Below, one piece after another: positions 1 to 40,256 of a stretch of 40,256 nucleotides of DNA; the first letter of the stretch is position 1, and the number at the start of each line of letters is the position of its first letter. The notes under the pieces were generated by a model that searched no databases, was not told where the DNA came from, and was given only the letters and a program-made list of their open reading frames with translations. A program made the translations under genes and the position numbers. Origin of the DNA: a virus; IMG/VR virus record IMGVR_UViG_3300025896_000060, positions 1 through 40,256 of that record. One strand, given 5' to 3'.

Positions 1-514
1 TAGATTTACTCCCTAAAGTAAACACTGCGTTATTGCAGCTTCCCCTACATATAGGCTTTAATTATTAATATCAAGTAAAAAGTCACAAATAGAATGATTG
101 CATAGGTGGATTATTTGCACCCATGACAGACCCCTTAATATGGCCCCTCAGGATAGCCCCTAGGTTGCTCCCTATGTATCCCCCAGGGCAAGGCATCAAA
201 ACGCATAGGTGAGTGACCAGTGGCAGAGCAATGAGGCATCTTATGAGGGAACATGAGGGCTAGACAATCAAGCGGACAGGTAAAGACTGACATAGACAGA
301 AATATATAATGAATACAATAGCTTAGGCCATGACATTGCACCCCTTATGCCATGTTAGGCTAACCTTATCAATGGCTTAGCACCCATTGTGCCGTGGCCT
401 TGTGCCATTTGCCCGTGAATGCCAGCAAAGGCACCCCCACGGGGGGTATCCGTGCGCGGACCAATTTCATCATGACCTTTCACAAGTTTCTGACAAAATA
501 TCGGTTAACAGGGA
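1..514. other. Gene-poor left end with CCTAAG/CCTAGG-like short repeats
   Basis: I see no convincing coding region here on either strand; the small open frames have no ribosome binding site and read like chance. The first 120 bases are AT-rich. Variants of one short word recur from here to about 1.45 kb: CCTAAAG near 13, CCTAGG near 160, CTTAGGCC near 321, TTAGGCTAAC near 354 and GGCTTAGC near 374. T7 is known to carry CCTAAAG repeats beside its terminal repeat. I infer that this may be the late-end terminal region, but no terminal repeat can be demonstrated from a single window. Confidence 0.4.
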
Positions 515-703
515 ATGGAAGTCTTATGGGCAATGGGAGCAGCTATAGGCACCATGCTCACCCTCTGTTCCCTCCTAGCCACCTTCAGCATCCTCATAAG
601 GACAGCCTTTGCTTGCCCCTGGAGCCTAGCTATGGTGGTCACTTTAGCCATAGCATATGGCCTAGGTGGAATAATGGCCTTAGTGGGACAATTCCACTTA
701 TAG
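515..703 (+). CDS. Possible two-TM small membrane protein, opposite strand
   Basis: A 62-residue frame on the plus strand, against the direction of nearly every other gene. Two hydrophobic stretches are clear, about residues 3-27 and 36-60, with a short loop containing Cys and Pro-Trp, so a two-helix inner-membrane protein is the natural reading. The upstream purine run (GGGA) abuts the ATG and is a poor ribosome binding site, which lowers confidence. It ends just before the candidate attP at 709-738; genes expressed from lysogens often sit next to attachment sites, so a lysogenic-conversion or exclusion role is conceivable but not shown. It could be a chance frame, because the antisense strand is also open over much of it. 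Confidence 0.35.
   Translation: MEVLWAMGAAIGTMLTLCSLLATFSILIRTAFACPWSLAMVVTLAIAYGLGGIMALVGQFHL
630..647 (-). promoter_or_regulatory. Weak candidate phage RNA polymerase promoter
   Basis: On the minus strand this reads TAAAGTGACCACCATAG, sharing the 11-base core GACCACCATAG and about 13 of 17 bases with the three strong promoters. It lies inside the possible plus-strand frame and would drive transcription into the gene-poor left end. Chance similarity is possible. Confidence 0.3.
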
Positions 704-708
704 AGGCA

Positions 709-738
709 TGGTGGAGGTGCTGAGGAGTCGAACCCCAG
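709..738 (-). other. tRNA/tmRNA 3'-end-like sequence, candidate attP core
   Basis: Read on the minus strand, this has the form of the 3' end of a tRNA or tmRNA: a T-arm with loop TTCGACT closed by G-C pairs, then CACCTCC-A-CCA. The last eleven bases differ by one base from the E. coli tmRNA end as I remember it (CAGCTCCACCA). The T-stem/acceptor junction has one extra base, so it is not a canonical tRNA half. Tyrosine integrases commonly recombine at tRNA or tmRNA 3' ends, and the phage encodes one at 33.6-34.6 kb, so I infer an attP. It is not next to the integrase gene, which is a weakness of the idea. Confidence 0.45.
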
Positions 739-931
739 GTCAGCTTCTAGGTAACTTACAAGGCACATTTACATGGGCAGGGTAGTATCAGTACCACTCC
801 CACGACCAAAGCCTAGACTAAGCTCTTACCACTTCACCCCCGTACATGCCCTCCGTAGAGAGGCTCATAGGGTGGGGGTAGGCCATCCTACCACCCACCA
901 TCCTAAACTCAATACAGGGTCGTATGCTGTC

Positions 932-1306
932 TCAATTCTTGACCTTCTTACGGGTCACCTTAGGGACAGCCTTTAGAGCCTCTTTAGGGAACTCTTGGTA
1001 GGGACCAAAGGAGGGACCCTTAGAGGCATTCTCAATTACTGTTAGCTGGGCAGCTTTAGCTATGTTGTTCACAACGAGAGCCTTAGTGCCTTTCCTATAG
1101 ACTTCCAGGTGGAAGCCTAGGTTGTACCCATCTTCATTCAGGATACGACAGAGCCTAAGGATAGGCGTTCTATCATCTGTAACCTTATAGAGGGGTTCTT
1201 TAGTGGAGCCTAGGTTCCTGATATTGTGAACCTCAATGGACTCAGGGCCAGTGATGTATGCTTTGATAGCAATGCTTACTGGCTTAGGTTTATTCTTAGT
1301 TATCAT
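932..1306 (-). CDS. Late hypothetical protein downstream of terminase
   Basis: A 124-residue basic protein I do not recognise. It starts with a Lys/Pro-rich segment, has a mixed alpha/beta-looking middle and ends in a Lys-rich tail (VTRKKVKN). No signal peptide, membrane segment or metal motif is visible. It is the last minus-strand gene, about 285 bases after the large terminase, and is preceded by a phage promoter at 1500-1519, so it can be expressed separately and late. The start is the ATG at 1306; the only Shine-Dalgarno-like run (AGGAAC) is about ten bases upstream and weak. Its position corresponds to the small genes after gene 19 in T7, but I see no T7 homologue. Confidence 0.7.
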   Translation of the reverse strand: MITKNKPKPVSIAIKAYITGPESIEVHNIRNLGSTKEPLYKVTDDRTPILRLCRILNEDGYNLGFHLEVYRKGTKALVVNNIAKAAQLTVIENASKGPSFGPYQEFPKEALKAVPKVTRKKVKN

Positions 1307-1395
1307 GTTATGTATGTTCCTAGGCTAAAGCCTCTTAGCTATTACCCCTTAGAGGGAGGTAGTAGGTGGTAGAGCCATAGCCTTCCTCCTTATGT

Positions 1396-1413
1396 CTCCC
1401 CATCATGGGGGAG
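1396..1413. other. Hairpin in the late leader
   Basis: A perfect inverted repeat CTCCCC/GGGGAG with a six-base spacer, between the phage promoter at 1500-1519 and the gene at 932-1306. No T-run follows on either strand, so a processing or leader hairpin is more likely than an intrinsic terminator. The rest of 1307-1591 holds the promoter, CCTAGG-type words and a tiny 9-codon frame, and no larger gene. Confidence 0.4.
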
Positions 1414-1499
1414 CCTAGGATGCCCTAGGTGGAGCATGATGGACCTATAAGTAGGAGCCTCTGAAGCTCTATCCTATATCCTATGTTTAACCCAGGGCA

Positions 1500-1519
1500 T
1501 TCTATGGTGGTCTAATTGA
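1500..1519 (-). promoter_or_regulatory. Phage RNA polymerase promoter, late left copy
   Basis: On the minus strand this contains CAATTAGACCACCATAGAA, the same 19 bases found at 20169-20188 and 30735-30753. Long exact repeats in the same orientation ahead of gene blocks are the hallmark of T7-type promoters. It lies between the large terminase and the last late gene. The leader downstream shares a second block (CCTGGG, then TAAACATAGGAT) with the copy at 20 kb. Confidence 0.8.
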
Positions 1520-1591
1520 AAGTTATTCAATCCACATCGGCATTATTTCCACTTCTGAAAAGTGCATGTTTTTCCACTAACGATATTCCAG

Positions 1592-3322
1592 TTAGGAAAT
1601 CCATGAGACCTTCTTAGGCTTAGCCTTGAAGGCTTGGAGCTTGTAAGGGTCCTTAGATGTATTCATGAACTTCTTCAATTCTTCTTCCATGGCTTTCTCT
1701 TGGTGGGACTTCACAGCCTTATCAACATCTCTAGCCATTTGCTCAGTCCAATAGGCAACAGCAATAGCCAGGGCATCAATCCTATCGTCCTGAGCTAGAG
1801 CACCACGTTCTCTCGTGATGCGTGTTAGCTGGTAGAATAGGGAGGACTTGGGATGCTCAAGGTTCTCAGCATCAGCTTTAATGACCTTAGCATCTACAAT
1901 GAGCCTGTGCTGCATGAGCACGGGTTCGAGGGTATCAATGATACGTAGCTCCTTCTGACCCACTGACTTAACTTCTTCAACAGCGCACTTGTGTACACGG
2001 TTGAGAACGGGGAGGAAGAGCTGGGTGAACATACCATCACCGAAGTTAGCTTCAGGGACAATCTGAGTCACCTTATGCTGGGCAGCAAGTCCAGCTAATT
2101 TCCCTAGAGTGGCATCATCATAGCCACCTGGTAAACCACCAGCAGCAACAAGGAAGAGCTGACCATGCAGTATCTTGATGATAGCATAACCAGTTTCGTT
2201 CTTACCTCTACCGCTAGGGTCGATAGCCATGACGCAGCCTGTGTAGGGAGCCATAGCATTGTCACCTTCTGAGACCCAGGCAGGGCCATAGTAGGCATCA
2301 CCAGCAAGTCCCAAGGTGGGAAGGTCATTGAGAGCATTGTTCTTACCAGGTCCCCAGACAACTTTGGAGGGTCCCATGTTGGGGTCCAAGTTCATCACAG
2401 GGATGTCAGAAAGTCTCAATGGATATTTGTCAGCATCCGAGAGGGATGTATCCAGCATGAACTGGAGTGCGAAGCCAGCCTTACCATATGATAGCTCACG
2501 TTCAATGAGGTCATCAAGATCAAAGCGGCGAGGGTCCACAGGCATCCCTGGCTTAGCCTCATCAGTACCTAGGCGGCGCGTGATGAAGGGAGCTAGGTTG
2601 GCACCGTAGGAATACAGCTTGGATTCCAGAGGATACTTCGCTGGCCATACCCGAGTCTCATACCCACGCTCACCTAGGAGGCGGTATAAGGTCATCTCAG
2701 TCTGAGGCGTACCCAGATAGAGAATGCGGGATGTAGGAAGAGGCTTCAAGATAGCATCGAACTCTTTCACAAGTTCTGACAGCTTATCTCTCTGCATCTG
2801 TGTCATCGAGTTACCAGGCACCTCAACGTCATCAGCAACGATAACATCAGCGCGGGAACCCGTAAGCTGGCCTGTAATACCAACTGACTTAACTGAAGGA
2901 GATTGGTCAGGCTTTGCAGGGCCAACATCGAAAGCGAGGTTAGAGTCACGTTGGTCTCCCTTAGGACGGAGGAAGTGTAGAATCTCTATGTCGTGGATGA
3001 GCCTTTTAACGAAGATAGCAAAAGCATCAGCCCGTTCTTTAGAGGCGCTGACGACCATAATCTTCGTGTCGGGGTTACAATATAGCAACCAGACCACATA
3101 GGCTGCTGTGAGCCAAGACTTACCGACCCCACGAAAAGCCTGTATGATGGACCGCTTGGGGCCATGTTGGAGGTAGTGTGCAATGTCATATTGTACCGGA
3201 GTAGGGTCAGGTAAGTTTAGGTGTTTCCAGATGAGCCATACAAACTTTCTGAAGTCATCCTTAAGCGGGTCACCTGTAGATACCGTTGTGGTGGAGCTAA
3301 GAAGTTTCTCCTTGTAGGTCAT
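1592..3322 (-). CDS. terL: Terminase large subunit (T7 gp19-like)
   Basis: DNA-packaging motor ATPase and nuclease that translocates concatemeric DNA into the prohead through the connector and cuts it. The 576-residue length matches T7 gp19 (586). The N-terminal half holds a Walker A motif (GVGKS, about residues 65-69) and Walker B (VIVADD, about 159-164). The C-terminal half has an RNase H-like nuclease opening (MAIDPSGRGK), later acidic residues in VPEANFGD and QDDRIDALAIA. It follows the small terminase gene by one base, so the two are translated together. The gene is complete and is the most reliable anchor for the late end of the genome. Confidence 0.97.
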   Translation of the reverse strand: MTYKEKLLSSTTTVSTGDPLKDDFRKFVWLIWKHLNLPDPTPVQYDIAHYLQHGPKRSIIQAFRGVGKSWLTAAYVVWLLYCNPDTKIMVVSASKERADAFAIFVKRLIHDIEILHFLRPKGDQRDSNLAFDVGPAKPDQSPSVKSVGITGQLTGSRADVIVADDVEVPGNSMTQMQRDKLSELVKEFDAILKPLPTSRILYLGTPQTEMTLYRLLGERGYETRVWPAKYPLESKLYSYGANLAPFITRRLGTDEAKPGMPVDPRRFDLDDLIERELSYGKAGFALQFMLDTSLSDADKYPLRLSDIPVMNLDPNMGPSKVVWGPGKNNALNDLPTLGLAGDAYYGPAWVSEGDNAMAPYTGCVMAIDPSGRGKNETGYAIIKILHGQLFLVAAGGLPGGYDDATLGKLAGLAAQHKVTQIVPEANFGDGMFTQLFLPVLNRVHKCAVEEVKSVGQKELRIIDTLEPVLMQHRLIVDAKVIKADAENLEHPKSSLFYQLTRITRERGALAQDDRIDALAIAVAYWTEQMARDVDKAVKSHQEKAMEEELKKFMNTSKDPYKLQAFKAKPKKVSWIS

Positions 3323-3323
3323 G

Positions 3324-3569
3324 TTATTTCCTTAGTGGGACCACATCAGCTTGGGGTGCATCAGGGTCTTCCTCGAATTGTGGAAGAGCATCAGCTAAGC
3401 GGTCTAATGCACTACCCTTCACAGGGATGGCATCAATGTTATTGTCTTTGAGGAACTGACGAGCAACACTCAGCATGGCTGCTGGGCATTCGCTCTTCTT
3501 GACTTCCTTCAAGAGGACTTCAGTAAGAGCAGCGTGTAGCTCCTGCATACTTTCAAGTGGGTTGGACAT
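3324..3569 (-). CDS. terS: Terminase small subunit (T7 gp18-like)
   Basis: 81 residues from the ATG at 3569, chosen because AAGG lies six bases upstream; the longer frame to 3650 runs back into the preceding gene and its N-terminus is a shadow. T7 gp18 has 89 residues. The sequence is mostly helical with an acidic, Asp/Pro-rich C-terminus, as expected for a small terminase that recognises DNA and loads the large subunit. The call rests on size and on the position directly before terL, since small terminases diverge quickly. Confidence 0.85.
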   Translation of the reverse strand: MSNPLESMQELHAALTEVLLKEVKKSECPAAMLSVARQFLKDNNIDAIPVKGSALDRLADALPQFEEDPDAPQADVVPLRK

Positions 3570-3577
3570 GGCTGGCC

Positions 3578-3868
3578 TTAGTTGGTGTAGAGGTTGGCCG
3601 AGATGGTCGCACCTGAGATGGAGCTGACGACAGCCCGCATGTGTGGCCAAAGAGGAATCGTTGAACCACCGCTAGCTGTAATACCAGCAGCAAGTGGAAC
3701 CCATGTATCCGTTGACGATAGGCGACCTTGAATGGTTACCGTACCAGTACCACCAGCAATGGTGACACTGAGCTGAGCTGTCTTAACACCACCAGCGAAC
3801 TTGGAGTTCACATTAATGGATGAACCATTACCATCAACCACTACAGCATTTAGTAAGTTTTTAATCAT
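3578..3868 (-). CDS. Small Gly/Ser/Thr-rich putative virion protein
   Basis: A 96-residue protein rich in Gly, Ala, Ser, Thr and Val, with alternating polar and hydrophobic residues that suggest an all-beta fold. No membrane helix is visible. A good ribosome binding site (AAGGA) precedes the ATG. It sits between the tail-fibre/holin genes and the small terminase. Small beta proteins here may be fibre accessory or decoration proteins, but this is inferred from composition and position only, and I cannot assign a family. Confidence 0.75.
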   Translation of the reverse strand: MIKNLLNAVVVDGNGSSINVNSKFAGGVKTAQLSVTIAGGTGTVTIQGRLSSTDTWVPLAAGITASGGSTIPLWPHMRAVVSSISGATISANLYTN

Positions 3869-3877
3869 TATTGTTCC

Positions 3878-4111
3878 TTAGTGAAATAGTTTTGAAACGG
3901 CTGTGAGGAACAAACCTCCAACCGCCCCAGCACCAGCACACCATCCCAAGAGTGAAGCCTTGGCTTTCTCTAGGACAGAAATACGCTGGTTGTGTGAATC
4001 CAGCTTTAAGGACGTAGCTGTAACGTGTGTATCGTAGTTTTGGATAAGAATATCCATTTTACCTTCTAACCGACCTACGGCCTGGAAGAGGTTTTGTTCT
4101 GAGTCTGGCAT
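3878..4111 (-). CDS. Holin-like protein: coiled coil plus C-terminal TM
   Basis: 77 residues with a heptad-like amphipathic N-terminal two-thirds (about 5-52) and one hydrophobic helix near the C-terminus (about 54-72) followed by KLFH. This layout resembles XhlA/haemolysin-type phage lysis proteins and differs from T7 gp17.5. It occupies the gene 17.5 position just after the tail fibre, where T7 keeps its holin. Because a three-TM holin is also present at 16741-17154, this may be a second holin, an antiholin or a spanin-like partner. The ribosome binding site is weak. Confidence 0.7.
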   Translation of the reverse strand: MPDSEQNLFQAVGRLEGKMDILIQNYDTHVTATSLKLDSHNQRISVLEKAKASLLGWCAGAGAVGGLFLTAVSKLFH

Positions 4112-4132
4112 TAGATTAAACTTGCTTCATGG

Positions 4133-5623
4133 TTATGTTCTAATTCTGTATTGGAATATGAACCAGTGGTCTTCATTGGCTGTACCTCCCGAGGGGAAGC
4201 GCATAAGTGCCCTGTCACTTGTTGTATTGGGTGTGACCGTACCTGCCACCGTGTTCGCCCGGCTATTTGAAACACCGGATACATCCGTGCCATCAATAAG
4301 GTTTGAGGCGATTGGTAACGGAATTTCTACCTGGGTATCAGTGCCACTACCTGAGGTAGGGTCCACATCAATTCGGCCTGATACAGTAACAATATCACCA
4401 TTGCGTTGGTAGATGCACGGGTATGCTGTACTAGCAGCTACGTTTGTACCATTCACCAGGGTAGGTGTGTACACTCCGCCATCTAGGCTTAGCATAGCTC
4501 TAATGTTAGCAGCACTAATCCATGCAGGAACAGCGCCATTTCCAGTATTATTACCAAGCAAGCTATTAGCAGATGCGTTGACAATCTTCGCTAGGGTGAC
4601 TTGAGCATCACCAATCTTAGCTGTGACCACCTGGCCATCTGCTAGGACAATTTTCAGTGTGGCCCATGTTACCGCTGTGGAACCTAATGTACCACCAGCA
4701 TTAACCGTACAAATAAATGTATAGTCAGCCCACGTACTTCCTTCTTCCACCGCCACAACAGCAGAGACCAATTCTCCCCATGAGTTCATGTCATCTCTAC
4801 GAGTGAGGGGCTGGCCCGTGCCATTGAATGTCCACACCCCATTCTCAGCGGGTGCAGATTGATTTTGAAGAAGGATACCATCTCCAGATGTGAGTGACTT
4901 GCCATCCAGTGATGATGGGGCACTACTAATATCTACGTTTGATACTGAGGATGCAACCACAGGGTTCTTCCATCGAATACCAGAAGCAGCAGCTTCAGCG
5001 GCAGCTTGGGCATTCTCAGCAGCCGTTTGTGCTGCTTCAGCCGCATCAGCAGCATCTTCGGCTAATCCCTGGGCAGCTTCGGCAGCAGCTTGGGCATCTT
5101 CAGCACCATCTTCAGCAGCTTCGGCTAATCCCTGGGCAACTTCAGCAGCAGCTTGTGCAGCTTCAGCAGCGATAACAGCAGCCACAGTACCAATAGCTAC
5201 AGTATCAACGTAGTTCTTAGTGACAGCATCCGATGGGAGCACTGGTTCTCCCAGGTCCTCAATACGCAAGTCACCAGCGGTAGCTTGGCCTGTATCTGCG
5301 AAGTCAATAGGAGAGTTCTCATCAATTTCTTGGATGAGGTTTAGGAACTGACTGTTGGAGAGATTGTAGTCAGCAGCCTTTGATGTAGAAGCATCTTGGA
5401 ATGTAACTTCCAGTGCATCTCTATCAGTCACACGTTTAATGAGACCGGCAGCACCATTAGGAGCAGCTTCATCAAGTTCAATCTGAGAGGAAGTAATGAA
5501 TGAAAAGTCAACTTCTTCACCATCCACAAAGACTTTAATATCATCTTCCTCTAAGTAAGAGAATGAGATGTTGAAGGGTCCGGTTGTACCGTTCCCTGTA
5601 AATGTGTTAAAACTTAGGGGCAT
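4133..5623 (-). CDS. Tail fibre protein (T7 gp17-like N-terminus)
   Basis: A 496-residue receptor-binding fibre. Residues 1-145 match the T7 fibre N-terminal domain that docks on the tail: the opening TFTGNGTTGPFNISF, then YLEEDDIKVFVDG. Residues about 146-213 form an Ala-rich shaft of 21-residue repeats (AQAAAEAAQGLAEDA type), encoded by 63-bp direct repeats. After this comes a beta-rich region and a C-terminal tip domain (about 375-496) with an Asn/Thr/Gly-rich composition. The tip shows no obvious depolymerase active site. It is shorter than T7 gp17 (553). Fibre tips evolve quickly, so host range cannot be read from it. Confidence 0.92.
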   Translation of the reverse strand: MPLSFNTFTGNGTTGPFNISFSYLEEDDIKVFVDGEEVDFSFITSSQIELDEAAPNGAAGLIKRVTDRDALEVTFQDASTSKAADYNLSNSQFLNLIQEIDENSPIDFADTGQATAGDLRIEDLGEPVLPSDAVTKNYVDTVAIGTVAAVIAAEAAQAAAEVAQGLAEAAEDGAEDAQAAAEAAQGLAEDAADAAEAAQTAAENAQAAAEAAASGIRWKNPVVASSVSNVDISSAPSSLDGKSLTSGDGILLQNQSAPAENGVWTFNGTGQPLTRRDDMNSWGELVSAVVAVEEGSTWADYTFICTVNAGGTLGSTAVTWATLKIVLADGQVVTAKIGDAQVTLAKIVNASANSLLGNNTGNGAVPAWISAANIRAMLSLDGGVYTPTLVNGTNVAASTAYPCIYQRNGDIVTVSGRIDVDPTSGSGTDTQVEIPLPIASNLIDGTDVSGVSNSRANTVAGTVTPNTTSDRALMRFPSGGTANEDHWFIFQYRIRT

Positions 5624-5626
5624 TTA

Positions 5627-8600
5627 TTACTTCTCTGGTAGTTCGTTAATGAGCATGTTGGAGATTTGAGCAACGCCCATAATCTTGTTGTAGATGAAAA
5701 GGTTCTGGAGGGACCGAGCATCACTCTTGGTGAACTTCTGATCGCTCTGTGTAGCCGCCTGAACAGCATTGCTAGTAGCATTGAATAAGCTCTTACCTAG
5801 GTCGTAGGTAGGGTTACCAGTGATGATGTTGGCATCTAGTCCGGTTGTACGGTACGAGAAGGCGGGGTCTCCCCACGCCCAGACAGCAGCAGTATCAGCG
5901 GTCATTGGAATGATAGAAGAGTATCCACCATTCTGGAACGAAGCCTTACCAATAGCTGAAGGTGATAGGCGTTCTTTGAGTAGCTTACTGCGGTTTTCAT
6001 CACCAGCAAGAGCCAAGTGCGTTCTGACCATGTAGGTCATGCCAGCAATAGCCGAAGTGTAGATGAAAGAATTGAATGCCTCAGAATCCTGAGTCTTCAA
6101 TCCATACAGAGTCTTCTTCGCCCACGAGGTAAGCATAAAGCTACGCAGTTGGAACATCACCTTCTGCCAAGTACCATGTACCCAGCGCGGCGTTTCACCA
6201 AAGTCAGCTTCTTGCACAATCCTACGAGCTAAGCGATTACCCGCAATGCGGAATGCTTCAAAGCTCTCAGGGTCAGCCCTGCGCCATGCCTCTTCATCCA
6301 CCCACTTAACCTTACGGTCAGACAGGAGGGATTTCTGAGTGCGGACGTTAGCCTTAACCTGGGTGAGCACTCGTTGGAGCATCTCATCAGGCAAGCCAAT
6401 ATCCTTCATGCGCTGGGCATTAATCTTACCACCAGCAGCCATGTTGACGAACCGCTGCATGATACCCTTGAGTGTCAATCGTTGGAGCGATTGGTTCACA
6501 GCATTCATGAAGTTGAGATCGTTAGCGAGGCGGCGGGTGTATTGTAGGGCTTGGTCGGTCTTCTGCATCCAAGGGAAATCCTGGGCAGCACCGAAGCCAG
6601 CTTCATCCATACGATTGGTGACAGGCGTAGTGAGGCGGGTTGAACCCACACCACCAAACATAATCTCCAGTTGGTTGGACAAATCATCTTCAAGGTCACC
6701 ATTGGCCATACGAGTCATCATGCGCTTCATCTCAGGCACATGGGTCAGGATGGCTTTCCAGCCTAACTGCCCAGCCGCTTCACCCAATTCAGGGATAGAA
6801 GCTAAGCCACCATTCGACATGGTACGTGCATAGTTGAAGTCGCGGACTTGCCGCATGAGGGACGAAGCGATTCCACCTGGGTCATCCTCTAGGGAATGCC
6901 CATGGAGCCACTTCCAAGTCATCTCAGCGATTTGCTTGTTGCGGTCAAAGGTTGTTTTCTTCTGGCGGACATTACGAGCTTCCTTCTCAGCATTCGTGAG
7001 TAGGTTCTGGTAATCAGCCTTGCTTGTGATACCCTGACGAGCCAGAGAAATCTGCCCTGTCATCTGACGCACGTAAGCATGGAAGAGTCTTTCAGAGTCA
7101 TTGTTCAGGAAGTCCGAGACAGACAGCTCCTTAGATACACCCAACTTGGATGTTCCCACGGTAGCTCTGAAGTTTTCATCGAGGCGGATACGGCGCTTCG
7201 CTCTTGGCGAGACACCATCTCCCTTGCCACCAGTGATAGACTCAGCGAAGGAAGTAATATCAGCGTCATCTAAATCCGTTTCGTCTTTCAGGAACTCAAT
7301 CAGGCTATCTGCCTGGTCCTTCGATAGGATACGGTTTACTGGGACACCACGAGAATACCGAGAGCGAGACACTACCTTCATCAGGTGGTCAGCGATCTTC
7401 TCAGCTTCATCTAGCTCCACATCATTGGAGCCTCTCACGATAGCCTGGGCAAGGAACCCTTTTAGGTTCTTATCACCAAACTCATCACGGAGACTGTTGA
7501 GCTTGCCTTCTTCCCATACACGAGTAATGTAATATGGGTTCTGGTCAATGTCTTCAAATCCTTTGACAGCAGGATTCTCAATACCCTCACGAGCTTTAGG
7601 CATCTTAGCCAGTTCCAGCAGCTCATCGAACTGCCTACGGAACTCATTAGCCATGTTGTTTACATACGGGTTATCCGAGTTACCACCACGTACAACACGG
7701 GTGACTTCCTCAAAGAAACCATTGCGGGTTGAGATACTATTGGCATCCAACCAGCCCTTACCCTTTAGGTATCCATTGTTGTAGTTTTCTTCTACCGCAC
7801 GATAGAATTGATTTAGGCGTGTGCCCATCTCAACATTCTGCCATGCAGTTGCGGTCTCACGGGGGGTTCCTAGCGGGTCGTCAAACAGGATGTTACCCAT
7901 AGCTCGGAACACTTGGTTCTCGTCATTCTTTAGAGCCGAGGCCATGTCAACACGGAAAGAGCCAAAGGGCGTATTCTCAGTGGGACCAACGGAGTCTAGG
8001 AATGCTTCAGCCGTGAGAGGCTCAGATTCCTTTACACCTGGGGATGCAGCAGCCGAAGCTGAGCGAGGACCAATAGACACTGGCATCTCGCCTGTGACTT
8101 GTCCTACTTCCATCTCCTTCAGGAGTTTGTTGTTAGCTTCCATGAAAGCAGAGCCTTCAGCCTTACCCAGGAATCCAAATGGAGCACCCATAGCAAAGCC
8201 AGCGACAGCAGCGAACAACACATCATCTGACTCAATGGTAGGACGAGTGGTTGACTTGGCTAGTTCCACAGCAGCACTTGAGGCTGACGATAGGAGTCCA
8301 GCTCGGACAACCTTGGCGGTACGTGTTAGGCGGTTAGCCAGTACGTAGGGTGCCATCAATCCTTCAGTACCAATGGTCAAGGCCCATGCTTCGGGGTCAG
8401 TGAACCCAGCAGCAATTCTGAGGCCCATACCAGTAGCACCCATAGGAGCCAGCTTGGCTTCAAGGGCTTGGTCTCGCATGAACCTACCACGCATGGCCAG
8501 TGCTTCATTGTAAGATGTAGCATCACCAAAAGCATTGTGATATTGCTCGGGTAGTCCATCGGTCAGGGTGGCCCACTGTGCCTTATCAAACCCATTGAAG

Positions 8601-8824
8601 TCAGGGTCCGGCATAAGATCATCTCTATTGGCACCACCAAACAGTAGATGCAACTGCTCTAGTTCAGCAGCAGCTTGAAATCCCTCTAGGAGGGGTGTTT
8701 CATCTGCCTTCTGGTCTAGCTCAATCTCAGCCAGCTTAACCGCTGTGTCCGGTAGGACCTCATTCGGTTGGGCAGCACTTAGCAGCCCTTCCTTAGGTAC
8801 GGCTGTATTCAGCAATTCATCCAT
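5627..8824 (-). CDS. Internal virion protein (gp16 position)
   Basis: A 1065-residue protein in the place of T7 gp16, the ejected core protein that helps form the trans-envelope DNA channel. It follows the gp15-like gene by ten bases and precedes the fibre, as in T7. It is shorter than T7 gp16 (1318), and I do not see the N-terminal lytic transglycosylase domain, so a murein-cutting activity is not supported. Hydrophobic Gly/Ala-rich stretches appear around residues 130-180 and 205-222. The central and C-terminal parts are long, charged and helical. The start at 8824 has a GGATG run just upstream. Confidence 0.88.
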   Translation of the reverse strand: MDELLNTAVPKEGLLSAAQPNEVLPDTAVKLAEIELDQKADETPLLEGFQAAAELEQLHLLFGGANRDDLMPDPDFNGFDKAQWATLTDGLPEQYHNAFGDATSYNEALAMRGRFMRDQALEAKLAPMGATGMGLRIAAGFTDPEAWALTIGTEGLMAPYVLANRLTRTAKVVRAGLLSSASSAAVELAKSTTRPTIESDDVLFAAVAGFAMGAPFGFLGKAEGSAFMEANNKLLKEMEVGQVTGEMPVSIGPRSASAAASPGVKESEPLTAEAFLDSVGPTENTPFGSFRVDMASALKNDENQVFRAMGNILFDDPLGTPRETATAWQNVEMGTRLNQFYRAVEENYNNGYLKGKGWLDANSISTRNGFFEEVTRVVRGGNSDNPYVNNMANEFRRQFDELLELAKMPKAREGIENPAVKGFEDIDQNPYYITRVWEEGKLNSLRDEFGDKNLKGFLAQAIVRGSNDVELDEAEKIADHLMKVVSRSRYSRGVPVNRILSKDQADSLIEFLKDETDLDDADITSFAESITGGKGDGVSPRAKRRIRLDENFRATVGTSKLGVSKELSVSDFLNNDSERLFHAYVRQMTGQISLARQGITSKADYQNLLTNAEKEARNVRQKKTTFDRNKQIAEMTWKWLHGHSLEDDPGGIASSLMRQVRDFNYARTMSNGGLASIPELGEAAGQLGWKAILTHVPEMKRMMTRMANGDLEDDLSNQLEIMFGGVGSTRLTTPVTNRMDEAGFGAAQDFPWMQKTDQALQYTRRLANDLNFMNAVNQSLQRLTLKGIMQRFVNMAAGGKINAQRMKDIGLPDEMLQRVLTQVKANVRTQKSLLSDRKVKWVDEEAWRRADPESFEAFRIAGNRLARRIVQEADFGETPRWVHGTWQKVMFQLRSFMLTSWAKKTLYGLKTQDSEAFNSFIYTSAIAGMTYMVRTHLALAGDENRSKLLKERLSPSAIGKASFQNGGYSSIIPMTADTAAVWAWGDPAFSYRTTGLDANIITGNPTYDLGKSLFNATSNAVQAATQSDQKFTKSDARSLQNLFIYNKIMGVAQISNMLINELPEK

Positions 8825-8834
8825 GTTTCATCCG

Positions 8835-10994
8835 TTATTTGTCAAAGGTAGGTGCGGTAATAAAGTCGGGGATTGTAATGTCAGCGAAGGGGTTAACTTC
8901 ACTACGAATCCTATCCGCCTTATTCCTCTTAGTAATCTTCTTGTTGAGTTCCTTGCGCTCATCTTCTGAGGCGGTTTCTCTATACTTCTTTTCAGCTTCG
9001 GCAATAGTCATCTTGCCGCCAGGGGCAATCACGACACCGCCCTCACGGAACACCCAAATATCATTGGAGCTTCTCGCTGGGCTGAACTCAATATCATCCT
9101 CGGCATACTCTGGGTGTGCCTTCTTGAATTGTTCAACTTGCCATGTAGCAATCTTGCTCAAGTAATCAGCATCATTAGGGTCCTGAGGGAGATTGGTGGT
9201 CTTACGGACCAGGGTGTTATTAACACGTACCCAGTTCTTAGTTACACCTTCTTGTGCTCTCTCAATAGCCACATCCTTGTCCAGGCCAATCTTGCCCAGA
9301 GTCTCAGCGTAGCGTTGCATATCAGACATAACAGCACCGAAGTTAGATACACCTTCCCAGTCAGCCCACATAGTTGCAGGGTTGGCTCGAACGGTATCTA
9401 CAGCATCATTGATAGCTTTAGCACGGCCTGACGATTGGTAGGCATCATAGACCTCTCGGTTATTGAATGCCTCTCGTACAGTTTGCCACGCATCAGGGAC
9501 AGTCACATTACCAGTCTCAGTGAGAGCTGCAACAGCCTCATAGAACTGCTCAGTAGCACTATCCGCATAGGAGCTGATAGCTACGTTCTTAGCCTTTAGC
9601 TTCTGGTATGTTGAGAAGCCATCTTGGAATGTCTGAGGCATCTCTTTGGCATCAGCCATAGTACCTGTAGCTACGCCAGCAGCTAGTAGGTTCTTGAAGG
9701 GTTCGTAAGGCTCACCATTGTTAGCAGCCATAGTGACAATATCATTGAACTTCTGTTCGTCATCACGAGCAGGGTCATTCGCAATGGCAGATGCCTTAGC
9801 GTTGATAGCCTTCTTCTTCAGTGATGGGTCTTGGATAGCCCATGCTTGTCCTCTATCTAAGAGTTGGATAGCCTGGCCAACTTGTTCACTCTCTTCACGT
9901 TCTTTCTTAGCCTTCTCACCTTGAGAGCGTTGGGCATTTAAGTTTGTAGTGATGAGTGATTGCAGAGTGTCCGCAGCCTTAATACCGAATGGTGCATACA
10001 CCTTGTAGGCATTAGGGATGTCAAGTGTACCAGCAGCGGCATCAGCTTGGAGCTTAGCTTGCTGCTCTAGGGTTTTGTAGTTGTAATCACGCAGATACTC
10101 GTTCTGCTTCTTTTCCTTTTCGGTACGTGCGCTCTCAATGAGGGCATTCGCAGCCTTACCTTGAGGACCGGCCTTGTTAGCCAGGGGAGGAATAACTTGT
10201 CCCTCAACACCAATACGAGGTTCGTTTACAAGAGCTGTAACGACAGCCTCATTACCATCAGTGGCGTACCGCTGGGCGATCTGTAGGACCAGTCCATCCA
10301 TCTCCCCAAGGGGGATGTTGAACATCTTGGGACCAGCTTCGTACCACTTACGGATACTCTCAGCGACAGCCTTGGGGCCACCACTCTTCACAGCTTCAGC
10401 ATCATTCCACATAGTGTCGATGATGTTGGTGAACTTGGTCTCTTGGAACTCTTTAGCCTTCATCCTTTCAACTTGGTCAAGAAGGCTTTGTCGCCCTTGC
10501 TCAACAGTAGTCAGATAGGAAGAAGTGAAGTTAGGGTCAGTGACTTCTTCTAAGTCAGCATTGACACCTTCATCTACGAATGCACCAAGGTCTCCCGTGT
10601 TGTAATCGAAGTCGGTCTCAATGCGAGTGCTGAGGTCACGGATACGCTCACGCGCAGCGGACACACCAGCTAGCTTATTAAAGTTGTTAACATAGAACTC
10701 AGAGTTATTCTCCGCCAGCTTACCAGCCTTCACAGCTTCACGCTGTTCAGCGGGAGACATCTTATAGAAGTCCCTCTGGGCCTGAGCCTCTTGTTGTTCT
10801 TGGAATATCTTTAGTTCATCATCCAGGTAACCTCTTAGGGCTGGCTGCACTGTTTCCAATGAGGCAGCTAGGTCTAGGAAAGTGTTAGTCTTGGCTGGCT
10901 GTCTAGCAGCAACAGCGGTATCAACCGGAGCAGCCACAGGGCGGATAGCTTCAGGTGATACGTTGAAGTCCGATTGGACTCTCTTCTGTACCAT
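8835..10994 (-). CDS. Internal virion protein (T7 gp15-like)
   Basis: 719 residues against 747 in T7 gp15. It is a highly charged, largely helical protein, rich in Gln, Glu and Lys, without membrane segments, consistent with the tube-forming ejection protein of the core. The gene begins at a TAATG junction with the gp14-like gene and ends just before the gp16-like gene. The family call rests on size, composition and exact gene order; no catalytic motif is expected. Confidence 0.88.
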   Translation of the reverse strand: MVQKRVQSDFNVSPEAIRPVAAPVDTAVAARQPAKTNTFLDLAASLETVQPALRGYLDDELKIFQEQQEAQAQRDFYKMSPAEQREAVKAGKLAENNSEFYVNNFNKLAGVSAARERIRDLSTRIETDFDYNTGDLGAFVDEGVNADLEEVTDPNFTSSYLTTVEQGRQSLLDQVERMKAKEFQETKFTNIIDTMWNDAEAVKSGGPKAVAESIRKWYEAGPKMFNIPLGEMDGLVLQIAQRYATDGNEAVVTALVNEPRIGVEGQVIPPLANKAGPQGKAANALIESARTEKEKKQNEYLRDYNYKTLEQQAKLQADAAAGTLDIPNAYKVYAPFGIKAADTLQSLITTNLNAQRSQGEKAKKEREESEQVGQAIQLLDRGQAWAIQDPSLKKKAINAKASAIANDPARDDEQKFNDIVTMAANNGEPYEPFKNLLAAGVATGTMADAKEMPQTFQDGFSTYQKLKAKNVAISSYADSATEQFYEAVAALTETGNVTVPDAWQTVREAFNNREVYDAYQSSGRAKAINDAVDTVRANPATMWADWEGVSNFGAVMSDMQRYAETLGKIGLDKDVAIERAQEGVTKNWVRVNNTLVRKTTNLPQDPNDADYLSKIATWQVEQFKKAHPEYAEDDIEFSPARSSNDIWVFREGGVVIAPGGKMTIAEAEKKYRETASEDERKELNKKITKRNKADRIRSEVNPFADITIPDFITAPTFDK

Positions 10995-11548
10995 TATTGT
11001 ACTCTCCCACTTCTGGACGGTGCGGCCTTAGAGCCGTATCTGTCGTAAGCATCCAGAGAGCCAGCACCAATCTGAAGGGCAGTACCCAATAGTGATGGTG
11101 TATTAGGAAGAGGCATAGAGTTAATTCTACTTTGACCTTGGGCCACAATGCCCTGAGCTTCCAGGTCTCTTTGTTGCTGGTTATAATCCATATTAGTTTC
11201 GAGGCTCTCAAGGTAGCGCGACTCTTCTTTTGAATAATCATTCAGAAGGGCATCTACAGAGAGACCTGATACGCCAGCTTCACCAGCACTCACACGAGCA
11301 CGGGCTTCAGCTTTCAATCGTTCACGTTGAACCTCTTGTGCCTTCTGTGAGGCAGCATCTCTCTCCTGCTGTCCCTGGATACCCAGTTGAGCAAGGTTGA
11401 TACGGGTGGATTCATTTACTGAACGAGCTGTAGCAGCGTTTGCTTTAGCTTGTTGGCTAGCCATTTGCGATTGGCCAACGTAACTAGCTACCCCTTGGGC
11501 AGCAGTTAGGCCGATGCTAACGGCCATAAGGGTGGTTGGTTCACACAC
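10994..11548 (-). CDS. Internal virion protein (T7 gp14-like)
   Basis: 184 residues against 196 in T7 gp14, the ejection protein placed in the outer membrane pore. The N-terminus (about 1-30) is Ala/Gly-rich and mildly hydrophobic, followed by a long Gln/Ala/Arg-rich helix (about 30-115) and a Ser/Gly-rich tail. The start at 11548 overlaps the end of the preceding gene by eight bases, and the stop shares TAATG with the gp15-like gene. Order and size support the call. Confidence 0.88.
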   Translation of the reverse strand: MCEPTTLMAVSIGLTAAQGVASYVGQSQMASQQAKANAATARSVNESTRINLAQLGIQGQQERDAASQKAQEVQRERLKAEARARVSAGEAGVSGLSVDALLNDYSKEESRYLESLETNMDYNQQQRDLEAQGIVAQGQSRINSMPLPNTPSLLGTALQIGAGSLDAYDRYGSKAAPSRSGRVQ

Positions 11549-12005
11549 GGCATAGCCTCATAAATTGTATAAATGGTCGTTGTTCGACTCCCCACTTGGG
11601 GCGGAGTCCGATGAAGGTGAAACCCATCCATTGCAGCCATCTAATATGCACATGGTTTCTCGCATCAACAAAGTTGGTGAGAACGGTATAGCCTTCTTGT
11701 AATTCTTGTAGTGAGTCCTTTGCTTCTCGCAGGAACTTCACTGAGTATTTCTCTAGGGCATCCGTGGCGGTCATCCATGGGATACCCATTTGGGGATGCC
11801 CAGGCATAGTGACCACACCCCACATAGCGATATAACCATCTTCATCTTTAGCAACGAAGCACTTATGAGAGGCCCTAACACTATCCATAAGACAGTCTTT
11901 AGGGTCCTCTCCAAGTGAAGCCTGTATCTCGGCCATATCCGCCTTGCGTAGGAGTGGAGCCATAAGCTCCGCATCTTGTGTGGTAGCAGGGGAAATAGTT
12001 ATCAT
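11541..12005 (-). CDS. gp13-like protein, GNAT-fold type
   Basis: 154 residues in the position of T7 gp13 (138). The opening (MITISPATTQDAELMAPLLR) and the segment NHVHIRWLQWMGF are typical of acetyltransferase-like folds and also resemble T7 gp13, which helps assemble or stabilise the internal core. Enzymatic acetyl transfer is not implied, because the acetyl-CoA loop (Q/R-x-x-G-x-G/A) is not clear. Start and stop overlap both neighbours by a few bases, showing tight coupling. Confidence 0.82.
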   Translation of the reverse strand: MITISPATTQDAELMAPLLRKADMAEIQASLGEDPKDCLMDSVRASHKCFVAKDEDGYIAMWGVVTMPGHPQMGIPWMTATDALEKYSVKFLREAKDSLQELQEGYTVLTNFVDARNHVHIRWLQWMGFTFIGLRPKWGVEQRPFIQFMRLCRV

Positions 12006-14383
12006 GAGATACGCTTTGCTCTATCGTGGTAGAAACCTTCCCATTCGAGGGAGGTAATGAACATGGGTAGGTGAGAATCCGCAACAATTTCAATCTCTGT
12101 CTTGGTGTTCTCAGCCTGGACAGGGAACTTAAATCTCCCAGTCTCAATGGCCACAGCACCTATGATATTGTTCACAGAGCCAAGGACTCGGCCTGAGAAA
12201 ATGTAGGTGTAAGTATCACGACCCAGCGGAGTAACATTCACTCTGAAGTAACCTGTACGGTCATAGTTCAGAGCACCATTACGAAGCTGAAGCCTACCCT
12301 CTAGAACAGCTACCACGGCATTCCCTACGTTCTTCCTAATGAGGAGCGTTGAAGGGACATAGCGTGACGCAAAGTTTCTTCCAAAGTAATACTTGGTAGT
12401 TCTATGGTCACCAGATACAGTGATAGTAGTGGCTGAGGCAAACTCAAAGGGAAGCATGTATCCCTCAGGGTTGCCGAGGTTAGTATTACCACCTCTAACC
12501 ACAAGGGTATGTGTATCCGATGTAGCAGCAGAGAATGGGATTGTGATAGTTGTGACATCCGTTCCTGCATCGTAGGATTCTGAGCATTGAGCTTCAGTAA
12601 CCCTTCTATCCAGGTACGTGATATAGTCTGAGTCAGTATCAGCAGCACCGGACTCAACAGCAATACGTTCCATGTAGCAGCCATCAGATCTCTGGATAAC
12701 CAGATAGAGGGTGCTCTCAATGAACTCAGCTGCGAGTAAAGTATCAGTTGATGGGAAGGTCCACTTGGACCATGAAGATTGTAGCTTAGTATTACCTTGC
12801 CAGTAGAACTTATAGACATAGACAGAGTTAACATCACCGCTAGTCAGGAGGCAGATTAAGTCCTCGTTGGTAGCAGCGGCCATGCTGAATACACCGGCAG
12901 GGATGTAGCGTGGAACGTGGGATGTAATCTCAGAAGCGTCATTGACTTGTAGATCATTGTCAGTGAAGTATTCTAAGACCGAAGCCCAGGGTCCCTTGGG
13001 GGCAACAAAGTAAACATTCTTGCCTGAGCCAACAGGCTTACAATCTCTTACAGTCTCAAATTCAGTCGTTGGTGTAATTGATACCGTTCGTGGGGCCAGA
13101 ATATCTGAGCCAGTCAGAATGAACTGAGTCTGGTCAGAGTTAAGAAGAAGGCTCTCATTGTACGGAATGGCGCTACGAAGGATTGATACCTTAACGTGAG
13201 CAGCCGCAACATCAATGGGGTCATCATCTAGCAACTGGGTAGCAGTAGCTTGGAAGAACCTGAAGAAGTCCCCAGCGCCGGACATAATCACATTCTCATT
13301 CGACAGGAAACCTAAGCGGTTCTTGAAGAAGAATGTATCTGTGATTTTGTTTCCAATGAAGGAGGGGTTAGGGTTGCTATCTAGGTCACCCGCATTGCGA
13401 TCAACCCAGGTAGCTCTCTTGAAAGTAAAGTCACCACTAGATTCCCGCACGAGGATGTGGGGCATTGTAGCTGGGTTTAACTTATATACAATACCAGGGG
13501 CTACAGCTTCAGCCCATACACCGTTATATGTACCACCTGAGTTATTCGATGTAACGAACTTCACATAGTAGTCATCAACATTGGACTCTACAGAACCAAC
13601 AATCTTAACATTGAAGTTCTCAATAGCCTTATAGGGCAAGTCAGAGAATGACTGTACGCTATCCTTGATGACGCTCATGGCTGTACCGCCAAGGCCATCC
13701 TCAGCAACAATAGAGAAATCTCCAGAGGTCTTGGTGAGGTAGATAACTGAACCTAAGTTCGTGATTGTGTAGCTACCACCAATCGCTGTAACCAAGTCGT
13801 TGTACAACTCATTAGCAATATAGGCAGTGTCAATGTTGGCCGTGTGGGAAGCCGAAGAACCATCAGGGGTTTGATATGAGGCTACAGTTGAGCCACCGAT
13901 CTTGATGGTGTAGGTCTTACCATAGTTCCCTTGCTGGACCCAGATAAGAGCTTCCTTTGGACGGGCCGTAGAAGTGGCCGCATCCATAGCAGCAGTAATC
14001 TCTTGGTTCACTACGAAGGTATAATCAGCAACAGTAAGGCATTTAAATTTGGTCTTTGGACTTGAGCAGTTTAGATAACCTTTGCCATCTGGGAAGGCTA
14101 CCGTCTTAGCTGTGCCATCAATATCATAAACAAACAAATCATCATCCACGATCACTACTTGGTAGCGTTCAGTGGTATCACGATTAATTGTGTGCAGCTT
14201 AGCAGATGTGAAGTTACTTGAACTAAACTTAGCTATGTGTTTGGTCGGGGGCCTACGCGAGAGAGCATCAACTGTACTTGAGTAGCAGTTCTCTTGCTCT
14301 TCAGCTTGGCTTGCCAAACGGAGATTGTAAGGCTGTTGGCTTACGCCATTAATTAAATTTGGGATTGTATTAGATACCAGCAT
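12002..14383 (-). CDS. Tail tubular protein B (T7 gp12-like nozzle)
   Basis: 793 residues from the ATG at 14383; T7 gp12 has 794. The start was chosen because MLVSNTIPNLINGVSQQP is the conserved gp12 opening, while the longer frame to 14503 lies inside gp11. The N-terminus continues with a RRP motif (SRRPPTKHI) typical of this family. The protein forms the tail nozzle below the adaptor ring. It overlaps the gp11-like gene by 14 bases and ends in an ATGA overlap with the gp13-like gene. The ribosome binding site is weak, suggesting coupling to gp11. Confidence 0.95.
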   Translation of the reverse strand: MLVSNTIPNLINGVSQQPYNLRLASQAEEQENCYSSTVDALSRRPPTKHIAKFSSSNFTSAKLHTINRDTTERYQVVIVDDDLFVYDIDGTAKTVAFPDGKGYLNCSSPKTKFKCLTVADYTFVVNQEITAAMDAATSTARPKEALIWVQQGNYGKTYTIKIGGSTVASYQTPDGSSASHTANIDTAYIANELYNDLVTAIGGSYTITNLGSVIYLTKTSGDFSIVAEDGLGGTAMSVIKDSVQSFSDLPYKAIENFNVKIVGSVESNVDDYYVKFVTSNNSGGTYNGVWAEAVAPGIVYKLNPATMPHILVRESSGDFTFKRATWVDRNAGDLDSNPNPSFIGNKITDTFFFKNRLGFLSNENVIMSGAGDFFRFFQATATQLLDDDPIDVAAAHVKVSILRSAIPYNESLLLNSDQTQFILTGSDILAPRTVSITPTTEFETVRDCKPVGSGKNVYFVAPKGPWASVLEYFTDNDLQVNDASEITSHVPRYIPAGVFSMAAATNEDLICLLTSGDVNSVYVYKFYWQGNTKLQSSWSKWTFPSTDTLLAAEFIESTLYLVIQRSDGCYMERIAVESGAADTDSDYITYLDRRVTEAQCSESYDAGTDVTTITIPFSAATSDTHTLVVRGGNTNLGNPEGYMLPFEFASATTITVSGDHRTTKYYFGRNFASRYVPSTLLIRKNVGNAVVAVLEGRLQLRNGALNYDRTGYFRVNVTPLGRDTYTYIFSGRVLGSVNNIIGAVAIETGRFKFPVQAENTKTEIEIVADSHLPMFITSLEWEGFYHDRAKRIS

Positions 14384-14975
14384 ACGAGCGCCTATCCAGA
14401 GTTCTATAAACAGTATAAGAACCTGACAGGACATTACCGTTGCGCTGACGAGCAGCTTCTTTCCTGAAGATGGTACGAGCATTGCGCTCTTCCTCTTCAC
14501 CATAGCCAGTCAGTTCTTGTGAACCAATGCGGCGTTGTTGGAAGATACGAGCAGCTCTCATGGCGATATACGCCTTGGCAGCTTCAGGTAAATCCGAGAA
14601 TGGAAGAAGGATAATCAGCTCAGCTTTAATATCATAATCAAAGGAGAGAGTGTGGTTGTCAGCGTCATAGACGAGCAGCCCACGTTGGACCAGGTTCTTG
14701 TCTCTATCACTGCCATAGGGCATGAAGGAGATTGTATTGCTAGGGAGGTTAATGCGGTACGGAGCAGTAGGCTCTCGCACCAAGGCATAATCCTTTAGAG
14801 TATTGAAGTACCAGCCAGCCATTTGAATGGACCGACTAACTTCAGTGAGAACACTCTTAGCTGTGGCAACATCTTCCAAGCCGGAAGCGTCCAAGCTATT
14901 CACTGGGCTTTCGCCAATAGCTCCGAGCATAAGGTTCACTGCTTCTAATTCAGTGGTAGGGGTAACAGAAGTCAT
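14370..14975 (-). CDS. Tail tubular protein A (T7 gp11-like adaptor)
   Basis: 201 residues from the ATG at 14975, against 196 in T7 gp11. AAAGG lies a few bases upstream of this ATG; the extra 20 residues of the longer frame come from the terminator region. The family features are visible: ELEAVNLMLGAIGESPV near the N-terminus and RIFQQRRIGSQEL in the C-terminal half. It forms the dodecameric adaptor between connector and nozzle. It is the first gene after the capsid terminator, so it depends on readthrough, as in T7. Confidence 0.95.
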   Translation of the reverse strand: MTSVTPTTELEAVNLMLGAIGESPVNSLDASGLEDVATAKSVLTEVSRSIQMAGWYFNTLKDYALVREPTAPYRINLPSNTISFMPYGSDRDKNLVQRGLLVYDADNHTLSFDYDIKAELIILLPFSDLPEAAKAYIAMRAARIFQQRRIGSQELTGYGEEEERNARTIFRKEAARQRNGNVLSGSYTVYRTLDRRSYAGI

Positions 14976-14990
14976 TATTAACCTTTGCGT

Positions 14991-15032
14991 AAAAAATAGG
15001 AGAGGCCCCCAGGACGAACCTGAGAGCCTCCC
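14991..15032 (-). terminator. Strong terminator after the capsid gene (Tphi-like)
   Basis: On the minus strand there is a long GC-rich hairpin: GGAGGC, CTCAGG, loop TTCGT, CCTGGG, GCCTCTCC. It is followed at once by TATTTTTT. Its place between the capsid gene and gp11 is exactly that of the T7 late terminator, which lets capsid mRNA accumulate above the tail genes. Confidence 0.92.
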
Positions 15033-15061
15033 CAAGGAGGAACTTATTGTGTAAGCAGAAC

Positions 15062-16018
15062 TTACGGAGTAGCAGTACGGATTTGCACAGCCGACTCAGG
15101 ACGCAGTGGTGCGTGACCAACAGCGTACTTGCCGTACATGAGCGTACCCAGGCGGCGATAGTCGTAGTGCATTTCAGTTGCCAAGTCTAACAGCTTGACC
15201 GTAGCAGCGGCGCTCGTGTGAGCAACCAAGCAGGTCGTGTTACGGGCATCAACGGCTTGACGAGTAGCAGCACCACCAGCCGTAACACCAGTCGTGATGT
15301 TAGTCGTGGGGAGGTTGTTCGTCTTAACCAGGGTGACACCACCAACAGCATAAACCTTACCGCTAGCAACGCTACCGTTACCGCTGTTACCGAACTCAAC
15401 GTTCAGAACCTTCGAGCTGTTAGCCAGCAAGTAGTATTGGGCGGGTTTCAGGTATGCGAAGCGGCCTTCGCTAGGAACGTTCTTTTCATCCATAGCTTGA
15501 GCAGCGTCAAGGATAGCTTGGACCAGTGCATCAGCATCCGTGCCAGAGTTGGCCGAAGTGATGATTGTACCACCGTTATCACCAGTCAGAGTCGCGCTGG
15601 CTTGAGCAGCTTGAATCATCGTCTGGAGAACGTGCTTATCCATTTGGTTAGCCAGGGCTTCACCCATCTTCTTGGTATAAATACCACGAACATCAAAGTG
15701 AGTCTTAGCTTCGTCAATGTCAGCAATGAAGGCATCTGACAGCAGAATGTCGTTGATGGTTACAACGATTTCGCCGCTGTTGACAGCTTGGCCAAGAATT
15801 TCAGCACCAGGCGTATGATACGCAGCGGTGATGTTACCAACCTTCGGGAATTGTGCGCTCTTGCCTGAGGCAATCGTGCGGACCATGTGCTTGTCCATGG
15901 TGACAGTCGTTTGTTCAAAGGTCGCTAGAACTTCGCCAGCGAAAACTTTGAGGAATAGTGCATCTTTATCGGTATCACCGTTGATAGCACCAAACCGTGA
16001 GGGGGAGGCGTTTGCCAT
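15062..16018 (-). CDS. Major capsid protein (T7 gp10A-like)
   Basis: 318 residues with the HK97-type fold expected for T7-like heads (T7 gp10A 345). Recognisable segments are LKVFAGEVLATFEQ near the N-terminus, the E-loop region with GKSAQFPKVGNI, and DIDEAKTHFDVRGIYTKKMGEALANQMD in the spine-helix area. The C-terminus (YGKYAVGHAPLRPESAVQIR) is also typical. No readthrough or frameshift extension like T7 gp10B follows the stop. A 195-base hairpin-rich leader precedes the gene, and a strong terminator follows. Confidence 0.96.
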   Translation of the reverse strand: MANASPSRFGAINGDTDKDALFLKVFAGEVLATFEQTTVTMDKHMVRTIASGKSAQFPKVGNITAAYHTPGAEILGQAVNSGEIVVTINDILLSDAFIADIDEAKTHFDVRGIYTKKMGEALANQMDKHVLQTMIQAAQASATLTGDNGGTIITSANSGTDADALVQAILDAAQAMDEKNVPSEGRFAYLKPAQYYLLANSSKVLNVEFGNSGNGSVASGKVYAVGGVTLVKTNNLPTTNITTGVTAGGAATRQAVDARNTTCLVAHTSAAATVKLLDLATEMHYDYRRLGTLMYGKYAVGHAPLRPESAVQIRTATP

Positions 16019-16051
16019 AATTATATTACCTTGTGAAAGTTTTAATAAGAG

Positions 16052-16198
16052 GATTGAACCTCAATCAGACTCTCACACTTCACGCACAGGATTATCTCCC
16101 GCAGGAGGTCAAGGGTTGTGTGTGGTTGTTTTGATTAGTAGGTTGCTTCACCGTCTAGGAAGACAGTGTGAAGGGGAGGACAGTTAGCGTGTGTCCTC
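16052..16198. other. Three hairpins in the capsid leader
   Basis: The 195-base gap before the capsid gene holds three inverted repeats: GATTG/CAATC at 16052-16066, TTCAC/GTGAA with inner GTCT/AGAC at 16147-16172, and a perfect GAGGACA/TGTCCTC at 16176-16198. None is followed by a T-run. T7 mRNAs are cut by RNase III at such hairpins between genes, so processing or stabilisation of the capsid message is a reasonable inference. No small gene is visible here. Confidence 0.5.
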
Positions 16199-16213
16199 AA
16201 CACGTTTGGAGTA

Positions 16214-16741
16214 TTAGGCTCCGGCGACTGTAATCGTGAAGTCGTCTGAGACAGCTTGGCCGAACTCATCGGTTGCCGTGACCAGCACAGTGATAACACC
16301 AACGTTAGCCAGCAACGGAGTACCTGAGAAGGTGCGGGTTGAAGGCGTGAAGGTGAGCCATGCAGGAAGGGCAGCGCCGCTGGAGAGTGTAGCCGAGTAG
16401 GTGAGCGAGTCACCATCCGAAGCAACGTCACCATCAGCGAACGAGTTGGAAGCGAATTGGTAGCTGAACAGTACATCCTGTGTAGCATTCTGGTTGACCA
16501 GAGCGTTAGCAACAGTGGGAGCAGCGTTCAAGTCTGCGCTAGCCTTCAGGAAAGCGAAGAGGCGCTTAGCCAAATCTTCGGCTGGCATATTGAAGTACAC
16601 TGCACCAACACGAAGGGCGAAAGCGCCGTTATTCATGCGGGTCATTCTCAGTGACTCTACGCCAATTTCCTCAACGCCACGCTGAACAGTGGTTGTGACA
16701 CCGTTCGTGCGGATAGAAGTAGTAGGAGTGGTAATAGTCAT
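16214..16741 (-). CDS. Putative capsid decoration protein, Ig-like domain
   Basis: 175 residues. About residues 75-174 form a cadherin-like/He_PIG Ig domain: the core LPAWLTFTPSTRTFSGTP, followed by VLVTATDEFGQAVSDDFTITV. This is the standard sequence signature of that fold. The N-terminal 70 residues are different and could be a capsid anchor. Phage Ig domains often decorate capsids and bind surface glycans or mucus. The gene starts at a TAATG junction with the holin and lies just ahead of the capsid gene. T7 obtains a larger capsid form (10B) by frameshifting; here a separate Ig protein sits upstream instead. Confidence 0.82.
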   Translation of the reverse strand: MTITTPTTSIRTNGVTTTVQRGVEEIGVESLRMTRMNNGAFALRVGAVYFNMPAEDLAKRLFAFLKASADLNAAPTVANALVNQNATQDVLFSYQFASNSFADGDVASDGDSLTYSATLSSGAALPAWLTFTPSTRTFSGTPLLANVGVITVLVTATDEFGQAVSDDFTITVAGA

Positions 16742-17154
16742 TAATTGACACCTTTAATCTTTTCAGTTGTTCTCAAGTAGCCAAGACCTAAGAGGCCAAT
16801 TAGCACAGGAGAGAGTTCACCCATTCCCAACTCTGGGAGCTGGATGGGGTTCCCTGCGAGTGACGCAAAGAAGAGCATGATAGGCTGGAGCACATAAGCA
16901 TAAGCGTAAGCACTACCACACACCCATCCAATGAAGGGTCGCCAACCACTTACGAATAAGTTATTGCTGGCGGCTTCAATCTTGTTAATCTCCATCTGAC
17001 CTTGTGCAAGGTTAGTGGAAGCAGCGAGGGCAGCGAGTTCACCGGATTGCTGTAGCTCCATGAGTTTGAGCTTAGCTTCCGAATTGTTTGGGAAGATTTT
17101 ATCGAGAACCTTACTACCAAACTCGAAGGCGCTACCTAGTCCGGTTATATCCAT
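16741..17154 (-). CDS. Three-TM holin (GTA holin family type)
   Basis: 137 residues. The N-terminal half is soluble and helical (FPNNSEAKLKLMELQQSGELAAL is split across it), followed by the diagnostic SGWRPFIGWVC block near residue 69 and hydrophobic helices to about residue 128, then RTTEKIKG at the end. This is the pattern of the three-TM holin family known from gene transfer agents and many phages. It would permeabilise the inner membrane and release the lysozyme at 28.9 kb. It is joined by TAATG to the scaffold gene before and the Ig gene after, an unusual place for a T7-like holin. Confidence 0.88.
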   Translation of the reverse strand: MDITGLGSAFEFGSKVLDKIFPNNSEAKLKLMELQQSGELAALAASTNLAQGQMEINKIEAASNNLFVSGWRPFIGWVCGSAYAYAYVLQPIMLFFASLAGNPIQLPELGMGELSPVLIGLLGLGYLRTTEKIKGVN

Positions 17155-17981
17155 TAGAATGCCTTACTGTTTTTAACTTTCTGTTCGACCTTAGCGCGGA
17201 ATGCTGGGTCCTTCTGATACAAAGGATTCTTCATATCAGCGGTCATCTGAGCCATGCTCTCGTAACCTTCGGCACCTGTGTTGATGGCTGTGCCACCTTT
17301 AATCAGCTTAGGGTCTTGACCGTTAGCCTCTTGGTATTTAGCCCATACGCCTTGAACCGCTAGTTTAGCAGTGGCGACATCTGAAGTGGTTGCCTTGTTA
17401 TAGGCTTCCAGTTCTTTGGCATCCAAGTTTTGTGAAGCCCATTGAGCCATAGCATCAAAGTTCTCCTGACCACCAATGGACCCGACAACTTCTCCGATAG
17501 CTTTCTCTGAGACAGCTTTAATACCTTCGATATAGGCATCCACCATTGCACGGGGGATACCAGCCTTCTCCAGCTTTTCATAGCTAGCATCAGCCAGTTT
17601 GCCTTCCTTCTCGAACTCAGCCGAGAGTTCTTCCATCTTTAGGCCAGCTTGTTCTACCGCTTGATTAGCAGCATCGTCAGCTTCAGTACCTTCAGGTTTC
17701 TTCTCATCAGCCTTAGCTGGTTCATCCTTCTTAGCTCCTAGCTTACCCTCAAGTTCAGCATAGGCATCAGCCATGGCTTTCATAGGGTCTTCAGCGGAAC
17801 GGAACTTCTCAGGGACCCACTCAGGGATTGCTGGCTTGTTAGCTTCAGCAGCCTTGGGGTCAGTGCCTTCAGCAGCGGCTAGTGCAGCAGCTTGGGCCTC
17901 ATCAGCTTTCTTAGCGAGGGCAGCATCATTAGGACCTTCGGCTCCAGCAGGAGCAGCAGCGTTAGTTTGAAATTCTGCCAT
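17154..17981 (-). CDS. Capsid scaffolding protein (T7 gp9-like)
   Basis: 275 residues against 307 in T7 gp9. It is acidic, Ala/Lys/Glu-rich and low-complexity in its first 110 residues, with PEWVPEKFRSAEDPMKAMADAYAEL spread over about 54-78, a segment typical of T7-like scaffolds. The C-terminal part ends with NPLYQKDPAFRAKVE, also typical. Scaffold proteins guide prohead assembly and leave before maturation. It sits between the connector and capsid genes, with a small protein and the holin interposed. Confidence 0.93.
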   Translation of the reverse strand: MAEFQTNAAAPAGAEGPNDAALAKKADEAQAAALAAAEGTDPKAAEANKPAIPEWVPEKFRSAEDPMKAMADAYAELEGKLGAKKDEPAKADEKKPEGTEADDAANQAVEQAGLKMEELSAEFEKEGKLADASYEKLEKAGIPRAMVDAYIEGIKAVSEKAIGEVVGSIGGQENFDAMAQWASQNLDAKELEAYNKATTSDVATAKLAVQGVWAKYQEANGQDPKLIKGGTAINTGAEGYESMAQMTADMKNPLYQKDPAFRAKVEQKVKNSKAF

Positions 17982-17987
17982 GGGCTA

Positions 17988-18182
17988 TTACTTCGGGGTC
18001 ATAATCTTGTTACCTGAAGGCAGCATATATTCTACGCCAGCTTCAGCATTCTCAGAACCAGGCCATGCTTTAACTTTGGCTTCTGGTTGTTTCACTTCCA
18101 CTTCAGGCAGGGGAGCTGGTGCTTGAGCATCAGGCGCTACCACTACTGGAGTTGGGGCTTCTTGTTCTTTGGCTTTAGCCAT
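17988..18182 (-). CDS. Small Pro/Ala-rich protein between connector and scaffold
   Basis: 64 residues, mostly disordered-looking (APTPVVVAPDAQAPAP), with a short ordered-looking end (WPGSENAEAGVEYMLPSGNKI). It starts inside the end of the connector gene (8-base overlap) and stops six bases before the scaffold start, so it belongs to the head operon. I know no function; a minor head or assembly protein is an inference from position. Confidence 0.75.
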   Translation of the reverse strand: MAKAKEQEAPTPVVVAPDAQAPAPLPEVEVKQPEAKVKAWPGSENAEAGVEYMLPSGNKIMTPK

Positions 18183-19734
18183 TGGGGGTTTCTCCTTGTT
18201 TCATACTTTCGGATGCAATCTTACCGCCAGCGTTGATAGCGTTCGGTCCGAGTGTTTCCATCATTTGTTGTTGCTGCTCTTGTTGCATAGCAGCGGCTTG
18301 TTCTTCCTTGGTCTTCACCAGGCCATCCATCTCAACACCAATCGAAGTACCGAGGCGCGTAATAGCGTCATCAGCATGGATGTAGGTTGGGAGGGCTTCA
18401 GGTCCGAACACCTCTTGCAAGGTCTTCAGGAAGACGGTCAACTTGTTAAGGTCATGACCACGACCAATAGCTTCGATACCAGTGACGATAGCTGGCTTCA
18501 CTACACCCTTAGGAAGGGGAGGAAGTTTCTTCTTCTTCGTCATGGTCGCCATAAGGCGTTTGACAAACGGTAGCTGGAACTCTACTGACAGGATGCTATA
18601 CACACCGCCAAGTACATCTTCCAGTTCCCCAGCCATGAACCTAATCTCTTCAGCAGTTACACGCTCAGCATTACGCTGGATGGCTGAATTGAGGAGGAAG
18701 GCATATGAGAGGCGTTCGATAATCTCATTGAGGGTCTCGCGACCAACACGTAAATCAATAGCCTTCTGGCCTTGAACTACTGTGACATCATCTGCCTTGC
18801 CTTCGCGGACAGCCCAGTTAGGGGCTTCCTCAATATCCTTGGCATCGGTGACACCATTAGGATTGACGAGAACGAGACCCTTAGCGGAAGCTACGGTCCC
18901 TTCTAGGAGGGCGCGGGATAAGCCTTCACATGAGATTAAGTCACCAATGTATTCCTCAACGTGACCACGGCCATAGTCTTCACCATCAATCTTGTTCAGA
19001 CGGAGGGCAAGCCAGGGGCAGTTATCAACGGGGTAGGAACCATCAGAGCCAGCAATCTTCTTGCCACAGGCTTCTTGGTACACCTTGAACTTATTACCAT
19101 CACGGTAAACGTGGGTATAGAGTTCTACAGTCTTATCGGGGGATTTGTTTGTGGCATCTTCTTCAGTGAGACCTTCTCTGACTTCCTCAGGGAGGGCATC
19201 ATAGGAAATCTTATCCAGAGCAATAATGTCTAGGATATTACCATCAGGGTCGCGCTTGCACACATAACGGTCCAAGCGGTAAGCTCTCATGCCACCCTCA
19301 GGGATTAGGAAGAAGAGGATGTTGCCACCAACTACGAGATGGCGTAAGCCTTCTCCAACGGTGACACGGATAGCAGTAGCTTCAATTTCACTCATCACTG
19401 AGCGTTCAATTTTACTTAGCGCCTTATCGACTTCAGCCTTCATATCAGGGCGACCAGAGAATTGCTCTAAGGTGTACTCATCAATGACTAGGCGGAAGAA
19501 AGGCGAATTAGCGGGGAGGAGGGCCAGCAGTAGCTTAGAGCTAATGTTGTTCACACCACGAGCACCAATGGATTGGTACGGGGTTGGCAGCTCGGAGCTA
19601 CCTGTGTGGCCATCACGGGGTAAGAGAGAGGGGATAGTTAGTTCGGCGGCTCTTCGTGCTCTCTCTAAGAAGGGATGTCTAGTTGTGACTAGCTGCTCAT
19701 ACCTTTTCTTAGCCGTTGTATTCTCTGCTTCCAT
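18175..19734 (-). CDS. Head-tail connector / portal protein (T7 gp8-like)
   Basis: 519 residues against 536 in T7 gp8. It forms the dodecameric portal at the packaging vertex. Typical segments are the N-terminal RYEQLVTTRHPFLERARRAAELTIPSLLP, split over about 11-40, then GARGVNNISSKLLLALLP. In the C-terminal half are RNAERVTAEEIRFMA and LGGVYSILSVEFQLP. The C-terminus is Gln/Met-rich (QQEQQQQMM). The ribosome binding site is weak (TAAG), so coupling to the preceding small gene is likely. Confidence 0.96.
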   Translation of the reverse strand: MEAENTTAKKRYEQLVTTRHPFLERARRAAELTIPSLLPRDGHTGSSELPTPYQSIGARGVNNISSKLLLALLPANSPFFRLVIDEYTLEQFSGRPDMKAEVDKALSKIERSVMSEIEATAIRVTVGEGLRHLVVGGNILFFLIPEGGMRAYRLDRYVCKRDPDGNILDIIALDKISYDALPEEVREGLTEEDATNKSPDKTVELYTHVYRDGNKFKVYQEACGKKIAGSDGSYPVDNCPWLALRLNKIDGEDYGRGHVEEYIGDLISCEGLSRALLEGTVASAKGLVLVNPNGVTDAKDIEEAPNWAVREGKADDVTVVQGQKAIDLRVGRETLNEIIERLSYAFLLNSAIQRNAERVTAEEIRFMAGELEDVLGGVYSILSVEFQLPFVKRLMATMTKKKKLPPLPKGVVKPAIVTGIEAIGRGHDLNKLTVFLKTLQEVFGPEALPTYIHADDAITRLGTSIGVEMDGLVKTKEEQAAAMQQEQQQQMMETLGPNAINAGGKIASESMKQGETPNG

Positions 19735-19736
19735 AC

Positions 19737-19952
19737 TTAGCTAGGGATGTTCAAGCCTGACAGTCCACCAACAGGGGCGGCTGAGGCTAAGTCAATACGG
19801 AGGGAGTTGCGGCCTGTGCGGCTACGCTTCTGGCCACTGCTAGAGTCGGTGTCAATCCTTGGAGCCAACTGACGTTGGACCTCAGGTGCCATCGGTGCAG
19901 GGGCAGGAGCAACAGCAGCGGGAATCTTGGGGGCCTTAGGTGTTAAGCACAT
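19737..19952 (-). CDS. Small virion/tail assembly protein (gp6.7/gp7.3-like)
   Basis: 71 residues. It opens MCLTPKAPKIP, like T7 gp6.7, and the C-terminal part (SGQKRSRTGRNSLRI then GLSGLNI) resembles the end of T7 gp7.3, a tail assembly/host-range protein. The middle is Pro/Ala-rich. In T7 both genes lie just before the connector, as here. The exact orthology is uncertain, but a small virion component is likely. Confidence 0.8.
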   Translation of the reverse strand: MCLTPKAPKIPAAVAPAPAPMAPEVQRQLAPRIDTDSSSGQKRSRTGRNSLRIDLASAAPVGGLSGLNIPS

Positions 19953-19955
19953 TGT

Positions 19956-20135
19956 TTAAGCCTTCAATATATTCTGTTCTTGCTTCTGCTTCTGAGCAGC
20001 CAAGTGTCTCACTACGGAGACCTGGCCACCTCTGAACATCAGCTTGCGTTCTGTTTCGTGTTCGTCTGGGGCAACATCAGGGAAAATCGTCATGAGGTAC
20101 TTCATGAGTTCATCTGTAATCGGGGGGGCTTGCAT
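19956..20135 (-). CDS. First gene of the virion operon, small unknown protein
   Basis: A 59-residue frame from the ATG at 20135 to TAA at 19956-19958. It reads MQAPPITDELMKYLMTIFPD at the start, contains RGGQVSVVRHLAAQ, and ends with a Gln/Lys-rich helix. It starts about 35 bases downstream of the phage promoter at 20169-20188 and stops three bases before the next gene, so it fits the operon well. I recall similar short FPD/GQxSVV proteins ahead of portals in other podoviruses, but know no function. The AGGATTACAAG run upstream is a modest ribosome binding site. Confidence 0.75.
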   Translation of the reverse strand: MQAPPITDELMKYLMTIFPDVAPDEHETERKLMFRGGQVSVVRHLAAQKQKQEQNILKA

Positions 20136-20168
20136 TGCTCTTGTAATCCTATGTTTATCCCAGGAGGG

Positions 20169-20188
20169 TTCTATGGTGGTCTAATTGA
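20169..20188 (-). promoter_or_regulatory. Phage RNA polymerase promoter for the virion operon
   Basis: Contains CAATTAGACCACCATAGAA on the minus strand, identical over 19 bases to the copies at 1500 and 30735. It lies after a terminator-like hairpin and before the connector-to-terminase block. The downstream leader has CCTGGGATAAACATAGGAT, nearly the same as in the 1.5 kb copy. Confidence 0.85.
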
Positions 20189-20217
20189 GATATAACTTGC
20201 CAATATGGAAACCAAAC

Positions 20218-20256
20218 AGGGGAGCTGAGCACCTATATAATAAGTGTAGCTCCCCT
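20218..20256 (-). terminator. Terminator-like hairpin after the methyltransferase-like gene
   Basis: A perfect 9-base inverted repeat, AGGGGAGCT/AGCTCCCCT, with a 21-base spacer, followed on the minus strand by GTTTGGTTT. A second small palindrome (CCCC TAT GGGG) lies at 20252-20262. The element separates the DNA-metabolism block from the late promoter; it may terminate middle transcripts or act as a processing site. Confidence 0.55.
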
Positions 20257-20262
20257 ATGGGG

Positions 20263-20817
20263 TTATCCCCACTGCTCCGCCATAGCCTGAGCTATACCAG
20301 TGAAAGTGCGGCTCCGTTCCTTCCATCGGTCAGGTCCAGGAGGCATCATGTGAACACGCGCCTCTCTACCCTCAACGATGTCGGTAGGAATTAGTTTTGG
20401 TAGGCCCTTAAGCCACAAGCAAGTAGCCTTCGTTTCCCCATGCCCGAATTGCCAAGGTTGGATAATCTGGGTGGGTTTGCGAATGCGACTACTGATTATG
20501 CTAATGGGGTTCTCTAAAGCAATCTTCGGGATGTCACAGTCGAGAAGCATTTGAACGAAGTCCAACGCTTCGGCCTGTTCTTGTTTCTTATCCTTGAACC
20601 ATCTAGCCCCTGATACCGCGAGGTGTGTGCAGGGTGGATGGAAGATTGCCAAATCGTAGGCCCCCCCCCGTTTGTTCAGAAGGTCCCTTAGGTCACCTTG
20701 ATAGTGAGGCCCAGGGACTTCTGTTGGGAGAAGGTCGCATGATATAGCATCATGTCCGGCCTTAATAAAAGCATCTCTTACTACGCCGGAGTATTCACAT
20801 CCAACTAGAACTTTCAT
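20263..20817 (-). CDS. Cytosine-5 methyltransferase-like protein without target domain
   Basis: 184 residues with the Rossmann-type core of C5 cytosine methyltransferases. The SAM-binding opening is VLVGCEYSGVVRDAF; a PPC motif at about 61-63 carries the cysteine nucleophile position, and ENP at about 102-104 matches the ENV motif. No separate target-recognition domain is visible, and the protein is about half the length of a typical enzyme. Possible roles are modification of phage DNA against restriction or a non-DNA substrate; activity is inferred. The start overlaps the preceding gene by four bases (ATGA). Confidence 0.72.
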   Translation of the reverse strand: MKVLVGCEYSGVVRDAFIKAGHDAISCDLLPTEVPGPHYQGDLRDLLNKRGGAYDLAIFHPPCTHLAVSGARWFKDKKQEQAEALDFVQMLLDCDIPKIALENPISIISSRIRKPTQIIQPWQFGHGETKATCLWLKGLPKLIPTDIVEGREARVHMMPPGPDRWKERSRTFTGIAQAMAEQWG

Positions 20818-21023
20818 TTGGGCCTAATCGTAATCACAATTTCTTGTGGCATATGGCCATCATAGGCTTCCTGGGTAAGGAAGCTCATCATGCGCTCACT
20901 GAAATCCTTCACTGCCATCTCGGCTACAGCCTTAGCTGTGCCTGACAGTTTAGGACAATCAGGGCATCCACGCTTTACAAACATGGAGCCTGTAACGTGG
21001 TCTCTGGTAATCTTTGCTCTCAT
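20814..21023 (-). CDS. Small protein with a CPDC motif
   Basis: 69 residues, unrecognised. It has a CPDC pair at about 20-23, which alone is too little for a zinc site, then a helical middle and a beta-like end (EIVITIRPK). GGGAGA upstream is a good ribosome binding site, and the start overlaps the MazG-like gene's stop. It is translationally linked to both neighbours in the nucleotide-metabolism cluster. Confidence 0.7.
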   Translation of the reverse strand: MRAKITRDHVTGSMFVKRGCPDCPKLSGTAKAVAEMAVKDFSERMMSFLTQEAYDGHMPQEIVITIRPK

Positions 21024-21430
21024 ACTAAATCTCCCATTACAGCCGGACGGTAGTTGGGTCCTTTAAGGATTTTCCCATCTTCCCTCTTCAGGGGCATACC
21101 GTTTGAATCCAGCTTGCTCATGTTGCTCTCATGGACGCGATTAAACGCTTCATCCATATCGAACCCAAATGCTAAGCCTGTGCCGTAAACGACATAGAGC
21201 ATATCACAGAGTTCCTTGATGAAGTTCTCAGGAGTATCGCTTTTCACAATCTCCATGTATTCCTCAGCCATCAGCCGCTTGCGGAGCTGGAAGAGGGCAT
21301 TCACTTCATCATCCCTAGTGTCCTCATTGGACAGCCGAGGGTACGGCATATCTTCAGCGCGGAGCTTACGACCCATGGGTTGCCCCATGATAGCCGTGAA
21401 CTGCCTCACCTTTTGAAAGTTAGTTTCCAC
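21020..21430 (-). CDS. MazG-like nucleotide pyrophosphohydrolase
   Basis: 136 residues of the all-alpha NTP pyrophosphohydrolase superfamily: EEYMEIVK followed by ELCDMLYVVYGTGLAFG gives the acidic metal-binding pattern on two helices. The C-terminal MSKL, then KGPNYRPA, is typical of the phage/PRA-PH-like branch. It would hydrolyse (d)NTPs, cleaning the pool or lowering an alarmone-type signal. The start is GTG at 21430, seven bases after GGAG, overlapping the kinase gene's end. Confidence 0.85.
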   Translation of the reverse strand: METNFQKVRQFTAIMGQPMGRKLRAEDMPYPRLSNEDTRDDEVNALFQLRKRLMAEEYMEIVKSDTPENFIKELCDMLYVVYGTGLAFGFDMDEAFNRVHESNMSKLDSNGMPLKREDGKILKGPNYRPAVMGDLV

Positions 21431-22154
21431 GTAGGGACTCCATCAGGGTTTGAATTTGGGTCTCTAGGTCCTTCTGGGAGCCTAGGTTGTAGATGTGCCT
21501 GTCAAAGACTGCTTTCTCCAGTTGGCCCTCACTCGCATGAGTGGGTTTAACTAGAAGGTGGGGTCTATGTATGTGCCAGGTTTCAACGCGCCCAGGGATG
21601 GATGCTAGCGCAGCAAGCTCATTGGGGAAGCGTAGGTCATCCACCACTACCTTATGACCTTTCATGGTCAGGGCAGCTATACGGCGAATGGCAATGCGAA
21701 CCCAGAAGTCATCTTGGAGGGTGTTACGTCCCCATTCAGTCCCTAGGGTTTGCATCATACGACGAGGGGTAAGAGCACCGAAACCTTCTATGGGTTCCTC
21801 TTTTGCTCCACCCTCAATCATATCATCAATCTCATCGAAGCCTTTCCCCATGTAGGGGTAGAGAGATGCTAGCATTCTCTTCAGAGGCTCTGCGAATTTC
21901 ACCACTTCGTAGCCATACTTCTCAATCAGGATGTTAGCCGTTGTGGACTTACCTGATTGCATGTTGCTACTGTACAGCCCGATTACTTGCGGGAGGTTTT
22001 CTTCCCTTTGGAGGGCTGTTTCAACTTGCGCTGTGATGCGCTTGTATTCGCTTTTGCTGACACCGAGGATGTTTTCTGCTCCTGGGCCGGATTGGCTTGG
22101 GGCTGTGGTTCTTCCTGCGGGGGTAACACTGGGGCGACTTGGGGTGGGTTCCAT
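21420..22154 (-). CDS. Deoxynucleoside monophosphate kinase-like P-loop protein
   Basis: 244 residues. A P-loop (SNMQSGKST, about 63-71) follows a beta-strand (QVIGLY). Later come a LID/NMP-type region with RRMMQTLGTEWGR and a Walker B-like strand (KVVVDDLRFPNE). This is the phage dNMP kinase pattern, raising dNDP supply for replication. The first 55 residues are Pro/Ser/Thr-rich and lie inside the exonuclease gene in another frame (172-base overlap). No good ribosome binding site precedes the ATG at 22154, yet the P-loop strand is encoded within the overlap, so a start upstream of the exonuclease stop is required. Confidence 0.85.
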   Translation of the reverse strand: MEPTPSRPSVTPAGRTTAPSQSGPGAENILGVSKSEYKRITAQVETALQREENLPQVIGLYSSNMQSGKSTTANILIEKYGYEVVKFAEPLKRMLASLYPYMGKGFDEIDDMIEGGAKEEPIEGFGALTPRRMMQTLGTEWGRNTLQDDFWVRIAIRRIAALTMKGHKVVVDDLRFPNELAALASIPGRVETWHIHRPHLLVKPTHASEGQLEKAVFDRHIYNLGSQKDLETQIQTLMESLRGN

Positions 22155-22912
22155 TCGATTACTTTCTTATTCTTTAGGTCATAGTCTTGGGCATGGCAGA
22201 TACGGGCCACTCGTGCATTCACAAGAGCGTCCACTTCACCTAAGCCAGCCTTACGGAATGCTTCCACTACTACAGCCCACCAAGTAGCAACCTGAACATC
22301 TAGCTCTACACCATACGAGATGGTTGCAGCGTCTAGGAGTCGGGTGGCAGCTACAGGACCAACACCAGGGCAACCAGGGTAACCATCTGTGCTATCACCC
22401 ACGAGGGTTTGGTACATATGGTTATAGGCTGCACGGCCAGGATTGATTTGGTAGAGCTTACCTTGCCGATACACCTGACTGGGAATGGTGAAGAGGTCTT
22501 TATCACCAGAGACAATTACCTTGTCCCCTTTAACCAGAGTCGGGTGGGTGGCCAAGATGCCGAGAATATCATCAGCTTCTAGGCCAGGACGGATATAAGT
22601 ATTGTAGTTCGCTGTGATGTACTCACGGAGAGCTGGGAGGACCAGCGGCTTGCGGGTCTCCTTACGGTTACTCTTGTAAGTTGGCATCACTGTTTTGCGC
22701 CAGTTGCTTTCAGCGCATGTGAGAGCAATGACAACTTCAGCAGCGTCAAGCTCTTCTAGTATCTTCTGCATATCCTCATTGAACATACGGGTGGCTTCAT
22801 CAGCGTCCGCATGGAGGGTCCAGATGTTGCCCCAGTTAGTTGGGCGTTCCACCGAGGTAGCAGCTTTGTAGGCGTAGATGTCTCCATCAATGAGGAGAAT
22901 TTTCTTCGGCAT
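21983..22912 (-). CDS. 5'-3' exonuclease (T7 gp6-like)
   Basis: 309 residues against 300 in T7 gp6. It degrades host DNA and removes primers. FLAP/PIN-type acidic motifs are visible: LIDGDIYAYKA at the N-terminus, GLEADDILG at about 114-122 and VIVSGDKDLF at about 132-141, followed by GCPGVGPVAATRLL, a helix-hairpin-helix. The last 60 residues are a Pro/Gln/Lys-rich tail that overlaps the kinase frame. The start shares a base with the stop of the HslV-like gene. Confidence 0.94.
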   Translation of the reverse strand: MPKKILLIDGDIYAYKAATSVERPTNWGNIWTLHADADEATRMFNEDMQKILEELDAAEVVIALTCAESNWRKTVMPTYKSNRKETRKPLVLPALREYITANYNTYIRPGLEADDILGILATHPTLVKGDKVIVSGDKDLFTIPSQVYRQGKLYQINPGRAAYNHMYQTLVGDSTDGYPGCPGVGPVAATRLLDAATISYGVELDVQVATWWAVVVEAFRKAGLGEVDALVNARVARICHAQDYDLKNKKVIEWNPPQVAPVLPPQEEPQPQANPAQEQKTSSVSAKANTSASQRKLKQPSKGKKTSRK

Positions 22913-23415
22913 TACTTCTTCGCTTTCTTCTTGGTGGGTTTCTTTTTCTTGGACGGAGAAGCATTGACCACGATGTTATCAACTCCCATGCCACAGTAGA
23001 TGTCATGTTCAGATGTAAACAACACAGCCTGACGAGCAGTTTGCCCAAGGGCTAGTGCCGCCAATGCGAAGTTCTCACCACAGCCGAATGCTTGCTTCTT
23101 GCTTGGAAGGTACTCACCTTGAGGGAAGCGGCAATACAGCCACAAGCCATCAAAGCCTGGTTTGGCCACGATAAGGTAAGCCTCAGCTTCACCCTTCATG
23201 CCTTCCAGTTCGCTTCGGTTATTCGGGAAGTCTTCGTTCTTTGCCCCGTTGCGATACCACTCCATAAGAGCGAAGGAAGTATCACCAGCACCACATACGG
23301 CCATAGCCTCACCGTTCTTTAAACGATGGACCTTGATGCACTCTGTTCTGGTGTTACCCATTGTGAGTTGGCGGTCAGCAGCAAGGTTCTTACCGTCCCA
23401 TGCAATTACTGTCAT
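22912..23415 (-). CDS. HslV/proteasome beta-like Ntn hydrolase
   Basis: 167 residues. It opens MTVIAWDGKNLAADRQ, which matches the N-terminus of HslV and proteasome beta subunits, where Thr2 becomes the catalytic N-terminal nucleophile after methionine removal. The downstream GCGENFALAALALG corresponds to the family's Gly-rich helix start. The C-terminus is a very basic tail (SKKKKPTKKKAKK) not found in HslV. No HslU-like ATPase is encoded nearby. Related proteins occur in several phage groups; substrate and role are unknown. It lies between a small protein gene and the exonuclease, overlapping both slightly. Confidence 0.8.
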   Translation of the reverse strand: MTVIAWDGKNLAADRQLTMGNTRTECIKVHRLKNGEAMAVCGAGDTSFALMEWYRNGAKNEDFPNNRSELEGMKGEAEAYLIVAKPGFDGLWLYCRFPQGEYLPSKKQAFGCGENFALAALALGQTARQAVLFTSEHDIYCGMGVDNIVVNASPSKKKKPTKKKAKK

Positions 23416-23648
23416 AGTGCCTTAGCCTTTCTCCGTGGGGGCATAAGGCCCTTCAGGATGTAAAGGTGTTCTAATCCTTCGAGGGTGATTTGCCATGTCC
23501 GGCCATAGTAGCCAGCAGCAATCCTCGTAGTGATGTAGCCTTCACTCGCAGCCATGGCCACGAAGTCCGCATTGTCTCTAGCGAAGTCTGACTTGGTGGT
23601 GAAGGATTTGGTGTGGGCCATCTCTAGGACCACTTGTAGTTTGCTCAT
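23412..23648 (-). CDS. Small winged-helix-like protein
   Basis: 78 residues from the ATG at 23648, preferred because AAGGGG lies eight bases upstream; the longer frame to 23714 is a shadow of the preceding gene. The order of short helices and a beta turn (SDFARDNADFVAMAASEGYITTRI, split over about 19-42, then GRTWQITLEGLEHL) looks like a winged helix. The basic end is PPRRKAKAL. A DNA-binding role is possible but unproven. Confidence 0.7.
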   Translation of the reverse strand: MSKLQVVLEMAHTKSFTTKSDFARDNADFVAMAASEGYITTRIAAGYYGRTWQITLEGLEHLYILKGLMPPRRKAKAL

Positions 23649-23874
23649 TAGGTTTCCCCTTGTAGGTATCCCAGATATAATTGAAGAAGCGGCGGACATA
23701 GTATCCACGCACAATGCTAATCACTGTGAACAGGATAGCCATGAGGCAGTGTTGGTGCATTGGTATGTGAACCCCGAATAAGGGGAACACCACCATCTGA
23801 GTAGCCACAGCTATAACATAGCCAATGGCTGTGCCAGCACACGCTTCTATAAATGATTGTTTCTTGGTTTGCAT
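23578..23874 (-). CDS. DUF7220-type small membrane protein
   Basis: 98 residues with two hydrophobic helices (about 15-35 and 40-56) and the repeated phage pattern GYVIAVATQMVVFPLFG followed by ILFTVISIVRGYYVRRFFN. I recognise this as the short two-TM protein common in phages and prophages (DUF7220 type), function unknown. The start overlaps the DNA polymerase stop (TAATG). The last 24 residues are hydrophilic and overlap the next gene by 71 bases in another frame. Confidence 0.8.
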   Translation of the reverse strand: MQTKKQSFIEACAGTAIGYVIAVATQMVVFPLFGVHIPMHQHCLMAILFTVISIVRGYYVRRFFNYIWDTYKGKPNEQTTSGPRDGPHQILHHQVRLR

Positions 23875-25787
23875 TAGTGAGTCTCCGCCCAGGTATTACC
23901 TACCTTGTATTCCCCTGCTAGGGGGCAACGGAACTTGAAGTGCTCACCAACTCGTACAGCACACTCTTCAGCAATCTTGCCGATAGTGTCAGCGAGTTCA
24001 GCCTTGCAAGCAATCTGGACTTCATCATGGACCCAGGCACAGAAACAATAGTCTCCATCCCAGCCATGCTTGTAGCCACGAGCTTGTAATCCATCCTCCA
24101 GCATCACCAACCACTTCTTACAGACCAGAGCACCAGCAGATTGAAGCAGGGTATTGAGAGCAGCGTGAGGCGAACGGATGTGTACGCGCCGACCATCAAG
24201 GCCAACGATATATCCTTTGTGCTCAGCAATCTCAGCAACCTTATCCTTCAGGTGGCGTAACGCAGGAGTCTTCTCTAGGAAGGTGTTCTTGAGTTTCTTA
24301 CCAGCTTGTTTAAGTAGCTTTGGTCCAGGGTTAGGCTTATCTCCGAAGAAGGCTTTGGCAATATCCTCATATGGGAGTCCGGTTGCCCTGAGAGAGAGAA
24401 CAATATCATACACGATACGGCCCACTTTCTCATCACCAGCCCCATAGAGGAAACCGTAGATGAAAGTCTTTGCACCATCACGGAGAGCCGTGTGGAGCTT
24501 GCTGTGTTTGTCTCTGTCTTCATTCGTAAGCCCCATGCTTATTACATTTTGCCAGTGTACGTCACCTGTAAGCAGGACTTCTCCATACTTGCCTTCATCA
24601 TACTTTGCCATGAAGTGAGCGAGGCAACGCAGTTCCAAGCCAGAAGCATCGGCACCAACCAACCGCCACCCGTGGGGAACGGTAAATAGTGCGCGGCATT
24701 GCGGACCGTAGGGGGCCGTGCATGATGGGACTTGAGAGATATTTGGGTAAGCGTGAGTTGCCCTACCAGTGACAGCAGCGTTGGTATTAACACTACCATG
24801 AATCTTTCCTTCCCTAACGTGTTTGAGCCATGCTTGGTTTCCATCGGCCAGTTGTCCCAGTCGCTTCTCAATTAAGAAGTAACGAGATAGAACCTGTGCT
24901 TCAGGATAGGGCAGCTTGGACAGAATGGTTTCATCCACCTGTGGCTGTCCCTTCTCAGTGAACTCCTTGGGCTTCCACCCACGGATAGTCATGAGGCGCT
25001 CAGCAACTTGAGGGCGAGAGCCAGGGTTGAACACCATGGTCTTCTTCTTCATGAAGGTCTCACCCTTGATGTACCCCTTAGTCTTATTGTTAGACTTGGG
25101 TACGAAGGGAACTTCAACTTTCCATGGTGGGAACACTTCCTGCAACTGCTTAGCAATCGCTTCGCGTTCCTTCACAAGTTCAGCATAGAAGTTTACAGCA
25201 GCCTCTTGGTTGAAGTAGAACCCATTGCGTTCCTGTTGGGCCATGACCCATGCGACACCGTGTTCAAGCTCAATAGCTTCAGGAGAATAATTCTTCTCCA
25301 AACAACGCCGATACAGTTCCACGGTTACCATCACATCCTGTTCGCAATATGCTTGCATCTCAGGTGTCCACGTTTCCCATCCTTGTTTATATTCACCTTT
25401 GTAGTTGCCAATCCGGTAACCCCAGGCAGCAAGTGAATAAGACCCAATCAGATTCTTAGGGAGCGACCCCACCTCAGCACGTTTATAATCAGTGTCTTTA
25501 ATTGTGGGCCATATTAGGTGAGTTAAAACCATGGTGTCATGCACCTTGGTCTTACATAAGCTAAAGCTAGGGTACAACTTCTTTAGCACAGGGTAGTCGT
25601 ATTTGATTCCATTGTGGAACACCACTAAGTCAGCATCTTCCAGTAGCTTAATACCCTTAGCAATATCTTTGCCGTGATAAGAGTAGAGCGTGTCAGTATC
25701 AATGTCGTAGGCTACCAAACTGTGTATCTTGGAGACTTCATTTAGAAGCCCATCGGTCTCAAGGTCAGCGACCAGTCTCATTGTCAT
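23874..25787 (-). CDS. T7-type family A DNA polymerase
   Basis: 637 residues with both domains. The 3'-5' exonuclease opens with ADLETDG (catalytic Asp and Glu) near residue 7. Polymerase motif A reads GADASGLELRCLAHFM, motif B DGAKTFIYGFLYGAG and motif C CAWVHDEVQ, each nearly identical to T7 gp5. It is about 65 residues shorter than T7 gp5 (704). Most of the difference appears to fall where T7 has its thioredoxin-binding thumb insert, so processivity probably does not use host thioredoxin in the T7 way (inference). The start at 25787 overlaps the HNH gene end by 23 bases; AAGG lies eleven bases upstream. Confidence 0.97.
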   Translation of the reverse strand: MTMRLVADLETDGLLNEVSKIHSLVAYDIDTDTLYSYHGKDIAKGIKLLEDADLVVFHNGIKYDYPVLKKLYPSFSLCKTKVHDTMVLTHLIWPTIKDTDYKRAEVGSLPKNLIGSYSLAAWGYRIGNYKGEYKQGWETWTPEMQAYCEQDVMVTVELYRRCLEKNYSPEAIELEHGVAWVMAQQERNGFYFNQEAAVNFYAELVKEREAIAKQLQEVFPPWKVEVPFVPKSNNKTKGYIKGETFMKKKTMVFNPGSRPQVAERLMTIRGWKPKEFTEKGQPQVDETILSKLPYPEAQVLSRYFLIEKRLGQLADGNQAWLKHVREGKIHGSVNTNAAVTGRATHAYPNISQVPSCTAPYGPQCRALFTVPHGWRLVGADASGLELRCLAHFMAKYDEGKYGEVLLTGDVHWQNVISMGLTNEDRDKHSKLHTALRDGAKTFIYGFLYGAGDEKVGRIVYDIVLSLRATGLPYEDIAKAFFGDKPNPGPKLLKQAGKKLKNTFLEKTPALRHLKDKVAEIAEHKGYIVGLDGRRVHIRSPHAALNTLLQSAGALVCKKWLVMLEDGLQARGYKHGWDGDYCFCAWVHDEVQIACKAELADTIGKIAEECAVRVGEHFKFRCPLAGEYKVGNTWAETH

Positions 25788-26199
25788 TATTTAAATACCT
25801 TATGGCCTCTCTCAGGAGTGCCGTGTTATCTTTGAATTTACCCAGTGCAGCATTGCAATTTAAACATAGCAAACCCCTGACACGGCCTGTGTTGTGGCAG
25901 TGGTCAATACACAAATGTCTATTACTGGATTCTGGTACTAAGCAAATAAAGCACCGACCATTGGTTCTATCCCAGAGTGCTTTATATTCGTCAGGGGATA
26001 GTCCGTACCGTTTAACAATGAAACGCCTTGAAGCTCTTCGGTGGGCTGAACGGGTACTAGAATTAGTATGGTATCGGCGGCTATTATTTAGATTAGTACA
26101 GACTTTACATCTGCTTCTAGGTTTGTTATTTTCCTTCCTGAAGTGGTAATCCTGTAAAGGCTTAGCCACCCCACAAGAAGTACAAACTTTTTCTGTCAT
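25765..26199 (-). CDS. HNH endonuclease, endonuclease VII type
   Basis: 144 residues from the ATG at 26199. Zinc-type pairs CTSC and CKVC near the N-terminus are followed by YGLSPDEYKALWDRTNGRC, split over about 65-83, then the HNH core with CIDHCHNTGRVRGLLC and CNAALG. This is the recombination endonuclease VII/HNH group, often free-standing homing enzymes in T7-like phages. It is inserted directly before the DNA polymerase gene and its end overlaps the polymerase start. A clear ribosome binding site is missing. Homing is inferred from family habit and position. Confidence 0.85.
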   Translation of the reverse strand: MTEKVCTSCGVAKPLQDYHFRKENNKPRSRCKVCTNLNNSRRYHTNSSTRSAHRRASRRFIVKRYGLSPDEYKALWDRTNGRCFICLVPESSNRHLCIDHCHNTGRVRGLLCLNCNAALGKFKDNTALLREAIRYLNNDNETGR

Positions 26200-26209
26200 G
26201 GAGATTCTT

Positions 26210-26578
26210 ATGTTTAAGCGTGAAGTTAGTCCGAAGACCAAGGCTCACACTCTGTTCTTAAAATATGGATTGGAGCTGGCGAGAGCTACAGCTTGGAAGA
26301 ATATGAATAGTCATCCACTTACCTCTGCCAGCCACAAGTATTGGGCTTGTATTGTTCAGGCGCTTAACGCGAAAGCCAAACAAGGAAAGCCTTTAACGCA
26401 AAAGCAGAAGCGGCAACTGAAGCTACTAAAGCAGCAAGCATCAAAGCCAGCACAGGGGCCAGCAGCAATACTTCCCCGAAGTGCAAATCAATTAAGTTCA
26501 TTATCTAAAACTCCTCAGTCTTATCATCAGGGAATGGACTCTCACCAGGAGCAACTGTCTCGAACAGTTTCCCAGTAA
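26210..26578 (+). CDS. Uncertain plus-strand frame opposite the primase/HNH junction
   Basis: 122 residues from an ATG with GGAG six bases upstream. It is basic, Lys/Gln-rich and has a protein-like first half (TLFLKYGLELARATAWKN). It runs against all neighbours, has no visible plus-strand promoter of its own, overlaps the end of the primase gene antisense, and lies opposite a hydrophobic minus-strand frame. It could be a real gene brought with the HNH element or a chance frame. I list it because the 5' part covers about 150 bases with no minus-strand gene. Confidence 0.3.
   Translation: MFKREVSPKTKAHTLFLKYGLELARATAWKNMNSHPLTSASHKYWACIVQALNAKAKQGKPLTQKQKRQLKLLKQQASKPAQGPAAILPRSANQLSSLSKTPQSYHQGMDSHQEQLSRTVSQ
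26364..26501 (-). CDS. Possible 45-residue single-TM peptide
   Basis: It starts three bases after the primase-helicase stop, with AGGAG nine bases upstream inside the primase end. After NLIDLHFG it is almost continuously hydrophobic (VLLLAPVLALMLAALVAS, then FALKAFLVWLSR), so a membrane peptide is predicted. The strand and spacing fit the operon better than the plus-strand frame opposite. Composition alone cannot prove expression. Confidence 0.45.
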   Translation of the reverse strand: MNLIDLHFGEVLLLAPVLALMLAALVASVAASAFALKAFLVWLSR

Positions 26579-28148
26579 CCACATCATAGCCAAAGTAAAT
26601 CAGCTTCCCTGTGCTCCTTCCTGTGTACCTGTCTTTCAGGATACGGAAGGTTGTTGTTAAATTATTCTTCTCGTCTTGAGGGTCTCTCTCCAGGCCAAAC
26701 ATATAGTGGGACCAGAAACCAATGGCTCTGCTTCCCTTGAAGTGTTTAATCATGACTCGGCCACCTTCTTCGTGGCTCTTCCCTTCAGGTGTACTCAAGT
26801 GGGACACCAGGCAGATGATTACTTTCAGCTCATTGGCCAACATGGCAATGTCCTTCATAATCCTTTCCAAGCTCTCCCGTTCACCATCACCCTGGTCAGC
26901 GAGTGCTGTCAGGTGGTCGATGTAGAATATCTTGGTGCCTTCATTGTGTGCCATGAACCTAATGGTCCGAGACACAGCATCCCAGTCAGCGTTACCAAAG
27001 CTGTCATAGAGAGAAATTAAATCAGTCTTCTCCAGATTATCCAGAGCCTCAACCAGTTCAGCTTGTGTCCATGTCCCATCAGGGATGTGGAAGCACTTAC
27101 CTACAGCTTTACCTACGATGCGCTTGGTGGTCTCAGAAGGTTTCTGCTCTAGGAAGAACAGGCCAACCTTTTGTTGGAGCACTTGGACATCGTACTGGAT
27201 TTGGTGTGTGAGGAAGTCAGTCTTGCCGATACCTGTACCAGCACCGAACGTATAGACTTCACCATAGCGTCTGCCAAAGGTGAGCTTAGTTAGCGTAGGG
27301 GTGAACCATGGCAAGCCCTCTTCAGGGGCAGCTAGGATGTCATTACGAATATCAGCTAGGCGTACAACACCGTCAGGGCGGAAGGGCTTAGCGTTCCAAA
27401 TAGCTCTGACAATCTCATCACCACGACCAGCTTGGAGAAGCTCATTAGCATCCTTAGCGGGTAAGTGGGCAACAAAGGCTTTACCTGGGGGGAGTAGTTC
27501 GGCGCATTCTTGTGCAGCCTTTTGTCCTGGCTCATCCATATCGAACATGAAGATTACTTGTTCAAAGTTGGAGAGGTATTCCAGTTGGCGCGAGATTGCT
27601 TTCTTCGCACCTTGAGCACCGTTAGGTAGTGATACCACGGGCCACTTATTACTTTGCATCTGGCTTACTGAGAGAGCGTCAATCTCGCCCTCTGTGATAA
27701 CGAGCTTGTTACCTTTCGGCCATAGCTGTTGGCCATAAAGACCAGCCAGCTTCATATCACCTAGTATTGTAAAATCTTTATTGGGGTAGCGGACCTTCTG
27801 GGCCACCAACCGAGTGCCATCATAATAGTTGGCAATCTGTACTGTAGTGCCAGCCTTATCCTTACCAACGAGGTAATGGAACTTGCGGCATGTTTCTTCT
27901 GTGATGCCTCTCTTACCTAAGGCTTGGTAATCACCTTCAAGTAAATCGGCATTCTTTTTAAAAGTCGTTGGAGCTTCACCAATCTCACCATCACCCTTTT
28001 CACGATAACCACAACCAAAACAATGGGCGTGACCATCAGAATATCGAGCAAGGTTATCGGAGCTGGAGCATCCTGGGCATGGTTCATGTCGTAGGAACTG
28101 GCTCTCCGGCAGGGGTTCCTGCTGCTTGTTTAGCTTTTTCTTCGTCAT
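26505..28148 (-). CDS. Primase-helicase (T7 gp4-like)
   Basis: 547 residues against 566 in T7 gp4. The N-terminal zinc-binding domain has CPGC and CFGC (about 24-46) and reads template primer sites. The TOPRIM primase core carries TEGEIDAL (about 152-159) and the DMDEPG acidic motif (about 203-208). The C-terminal RecA-like helicase has Walker A GAGTGIGKT (about 302-310), then a Walker B-like FYIDH. The acidic tail ends DDKTEEF, like the T7 tail that contacts the polymerase. I prefer the ATG at 28148, six bases after GAGGA, to the TTG one codon earlier. Confidence 0.97.
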   Translation of the reverse strand: MTKKKLNKQQEPLPESQFLRHEPCPGCSSSDNLARYSDGHAHCFGCGYREKGDGEIGEAPTTFKKNADLLEGDYQALGKRGITEETCRKFHYLVGKDKAGTTVQIANYYDGTRLVAQKVRYPNKDFTILGDMKLAGLYGQQLWPKGNKLVITEGEIDALSVSQMQSNKWPVVSLPNGAQGAKKAISRQLEYLSNFEQVIFMFDMDEPGQKAAQECAELLPPGKAFVAHLPAKDANELLQAGRGDEIVRAIWNAKPFRPDGVVRLADIRNDILAAPEEGLPWFTPTLTKLTFGRRYGEVYTFGAGTGIGKTDFLTHQIQYDVQVLQQKVGLFFLEQKPSETTKRIVGKAVGKCFHIPDGTWTQAELVEALDNLEKTDLISLYDSFGNADWDAVSRTIRFMAHNEGTKIFYIDHLTALADQGDGERESLERIMKDIAMLANELKVIICLVSHLSTPEGKSHEEGGRVMIKHFKGSRAIGFWSHYMFGLERDPQDEKNNLTTTFRILKDRYTGRSTGKLIYFGYDVVTGKLFETVAPGESPFPDDKTEEF

Positions 28149-28317
28149 CAAGTATCCTCATTTGCTCCTCAAACACAGCGGTTGCGTAGCGAACAACAGC
28201 GGCGTGTGTTAGCCCTGCAATCTTCCGTGCAAAATCACGGGGACGACCCTGTGCAATTAGCTTGAGGTATGTATTAAATTTAGCGGCCTCACGAGAGGCT
28301 TTAGTTTCTTTTACCAT
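28084..28317 (-). CDS. Small helical protein before primase-helicase
   Basis: 77 residues from the ATG at 28317, six bases after AAGGAC; the longer frame to 28362 lacks a ribosome binding site. It is basic at the N-terminus, with helical segments (ARKIAGLTHAAVVRYATAVFEEQ is split over about 29-51) and a Pro/Thr-rich tail overlapping the primase start by 65 bases. I do not recognise it. Confidence 0.7.
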   Translation of the reverse strand: MVKETKASREAAKFNTYLKLIAQGRPRDFARKIAGLTHAAVVRYATAVFEEQMRILDDEEKAKQAAGTPAGEPVPTT

Positions 28318-28398
28318 TGTGTCCTTAAATAAGAAGTCGCAGTGGTGGAATTGGTTATCCACCCTCTGAGGTTACCAAGGTTAAAGCTGGTCATGCCG

Positions 28399-28515
28399 CT
28401 ACGAACGGCCTTCATAAATGCCAGCTACCTCTTTCAACACCCGTTCCTCGATGTGCCTGTTCAGGTCATCCGTTATTTGGGGTCTCGGCGCTCCCACACT
28501 AGATAGGGACCGCAC
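28399..28515 (-). CDS. Possible 38-residue protein with GTG start
   Basis: A short frame in a 215-base gap between recognised genes, reading SSVGAPRPQITDDLNRHI and then EERVLKEVAGIYEGRS. The second half looks like a regular amphipathic helix and the amino-acid choice is coding-like. It starts at GTG 28515 with AGAAGAG just upstream, soon after the stop of the preceding gene. No family recognised. The remaining gap to 28317 contains only a 27-residue frame that I do not support. Confidence 0.45.
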   Translation of the reverse strand: MRSLSSVGAPRPQITDDLNRHIEERVLKEVAGIYEGRS

Positions 28516-28532
28516 TGCTCTTCTAAAACTTA

Positions 28533-28844
28533 TTACTTGTAGGCTTCCTCATCCGTGTTCGAGAAGGTCAGCTTCGTCTTGGGGTCTAACGCCTCAAACG
28601 GGCCATGCTCTTCATCGAAGGCTTCACGTTCACGAACGGTGCCAATCTTTTCGACGGTGATACCACTGTATTCGTCAACCAAGATAGCAATGTCGCCATC
28701 ATCAGCCAACAGAACTTGGTTACCAGTCTCGCTGACAACAACAGGAACATCTTCACCGTTATTCAGCAGCGTCACCAGTTCTTCAATCTTAGCGAATTTC
28801 TTGTACTCGCGGTCATCACTTTGGTATTCAGTGTTGATAATCAT
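28533..28844 (-). CDS. Acidic hypothetical protein
   Basis: 103 residues, strongly acidic, with a central beta-like segment (VPVVVSETGNQVLLADDGDI) and no membrane helix. AAGGAGAG before the ATG is an excellent ribosome binding site. It lies between lysozyme and primase genes, in the part of T7 that holds genes 3.8 and 4.x. Acidic small phage proteins often mimic DNA or bind host proteins, but nothing here shows that. Confidence 0.75.
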   Translation of the reverse strand: MIINTEYQSDDREYKKFAKIEELVTLLNNGEDVPVVVSETGNQVLLADDGDIAILVDEYSGITVEKIGTVREREAFDEEHGPFEALDPKTKLTFSNTDEEAYK

Positions 28845-28866
28845 AGTGCTCTCCTTAGGTTTGAAG

Positions 28867-29316
28867 TTAGATGGAGTTCTTCTCCACCCAGGGCTTCACA
28901 TCAAAACAGGGACACGCTTTAGCTACATTCGGGAAGTCCCGATGACCTTGGATTACCGCTTGAGGGTATTTCACTTTAAGGTCTCTAAGGAGAGCCGCTA
29001 GCGTGGCGTATTGTTCTTTTGTGAAGTTGTCTATTGGCGTTTTAGCATCAGGCTTTAAGCCTCCGGCCATGCAGATACCTACACTGACCGAGTTAAAGCC
29101 CTCAACGTGAGCGCCAATCTCGTCCCATGAACGGCAGGGGAAACCCTTCTCTTGGGTCTCTAGCGTACCGTCACGGCGGATTACAGCATGGTAGCCGCAC
29201 TTAGCGAACCCGCGCTTGCGGTGCTCAGTGTCAACCCATACAGAACCGAAATCTTGTTTGGCAGTAGTGGCCATGCAATGCACGGCGATATACTTAGTGT
29301 CTTTTCTTTTATTCAT
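28867..29316 (-). CDS. N-acetylmuramoyl-L-alanine amidase (T7 lysozyme, gp3.5-like)
   Basis: 149 residues against 151 in T7. It cleaves the amide bond between muramic acid and the stem peptide. Zinc ligands fit at His13 (AVHCMAT), His125 (GHRDF) and Cys135 (KACPCFD), with the catalytic-site Tyr42 (GYHAV) and Lys133. T7 lysozyme also binds and inhibits the phage RNA polymerase; the same may hold here because the polymerase is T7-type. There is no signal peptide, so a holin is needed. The ribosome binding site is weak (AAAGATAG). Confidence 0.95.
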   Translation of the reverse strand: MNKRKDTKYIAVHCMATTAKQDFGSVWVDTEHRKRGFAKCGYHAVIRRDGTLETQEKGFPCRSWDEIGAHVEGFNSVSVGICMAGGLKPDAKTPIDNFTKEQYATLAALLRDLKVKYPQAVIQGHRDFPNVAKACPCFDVKPWVEKNSI

Positions 29317-29331
29317 AACTATCTTTAAAAA

Positions 29332-29407
29332 TGGTTGCGGGAGTCAGACTCGAACTGACGACCTTCAGGGTATGAGCCTGACGAGCTACCAACTGCTCCA
29401 TCCCGCA
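29332..29407 (-). tRNA. tRNA-Met(CAT), initiator-like
   Basis: A 76-base cloverleaf with encoded CCA. Acceptor TGCGGGA/TCCCGCA, D-stem GAGC/GCTC, anticodon stem TCAGG/CCTGA with loop CTCATAC, variable AGGTC and T-stem GTCAG/CTGAC with loop TTCGAGT all pair fully. The D-stem A11-U24 pair and the AGGTC variable region are those of bacterial initiator tRNA. However, positions 1-72 form a weak T-A pair instead of a mismatch, and the three anticodon-stem GC pairs are reduced to A-T, G-C, G-C. It may initiate, elongate or be read as a lysidine tRNA-Ile. It lies between lysozyme and endonuclease I. Confidence 0.95.
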
Positions 29408-29425
29408 ACGAAAACAATGCCCCAT

Positions 29426-29451
29426 CTACACCTTTACCCAGGGAAGTGTAG
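29426..29451 (-). other. Hairpin just upstream of the tRNA
   Basis: CTACAC/GTGTAG inverted repeat with a 14-base loop region containing CCCTGGGTAAA, ending 19 bases before the mature tRNA 5' end on the minus strand. It has no T-run. A role in tRNA excision or mRNA processing is plausible. The 29408-29518 gap otherwise shows no supported gene. Confidence 0.45.
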
Positions 29452-29518
29452 GTTCCCGTGTTACTTCACGTGTTAGTTCATAGCGTCAAGCGCCAGAGGA
29501 GTTCTAGGGGCTACCATC

Positions 29519-29929
29519 TTACCTACACCAATCGGCTGGGATACGTTTATCGGCATACAAGAAACCATTCTTGATACACCAGTCAGCGTAGGTAGTATTA
29601 CTTTTCTTTGATATTCTTGATTTAGAATTGGAGAATACAAACCGTATGTCCAACTCTGGGTGCTGTTGCTTAATGAGCAAATGCTTTTGTCGGTCGGCTG
29701 TTACGAAGCGGCCCTTGGTTTCAACGATGATACCATTCTTCAGTGTGAAGTCTGGAGTGTACCGTGATTGCTTGGCTGGCTTCATAAACTTGATGGTGAG
29801 AGTTTCATATTCGTAGGGGATACCCTTCGCTTCTAACTCAGCACCAACTGCCTCTTCGAGACCTGAACGAAAACCGTACTTCAAACCCACAGCATCAGCC
29901 GTGGATTTTTTCTTAGAAGTCTTCGGCAT
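29519..29929 (-). CDS. Endonuclease I, Holliday junction resolvase (T7 gp3-like)
   Basis: 136 residues from the ATG at 29929 (T7 gp3 149). The longer frame to 30031 is excluded because its first part lies in the ssDNA-binding gene. Catalytic residues align with T7 at a constant +5 offset: Glu25 (SGLEE), Asp60 (YTPDF), Glu70 and Lys72 (VETKGR). It resolves branched DNA and helps degrade host DNA before packaging. It overlaps the preceding gene by 17 bases, with AAGG four bases before the ATG. Confidence 0.95.
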   Translation of the reverse strand: MPKTSKKKSTADAVGLKYGFRSGLEEAVGAELEAKGIPYEYETLTIKFMKPAKQSRYTPDFTLKNGIIVETKGRFVTADRQKHLLIKQQHPELDIRFVFSNSKSRISKKSNTTYADWCIKNGFLYADKRIPADWCR

Positions 29930-30563
29930 CGTCCTTGTCATCTCCCTTGGCATCACCGAAGTCATCCTTAGCAGATGCAGTGTAGCCTTCTTCTTCCTCG
30001 AAGCCGAAGCCCTTGGCATTTTGCGTACCAAATTCTTTCAGCTCAACAACCTGGACAGCTTCTAGCGCCAGCTTGATACCAGCACCAACCGAAGTTGATG
30101 TGGCGTATGGGATGATGGTGTAGGAGATCTTACCGATTGAACCACCACCAACATTAACGTCAGTGAGTGGTGTGCCAACAGCGTCGAATACTGGAACCTT
30201 GCGTTCCCACTTCTTGCCATCCTTCTTGCTTACGCCGGATGCCTTTGCGGTGAACTTAATTGCTAGTTCGCCAGTTTCGTTACCATCGTCATCCTCCAAC
30301 ATGCGGTAGGGGTGGTTCTTGATTTCCCACTTCTTCGCTTCCGCTGGAGTCTTTGCTTTGCTCTTAACATCAGCCAGGCAAGCTGCTTCAGCTTCCTTGA
30401 GTTTCGTTAAGATAGTCTGGGCTTCCTTGCTGTCTGCTTGGAGCACCAGTTCATTGGAATACTCGCCTTCAGGTTTGAACTTCGTATCCGGTGTACCCAG
30501 GCGTGGGTAGCGGAAGATGCCCTTAGGTGAAGTAAAGCGTTCCTTCTTGATATTATTCGTCAT
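29913..30563 (-). CDS. Single-stranded DNA-binding protein (T7 gp2.5-like)
   Basis: 216 residues against 232 in T7 gp2.5. An OB-type core (FRYPRLGTPDTKF, then GIKLALEAVQVVEL) is followed by a strongly acidic tail ending DDKDDAEDF, with the C-terminal aromatic residue that T7 gp2.5 needs to contact polymerase and helicase. It coats ssDNA in replication and annealing. The start overlaps the preceding small gene by 11 bases. The first member of the replication block is thus a 48-residue protein and the second is this one. Confidence 0.93.
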   Translation of the reverse strand: MTNNIKKERFTSPKGIFRYPRLGTPDTKFKPEGEYSNELVLQADSKEAQTILTKLKEAEAACLADVKSKAKTPAEAKKWEIKNHPYRMLEDDDGNETGELAIKFTAKASGVSKKDGKKWERKVPVFDAVGTPLTDVNVGGGSIGKISYTIIPYATSTSVGAGIKLALEAVQVVELKEFGTQNAKGFGFEEEEGYTASAKDDFGDAKGDDKDDAEDF

Positions 30564-30699
30564 TATGTCCTTTAGCGTTCATATACTTGTCTTCAAGGCT
30601 GTCCACCTCGTAACCCTCAGACATGAGGCCCACAGCCACATCAAGTGGGGCGGGTTCACCTTGGTTCCAGTGCTGCATAGCGATAGCTAGATTAGTCAT
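30553..30699 (-). CDS. 48-residue protein, first gene after the middle promoter
   Basis: From the ATG at 30699 with AAAGGAG six bases upstream, ending inside the next gene. It reads MTNLAIAMQHWNQGEPAPLD and ends EDKYMNAKGHNDE. The excellent ribosome binding site, position right after the phage promoter and coupling to the ssDNA-binding gene make it a real gene. Helical middle, acidic end, no known family. Confidence 0.8.
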   Translation of the reverse strand: MTNLAIAMQHWNQGEPAPLDVAVGLMSEGYEVDSLEDKYMNAKGHNDE

Positions 30700-30734
30700 T
30701 GGTGTTCTCCTTTAAAGGGTTTGGTAGGTGGTGT

Positions 30735-30753
30735 TTCTATGGTGGTCTAATTG
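30735..30753 (-). promoter_or_regulatory. Phage RNA polymerase promoter for the replication block
   Basis: CAATTAGACCACCATAGAA on the minus strand, identical over 19 bases to the copies at 20169-20188 and 1500-1519. It is the first copy downstream of the RNA polymerase gene, as expected where transcription switches from host to phage polymerase. Confidence 0.88.
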
Positions 30754-30788
30754 CCCCCACCAGTGAGTTAGTTGCACTAGTGGAAGGG
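30754..30788 (-). other. Strong hairpin between RNA polymerase and promoter
   Basis: CCACTAGTG/CACTGGTGG, nine pairs including one G-U, with outer CCC/GGG and a nine-base loop, directly after the polymerase stop codon. No T-run follows, so RNase III-type processing or pausing is more likely than intrinsic termination. Confidence 0.55.
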
Positions 30789-30789
30789 T

Positions 30790-33324
30790 TTAGGCAAAGG
30801 CATAGTAGCTGTCTTTGACTAGGTTAAGGTCCAGGGTCCCCATAGAGGGGGCTGGGGGTATCTTATCGTGCTCTGTGGCTGGCAATGCAGCTAGGGCCTC
30901 ATCCCTGAAGTCCTCGAAGACATTGCACGTTGAGTACATCTCTACGAAGGCTTCTCGTACAGTGGAGAACAGAGCATCTGTATCTGCTGCACACGTACCA
31001 AAGCTATCATGCACCAGTGCCATGCTGTTGATGCCAGCTTCCTTAGCCCGTACAACGGTGAGCATCAGGTGACTAGCATCCATGGAGTGAATGAAGTTAG
31101 GTGAGATACCATTCGCTTGGCGTACCTTATCCAGCTCAGTGGTTGCCTGAGCGTACCCCAAGCGCATATCCAGATTACCAGCGAGGGTAGTACGGATGCG
31201 GTGGAGCTTCATCTGCCTCACAGCTTGCAACACCATGAAGTTAGTTGGAGTGTGCCACACAACGGGAAGGTTGTGATTAGCCAGCACACGAGCAACTGTC
31301 TTCAACCAGTTCATCCCTTCAGCCGCCTTAACGACAACTTGAGGGAGAGCTTGGGAGATTGCATTGGCCATGAAGGATGCAGCCTCAGTCCCATCATTCT
31401 CAAACGGGAAGTCATTAGGCTTCTCCATCTTAGCGGGACGCATGGTGTCCTCCATGAGCTGCTCACGGAAGCCATAGTTAGCTGAGCCATACGGATACGT
31501 CATCACAGCTCGTTTGACACGCTTGCGGGTGATACCGAACTTCAACCATTGCTGAGCTACTTCTTCAGTGGCCCTTGCCTGGGTGTATTCAATGCACTTG
31601 TCAGCAACCTTCTGGTAGATGTCCTGAGGCTTATCTGAGGGGACCAGGTTGACAGCAGCGCCACCAACTTCATCTCTCAGTGCCATGGAGTAGTTCTGAA
31701 TGCCTGAGCACGAACCATCCAGAGCGATAGGGATATGAGAAACAAAGCTCACGCCTTGCTCCATGTACCCTGCCCACTCAAAGCAGAAGGCTAGGAACTG
31801 CCAGGGCTTGTCGATGGTCACATCCTCCACAGCTTTTGTTGTGGGGTTTATCCAGCCACCTTCAACCCACCCACGATTAGCAAATGGGTCTTCAGCGATT
31901 GCTTTGATTTGTGCTTCGTTAGCATCCACCCAGTCCACACGGTCTTGGAATGAAACCTTGTCCACTCCAGCCATGTTGGCACCTTGGATAGCCAGCCACT
32001 TCACGCCATCTTCACCAATGGGTTTCCCCTCAGCGAAGTGCATAAGTGACTTCATAAGGTCAGGGCCTTGAGGGTTGAACGAAGGCACTGCATAAACTCT
32101 GCCTCTGAAGTCCAACTGGTACGGAAAGTAAATTCGCTCGAAGGCACCATACTTCTCAGCGGTTGAGATGCACTGTTGTATCTGGAGGCGTTTGGATTGG
32201 TTCTGGACATTGAAAGCGTAAGTGTCCCGTGCATCCTTCTTCCACTTGAAGTGTCTATCTTTATCGTAGCCTGGGAGCGAGGTGTCAAAACACACATGGT
32301 TTTTACGCTCGGCTTGCACCATGCTTCCGCAAGATGGACACAGAGGTAATGGAACGTTCTCCCTGCTAGGGAGTGGCGACCAAGTTGCTGACTGTTCCCA
32401 TAGAGTTCTAGCAACGTCTAGAGTCCTTTGGTTGATAGCCCAGGGAACATTCTGCATAGTGTTAATGGCATCGTAAACGATGGGCATGTCATGGTTCTTC
32501 AGCTCCTCTAGGTATCCGCTAAGGTGGGTTTTCACCAGCGTCAGGCGTTTCACATAACGGGTCAAGTAGCCACCACCACGGGGGCCAGTCCAGGGGAGAG
32601 GTTCTACAATCATAGGCTCATACTTAGGCTGCATCAGAGCAATGAAGCTGTTACGTGCATTGACCCAATCTGTGACTTCACTCTTAGGGTGGATGTACAG
32701 CTCAGTGTTGTGCTTACCGTTCTGCTGCTTCACGATGTCAAACATGCCAGTCTTATCAACAATGGCATCAATGACACGGGAGCCTACAGAGACCTTCTCA
32801 GTGAGGGACCAGCTCTTCCACTCCACTCCACTTTCCTGAGACAGGAACTTCACGAGGTAGGCTTTGCGGCTGTAAGCCACGCGAGTCTTAGCCTTGCGAA
32901 CAAGATGGAAATAGAGGTTGGAGTTCTCAGCTTCAAGCGCACGGAAGCGACACTCATCTTCGATGTAGTTGCCAATCTCCAGGGCCAGCTTAGGAAGCGT
33001 CTGTCCAAACTGAAGAGCGTTGAGGGTGCAGCGTAGGCCAAGGAAGGCTGATACGTTGGCGGGTAGTTGGTCCAGCAACTTCATGTGCGTGGCTCTGCGC
33101 CCAGCGCCACCCTTCTTCGCCTTATCAATCATCTCTTGGATGCCTTCACCAACGCTCTTAACGTGCTTGTTGATTAGCTCCTGAGCTGGGGCCGTGTTGG
33201 ACTCTTGGCCCTTTTGTCTTGCCTTGACCACAGCACCTTCGTACTGCTTCTGACCCATTACGGTCATCTGCTTCTCAAGCTCAATCTGCTGAGCGTACAA
33301 ATCGGTTTCGTCTGGTGTATCCAT
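30790..33324 (-). CDS. Single-subunit DNA-directed RNA polymerase (T7 gp1-like)
   Basis: 844 residues from the ATG at 33324, five bases after GTGAGG; the ATG nine codons upstream has no ribosome binding site. T7 RNAP has 883. The palm motif is PIALDGSCSGIQNYS (catalytic Asp), the O-helix region KRAVMTYPYGSANYGFREQ (Lys and Tyr that select NTPs) and the second Asp motif MALVHDSFGTCAAD. The C-terminus is YYAFA, like T7's FAFA foot. It would transcribe from the CAATTAGACCACCATAGAA promoters and be restrained by lysozyme. Confidence 0.98.
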   Translation of the reverse strand: MDTPDETDLYAQQIELEKQMTVMGQKQYEGAVVKARQKGQESNTAPAQELINKHVKSVGEGIQEMIDKAKKGGAGRRATHMKLLDQLPANVSAFLGLRCTLNALQFGQTLPKLALEIGNYIEDECRFRALEAENSNLYFHLVRKAKTRVAYSRKAYLVKFLSQESGVEWKSWSLTEKVSVGSRVIDAIVDKTGMFDIVKQQNGKHNTELYIHPKSEVTDWVNARNSFIALMQPKYEPMIVEPLPWTGPRGGGYLTRYVKRLTLVKTHLSGYLEELKNHDMPIVYDAINTMQNVPWAINQRTLDVARTLWEQSATWSPLPSRENVPLPLCPSCGSMVQAERKNHVCFDTSLPGYDKDRHFKWKKDARDTYAFNVQNQSKRLQIQQCISTAEKYGAFERIYFPYQLDFRGRVYAVPSFNPQGPDLMKSLMHFAEGKPIGEDGVKWLAIQGANMAGVDKVSFQDRVDWVDANEAQIKAIAEDPFANRGWVEGGWINPTTKAVEDVTIDKPWQFLAFCFEWAGYMEQGVSFVSHIPIALDGSCSGIQNYSMALRDEVGGAAVNLVPSDKPQDIYQKVADKCIEYTQARATEEVAQQWLKFGITRKRVKRAVMTYPYGSANYGFREQLMEDTMRPAKMEKPNDFPFENDGTEAASFMANAISQALPQVVVKAAEGMNWLKTVARVLANHNLPVVWHTPTNFMVLQAVRQMKLHRIRTTLAGNLDMRLGYAQATTELDKVRQANGISPNFIHSMDASHLMLTVVRAKEAGINSMALVHDSFGTCAADTDALFSTVREAFVEMYSTCNVFEDFRDEALAALPATEHDKIPPAPSMGTLDLNLVKDSYYAFA

Positions 33325-33380
33325 GGGGGCCTCACGGTGGAATGGTTGCATCAGTGGATAGGTGTAGGCAAATAAAAAGG

Positions 33381-33593
33381 TTAGCCAGTAATGGACTTAG
33401 GTAAGATAGGCTTCAGCTCTACATTGTAGAAGGTGTTGCGAGTACGCACAGCCTCTACCATAGTTGTGCGGATGGTAGTGCCATCTCGCCAGCGTACATC
33501 TCCGTAAACTTCACCTACCAAACATCCGGTGATGTCGATGTAGGCATTCTTGATGGTTGAGGGCAATCCATCGTGGCCCATGGCTCTCTGCAT
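33381..33593 (-). CDS. Small protein between integrase and RNA polymerase
   Basis: 70 residues, beta-rich (YIDITGCLVGEVYGDVRWRDG), with no TM. GGAGG lies seven bases upstream and the start overlaps the integrase stop (TAATG), so it is translated with the integrase. An excisionase-like or recombination directionality role could be imagined from position, but the fold does not resemble a known excisionase. Confidence 0.75.
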   Translation of the reverse strand: MQRAMGHDGLPSTIKNAYIDITGCLVGEVYGDVRWRDGTTIRTTMVEAVRTRNTFYNVELKPILPKSITG

Positions 33594-34597
33594 TATGCGG
33601 CCTCCAATAAGTCACGAGCCAGGATTAGCTCAGTGGGTACTAGGTGACTATAACGCATAGTCTCCTCGATTCGTCTATGCCCCAACCACTTCTGGACAAG
33701 GGCAATGTTCTTGGTCTCCTTCAGGAGCCTCGTAGCGCAATCATGGCGACAAGCATGGGGGACAAACTCATCGTCCTCCTGTAAGCCCAGGGCTACCTTT
33801 ATCTCATTCCATCTATCCTCAATGCGATTGCTCGTGGCGAACTCAAAGTTGCCCTGGCGAGAGAACGCAGCGAAAGCTCTATTGGTGAGGGGGATGGAGC
33901 GCGGTGTGTCGGACTTAGTATCCCATAAATGGAGAAGTGGTGCATCATCAGTGAGAGTGATGTCACTGGCTTTCGCCTTACGAACCTCTGAACATCTCGC
34001 GCCTGTGTCCAGTAGGACCACAAAGAAGTCAGCCCATTGCTGACGGTTGGTATTGTTATAAAATCCCGCAATGGTTCCTCTCTCTGTGTCTGTGAAGAAA
34101 CGGGTACGGGTAGTCCTGACACGGAGGAACTCAATGTCAGGGCGCTTGGCTATGATGTCCTTACGCTCCGCATAGCGGAACATCTTGGATAGCATAGCGA
34201 GGCGCTTATTGATTGTAGCTGGGGCGAAGCCTTGAGCCTGTTGGGTAACAGTGAAGTGCTCCACATCAGCGGTAGTAATGTCAGCAGCTAGGCGCTCTTT
34301 CCCGAAGTGGGAGAGAATGACCTTAGCCACTGACATAACACCAGCCCTATGCTCGGCCTTCTGCCAGTAACGGCTGAAGCAAGCATCGAAGAGAGTGGAT
34401 AGGCTGTTTCCGTTGCCACTATGTAAGCGGTCAAAGGCCCTCTTCTGTACTGCGGGTTCTCGGCCAGCTAGAAGGTCAGCTTTAATCTGAGCTTCCATGG
34501 CTAGTGCAGATGTACGATCAGGGGCTTGCGCTCTAACCCGTTTGCCCTTGTGTTGCACATCTACCTGATAACCATTTGAACGAGGCTTCACAGTCAT
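33593..34597 (-). CDS. int: Tyrosine recombinase / phage integrase
   Basis: 334 residues from the ATG at 34597, which has AGGTGG five bases upstream; a GTG three codons earlier is the alternative. Arm-type N-terminal domain (about 1-55), core-binding domain (about 65-155) and catalytic domain with all key residues: Arg201 (GARCSEV), Lys228, His281-x-x-Arg284 (HACRH), His307 (LGHRR) and Tyr316 (MRYSH). The enzyme appears intact. It would insert and excise the genome at an att site. Its position just upstream of RNA polymerase matches temperate-type cyanophage and pelagiphage podoviruses. Confidence 0.96.
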   Translation of the reverse strand: MTVKPRSNGYQVDVQHKGKRVRAQAPDRTSALAMEAQIKADLLAGREPAVQKRAFDRLHSGNGNSLSTLFDACFSRYWQKAEHRAGVMSVAKVILSHFGKERLAADITTADVEHFTVTQQAQGFAPATINKRLAMLSKMFRYAERKDIIAKRPDIEFLRVRTTRTRFFTDTERGTIAGFYNNTNRQQWADFFVVLLDTGARCSEVRKAKASDITLTDDAPLLHLWDTKSDTPRSIPLTNRAFAAFSRQGNFEFATSNRIEDRWNEIKVALGLQEDDEFVPHACRHDCATRLLKETKNIALVQKWLGHRRIEETMRYSHLVPTELILARDLLEAA

Positions 34598-34598
34598 A

Positions 34599-34940
34599 TT
34601 AACCACCTATCATGTGGGTTACTTTTTCATACAACTGAACTCCACGAGGAGTCAGTGTGTGTACCTTGCGGCGCAGTTCCATGGGGTCTGGGACACCCTC
34701 TATTAGGGCAAATCCCTTTTCCTTATGGCGGTTGAGTTTAGAGAATACAGCTACGTTCCTACTGGCCGAGCTTTCTGCCTGGTCAGTCATAGCGGCTATC
34801 TGAACTAGGGATACCCCTGGGTTCAACGCTACTGTAAGAAATGTAACTACCTGTTGCACAGGCATCTCCGGGTCCAACCTTCTAAACTCCTCCAAGCAAC
34901 GCAACAGTTTACGAGCTTGGTTTGTTTTTATACTGCTCAT
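34599..34940 (-). CDS. Winged-helix DNA-binding regulator (MarR-like)
   Basis: 113 residues. A winged helix-turn-helix is visible: VSLVQIAAMTDQAESSASRN as the HTH (about 44-63) and KGFALIEGVPDPMELRRKV as the wing (about 75-93), ending LTPRGVQLYEKV. The ribosome binding site AGGGAGG is very good. The integrase ATG follows its stop by one base. It probably controls the lysogeny operon, perhaps its own promoter at 34969-34999. It might also replace a CI-type repressor, but no such test is possible here. Confidence 0.88.
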   Translation of the reverse strand: MSSIKTNQARKLLRCLEEFRRLDPEMPVQQVVTFLTVALNPGVSLVQIAAMTDQAESSASRNVAVFSKLNRHKEKGFALIEGVPDPMELRRKVHTLTPRGVQLYEKVTHMIGG

Positions 34941-34968
34941 GTCCTACCTCCCTTGGTTAAAACCATTC

Positions 34969-34999
34969 CACATATACATTATTTCTATGTGTGACGCAA
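34969..34999 (-). promoter_or_regulatory. Host-type promoter with inverted repeat before the regulator
   Basis: On the minus strand, TTGCGT and TATATG are separated by exactly 17 bases, a fair sigma-70 promoter. An inverted repeat CACATA/TATGTG (34969-34991) covers the -10 region, a natural operator for the winged-helix protein encoded just downstream. This supports independent expression of regulator and integrase in a lysogen. Confidence 0.5.
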
Positions 35000-35016
35000 G
35001 GGAAAAGTTATAAGGG

Positions 35017-35205
35017 CTAATTATTCAGGTACTTAGGCAGGGTGTACATGATGTCTAAGCCACCAAACCAGATGTGGCGTGTGGGCTTCACAGAACCCAA
35101 GTTGTAGGTCTCGAAGAAAGGTGTATAGCCACCTGAAGACTCATACTCCATTACAAGTTCACCTAGGTATTTGTTGCTAAACAGCGTGATATTAAAGTAC
35201 TTCAT
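35017..35205 (-). CDS. Small aromatic-rich hypothetical protein
   Basis: 62 residues, rich in Tyr, Phe and Gly, ending MYTLPKYLNN. GGGGAG lies about eight bases upstream. It is the last early gene before the lysogeny promoter. No membrane helix or known motif. I do not recognise it. The 92-base gap upstream (35206-35297) shows no gene. Confidence 0.7.
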   Translation of the reverse strand: MKYFNITLFSNKYLGELVMEYESSGGYTPFFETYNLGSVKPTRHIWFGGLDIMYTLPKYLNN

Positions 35206-35297
35206 GGCAGTTACTCCCCTGGGGTCGTGGTTATGGTGGATGGAAAGGTCTCATGGTTTGTTTATGTCGGCAAGGGTTATTTTTATCCTACTATTAC

Positions 35298-35375
35298 TTA
35301 GGAAAGAAAATATCCTACTACGGTAAGCACAGCGATAAACACTAGGAAACCATAGTCGTGATCTTGATTTCCCAT
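35298..35375 (-). CDS. Possible 25-residue single-TM peptide
   Basis: It starts one base after the stop of the preceding membrane-protein gene, whose last codons supply GGAGG five bases upstream. It reads MGNQDHDYG, followed by a hydrophobic helix (FLVFIAVLTVVGYFLS). Strand, spacing and ribosome binding site are good, length is minimal. Function unknown. Confidence 0.5.
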   Translation of the reverse strand: MGNQDHDYGFLVFIAVLTVVGYFLS

Positions 35376-35376
35376 A

Positions 35377-35946
35377 TCAACCTCCGTTAGTAAGTGTAAT
35401 GCAGATGGTGAATACCAAGGCTGTGAAGCCGAAGAGGTGCTCACCCCACATGACGGTCTTCTGCTCGTCCACTTTGCGACCAATGAGGTAACAGAGGGCG
35501 TGAGCTACGCCGAAGTTAAGGGCGTATATCGGGAGGTAGTAGAAGGAACCTGTGGCCCAGCATAGAACAGCAGAGAGAATACCTCCCCGCAAGATGCCTA
35601 TGTAAACCATGGCTAGTGTACAACGCTCAGTCTCATCACGGCTAGGCAGGATTGGACCTAACCAATCTCTGTCATTGGTCTCTGTGTTGGGGTTGAATCC
35701 ACCAACAGCAAAGTACCTACCATGGGAGAACCACTTCCACGAGAATGCCGCAATGACTGAAGCCAGAGCAGCTATGTGATTGTAGTCTGAGTTCACCAAC
35801 ACTGCTACACCCACAACAAGCGACCAGGAGAGCCAAGCACCCGTAGTTCCTAACTCTTTCCCGAAGACTTTCTTTCCATCTCTGCGATACAGCCAACCGC
35901 TGAGCAGGATGAGAAGGATATTTATGATTGCGAGTAAAGGTGTCAT
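35377..35946 (-). CDS. Multi-pass membrane protein
   Basis: 189 residues with about five or six hydrophobic segments (near 2-19, 37-51, 57-72, 110-130, 132-150, 168-186) and a hydrophilic loop rich in Asn, Asp and Arg (about 80-105). No transport or enzyme motif is visible. The start is an ATGA overlap with the preceding gene. As part of an early membrane-protein cluster it may act in superinfection exclusion or host takeover, which is inference. Confidence 0.78.
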   Translation of the reverse strand: MTPLLAIINILLILLSGWLYRRDGKKVFGKELGTTGAWLSWSLVVGVAVLVNSDYNHIAALASVIAAFSWKWFSHGRYFAVGGFNPNTETNDRDWLGPILPSRDETERCTLAMVYIGILRGGILSAVLCWATGSFYYLPIYALNFGVAHALCYLIGRKVDEQKTVMWGEHLFGFTALVFTICITLTNGG

Positions 35947-36218
35947 TGTAAGCCATCCCGATTTACTTCCAGTTCATCCAGAGCGTCTGAGTAGTTGACC
36001 TCGAAGGGTGTAAGGTGACGGTTCAAGTCCAAGAGGGCTTGCCGTTCCTTGTCGATGAATGCTTGGGTGAACTTCCCTCTGTATTCATCTTCTTCAAAGT
36101 CATTGCCACACTCACAGTCTTTAAACAGAGGAGATAAGGCAACACACATTATTATAAACATCACTAGGAAGCCAACCATCATGGCTAGGCACTGCATGAT
36201 TAGTAAGAACAAGTCCAT
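35943..36218 (-). CDS. Membrane-anchored acidic protein
   Basis: 91 residues: an N-terminal hydrophobic helix (about 3-30, LLIMQCLAMMVGFLVMF included), then CECGNDFEEDEY and a charged helical C-terminal domain. A good ribosome binding site (GAGGAG) precedes it. The topology would place the acidic domain on one side of the inner membrane. No family recognised. Confidence 0.75.
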   Translation of the reverse strand: MDLFLLIMQCLAMMVGFLVMFIIMCVALSPLFKDCECGNDFEEDEYRGKFTQAFIDKERQALLDLNRHLTPFEVNYSDALDELEVNRDGLQ

Positions 36219-36246
36219 TGTAGTCTCCTCTGTTTTCTAAGGTTGT

Positions 36247-36447
36247 TTACTTGTCGGCCAACACCAGTATTACGCAAAGCAATACGATGAAGAACACAGC
36301 AAGGGCGAAGCCAATCCACAGTGGGCTAAGAACCCATAGCCACGACCATGCAATGTAGCCTGTTAGTTTCAGGCCGATGAAGAGCAAGGTCAGAAGGCCA
36401 GCGAAGCTAGGACCAGCATAGACGTTTGTTTTATTTTGGGTTGCCAT
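36247..36447 (-). CDS. Transmembrane Fragile-X-F-type protein
   Basis: 66 residues, two hydrophobic helices with the signature FIGLKLTGYIAWSWLWVLSP followed by LWIGFAL. This matches the small phage/bacterial proteins annotated as TMEM185/Fragile-X-F type, which are membrane proteins of unknown role. It overlaps the RNA-ligase-like gene by 17 bases and has AGGAG six bases before its ATG. Confidence 0.85.
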   Translation of the reverse strand: MATQNKTNVYAGPSFAGLLTLLFIGLKLTGYIAWSWLWVLSPLWIGFALAVFFIVLLCVILVLADK

Positions 36448-36988
36448 TGGCTACTCCTAACGATTTAGGCTTCTCATCATCCTTCAAGGTTTTCTTGTAG
36501 AGCTGATTAGATGCCGTGTGGAAGATGACTATGCCTTCAGGGTCCATGAACCCAGGGTTGGCATAACTACCGAGGTCCTTCAGCTCATTCATGATGCCAC
36601 CCAGAATTTCATCTGATAGCGGACCACGATACAGCTCAGGGACAACCCAGCAGCATTCGGGGATTGGGTGTTCCAGCCAGCGCGTAGTGTTGAATAGTGA
36701 GAACTTCTTCTCATCCATTCCATACCCACGTTGGATGCCCTTACCCCACCACTCGCCAAAGTGTTGGCCTGGGCCTAACAGTAGCAAGTCTTTCTCGTTG
36801 GCTTGGACCCACTTAGCGAAACCGTAGTTGTCGTCTTCAGGGGTAATCCAGCGAGTACGAGAACCAGCGAAAACTTTACCGTCATCTGTGATAAAGATTT
36901 GTGCGTTGGTCCCATCTAGTTTCTCCGTGACGATTACATCACGAGAGTATCTGGCAATCTTGGGGAATGCCTTGAACTCTGGTTGCAT
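36431..36988 (-). CDS. Compact RNA ligase-like nucleotidyltransferase
   Basis: 185 residues containing the covalent nucleotidyltransferase core: motif I EKLDGTN with nucleophile Lys23, GSRTRW at about 42-47, FGEWWGKG at about 77-84 (motif IIIa region), KFSLFN near 95-100, motif IV EGIVIF at 151-156 and motif V YKKTL at 164-168. The KxDGTN form fits the Rnl2-like RNA ligases better than T7 DNA ligase. No OB-fold or Rnl2 C-terminal domain is present. It could seal nicked RNA (for example cleaved tRNA) or substitute for the missing gene 1.3 DNA ligase. GGAGG lies five bases upstream. Confidence 0.85.
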   Translation of the reverse strand: MQPEFKAFPKIARYSRDVIVTEKLDGTNAQIFITDDGKVFAGSRTRWITPEDDNYGFAKWVQANEKDLLLLGPGQHFGEWWGKGIQRGYGMDEKKFSLFNTTRWLEHPIPECCWVVPELYRGPLSDEILGGIMNELKDLGSYANPGFMDPEGIVIFHTASNQLYKKTLKDDEKPKSLGVANGNPK

Positions 36989-37073
36989 TTGGCCTCCAGT
37001 GAACCAGCCAACACCAGCCTAGGAATAGGAGGATGAAGGTGGCGATTGATAAGTTGATTGCTGTGTCTGCCAT
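36939..37073 (-). CDS. Possible 44-residue single-TM peptide
   Basis: Its ATG overlaps the stop of the nucleotidyltransferase gene (TGATG), and its last 17 codons overlap the ligase-like gene in another frame. One hydrophobic helix (NLSIATFILLFLGWCWLV) sits near the N-terminus. It could anchor or couple expression of the two RNA enzymes. The ribosome binding site is weak, so reinitiation would be needed. Confidence 0.5.
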   Translation of the reverse strand: MADTAINLSIATFILLFLGWCWLVHWRPNATRVQGIPQDCQILS

Positions 37074-38032
37074 CAGAACATCCTGTCGATGACTTCAACC
37101 AGATAAACCATGTCTATCTTGGTAGAGTCCTTCGCTTTCAATTCTGAGATGAGCTGACTGAAGTAAGCCACATCAACACCTGTGAGCTGCTCTTGGAGAA
37201 CCTTGGGGTCCGACAAGTCTAGCGATTGGCATTGGGTAACCATCTTCAATATCTGACCAGCGTTGATGCTGTACCCACGCTTCACAAACTTGCGAATGCG
37301 AATGAGGGAGCAGATGGGGTAACGTGAACCAATATACTTCAGCTCACGAGAGAGCAGGGCTTCTAAGGCTTGAGGCCGTAGGACCAGCTCGTTACCTTGA
37401 TAGGTCCAGTAGCTTGTGCAATGAACAAAATCAAAGTTCTCATGGATGACATCAGGCTCACCCGTAAAGCGCAGGATGATTTGAACATCGTTGCTCAGGG
37501 TGATTGCGTTACTGGACACAAACAGAGGGCGGTAAGGCTTACCCTTGACCTTCTTGGTCTTGGTAGCTTCTCGCTCTTCATCGTGTGTCTCTTGGATGGT
37601 GCCAGGGTCATCCATGACATCACCAACATAAGCACCAGCTTCTTCAGCAGGGCGACCCTCGAAGTAACGGTACTCTTCTTCAGCCCCAGCTTCACTGGCG
37701 ATACCAGCGGACTTGACGTACACCTGAATGCGGTCATCCACACGGCGAACTTCAATCTTGCATGAGATACCAGATTCCTTCTGAGGCTGGAAGCGACCAA
37801 CGTAGTAACGGGCTACAGCTTCAGCGGTCTCAGGTGTTCTGAAGTAAATGTCGAAGTCGTTGACCTCTTCACCCAACAGCATGGAAGCGATAGCACCACC
37901 AGTTACGATGACATCTCGCTTCACAAGGTCTTGAACAGCAGTGTCTTCGATGGATGCAATCCACTCTTCAACCTTGCGCTTCAAGATGCCCTTGATTTGT
38001 GGAGCACGAAGCCCCTTTTGAACATCAGTCAT
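37073..38032 (-). CDS. Nucleotidyltransferase-fold protein
   Basis: 319 residues. GGAIASMLLG (about 45-54) followed by DFDIYF (Asp59, Asp61) is the glycine-serine plus double-aspartate signature of the polymerase-beta nucleotidyltransferase fold seen in CCA-adding enzymes and MenT/AbiEii-type toxins. A third acidic site may be ENFDFVHC (about 199-206). The C-terminal third is helical, with SLIRIRKFVKRGYSIN like the basic RNA-binding part of tRNA nucleotidyltransferases. Substrate unknown. AAGGAG precedes the start, which overlaps the previous gene by eight bases. Confidence 0.8.
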   Translation of the reverse strand: MTDVQKGLRAPQIKGILKRKVEEWIASIEDTAVQDLVKRDVIVTGGAIASMLLGEEVNDFDIYFRTPETAEAVARYYVGRFQPQKESGISCKIEVRRVDDRIQVYVKSAGIASEAGAEEEYRYFEGRPAEEAGAYVGDVMDDPGTIQETHDEEREATKTKKVKGKPYRPLFVSSNAITLSNDVQIILRFTGEPDVIHENFDFVHCTSYWTYQGNELVLRPQALEALLSRELKYIGSRYPICSLIRIRKFVKRGYSINAGQILKMVTQCQSLDLSDPKVLQEQLTGVDVAYFSQLISELKAKDSTKIDMVYLVEVIDRMF

Positions 38033-38240
38033 TATGTAATCTCCTTGGTACGAAGCCCTGTGCAGGGACAGTCGCTACCTTTTCGTGCTGGTCATTGGGA
38101 GGCCGATGAGGTTTTCCTAGGTCAACAAACACATCGTATTCGAGGGTCTGTTGTATTCCCGCTATCACTACTCGCGCAGTGAAGCTCCTGGTGGGACGTT
38201 GAGGGTCCTTTAAGAGGAGCAGGGGTCCTAATAGTGCCAT
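38025..38240 (-). CDS. Small early hypothetical protein
   Basis: 71 residues, a Leu-rich opening (MALLGPLLLLKDPQRP), a beta-like middle (SFTARVVIAGIQQTLEYDVFV) and a basic end. AAGGAGG five bases upstream is among the best ribosome binding sites in the window. Eight-base overlap with the nucleotidyltransferase gene suggests coupled expression. No family recognised. Confidence 0.72.
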   Translation of the reverse strand: MALLGPLLLLKDPQRPTRSFTARVVIAGIQQTLEYDVFVDLGKPHRPPNDQHEKVATVPAQGFVPRRLHND

Positions 38241-38259
38241 ATCGGCCTCCTTGTTTGAC

Positions 38260-39153
38260 TTACTTCTTCGGTTGAATGTTCACCACAGTAGCCGACACAA
38301 CTTTGAAGGCGTTGTGAGGCTCACGGCGTTGCCACTCAGCGGCTTGGTTTTCAGCAGCTTCCTTCGTGCGGAAGTCAGGGCAATAACCGTGACTGCAAAG
38401 GACTTGGTGCTTGCTAGCAACTTCTACTGTTACCTCACCACGGACTAGGCTGTTAGGCCCAGTGCGATAGCCAGCACGGTACTCATCACCGTTCTTATTG
38501 TAGTAACCACCAGACATCGGAGATTTGAACTCGCCCGTTTCCATATCCAGTTTCTTACTCTGGAATGCAGTACCAGCTTCCGTGGTACGCGAGACAGTTA
38601 GCTCAAGAATATCGCCAGAAACAGTGCGATACCGACCACCAACGCGAAAGGGGGACACCTCCACTGGTTTCTTGATGTCCCACGAGTGGTCATCACCATC
38701 ATTCCAGTAAGTAGCCACAGCATCACCACGACGAAGGGCACGAGTATGGAGCTTATTGGTCTCCAGAGTGCCTTCCTTATGGACGAGGATGTAACCACGG
38801 TCATCTGGTCCAGCAATTACCTGGATTGTGAAGCCACCACGGGTCTTGTGAACTGTACCAACTGAGAGGTTGATAGTCTTGGTGTCAACCAGAAGTTCTT
38901 CCAATGACCATTCTTCTTTGAAGACCACGTTACCTGAAGCCGCCAAAACACCCCAGTTATCTAAGTAACCGATTGAGCGTGAACGCTTGTCTTCCTTTGC
39001 GGCCTGTAGGCTCGAATAGAAGTAAGCACGGAAGGCTGGCTGGCCACTGATTGTCTCTGGCTTGTCGTCAATCTTAGCGTACACACCGCTAGTGCGAGTA
39101 CGGTACACACCACCAGCAACGGCTGGCACATTCACTCCACAATAACCACACAT
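38260..39153 (-). CDS. Early protein with repeated small beta modules (A)
   Basis: 297 residues from the ATG at 39153, preceded by AAGGAGAGAGAACT; the longer frame to 39198 starts in a terminator. It opens MCGYCGVNVP and contains several GxxYRTxxG-type units: GGVYRTRTSG, VGTVHKTRGG and VGGRYRTVSGDILELT. These suggest small SH3-like barrels. A second Cys/His pair occurs in CSHGYCPDF. The neighbour at 39254-39970 shares the N-terminus type and modules, so the two look like diverged duplicates. Function unknown; the early position suggests host takeover. Confidence 0.8.
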   Translation of the reverse strand: MCGYCGVNVPAVAGGVYRTRTSGVYAKIDDKPETISGQPAFRAYFYSSLQAAKEDKRSRSIGYLDNWGVLAASGNVVFKEEWSLEELLVDTKTINLSVGTVHKTRGGFTIQVIAGPDDRGYILVHKEGTLETNKLHTRALRRGDAVATYWNDGDDHSWDIKKPVEVSPFRVGGRYRTVSGDILELTVSRTTEAGTAFQSKKLDMETGEFKSPMSGGYYNKNGDEYRAGYRTGPNSLVRGEVTVEVASKHQVLCSHGYCPDFRTKEAAENQAAEWQRREPHNAFKVVSATVVNIQPKK

Positions 39154-39186
39154 AGTTCTCTCTCCTTGTTTAGTTTTGATAAAAGA

Positions 39187-39222
39187 AAAGGGAGCCACCC
39201 GACCACCGGATGAACCCCCTTT
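39187..39222 (-). terminator. Intrinsic-type terminator between the paired early genes
   Basis: On the minus strand AAAGGG...CATCCG, loop GTGGT, CGGGTG...CCCTTT, followed by TCTTTTAT. The outer A/T-rich and inner GC stems plus the T-rich tail fit a Rho-independent terminator. It would reduce early transcription between the two related genes. Confidence 0.75.
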
Positions 39223-39253
39223 GATAGTTCTCTCCCTGTCATAGGAAAGAGAA

Positions 39254-39970
39254 TTAGTTTGGCAGTGACATCAACTCTTCGACCTTCACTTCCACAGCCT
39301 TCAACACCTCGAAGGGTGTCCCAGCGTAATGGCTTCGGCCCTGAGCTTCAGAGTCGAACGTCTGTTGTGACATGATGACTTCGCCAGTCTTCTTCAGACG
39401 CAACACCAAGACATAACGCTTGAGGCTTACACGAGTGAGTGGTTTAGGTGCCATCATGCGAATCGCACCACGATTGAATGGGAAGTAAGCAACCTTGATG
39501 GGCTTAGGCAACACACGAACGATGTCACGGGTGTCTTCCTCGCGGTGGTTAAGGAACCGACCATCTGCTGTCCACTTCTCACCATAACCAAAGTCCACAC
39601 CTAAGGCTCTTTGCCCTGGATGGTTCTTGCCATGGATTACGTATGACTCAAAATCGTTAGGACCCTTGCGAGGTTCAATCTTGGTGATGTCAACTTTGCG
39701 ACCATCACGTAGAACAACAGTGTCCCCAACTTCGACAGAAAGCGGAGCACGGATGCGCGTGTGTAAGTTCATCTTGTGGAACCCACCTTGCGGTAGATAG
39801 TCACCACCTTGATACCAAATACAATCAGCACCCTTAGCTCTCCCATCAATGTACCGACCTTGGTACTGTGTTGGGCTAAGCATCTTGGTAATCTCTACCG
39901 TATCACCATCATAGTCTTTGTATCGCTGGCCCACTACTAAGCGGACCTCACCACCGCATGAACGGCACAT
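39254..39970 (-). CDS. Early protein with repeated small beta modules (B)
   Basis: 238 residues from the ATG at 39970, six bases after AAGGAG; a GTG one codon earlier is possible. It opens MCRSCGGEV and has VGQRYKDYDGDTVEIT and VGDTVVLRDGRKVDIT, the same unit type as in the gene at 38260-39153. It ends with a charged domain (VLVLRLKKTGEVIMSQQTF). Basic overall, no TM. The Cys pair could bind zinc together with other residues or a partner. Not recognised as any named family. Confidence 0.8.
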   Translation of the reverse strand: MCRSCGGEVRLVVGQRYKDYDGDTVEITKMLSPTQYQGRYIDGRAKGADCIWYQGGDYLPQGGFHKMNLHTRIRAPLSVEVGDTVVLRDGRKVDITKIEPRKGPNDFESYVIHGKNHPGQRALGVDFGYGEKWTADGRFLNHREEDTRDIVRVLPKPIKVAYFPFNRGAIRMMAPKPLTRVSLKRYVLVLRLKKTGEVIMSQQTFDSEAQGRSHYAGTPFEVLKAVEVKVEELMSLPN

Positions 39971-39980
39971 CACTCTCTCC

Positions 39981-40256
39981 TTAGGTTGCTAGGTTGTCGC
40001 CTTCAGTCAGCACTTGCCTGACCAGACGAGCCGCCAATACAACATGACCATCGGACCATAGCTTAGAGGTCAGGGCATCACACTCAGGTTGAGTGAGAGC
40101 AACCCATGAACACACTTTGCCATCTGGTGCTCTCGACATGAGGAGCCACAGCTTGACCAAGGTTTGTTGTAGAGGGCGGGTTAGATAATGCTCAGCGTGG
40201 GATACGCTCGGAGCATTTACAGGAGGGGCGAGAAGTTTCTGCCCAGGTCTCGGTGG
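39981..40256 (-). CDS. Partial early gene cut by the right window edge
   Basis: An open frame of 91 codons plus TAA (39981-39983) continuing past the window's right end; the start is missing. The visible part reads like a real protein, with a helical run LTRPLQQTLVKLWLLMSRAPD, split over about 25-45 of the visible residues, and SWVALTQPECDALTSKLW. Its stop lies a few bases before the ribosome binding site of the next gene, as in the other early genes. No family recognised. Confidence 0.7.
   Translation of the reverse strand, partial: PPRPGQKLLAPPVNAPSVSHAEHYLTRPLQQTLVKLWLLMSRAPDGKVCSWVALTQPECDALTSKLWSDGHVVLAARLVRQVLTEGDNLAT

Follow-up and report, generated by a model that had tools for sequence, protein, structure and literature searches.

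Genome context of the tRNA gene

The window, that is, the whole stretch of DNA analyzed here, is an IMG/VR virus record of 40,256 bases with 49% G+C. Its minus strand carries a T7-type gene set (single-subunit RNA polymerase, ssDNA-binding protein, endonuclease I, amidase, primase-helicase, DNA polymerase, portal, capsid, internal virion protein, and terminase), and the genome is that of a T7-like phage with an integrase. The closest RNA polymerases, at about 40% identity, are those of Bordetella, Pseudomonas, and Limnohabitans phages. A tRNA gene lies between the endonuclease I and amidase genes, and the features at and around it are as follows:

28867 to 29316, minus strand: amidase (T7 gp3.5-like), start codon at 29316; PHROG_822, E 7.3e-54
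29332 to 29407, minus strand: tRNA-Met(CAU) of initiator type, 76 nt, CCA encoded; ARAGORN and Rfam RF00005; tRNA position p corresponds to 29408-p
29367 to 29379, minus strand: tRNA positions 29 to 41, with A29-U41, G30-C40, and G31-C39 around C32 U33 C34 A35 U36 A37 C38; read from the sequence
29370, minus strand: C38 in the anticodon loop, on the 5' side of the 38|39 bond; read from the sequence, sampled bacterial initiators having A38
29408 to 29518, minus strand: untranslated leader from the endonuclease I stop to the tRNA, with predicted hairpins; fold z -2.35 for 29300-29520, tRNA included
29519 to 30031, minus strand: endonuclease I (T7 gp3-like), the gene preceding the tRNA, stop at 29519; PHROG_945, E 3.7e-49
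30735 to 30754, minus strand: candidate phage RNA polymerase promoter (G/T)CAATTAGACCACCATAGAA, upstream of ssDNA-binding protein, endonuclease I, tRNA, and amidase
30790 to 33351, minus strand: T7-type single-subunit RNA polymerase; PHROG_414, E 7.2e-267; 42.8% identity to Bordetella phage BB8
33593 to 34606, minus strand: tyrosine integrase, 4.2 kb from the tRNA; PHROG_1, E 8.6e-44

The amidase ATG lies 15 nt downstream of the CCA end of the tRNA. In integrase-bearing T7-like relatives, the junction between endonuclease I and amidase measures 16-38 nt, and there is none in Pseudomonas phage LUZ100, whose copies of the two genes overlap; therefore, the tRNA together with its leader of about 110 nt is an insertion in this phage. 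Some other relatives have about 200 nt at this junction, free of any tRNA. None of 86 T7-like loci carries a tRNA between these two genes, and the few tRNAs found in them sit elsewhere, beside the integrase gene or before the RNA polymerase gene. No viral contig searched matched the first 49 nt of the tRNA exactly.

The 20-nt sequence TCAATTAGACCACCATAGAA occurs in three minus-strand copies (1500-1519, 20169-20188, and 30735-30754) with at most one mismatch, compared with zero matches expected in shuffles. Judged from their form and placing, these copies are probably phage RNA polymerase promoters, and the position of the copy at 30735-30754 suggests that it would drive the genes for ssDNA-binding protein, endonuclease I, the tRNA, and amidase. 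Elsewhere in the window, an HslV-family peptidase (PHROG) lies in the replication region (22912-23415, minus strand), a DNA methyltransferase is encoded at 20263-20817, and the tail fibre gene (4133-5623) contains tandem repeats at 4985-5201.

The tRNA is of initiator type

The tRNA reads TGCGGGATGGAGCAGTTGGTAGCTCGTCAGGCTCATACCCTGAAGGTCGTCAGTTCGAGTCTGACTCCCGCAACCA on the minus strand, a strand that a preliminary description of this DNA had not stated. The only tRNA that ARAGORN recognized in the window is this tRNA-Met(cat) at minus-strand positions 29332-29407, and its score with Rfam tRNA (RF00005), 66.8 bits (E 1.5e-12; cut-off 29), excludes a chance match. Both results bear out the earlier count of a single tRNA. 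The A11-U24 pair, the variable loop AGGTC, U1-A72, and the stem A29-U41/G30-C40/G31-C39 were all correctly read in that description. Three departures from the bacterial consensus had been overlooked: C38 in place of A38, a D-loop that is one base short (UU before G18G19, where the consensus has three bases), and G57/G59 in the T-loop.

The tRNA combines a CAU anticodon and A73 with a 1-72 position that is not strongly paired (U1-A72, a weak pair), A11-U24 in the D stem, and G30-C40 and G31-C39 next to a Watson-Crick 29-41 pair (A29-U41). It does not have the textbook anticodon stem of three G-C pairs, but these are not defining because the chromosomal initiators of many bacteria do without them. 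In an alignment to other tRNAs, its nearest relatives are initiators, with scores of up to 69 of 76, so the initiator-type core proposed earlier holds; elongator or lysidine tRNA-Ile types lie far away, although these distances are only indicative because the collection had been chosen by initiator patterns. Identity as elongator tRNA-Met or lysidine tRNA-Ile was considered and rejected, given A11-U24 and nearest relatives that are initiators. Going by these sequence features, the tRNA in all likelihood functions as an initiator.

U1-A72 and A29-U41 had been taken for altered identity positions, a claim that does not survive comparison with bacterial genomes. A pattern search found initiators with both U1 and A29 in at least 117 stretches of bacterial genomes, which among the matches listed fall mostly in Verrucomicrobiota, Kiritimatiellota, and Lentisphaerota, and also in Maricaulis, Parvularculaceae, Jannaschia, Commensalibacter, Rickettsia, and others. 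Moreover, A29 is present in nearly all initiators listed from 289 alphaproteobacterial genomes, and both variants are common in phage initiators. As judged from this distribution, A29-U41 and U1-A72 are normal initiator variants.

Initiator tRNAs in other phages

When viral contigs were scanned for initiators whose D-loop lacks one or two bases, at least 120 stretches were returned, and 100 distinct sequences from these were analyzed. Because the pattern fixed G30, G31, A11, U24, and the D-loop ends, no claim is made on those positions. Among these matches listed, 1-72 is Watson-Crick in 18 of the 100 and G-C in one, with C-A (20) and then U-A (16) as its commonest states. The neighboring acceptor pairs are overall Watson-Crick in 82-97 of the 100 (93, 82, 96, and 96 at 2-71, 3-70, 4-69, and 5-68, respectively), and position 29-41 is G-C in 53, A-U in 33, and U-A in 14. 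With 1-72 weak while the rest of the acceptor stem is paired, phage initiators appear to have been selected as initiators.

Among the matches listed, 103 of the 118 phage-initiator loci are separated from the end of the retrieved piece by more than 300 nt, whereas 85 of the 119 viral-contig matches with host-like initiators lie within 300 nt of such an end, the pattern expected if these were proviruses integrated in the host gene and tRNA-fMet commonly served as such a site. In Stenotrophomonas phage vB_Sm_QDWS359 and Caulobacter phage CcrSC, the tRNA was annotated as tRNA-fMet by the depositors. A large group of viral contigs (L324-L345 and L360-L473) combines a short D-loop and a weak 1-72 with joint changes at positions 32 and 38. 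Extra bases before the T-stem are predicted in the initiator-type tRNAs of three contigs, L324, L329, and L335 (GTCGTCATAAACGGTTCG), and a comparable insert occurs in that of L431 (GTCGTCTCAAACGGTTCG). Initiators with a short D-loop are thus common in phages, where they keep a weak 1-72 and vary at anticodon-loop positions that are invariant in sampled hosts. Phages repeatedly retain an initiator tRNA of their own, and this would stand even if the nuclease escape considered below were wrong.

C38 and the anticodon loop

Position 38 is A in 115 of 115 bacterial initiators of one sampled set and in all but one of the alphaproteobacterial matches listed. The sole exception is on contig 1 of genome G092. 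At 37,109 bases, this contig is as long as a viral contig that shares the tRNA core, and in all probability it is phage DNA that was binned with a bacterium. A pattern search of 349 Pseudomonadota genomes returned zero non-A38 matches; the pattern requires GGTAGCTCGT, so that groups with another D-arm fall outside its coverage, and the result counts genomes, not initiators. Hence, in the sequences sampled, C38 is absent from hosts, if the G092 contig is taken as phage, and is a minority state in phages.

Among the matches listed, 16 of the 100 short-D-loop phage initiators have a base other than A at position 38. A viral scan with C32 fixed yielded C38 or U38 in 22 stretches, several of which are near-duplicates of one another, and a further viral scan returned 12 stretches with position 37 changed. 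Positions 32 and 38 co-vary in the phage initiators listed (Fisher 2.7e-13), with 83 cases of C32-A38, 14 of U32 with a non-A38 base, and 4 mixed. The window tRNA has C32-C38, so that position 38 alone is changed. Since 84 of the 100 phage initiators listed keep A38, C38 is not a general requirement.

A passage in PMC4105405, citing Winther and Gerdes (2011), states that the VapC toxins of Shigella flexneri and Salmonella enterica cut tRNA-fMet at the single A38|C39 bond. As far as that passage goes, the phage tRNA thus carries a base change at a known host-nuclease cut site, C38 lying by the 38|39 bond of enteric VapC.

RNA ligase and nucleotidyltransferase genes

Two adjoining genes elsewhere in the window encode enzymes that could act on tRNA:

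36431 to 36988, minus strand: RNA ligase (ATP-dependent nucleotidyltransferase) with motifs EKLDGTN, GEWWGKGIQ, EGIVIF, and YKKT; Pfam and PHROG
37073 to 38032, minus strand: pol-beta nucleotidyltransferase of CCA-adding/poly(A) polymerase fold with motif GGAIASMLLGEEVNDFDIY; PHROG_4400/1614, AlphaFold, Foldseek, and VIA

The ligase scores over the cut-off against Pfam RNA_ligase (E 2.7e-11), matches PHROG_548 (E 5.3e-32), and weakly matches the T4 Rnl2 structure; the assignment is based on sequence families and motifs, the AlphaFold model made without an alignment having a pLDDT of 32. Its closest phage relatives are 56-58% identical, several of them annotated as RNA ligase, and in Caulobacter phage CcrSC such a ligase and a tRNA-fMet are both present. 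The ligase gene lies in the early region, and of the 86 T7-like relatives only one has it (L002, 8094-8588, 51%).

In the nucleotidyltransferase, the TGG...D.D signature is kept in 25 of 25 aligned relatives. Its AlphaFold model (pLDDT 72.9) has poly(A) polymerases and CCA-adding enzymes as top Foldseek matches (E 2.3e-4), and VIA gave Z 10.9 over 170 residues at 4.5 A. An insert at about residues 108-163 is poorly predicted. The family occupies at least 73 viral loci, mostly without a tRNA or ligase nearby.

A ligase, a nucleotidyltransferase, and a tRNA as a conserved module were considered and rejected, with a ligase near the nucleotidyltransferase in 1 of the 73 loci (within the retrieved flanks) and either enzyme at 0 of the 118 phage-initiator loci (among the matches listed). 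No kinase or phosphatase was recognized among the scanned proteins of this phage. By sequence and model, the ligase and the adjacent nucleotidyltransferase suggest tRNA repair or replacement, and a functional link between them and the tRNA in this phage is suggestive.

Possible roles of the phage initiator

We tentatively favor the reading that the tRNA is a phage-resident initiator which supplements or replaces the host initiator, the latter possibly being under nuclease attack, while the ligase and nucleotidyltransferase repair other tRNAs; we put its chances just short of even. Its transcription, as part of the middle operon, probably starts at the phage-RNA-polymerase-type promoter at 30735-30754. 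Host RNase P would then release the tRNA from the polycistronic transcript, and 3' trimming would end at the encoded CCA. Methionyl-tRNA synthetase (MetRS) would charge it via the CAU anticodon and A73, transformylase would formylate it via the weak U1-A72, G2-C71, C3-G70, G4-C69, and A11-U24, and G30-C40/G31-C39 would give it entry to the ribosomal P site. It could thus supplement or replace the host initiator during infection. With C38, the base just 5' of the enteric VapC cut (38|39) is altered, and for this reason the phage copy may survive a nuclease that destroys the host initiator. The RNA ligase and the nucleotidyltransferase of CCA-adding fold would repair other damaged tRNAs.

That nuclease evasion is the main reason for the presence of the tRNA is a somewhat more doubtful proposition. 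Possible resistance to host attack had been raised in the preliminary description, and it gains support from features not noted there, namely C38 at the VapC cut, the RNA ligase, and the CCA-adding-like nucleotidyltransferase. The favored reading is consistent with the following observations: (i) the tRNA is intact and complete, and the initiator hallmark is kept in the phage class; (ii) C38 is absent from sampled hosts, and positions 32 and 38 change together in phages; and (iii) genes for an RNA ligase and an enzyme of CCA-adding fold are present. Against it count the A38 retained in most of the phage initiators listed (84 of 100), the changes at 38 that mostly accompany changes at 32 and are equally consistent with retuning of the loop (in the window tRNA, 38 changed alone), and the lack of a conserved module of ligase, nucleotidyltransferase, and tRNA. 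Anticodon-loop changes at nuclease cut sites in phage tRNAs have been proposed as evasion, in a study stating that phages generally avoid tRNA-fMet (PMC10264068). Supplied phage tRNA restores infection against retron-Eco7 and PrrC170; in the case of PrrC170, a defense that acts on T1 and T7, the tRNA is a phage tRNA-Lys (PMC11555353). A broader form of the idea, in which widespread phage initiators change positions 32, 37, and 38 to escape tRNA-fMet nucleases while keeping their function, and act here with the ligase and the CCA-adding-type enzyme, appears rather unlikely to us. Should the C38 copy resist cleavage, it would directly exemplify how a phage shields translation at the initiation step, and it would run counter to the published remark that tRNA-fMet is avoided by phages.

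A serious competitor, which we rate as possible and less probable than the favored reading, is that the tRNA merely raises the initiator pool during a burst of translation, with C38, the short D-loop, and the T-loop changes as tolerated drift. The retained initiator hallmarks, the A38 kept by most phage initiators listed, and the carriage of initiators by very different phages, some annotated as tRNA-fMet, are all in keeping with such a dosage role. However, it gives no reason for the variation at 32, 37, and 38 in phages, positions unchanged in sampled hosts, or for the presence of an RNA ligase.

Since the phage encodes an integrase, the tRNA might instead be its attP, copied from a host tRNA-fMet gene used for integration. 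Initiator genes are common provirus borders, as the 85 near-end matches among the 119 listed indicate. T7-like relatives including LUZ100 have a tRNA-Leu directly beside the integrase (L010, 2583-2669; L012, 2237-2323; L570, 2432-2517). This tRNA-Leu probably serves as an attP by which the host gene is restored, making an attP adjacent to the integrase the likely arrangement in this group. In this phage, however, the tRNA is not next to the integrase gene and lies 4.2 kb away between two middle genes, and a permissive Rfam search found no tRNA-like sequence beside the integrase (33200-35400). Both halves of the gene diverge from sampled host initiators, and no identical 3' half was found in these hosts, which form a limited sample. 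The tRNA is therefore an unlikely attP, and we give this origin a small chance.

We think it very improbable that the tRNA is a neutral leftover or that its fold is there chiefly for cleavage of the middle mRNA directly ahead of the amidase gene: the CCA end does lie 15 nt before the amidase start codon, but such a role would need neither an intact, CCA-encoding tRNA nor the hallmarks of an initiator, and relatives do without the tRNA. Least credible of all is the shift towards elongation raised in the preliminary description, in which U1-A72, a weak pair with no mismatch, and the weaker anticodon stem would let the tRNA act as elongator tRNA-Met, as U1-A72 with A29-U41 is present in bacterial initiators, U1-A72 is the second commonest 1-72 state in the phage initiators listed, and 1-72 stays weak or mismatched in these (Watson-Crick in 18 of 100, against 93 at 2-71).

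Comparison with known systems

The bacterial tRNA-fMet with U1 and A29-U41, found in Verrucomicrobiota, Kiritimatiellota, Lentisphaerota, and some Alphaproteobacteria, shares with the phage tRNA the CAU anticodon, A11-U24, G30-C40/G31-C39, the AGGUC variable loop, U1-A72, and A29-U41. In contrast to it, the phage copy has C38, a D-loop one base shorter, and G57/G59. Initiators borne by the phages vB_Sm_QDWS359, CcrSC, Prevotella Lak-B1, and crAssphage cr60_1 have the same core, a weak or mismatched 1-72, and mostly a short D-loop; they differ from the window tRNA in keeping A38, and none of them comes from a T7-like phage.

The RNA-repair sets of jumbo phages comprise RNA ligases, RlaP/CCA-adding nucleotidyltransferases, and tRNAs (PMC7824862). 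The present phage likewise combines a tRNA with an RNA ligase and a pol-beta nucleotidyltransferase of CCA-adding fold; unlike the jumbo phages, it is T7-like, has a genome of 40 kb, and carries only one tRNA. With the defense-evading phage tRNAs (PMC10264068 and PMC11555353), the window tRNA has in common a change at a nuclease cut site and the potential to replace a cleaved host tRNA. Those are other tRNAs, whereas here it is the initiator that would be protected, a resistance proposed by analogy.

Follow-up and report, generated by a model that had tools for sequence, protein, structure and literature searches.

Does a nucleotidyltransferase (NTase) gene that runs into a compact ligase gene on the same strand of a phage genome mark a two-enzyme system for RNA repair? 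The question is raised by a 40,256-base viral record, analysed here over its full length (the window). A preliminary description had placed an NTase frame, a 44-aa frame and a ligase frame in overlapping series, and had read GG...DFD in the first product and KLDGTN, EGIVIF and YKKTL in the last. The frames were confirmed at their coordinates on the minus strand and the motifs in the translations (Table 1).

Table 1 Features of the window discussed in the text.
Feature	Coordinates	Strand	Evidence or remark
Complete tRNA-Met (CAT) gene, CCA encoded	29332..29407	-	ARAGORN; RF00005 66.8 bits
Tyrosine integrase	33593..34606	-	PF00589 64.7 bits; phrog_1 E 8.6e-44
Transcriptional regulator adjoining integrase	34599..34940	-	phrog_9665 E 1.5e-26
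66-aa TM protein, phrog_1374, overlaps ligase end	36247..36447	-	profile match
Compact Rnl2-like ATP-dependent ligase core (predicted), 185 aa	36431..36988	-	PF09414, phrog_548
Hydrophobic (TM) ORF bridging NTase and ligase, 44 aa	36939..37073	-	maximum Kyte-Doolittle 2.07
NTase, Pol-beta superfamily (predicted), 319 aa, phrog_4400	37073..38032	-	phrog_4400 E 1.4e-65
71-aa ORF upstream of NTase	38025..38240	-	overlaps NTase start by 8 nt

Judged by its gene content, the window phage is a temperate T7-like virus. Its RNA polymerase (RNAP), primase/helicase, DNA polymerase, capsid, connector and terminase match T7-like families, and the RNAP is 40-43% identical to those of BB8, LUZ100 and YIMV22061. 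In these temperate T7-like phages the integrase gene (annotated as such in two of them) is followed by the RNAP gene and then by the replication genes, and in LUZ100 a MarR-family regulator precedes the integrase. Regulator, integrase and RNAP follow each other in the window (33593-34940 and 30790-33351) in the order seen in LUZ100. An IMG/VR search for close relatives by RNAP returned only four distant loci. The tRNA-Met gene of the window sits between amidase and endonuclease genes, appears initiator-like by eye and resembles the tRNA-Met genes of other phages.

The gene run is tightly packed. Base 37073 is common to the NTase stop and the start of the 44-aa ORF, which shares 50 nt with the ligase; a further 17 nt are common to the ligase and the 66-aa TM ORF. 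Shine-Dalgarno-like sequences are good for the NTase, the ligase and the 66-aa ORF and weak for the 44-aa ORF. From 35377 to 39973, genes overlap at five of the eight junctions; overlap being usual here, it carries little weight as a sign of joint function, and we discarded it as a mark of such function. When the region was shuffled 500 times (mononucleotide), the longest open frame reached 223 codons (mean 111), and chance therefore does not account for the 319-aa frame; the 185-aa frame is accepted as real because of its homology, its length alone being insufficient. The 44-aa TM ORF was rejected as a conserved linker: a small hydrophobic ORF adjoins the NTase in 3 of 74 homologous loci, a frequency not above that next to other genes. 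The 71-aa ORF gave no match in NCBIfam and PADLOC.

The ligase scored 44.4 bits against PF09414, above the gathering cut-off of 27, and matched phrog_548, a phage RNA ligase family, at E 5.3e-32; profile comparison connected it to T4 Rnl2 (E 4.4e-6). Its motifs lie at EKLDGTN (position 22), HFGEWWG (76), PEGIVIF (150) and LYKKTL (163). Across 20 homologues K23, R44, E79, F96/F99, E151 and K165 are invariant, and motifs I, Ia, III, IIIa and IV are intact. Motif V of Rnl2-type ligases is defined as KxK; in the window protein K165 is followed at position +2 by T167. An AF2 model (pLDDT 88) retrieved RNA ligases first in Foldseek, with T4 Rnl2 at the top and DNA ligases lower. The protein thus shares with T4 Rnl2 the KxDGTN, GSRT, FGE and PEG motifs and the nucleotidyltransferase fold, and differs from it by the threonine in place of the second motif V lysine and by its size. 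T4 Rnl2 has 334 residues, whereas the window ligase ends at residue 185, without the C-terminal substrate-binding domain, and reaches 14.3 bits against TIGR02307 (cut-off 197). In T4 Rnl2 that domain comprises residues 244-329 and binds substrate (PMC4599027). DpRNL, the divergent RNA ligase 2 of Diplonema papillatum, has 203 as its last residue and a much reduced C-terminal region (PMC4599027); it is compact like the window ligase, but it is eukaryotic and known by modelling, and we liken the two by description only. Similarly compact relatives are common in viral contigs and occur in phages of Caulobacter, Rhizobium and Mycobacterium. From profiles and model alike, we conclude that the 185-aa protein is an Rnl2-like RNA ligase core.

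The NTase belongs to phrog_4400, which is assigned no function in PHROGs and on which our literature search found no paper. Relatives occur in at least 314 viral contigs and in 31 loci of bacterial and archaeal genome assemblies. The protein carries TGG-x13-DFD at residues 44-61, and an alignment of 20 homologues showed T44/G45/G46, D59, D61, D201 and about 40 other columns to be invariant, including the C-terminal residue F319; D201 is a candidate third catalytic carboxylate. The AF2 model is of moderate confidence (pLDDT 72.7); confidence is low for an insertion in the middle and for the C-terminus. Its best 26 Foldseek matches in the PDB were E. coli PcnB and class II CCA-adding enzymes (top E 2.8e-4), at TM-scores of 0.3-0.4, the similarity spanning part of the fold. 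Likeness to the class II CCA/PcnB group (PF01743) thus extends to the Pol-beta head fold and the GG-x-DxD signature. At the level of sequence the group stands apart: PF01743 scored 14.2 bits (cut-off 23), and among 49 homologous IMG/VR contigs it gave weak matches in 19 (E up to 0.1) and none above the cut-off. Membership in the CCA-enzyme family at this level was rejected, as hhalign against the CCA profile aligned 18 columns only, confined to the GG-DxD stretch (probability 4.5%). In a by-eye alignment, YPxCSxxRxRKF, with an invariant R245, occupies the site where the EDxxR nucleotide-recognition motif is expected. The NTase showed no match to a PolyA_pol_RNAbd or HD domain, and phmmer and hmmsearch against PDB sequences yielded nothing useful. 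Guided by the model, we classify the protein as a Pol-beta-type nucleotidyltransferase with a predicted CCA/PAP-like fold. The enzyme identities given in the preliminary description, a CCA/PAP-like Pol-beta fold and an Rnl2-like ligase, are therefore borne out in fold prediction (PcnB/CCA for the one, T4 Rnl2 first for the other) and in conserved catalytic residues, the aspartates D59 and D61 among them.

Whether the two genes form a unit was addressed by co-occurrence. Among 50 records with a compact ligase, one held an NTase homologue, and a divergent one; conversely, 5 of 50 NTase records held any PF09414 ligase. In a wider set of 124 ligase loci, two had an NTase at most 10 kb away; one of these two, a second phage contig (L337), carries a core-family NTase 6.9 kb from the ligase on the same strand. 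Neither family has a constant neighbour, and both genes are absent from the stretches of LUZ100, BB8 and YIMV22061 that we examined. Rare co-occurrence, one of the outcomes that the preliminary description had set against its own proposal, leads us to reject a conserved two-gene cassette and leaves a dedicated NTase and ligase system unsupported. It follows from this rarity, and from the stretches of the relatives without the genes, that the pair entered a variable region, either jointly or one gene at a time, and is not conserved as a unit. On present sequence comparisons, the NTase and the ligase are separately travelling gene families and not a fixed two-gene system.

The NTase family nonetheless keeps company with RNA-repair genes in some phages. 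In Rhizobium phage RHph_I1_18 (L225, 995-6049), genes for a CCA enzyme, Thg1, an Rnl1-type ligase, an AAA_33 kinase, a 48-aa ORF and an NTase homologue (39.5% identity) are followed by tRNA-Lys and tRNA-Gln, so that the NTase is the last gene of a tight RNA-repair operon. There the true CCA enzyme scores 78 bits against PF01743 and the NTase 14 bits; because a genuine CCA enzyme coexists with it, the NTase would have a job other than CCA addition. The 50 NTase records contain 13 RNA ligase or RlaP genes, of which 7 lay at most 7 kb from the NTase against 2.3 expected (p about 0.002), a test that assumes random placement though phage genomes are modular, with cut-offs set after looking and records incompletely deduplicated; for DNA methylase genes, taken as the control, the figure was 1 of 8 against 2.0 expected. 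Across a wider set of 114 NTase loci (some duplicates), an RNA ligase lay within 10 kb in eight and RlaP in five. KASIA has a HAD_PNKP protein 3.5 kb from its NTase. These associations indicate that the NTase family is tied to RNA repair in a minority of phages. The repair role suggested in the preliminary description accordingly gains support for the NTase family, through the RHph_I1_18 operon and the proximity to RNA ligase and RlaP genes, and not for a dedicated NTase/compact-ligase cassette. In another NTase locus (L116, 6961-7479), the ORF directly after the NTase is without a Pfam match and looks by eye like a calcineurin-type phosphoesterase.

T4-type tRNA repair pairs a kinase/phosphatase with an RNA ligase. 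In the window, no homologue of a kinase, phosphatase, RlaP or Thg1 was found with the profiles tested, which a divergent enzyme could escape. For kinase and PNKP, two phage kinase/PNKP proteins were each turned into a single-sequence profile and run against the window ORFs; none matched, in agreement with the earlier remark that no polynucleotide kinase was visible. AAA_33 exceeded its cut-off in 1 of the 50 ligase records. As no healing enzyme was found in the window, ends bearing a 5'-OH or cyclic phosphate would not be healable by phage enzymes.

Among the closest precedents is the pairing of RlaP with RNA ligases in jumbo phages, described by Iyer and colleagues. There, RlaP NTases (PF10127) lie beside ATP-dependent RNA ligases and are proposed to restore lost nucleotides before ligation, CCA enzymes forming a second type (PMC7824862). 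The window resembles this arrangement in having a Pol-beta NTase beside an RNA ligase. It differs in that the genes are not stably linked and the NTase fold is closer to PcnB/CCA; PF10127 gave no match to the NTase at E 1, and an RlaP profile built here found nothing in the window.

We favour, at a confidence somewhat short of even, the reading that the locus encodes two RNA-end enzymes, accessory early genes that possibly cooperate in RNA repair as proposed for RlaP and RNA ligase. Our observations cover the fold, the catalytic residues, the order of the genes and the tendency of NTase-family genes to lie near RNA-repair genes; for substrate, reaction direction, cooperation and purpose, we infer the following course. 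The NTase, whose fold is akin to that of poly(A) polymerase and CCA-adding enzymes, would transfer nucleotides without a template, and it probably restores nucleotides at RNA 3' ends, likeliest of tRNAs, after cuts by host defence nucleases. The ligase would self-adenylate on K23 and then join 5'-phosphate and 3'-OH RNA ends. The two are probably co-transcribed and could act in sequence, filling in and then sealing, as proposed for the jumbo-phage pair. A bolder version, unlikely in our estimate, is that phrog_4400 represents an uncharacterised kind of phage polymerase for RNA repair, separate from both RlaP and the CCA enzymes, that refills nuclease-cut RNAs and partners whichever RNA ligase its phage has; the window pair would then be this system reduced to two genes, its ligase having a single domain. 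If phrog_4400 is tied to RNA repair, a widespread phage gene would acquire a testable role and the ways in which phages may survive tRNA-cutting defences would be extended; enzymologists would also take an interest in an RNA ligase of 185 aa, if it works.

The main rival to cooperative repair holds that the two are unrelated accessory genes, chance neighbours in a variable early region, each acting alone, the ligase on an RNA substrate of its own and the NTase elsewhere, without a joint pathway. It is a serious possibility, if a somewhat doubtful one. The near-absence of co-occurrence, the want of a constant neighbour for either family, the uninformative overlaps and the LUZ100, BB8 and YIMV22061 stretches without both genes all suit it, while the second contig with both families on one strand argues for a connection, as does the way NTase-family genes cluster with RlaP and other RNA ligases. 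Another rival, in our view improbable, makes the NTase a tool of host takeover: like MenT toxins, it would extend the 3' ends of host tRNAs or other RNAs and so block them, and the ligase would be incidental. The place of the NTase in the early region would fit. Klebsiella phage fHe-Kpn01, moreover, encodes a small CCA-like nucleotidyltransferase, Gp22, whose expression in E. coli is toxic (PMC7291057), Gp22 and phrog_4400 being compared by description only. Against this, MenT is absent from the top 26 Foldseek matches, all of them PcnB or CCA enzymes, and one homologue sits in the RHph_I1_18 repair operon. No toxin family matched the NTase in Pfam, NCBIfam or PADLOC, so that the MenT/AbiEii alternative raised earlier found no counterpart in sequence or predicted fold.

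A CCA-adding enzyme for the maturation or upkeep of phage tRNAs is a very unlikely identity for the NTase. It would agree with the CCA/PAP-like fold, with the annotation of the KASIA homologue as tRNA nucleotidyltransferase and with the tRNA genes, scoring above cut-off, of 25 of the 50 NTase records. Carriage is no higher than in the ligase records, however (27 of 50), and no tRNA-gene link specific to the NTase emerged. CCA is already encoded in the window tRNA-Met and in 151 of 163 tRNA genes of NTase phages, against 22 of 89 in compact-ligase phages, a contrast that host lineages may explain in part. A maturation role predicts the opposite and is therefore disfavoured, as is the CCA restoration on phage tRNAs proposed at the outset; the separate CCA enzyme of RHph_I1_18 tells against it as well. 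Least probable of all is a role for the compact ligase as a minimal DNA ligase in place of T7 gp1.3, another suggestion of the preliminary description. The window has no PF01068 DNA ligase, and DNA ligases do appear lower in the Foldseek list, but the best matches are RNA ligases and the gene lies in the accessory arm, outside the replication module. Since close relatives (LUZ100, BB8 and YIMV22061, in the stretches examined) show no annotated DNA ligase either, a gp1.3 replacement is not needed as an explanation.

Small CCA-like NTases of about 182-184 aa are known from autographiviruses, one of these phages being temperate: in vB_PaeM-G11 the gene lies beside the primase/helicase gene (ORF 22-23) (PMC7693777, PMC7291057, PMC10142737). 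These tRNA nucleotidyltransferases and the window NTase both occur in T7-like phages but differ in size, by a comparison of descriptions only. In the replication region of BB8 (L252), near 14211-14864, a CCA-enzyme profile matched weakly (E 3.6e-4) and may mark such a small autographivirus nucleotidyltransferase.
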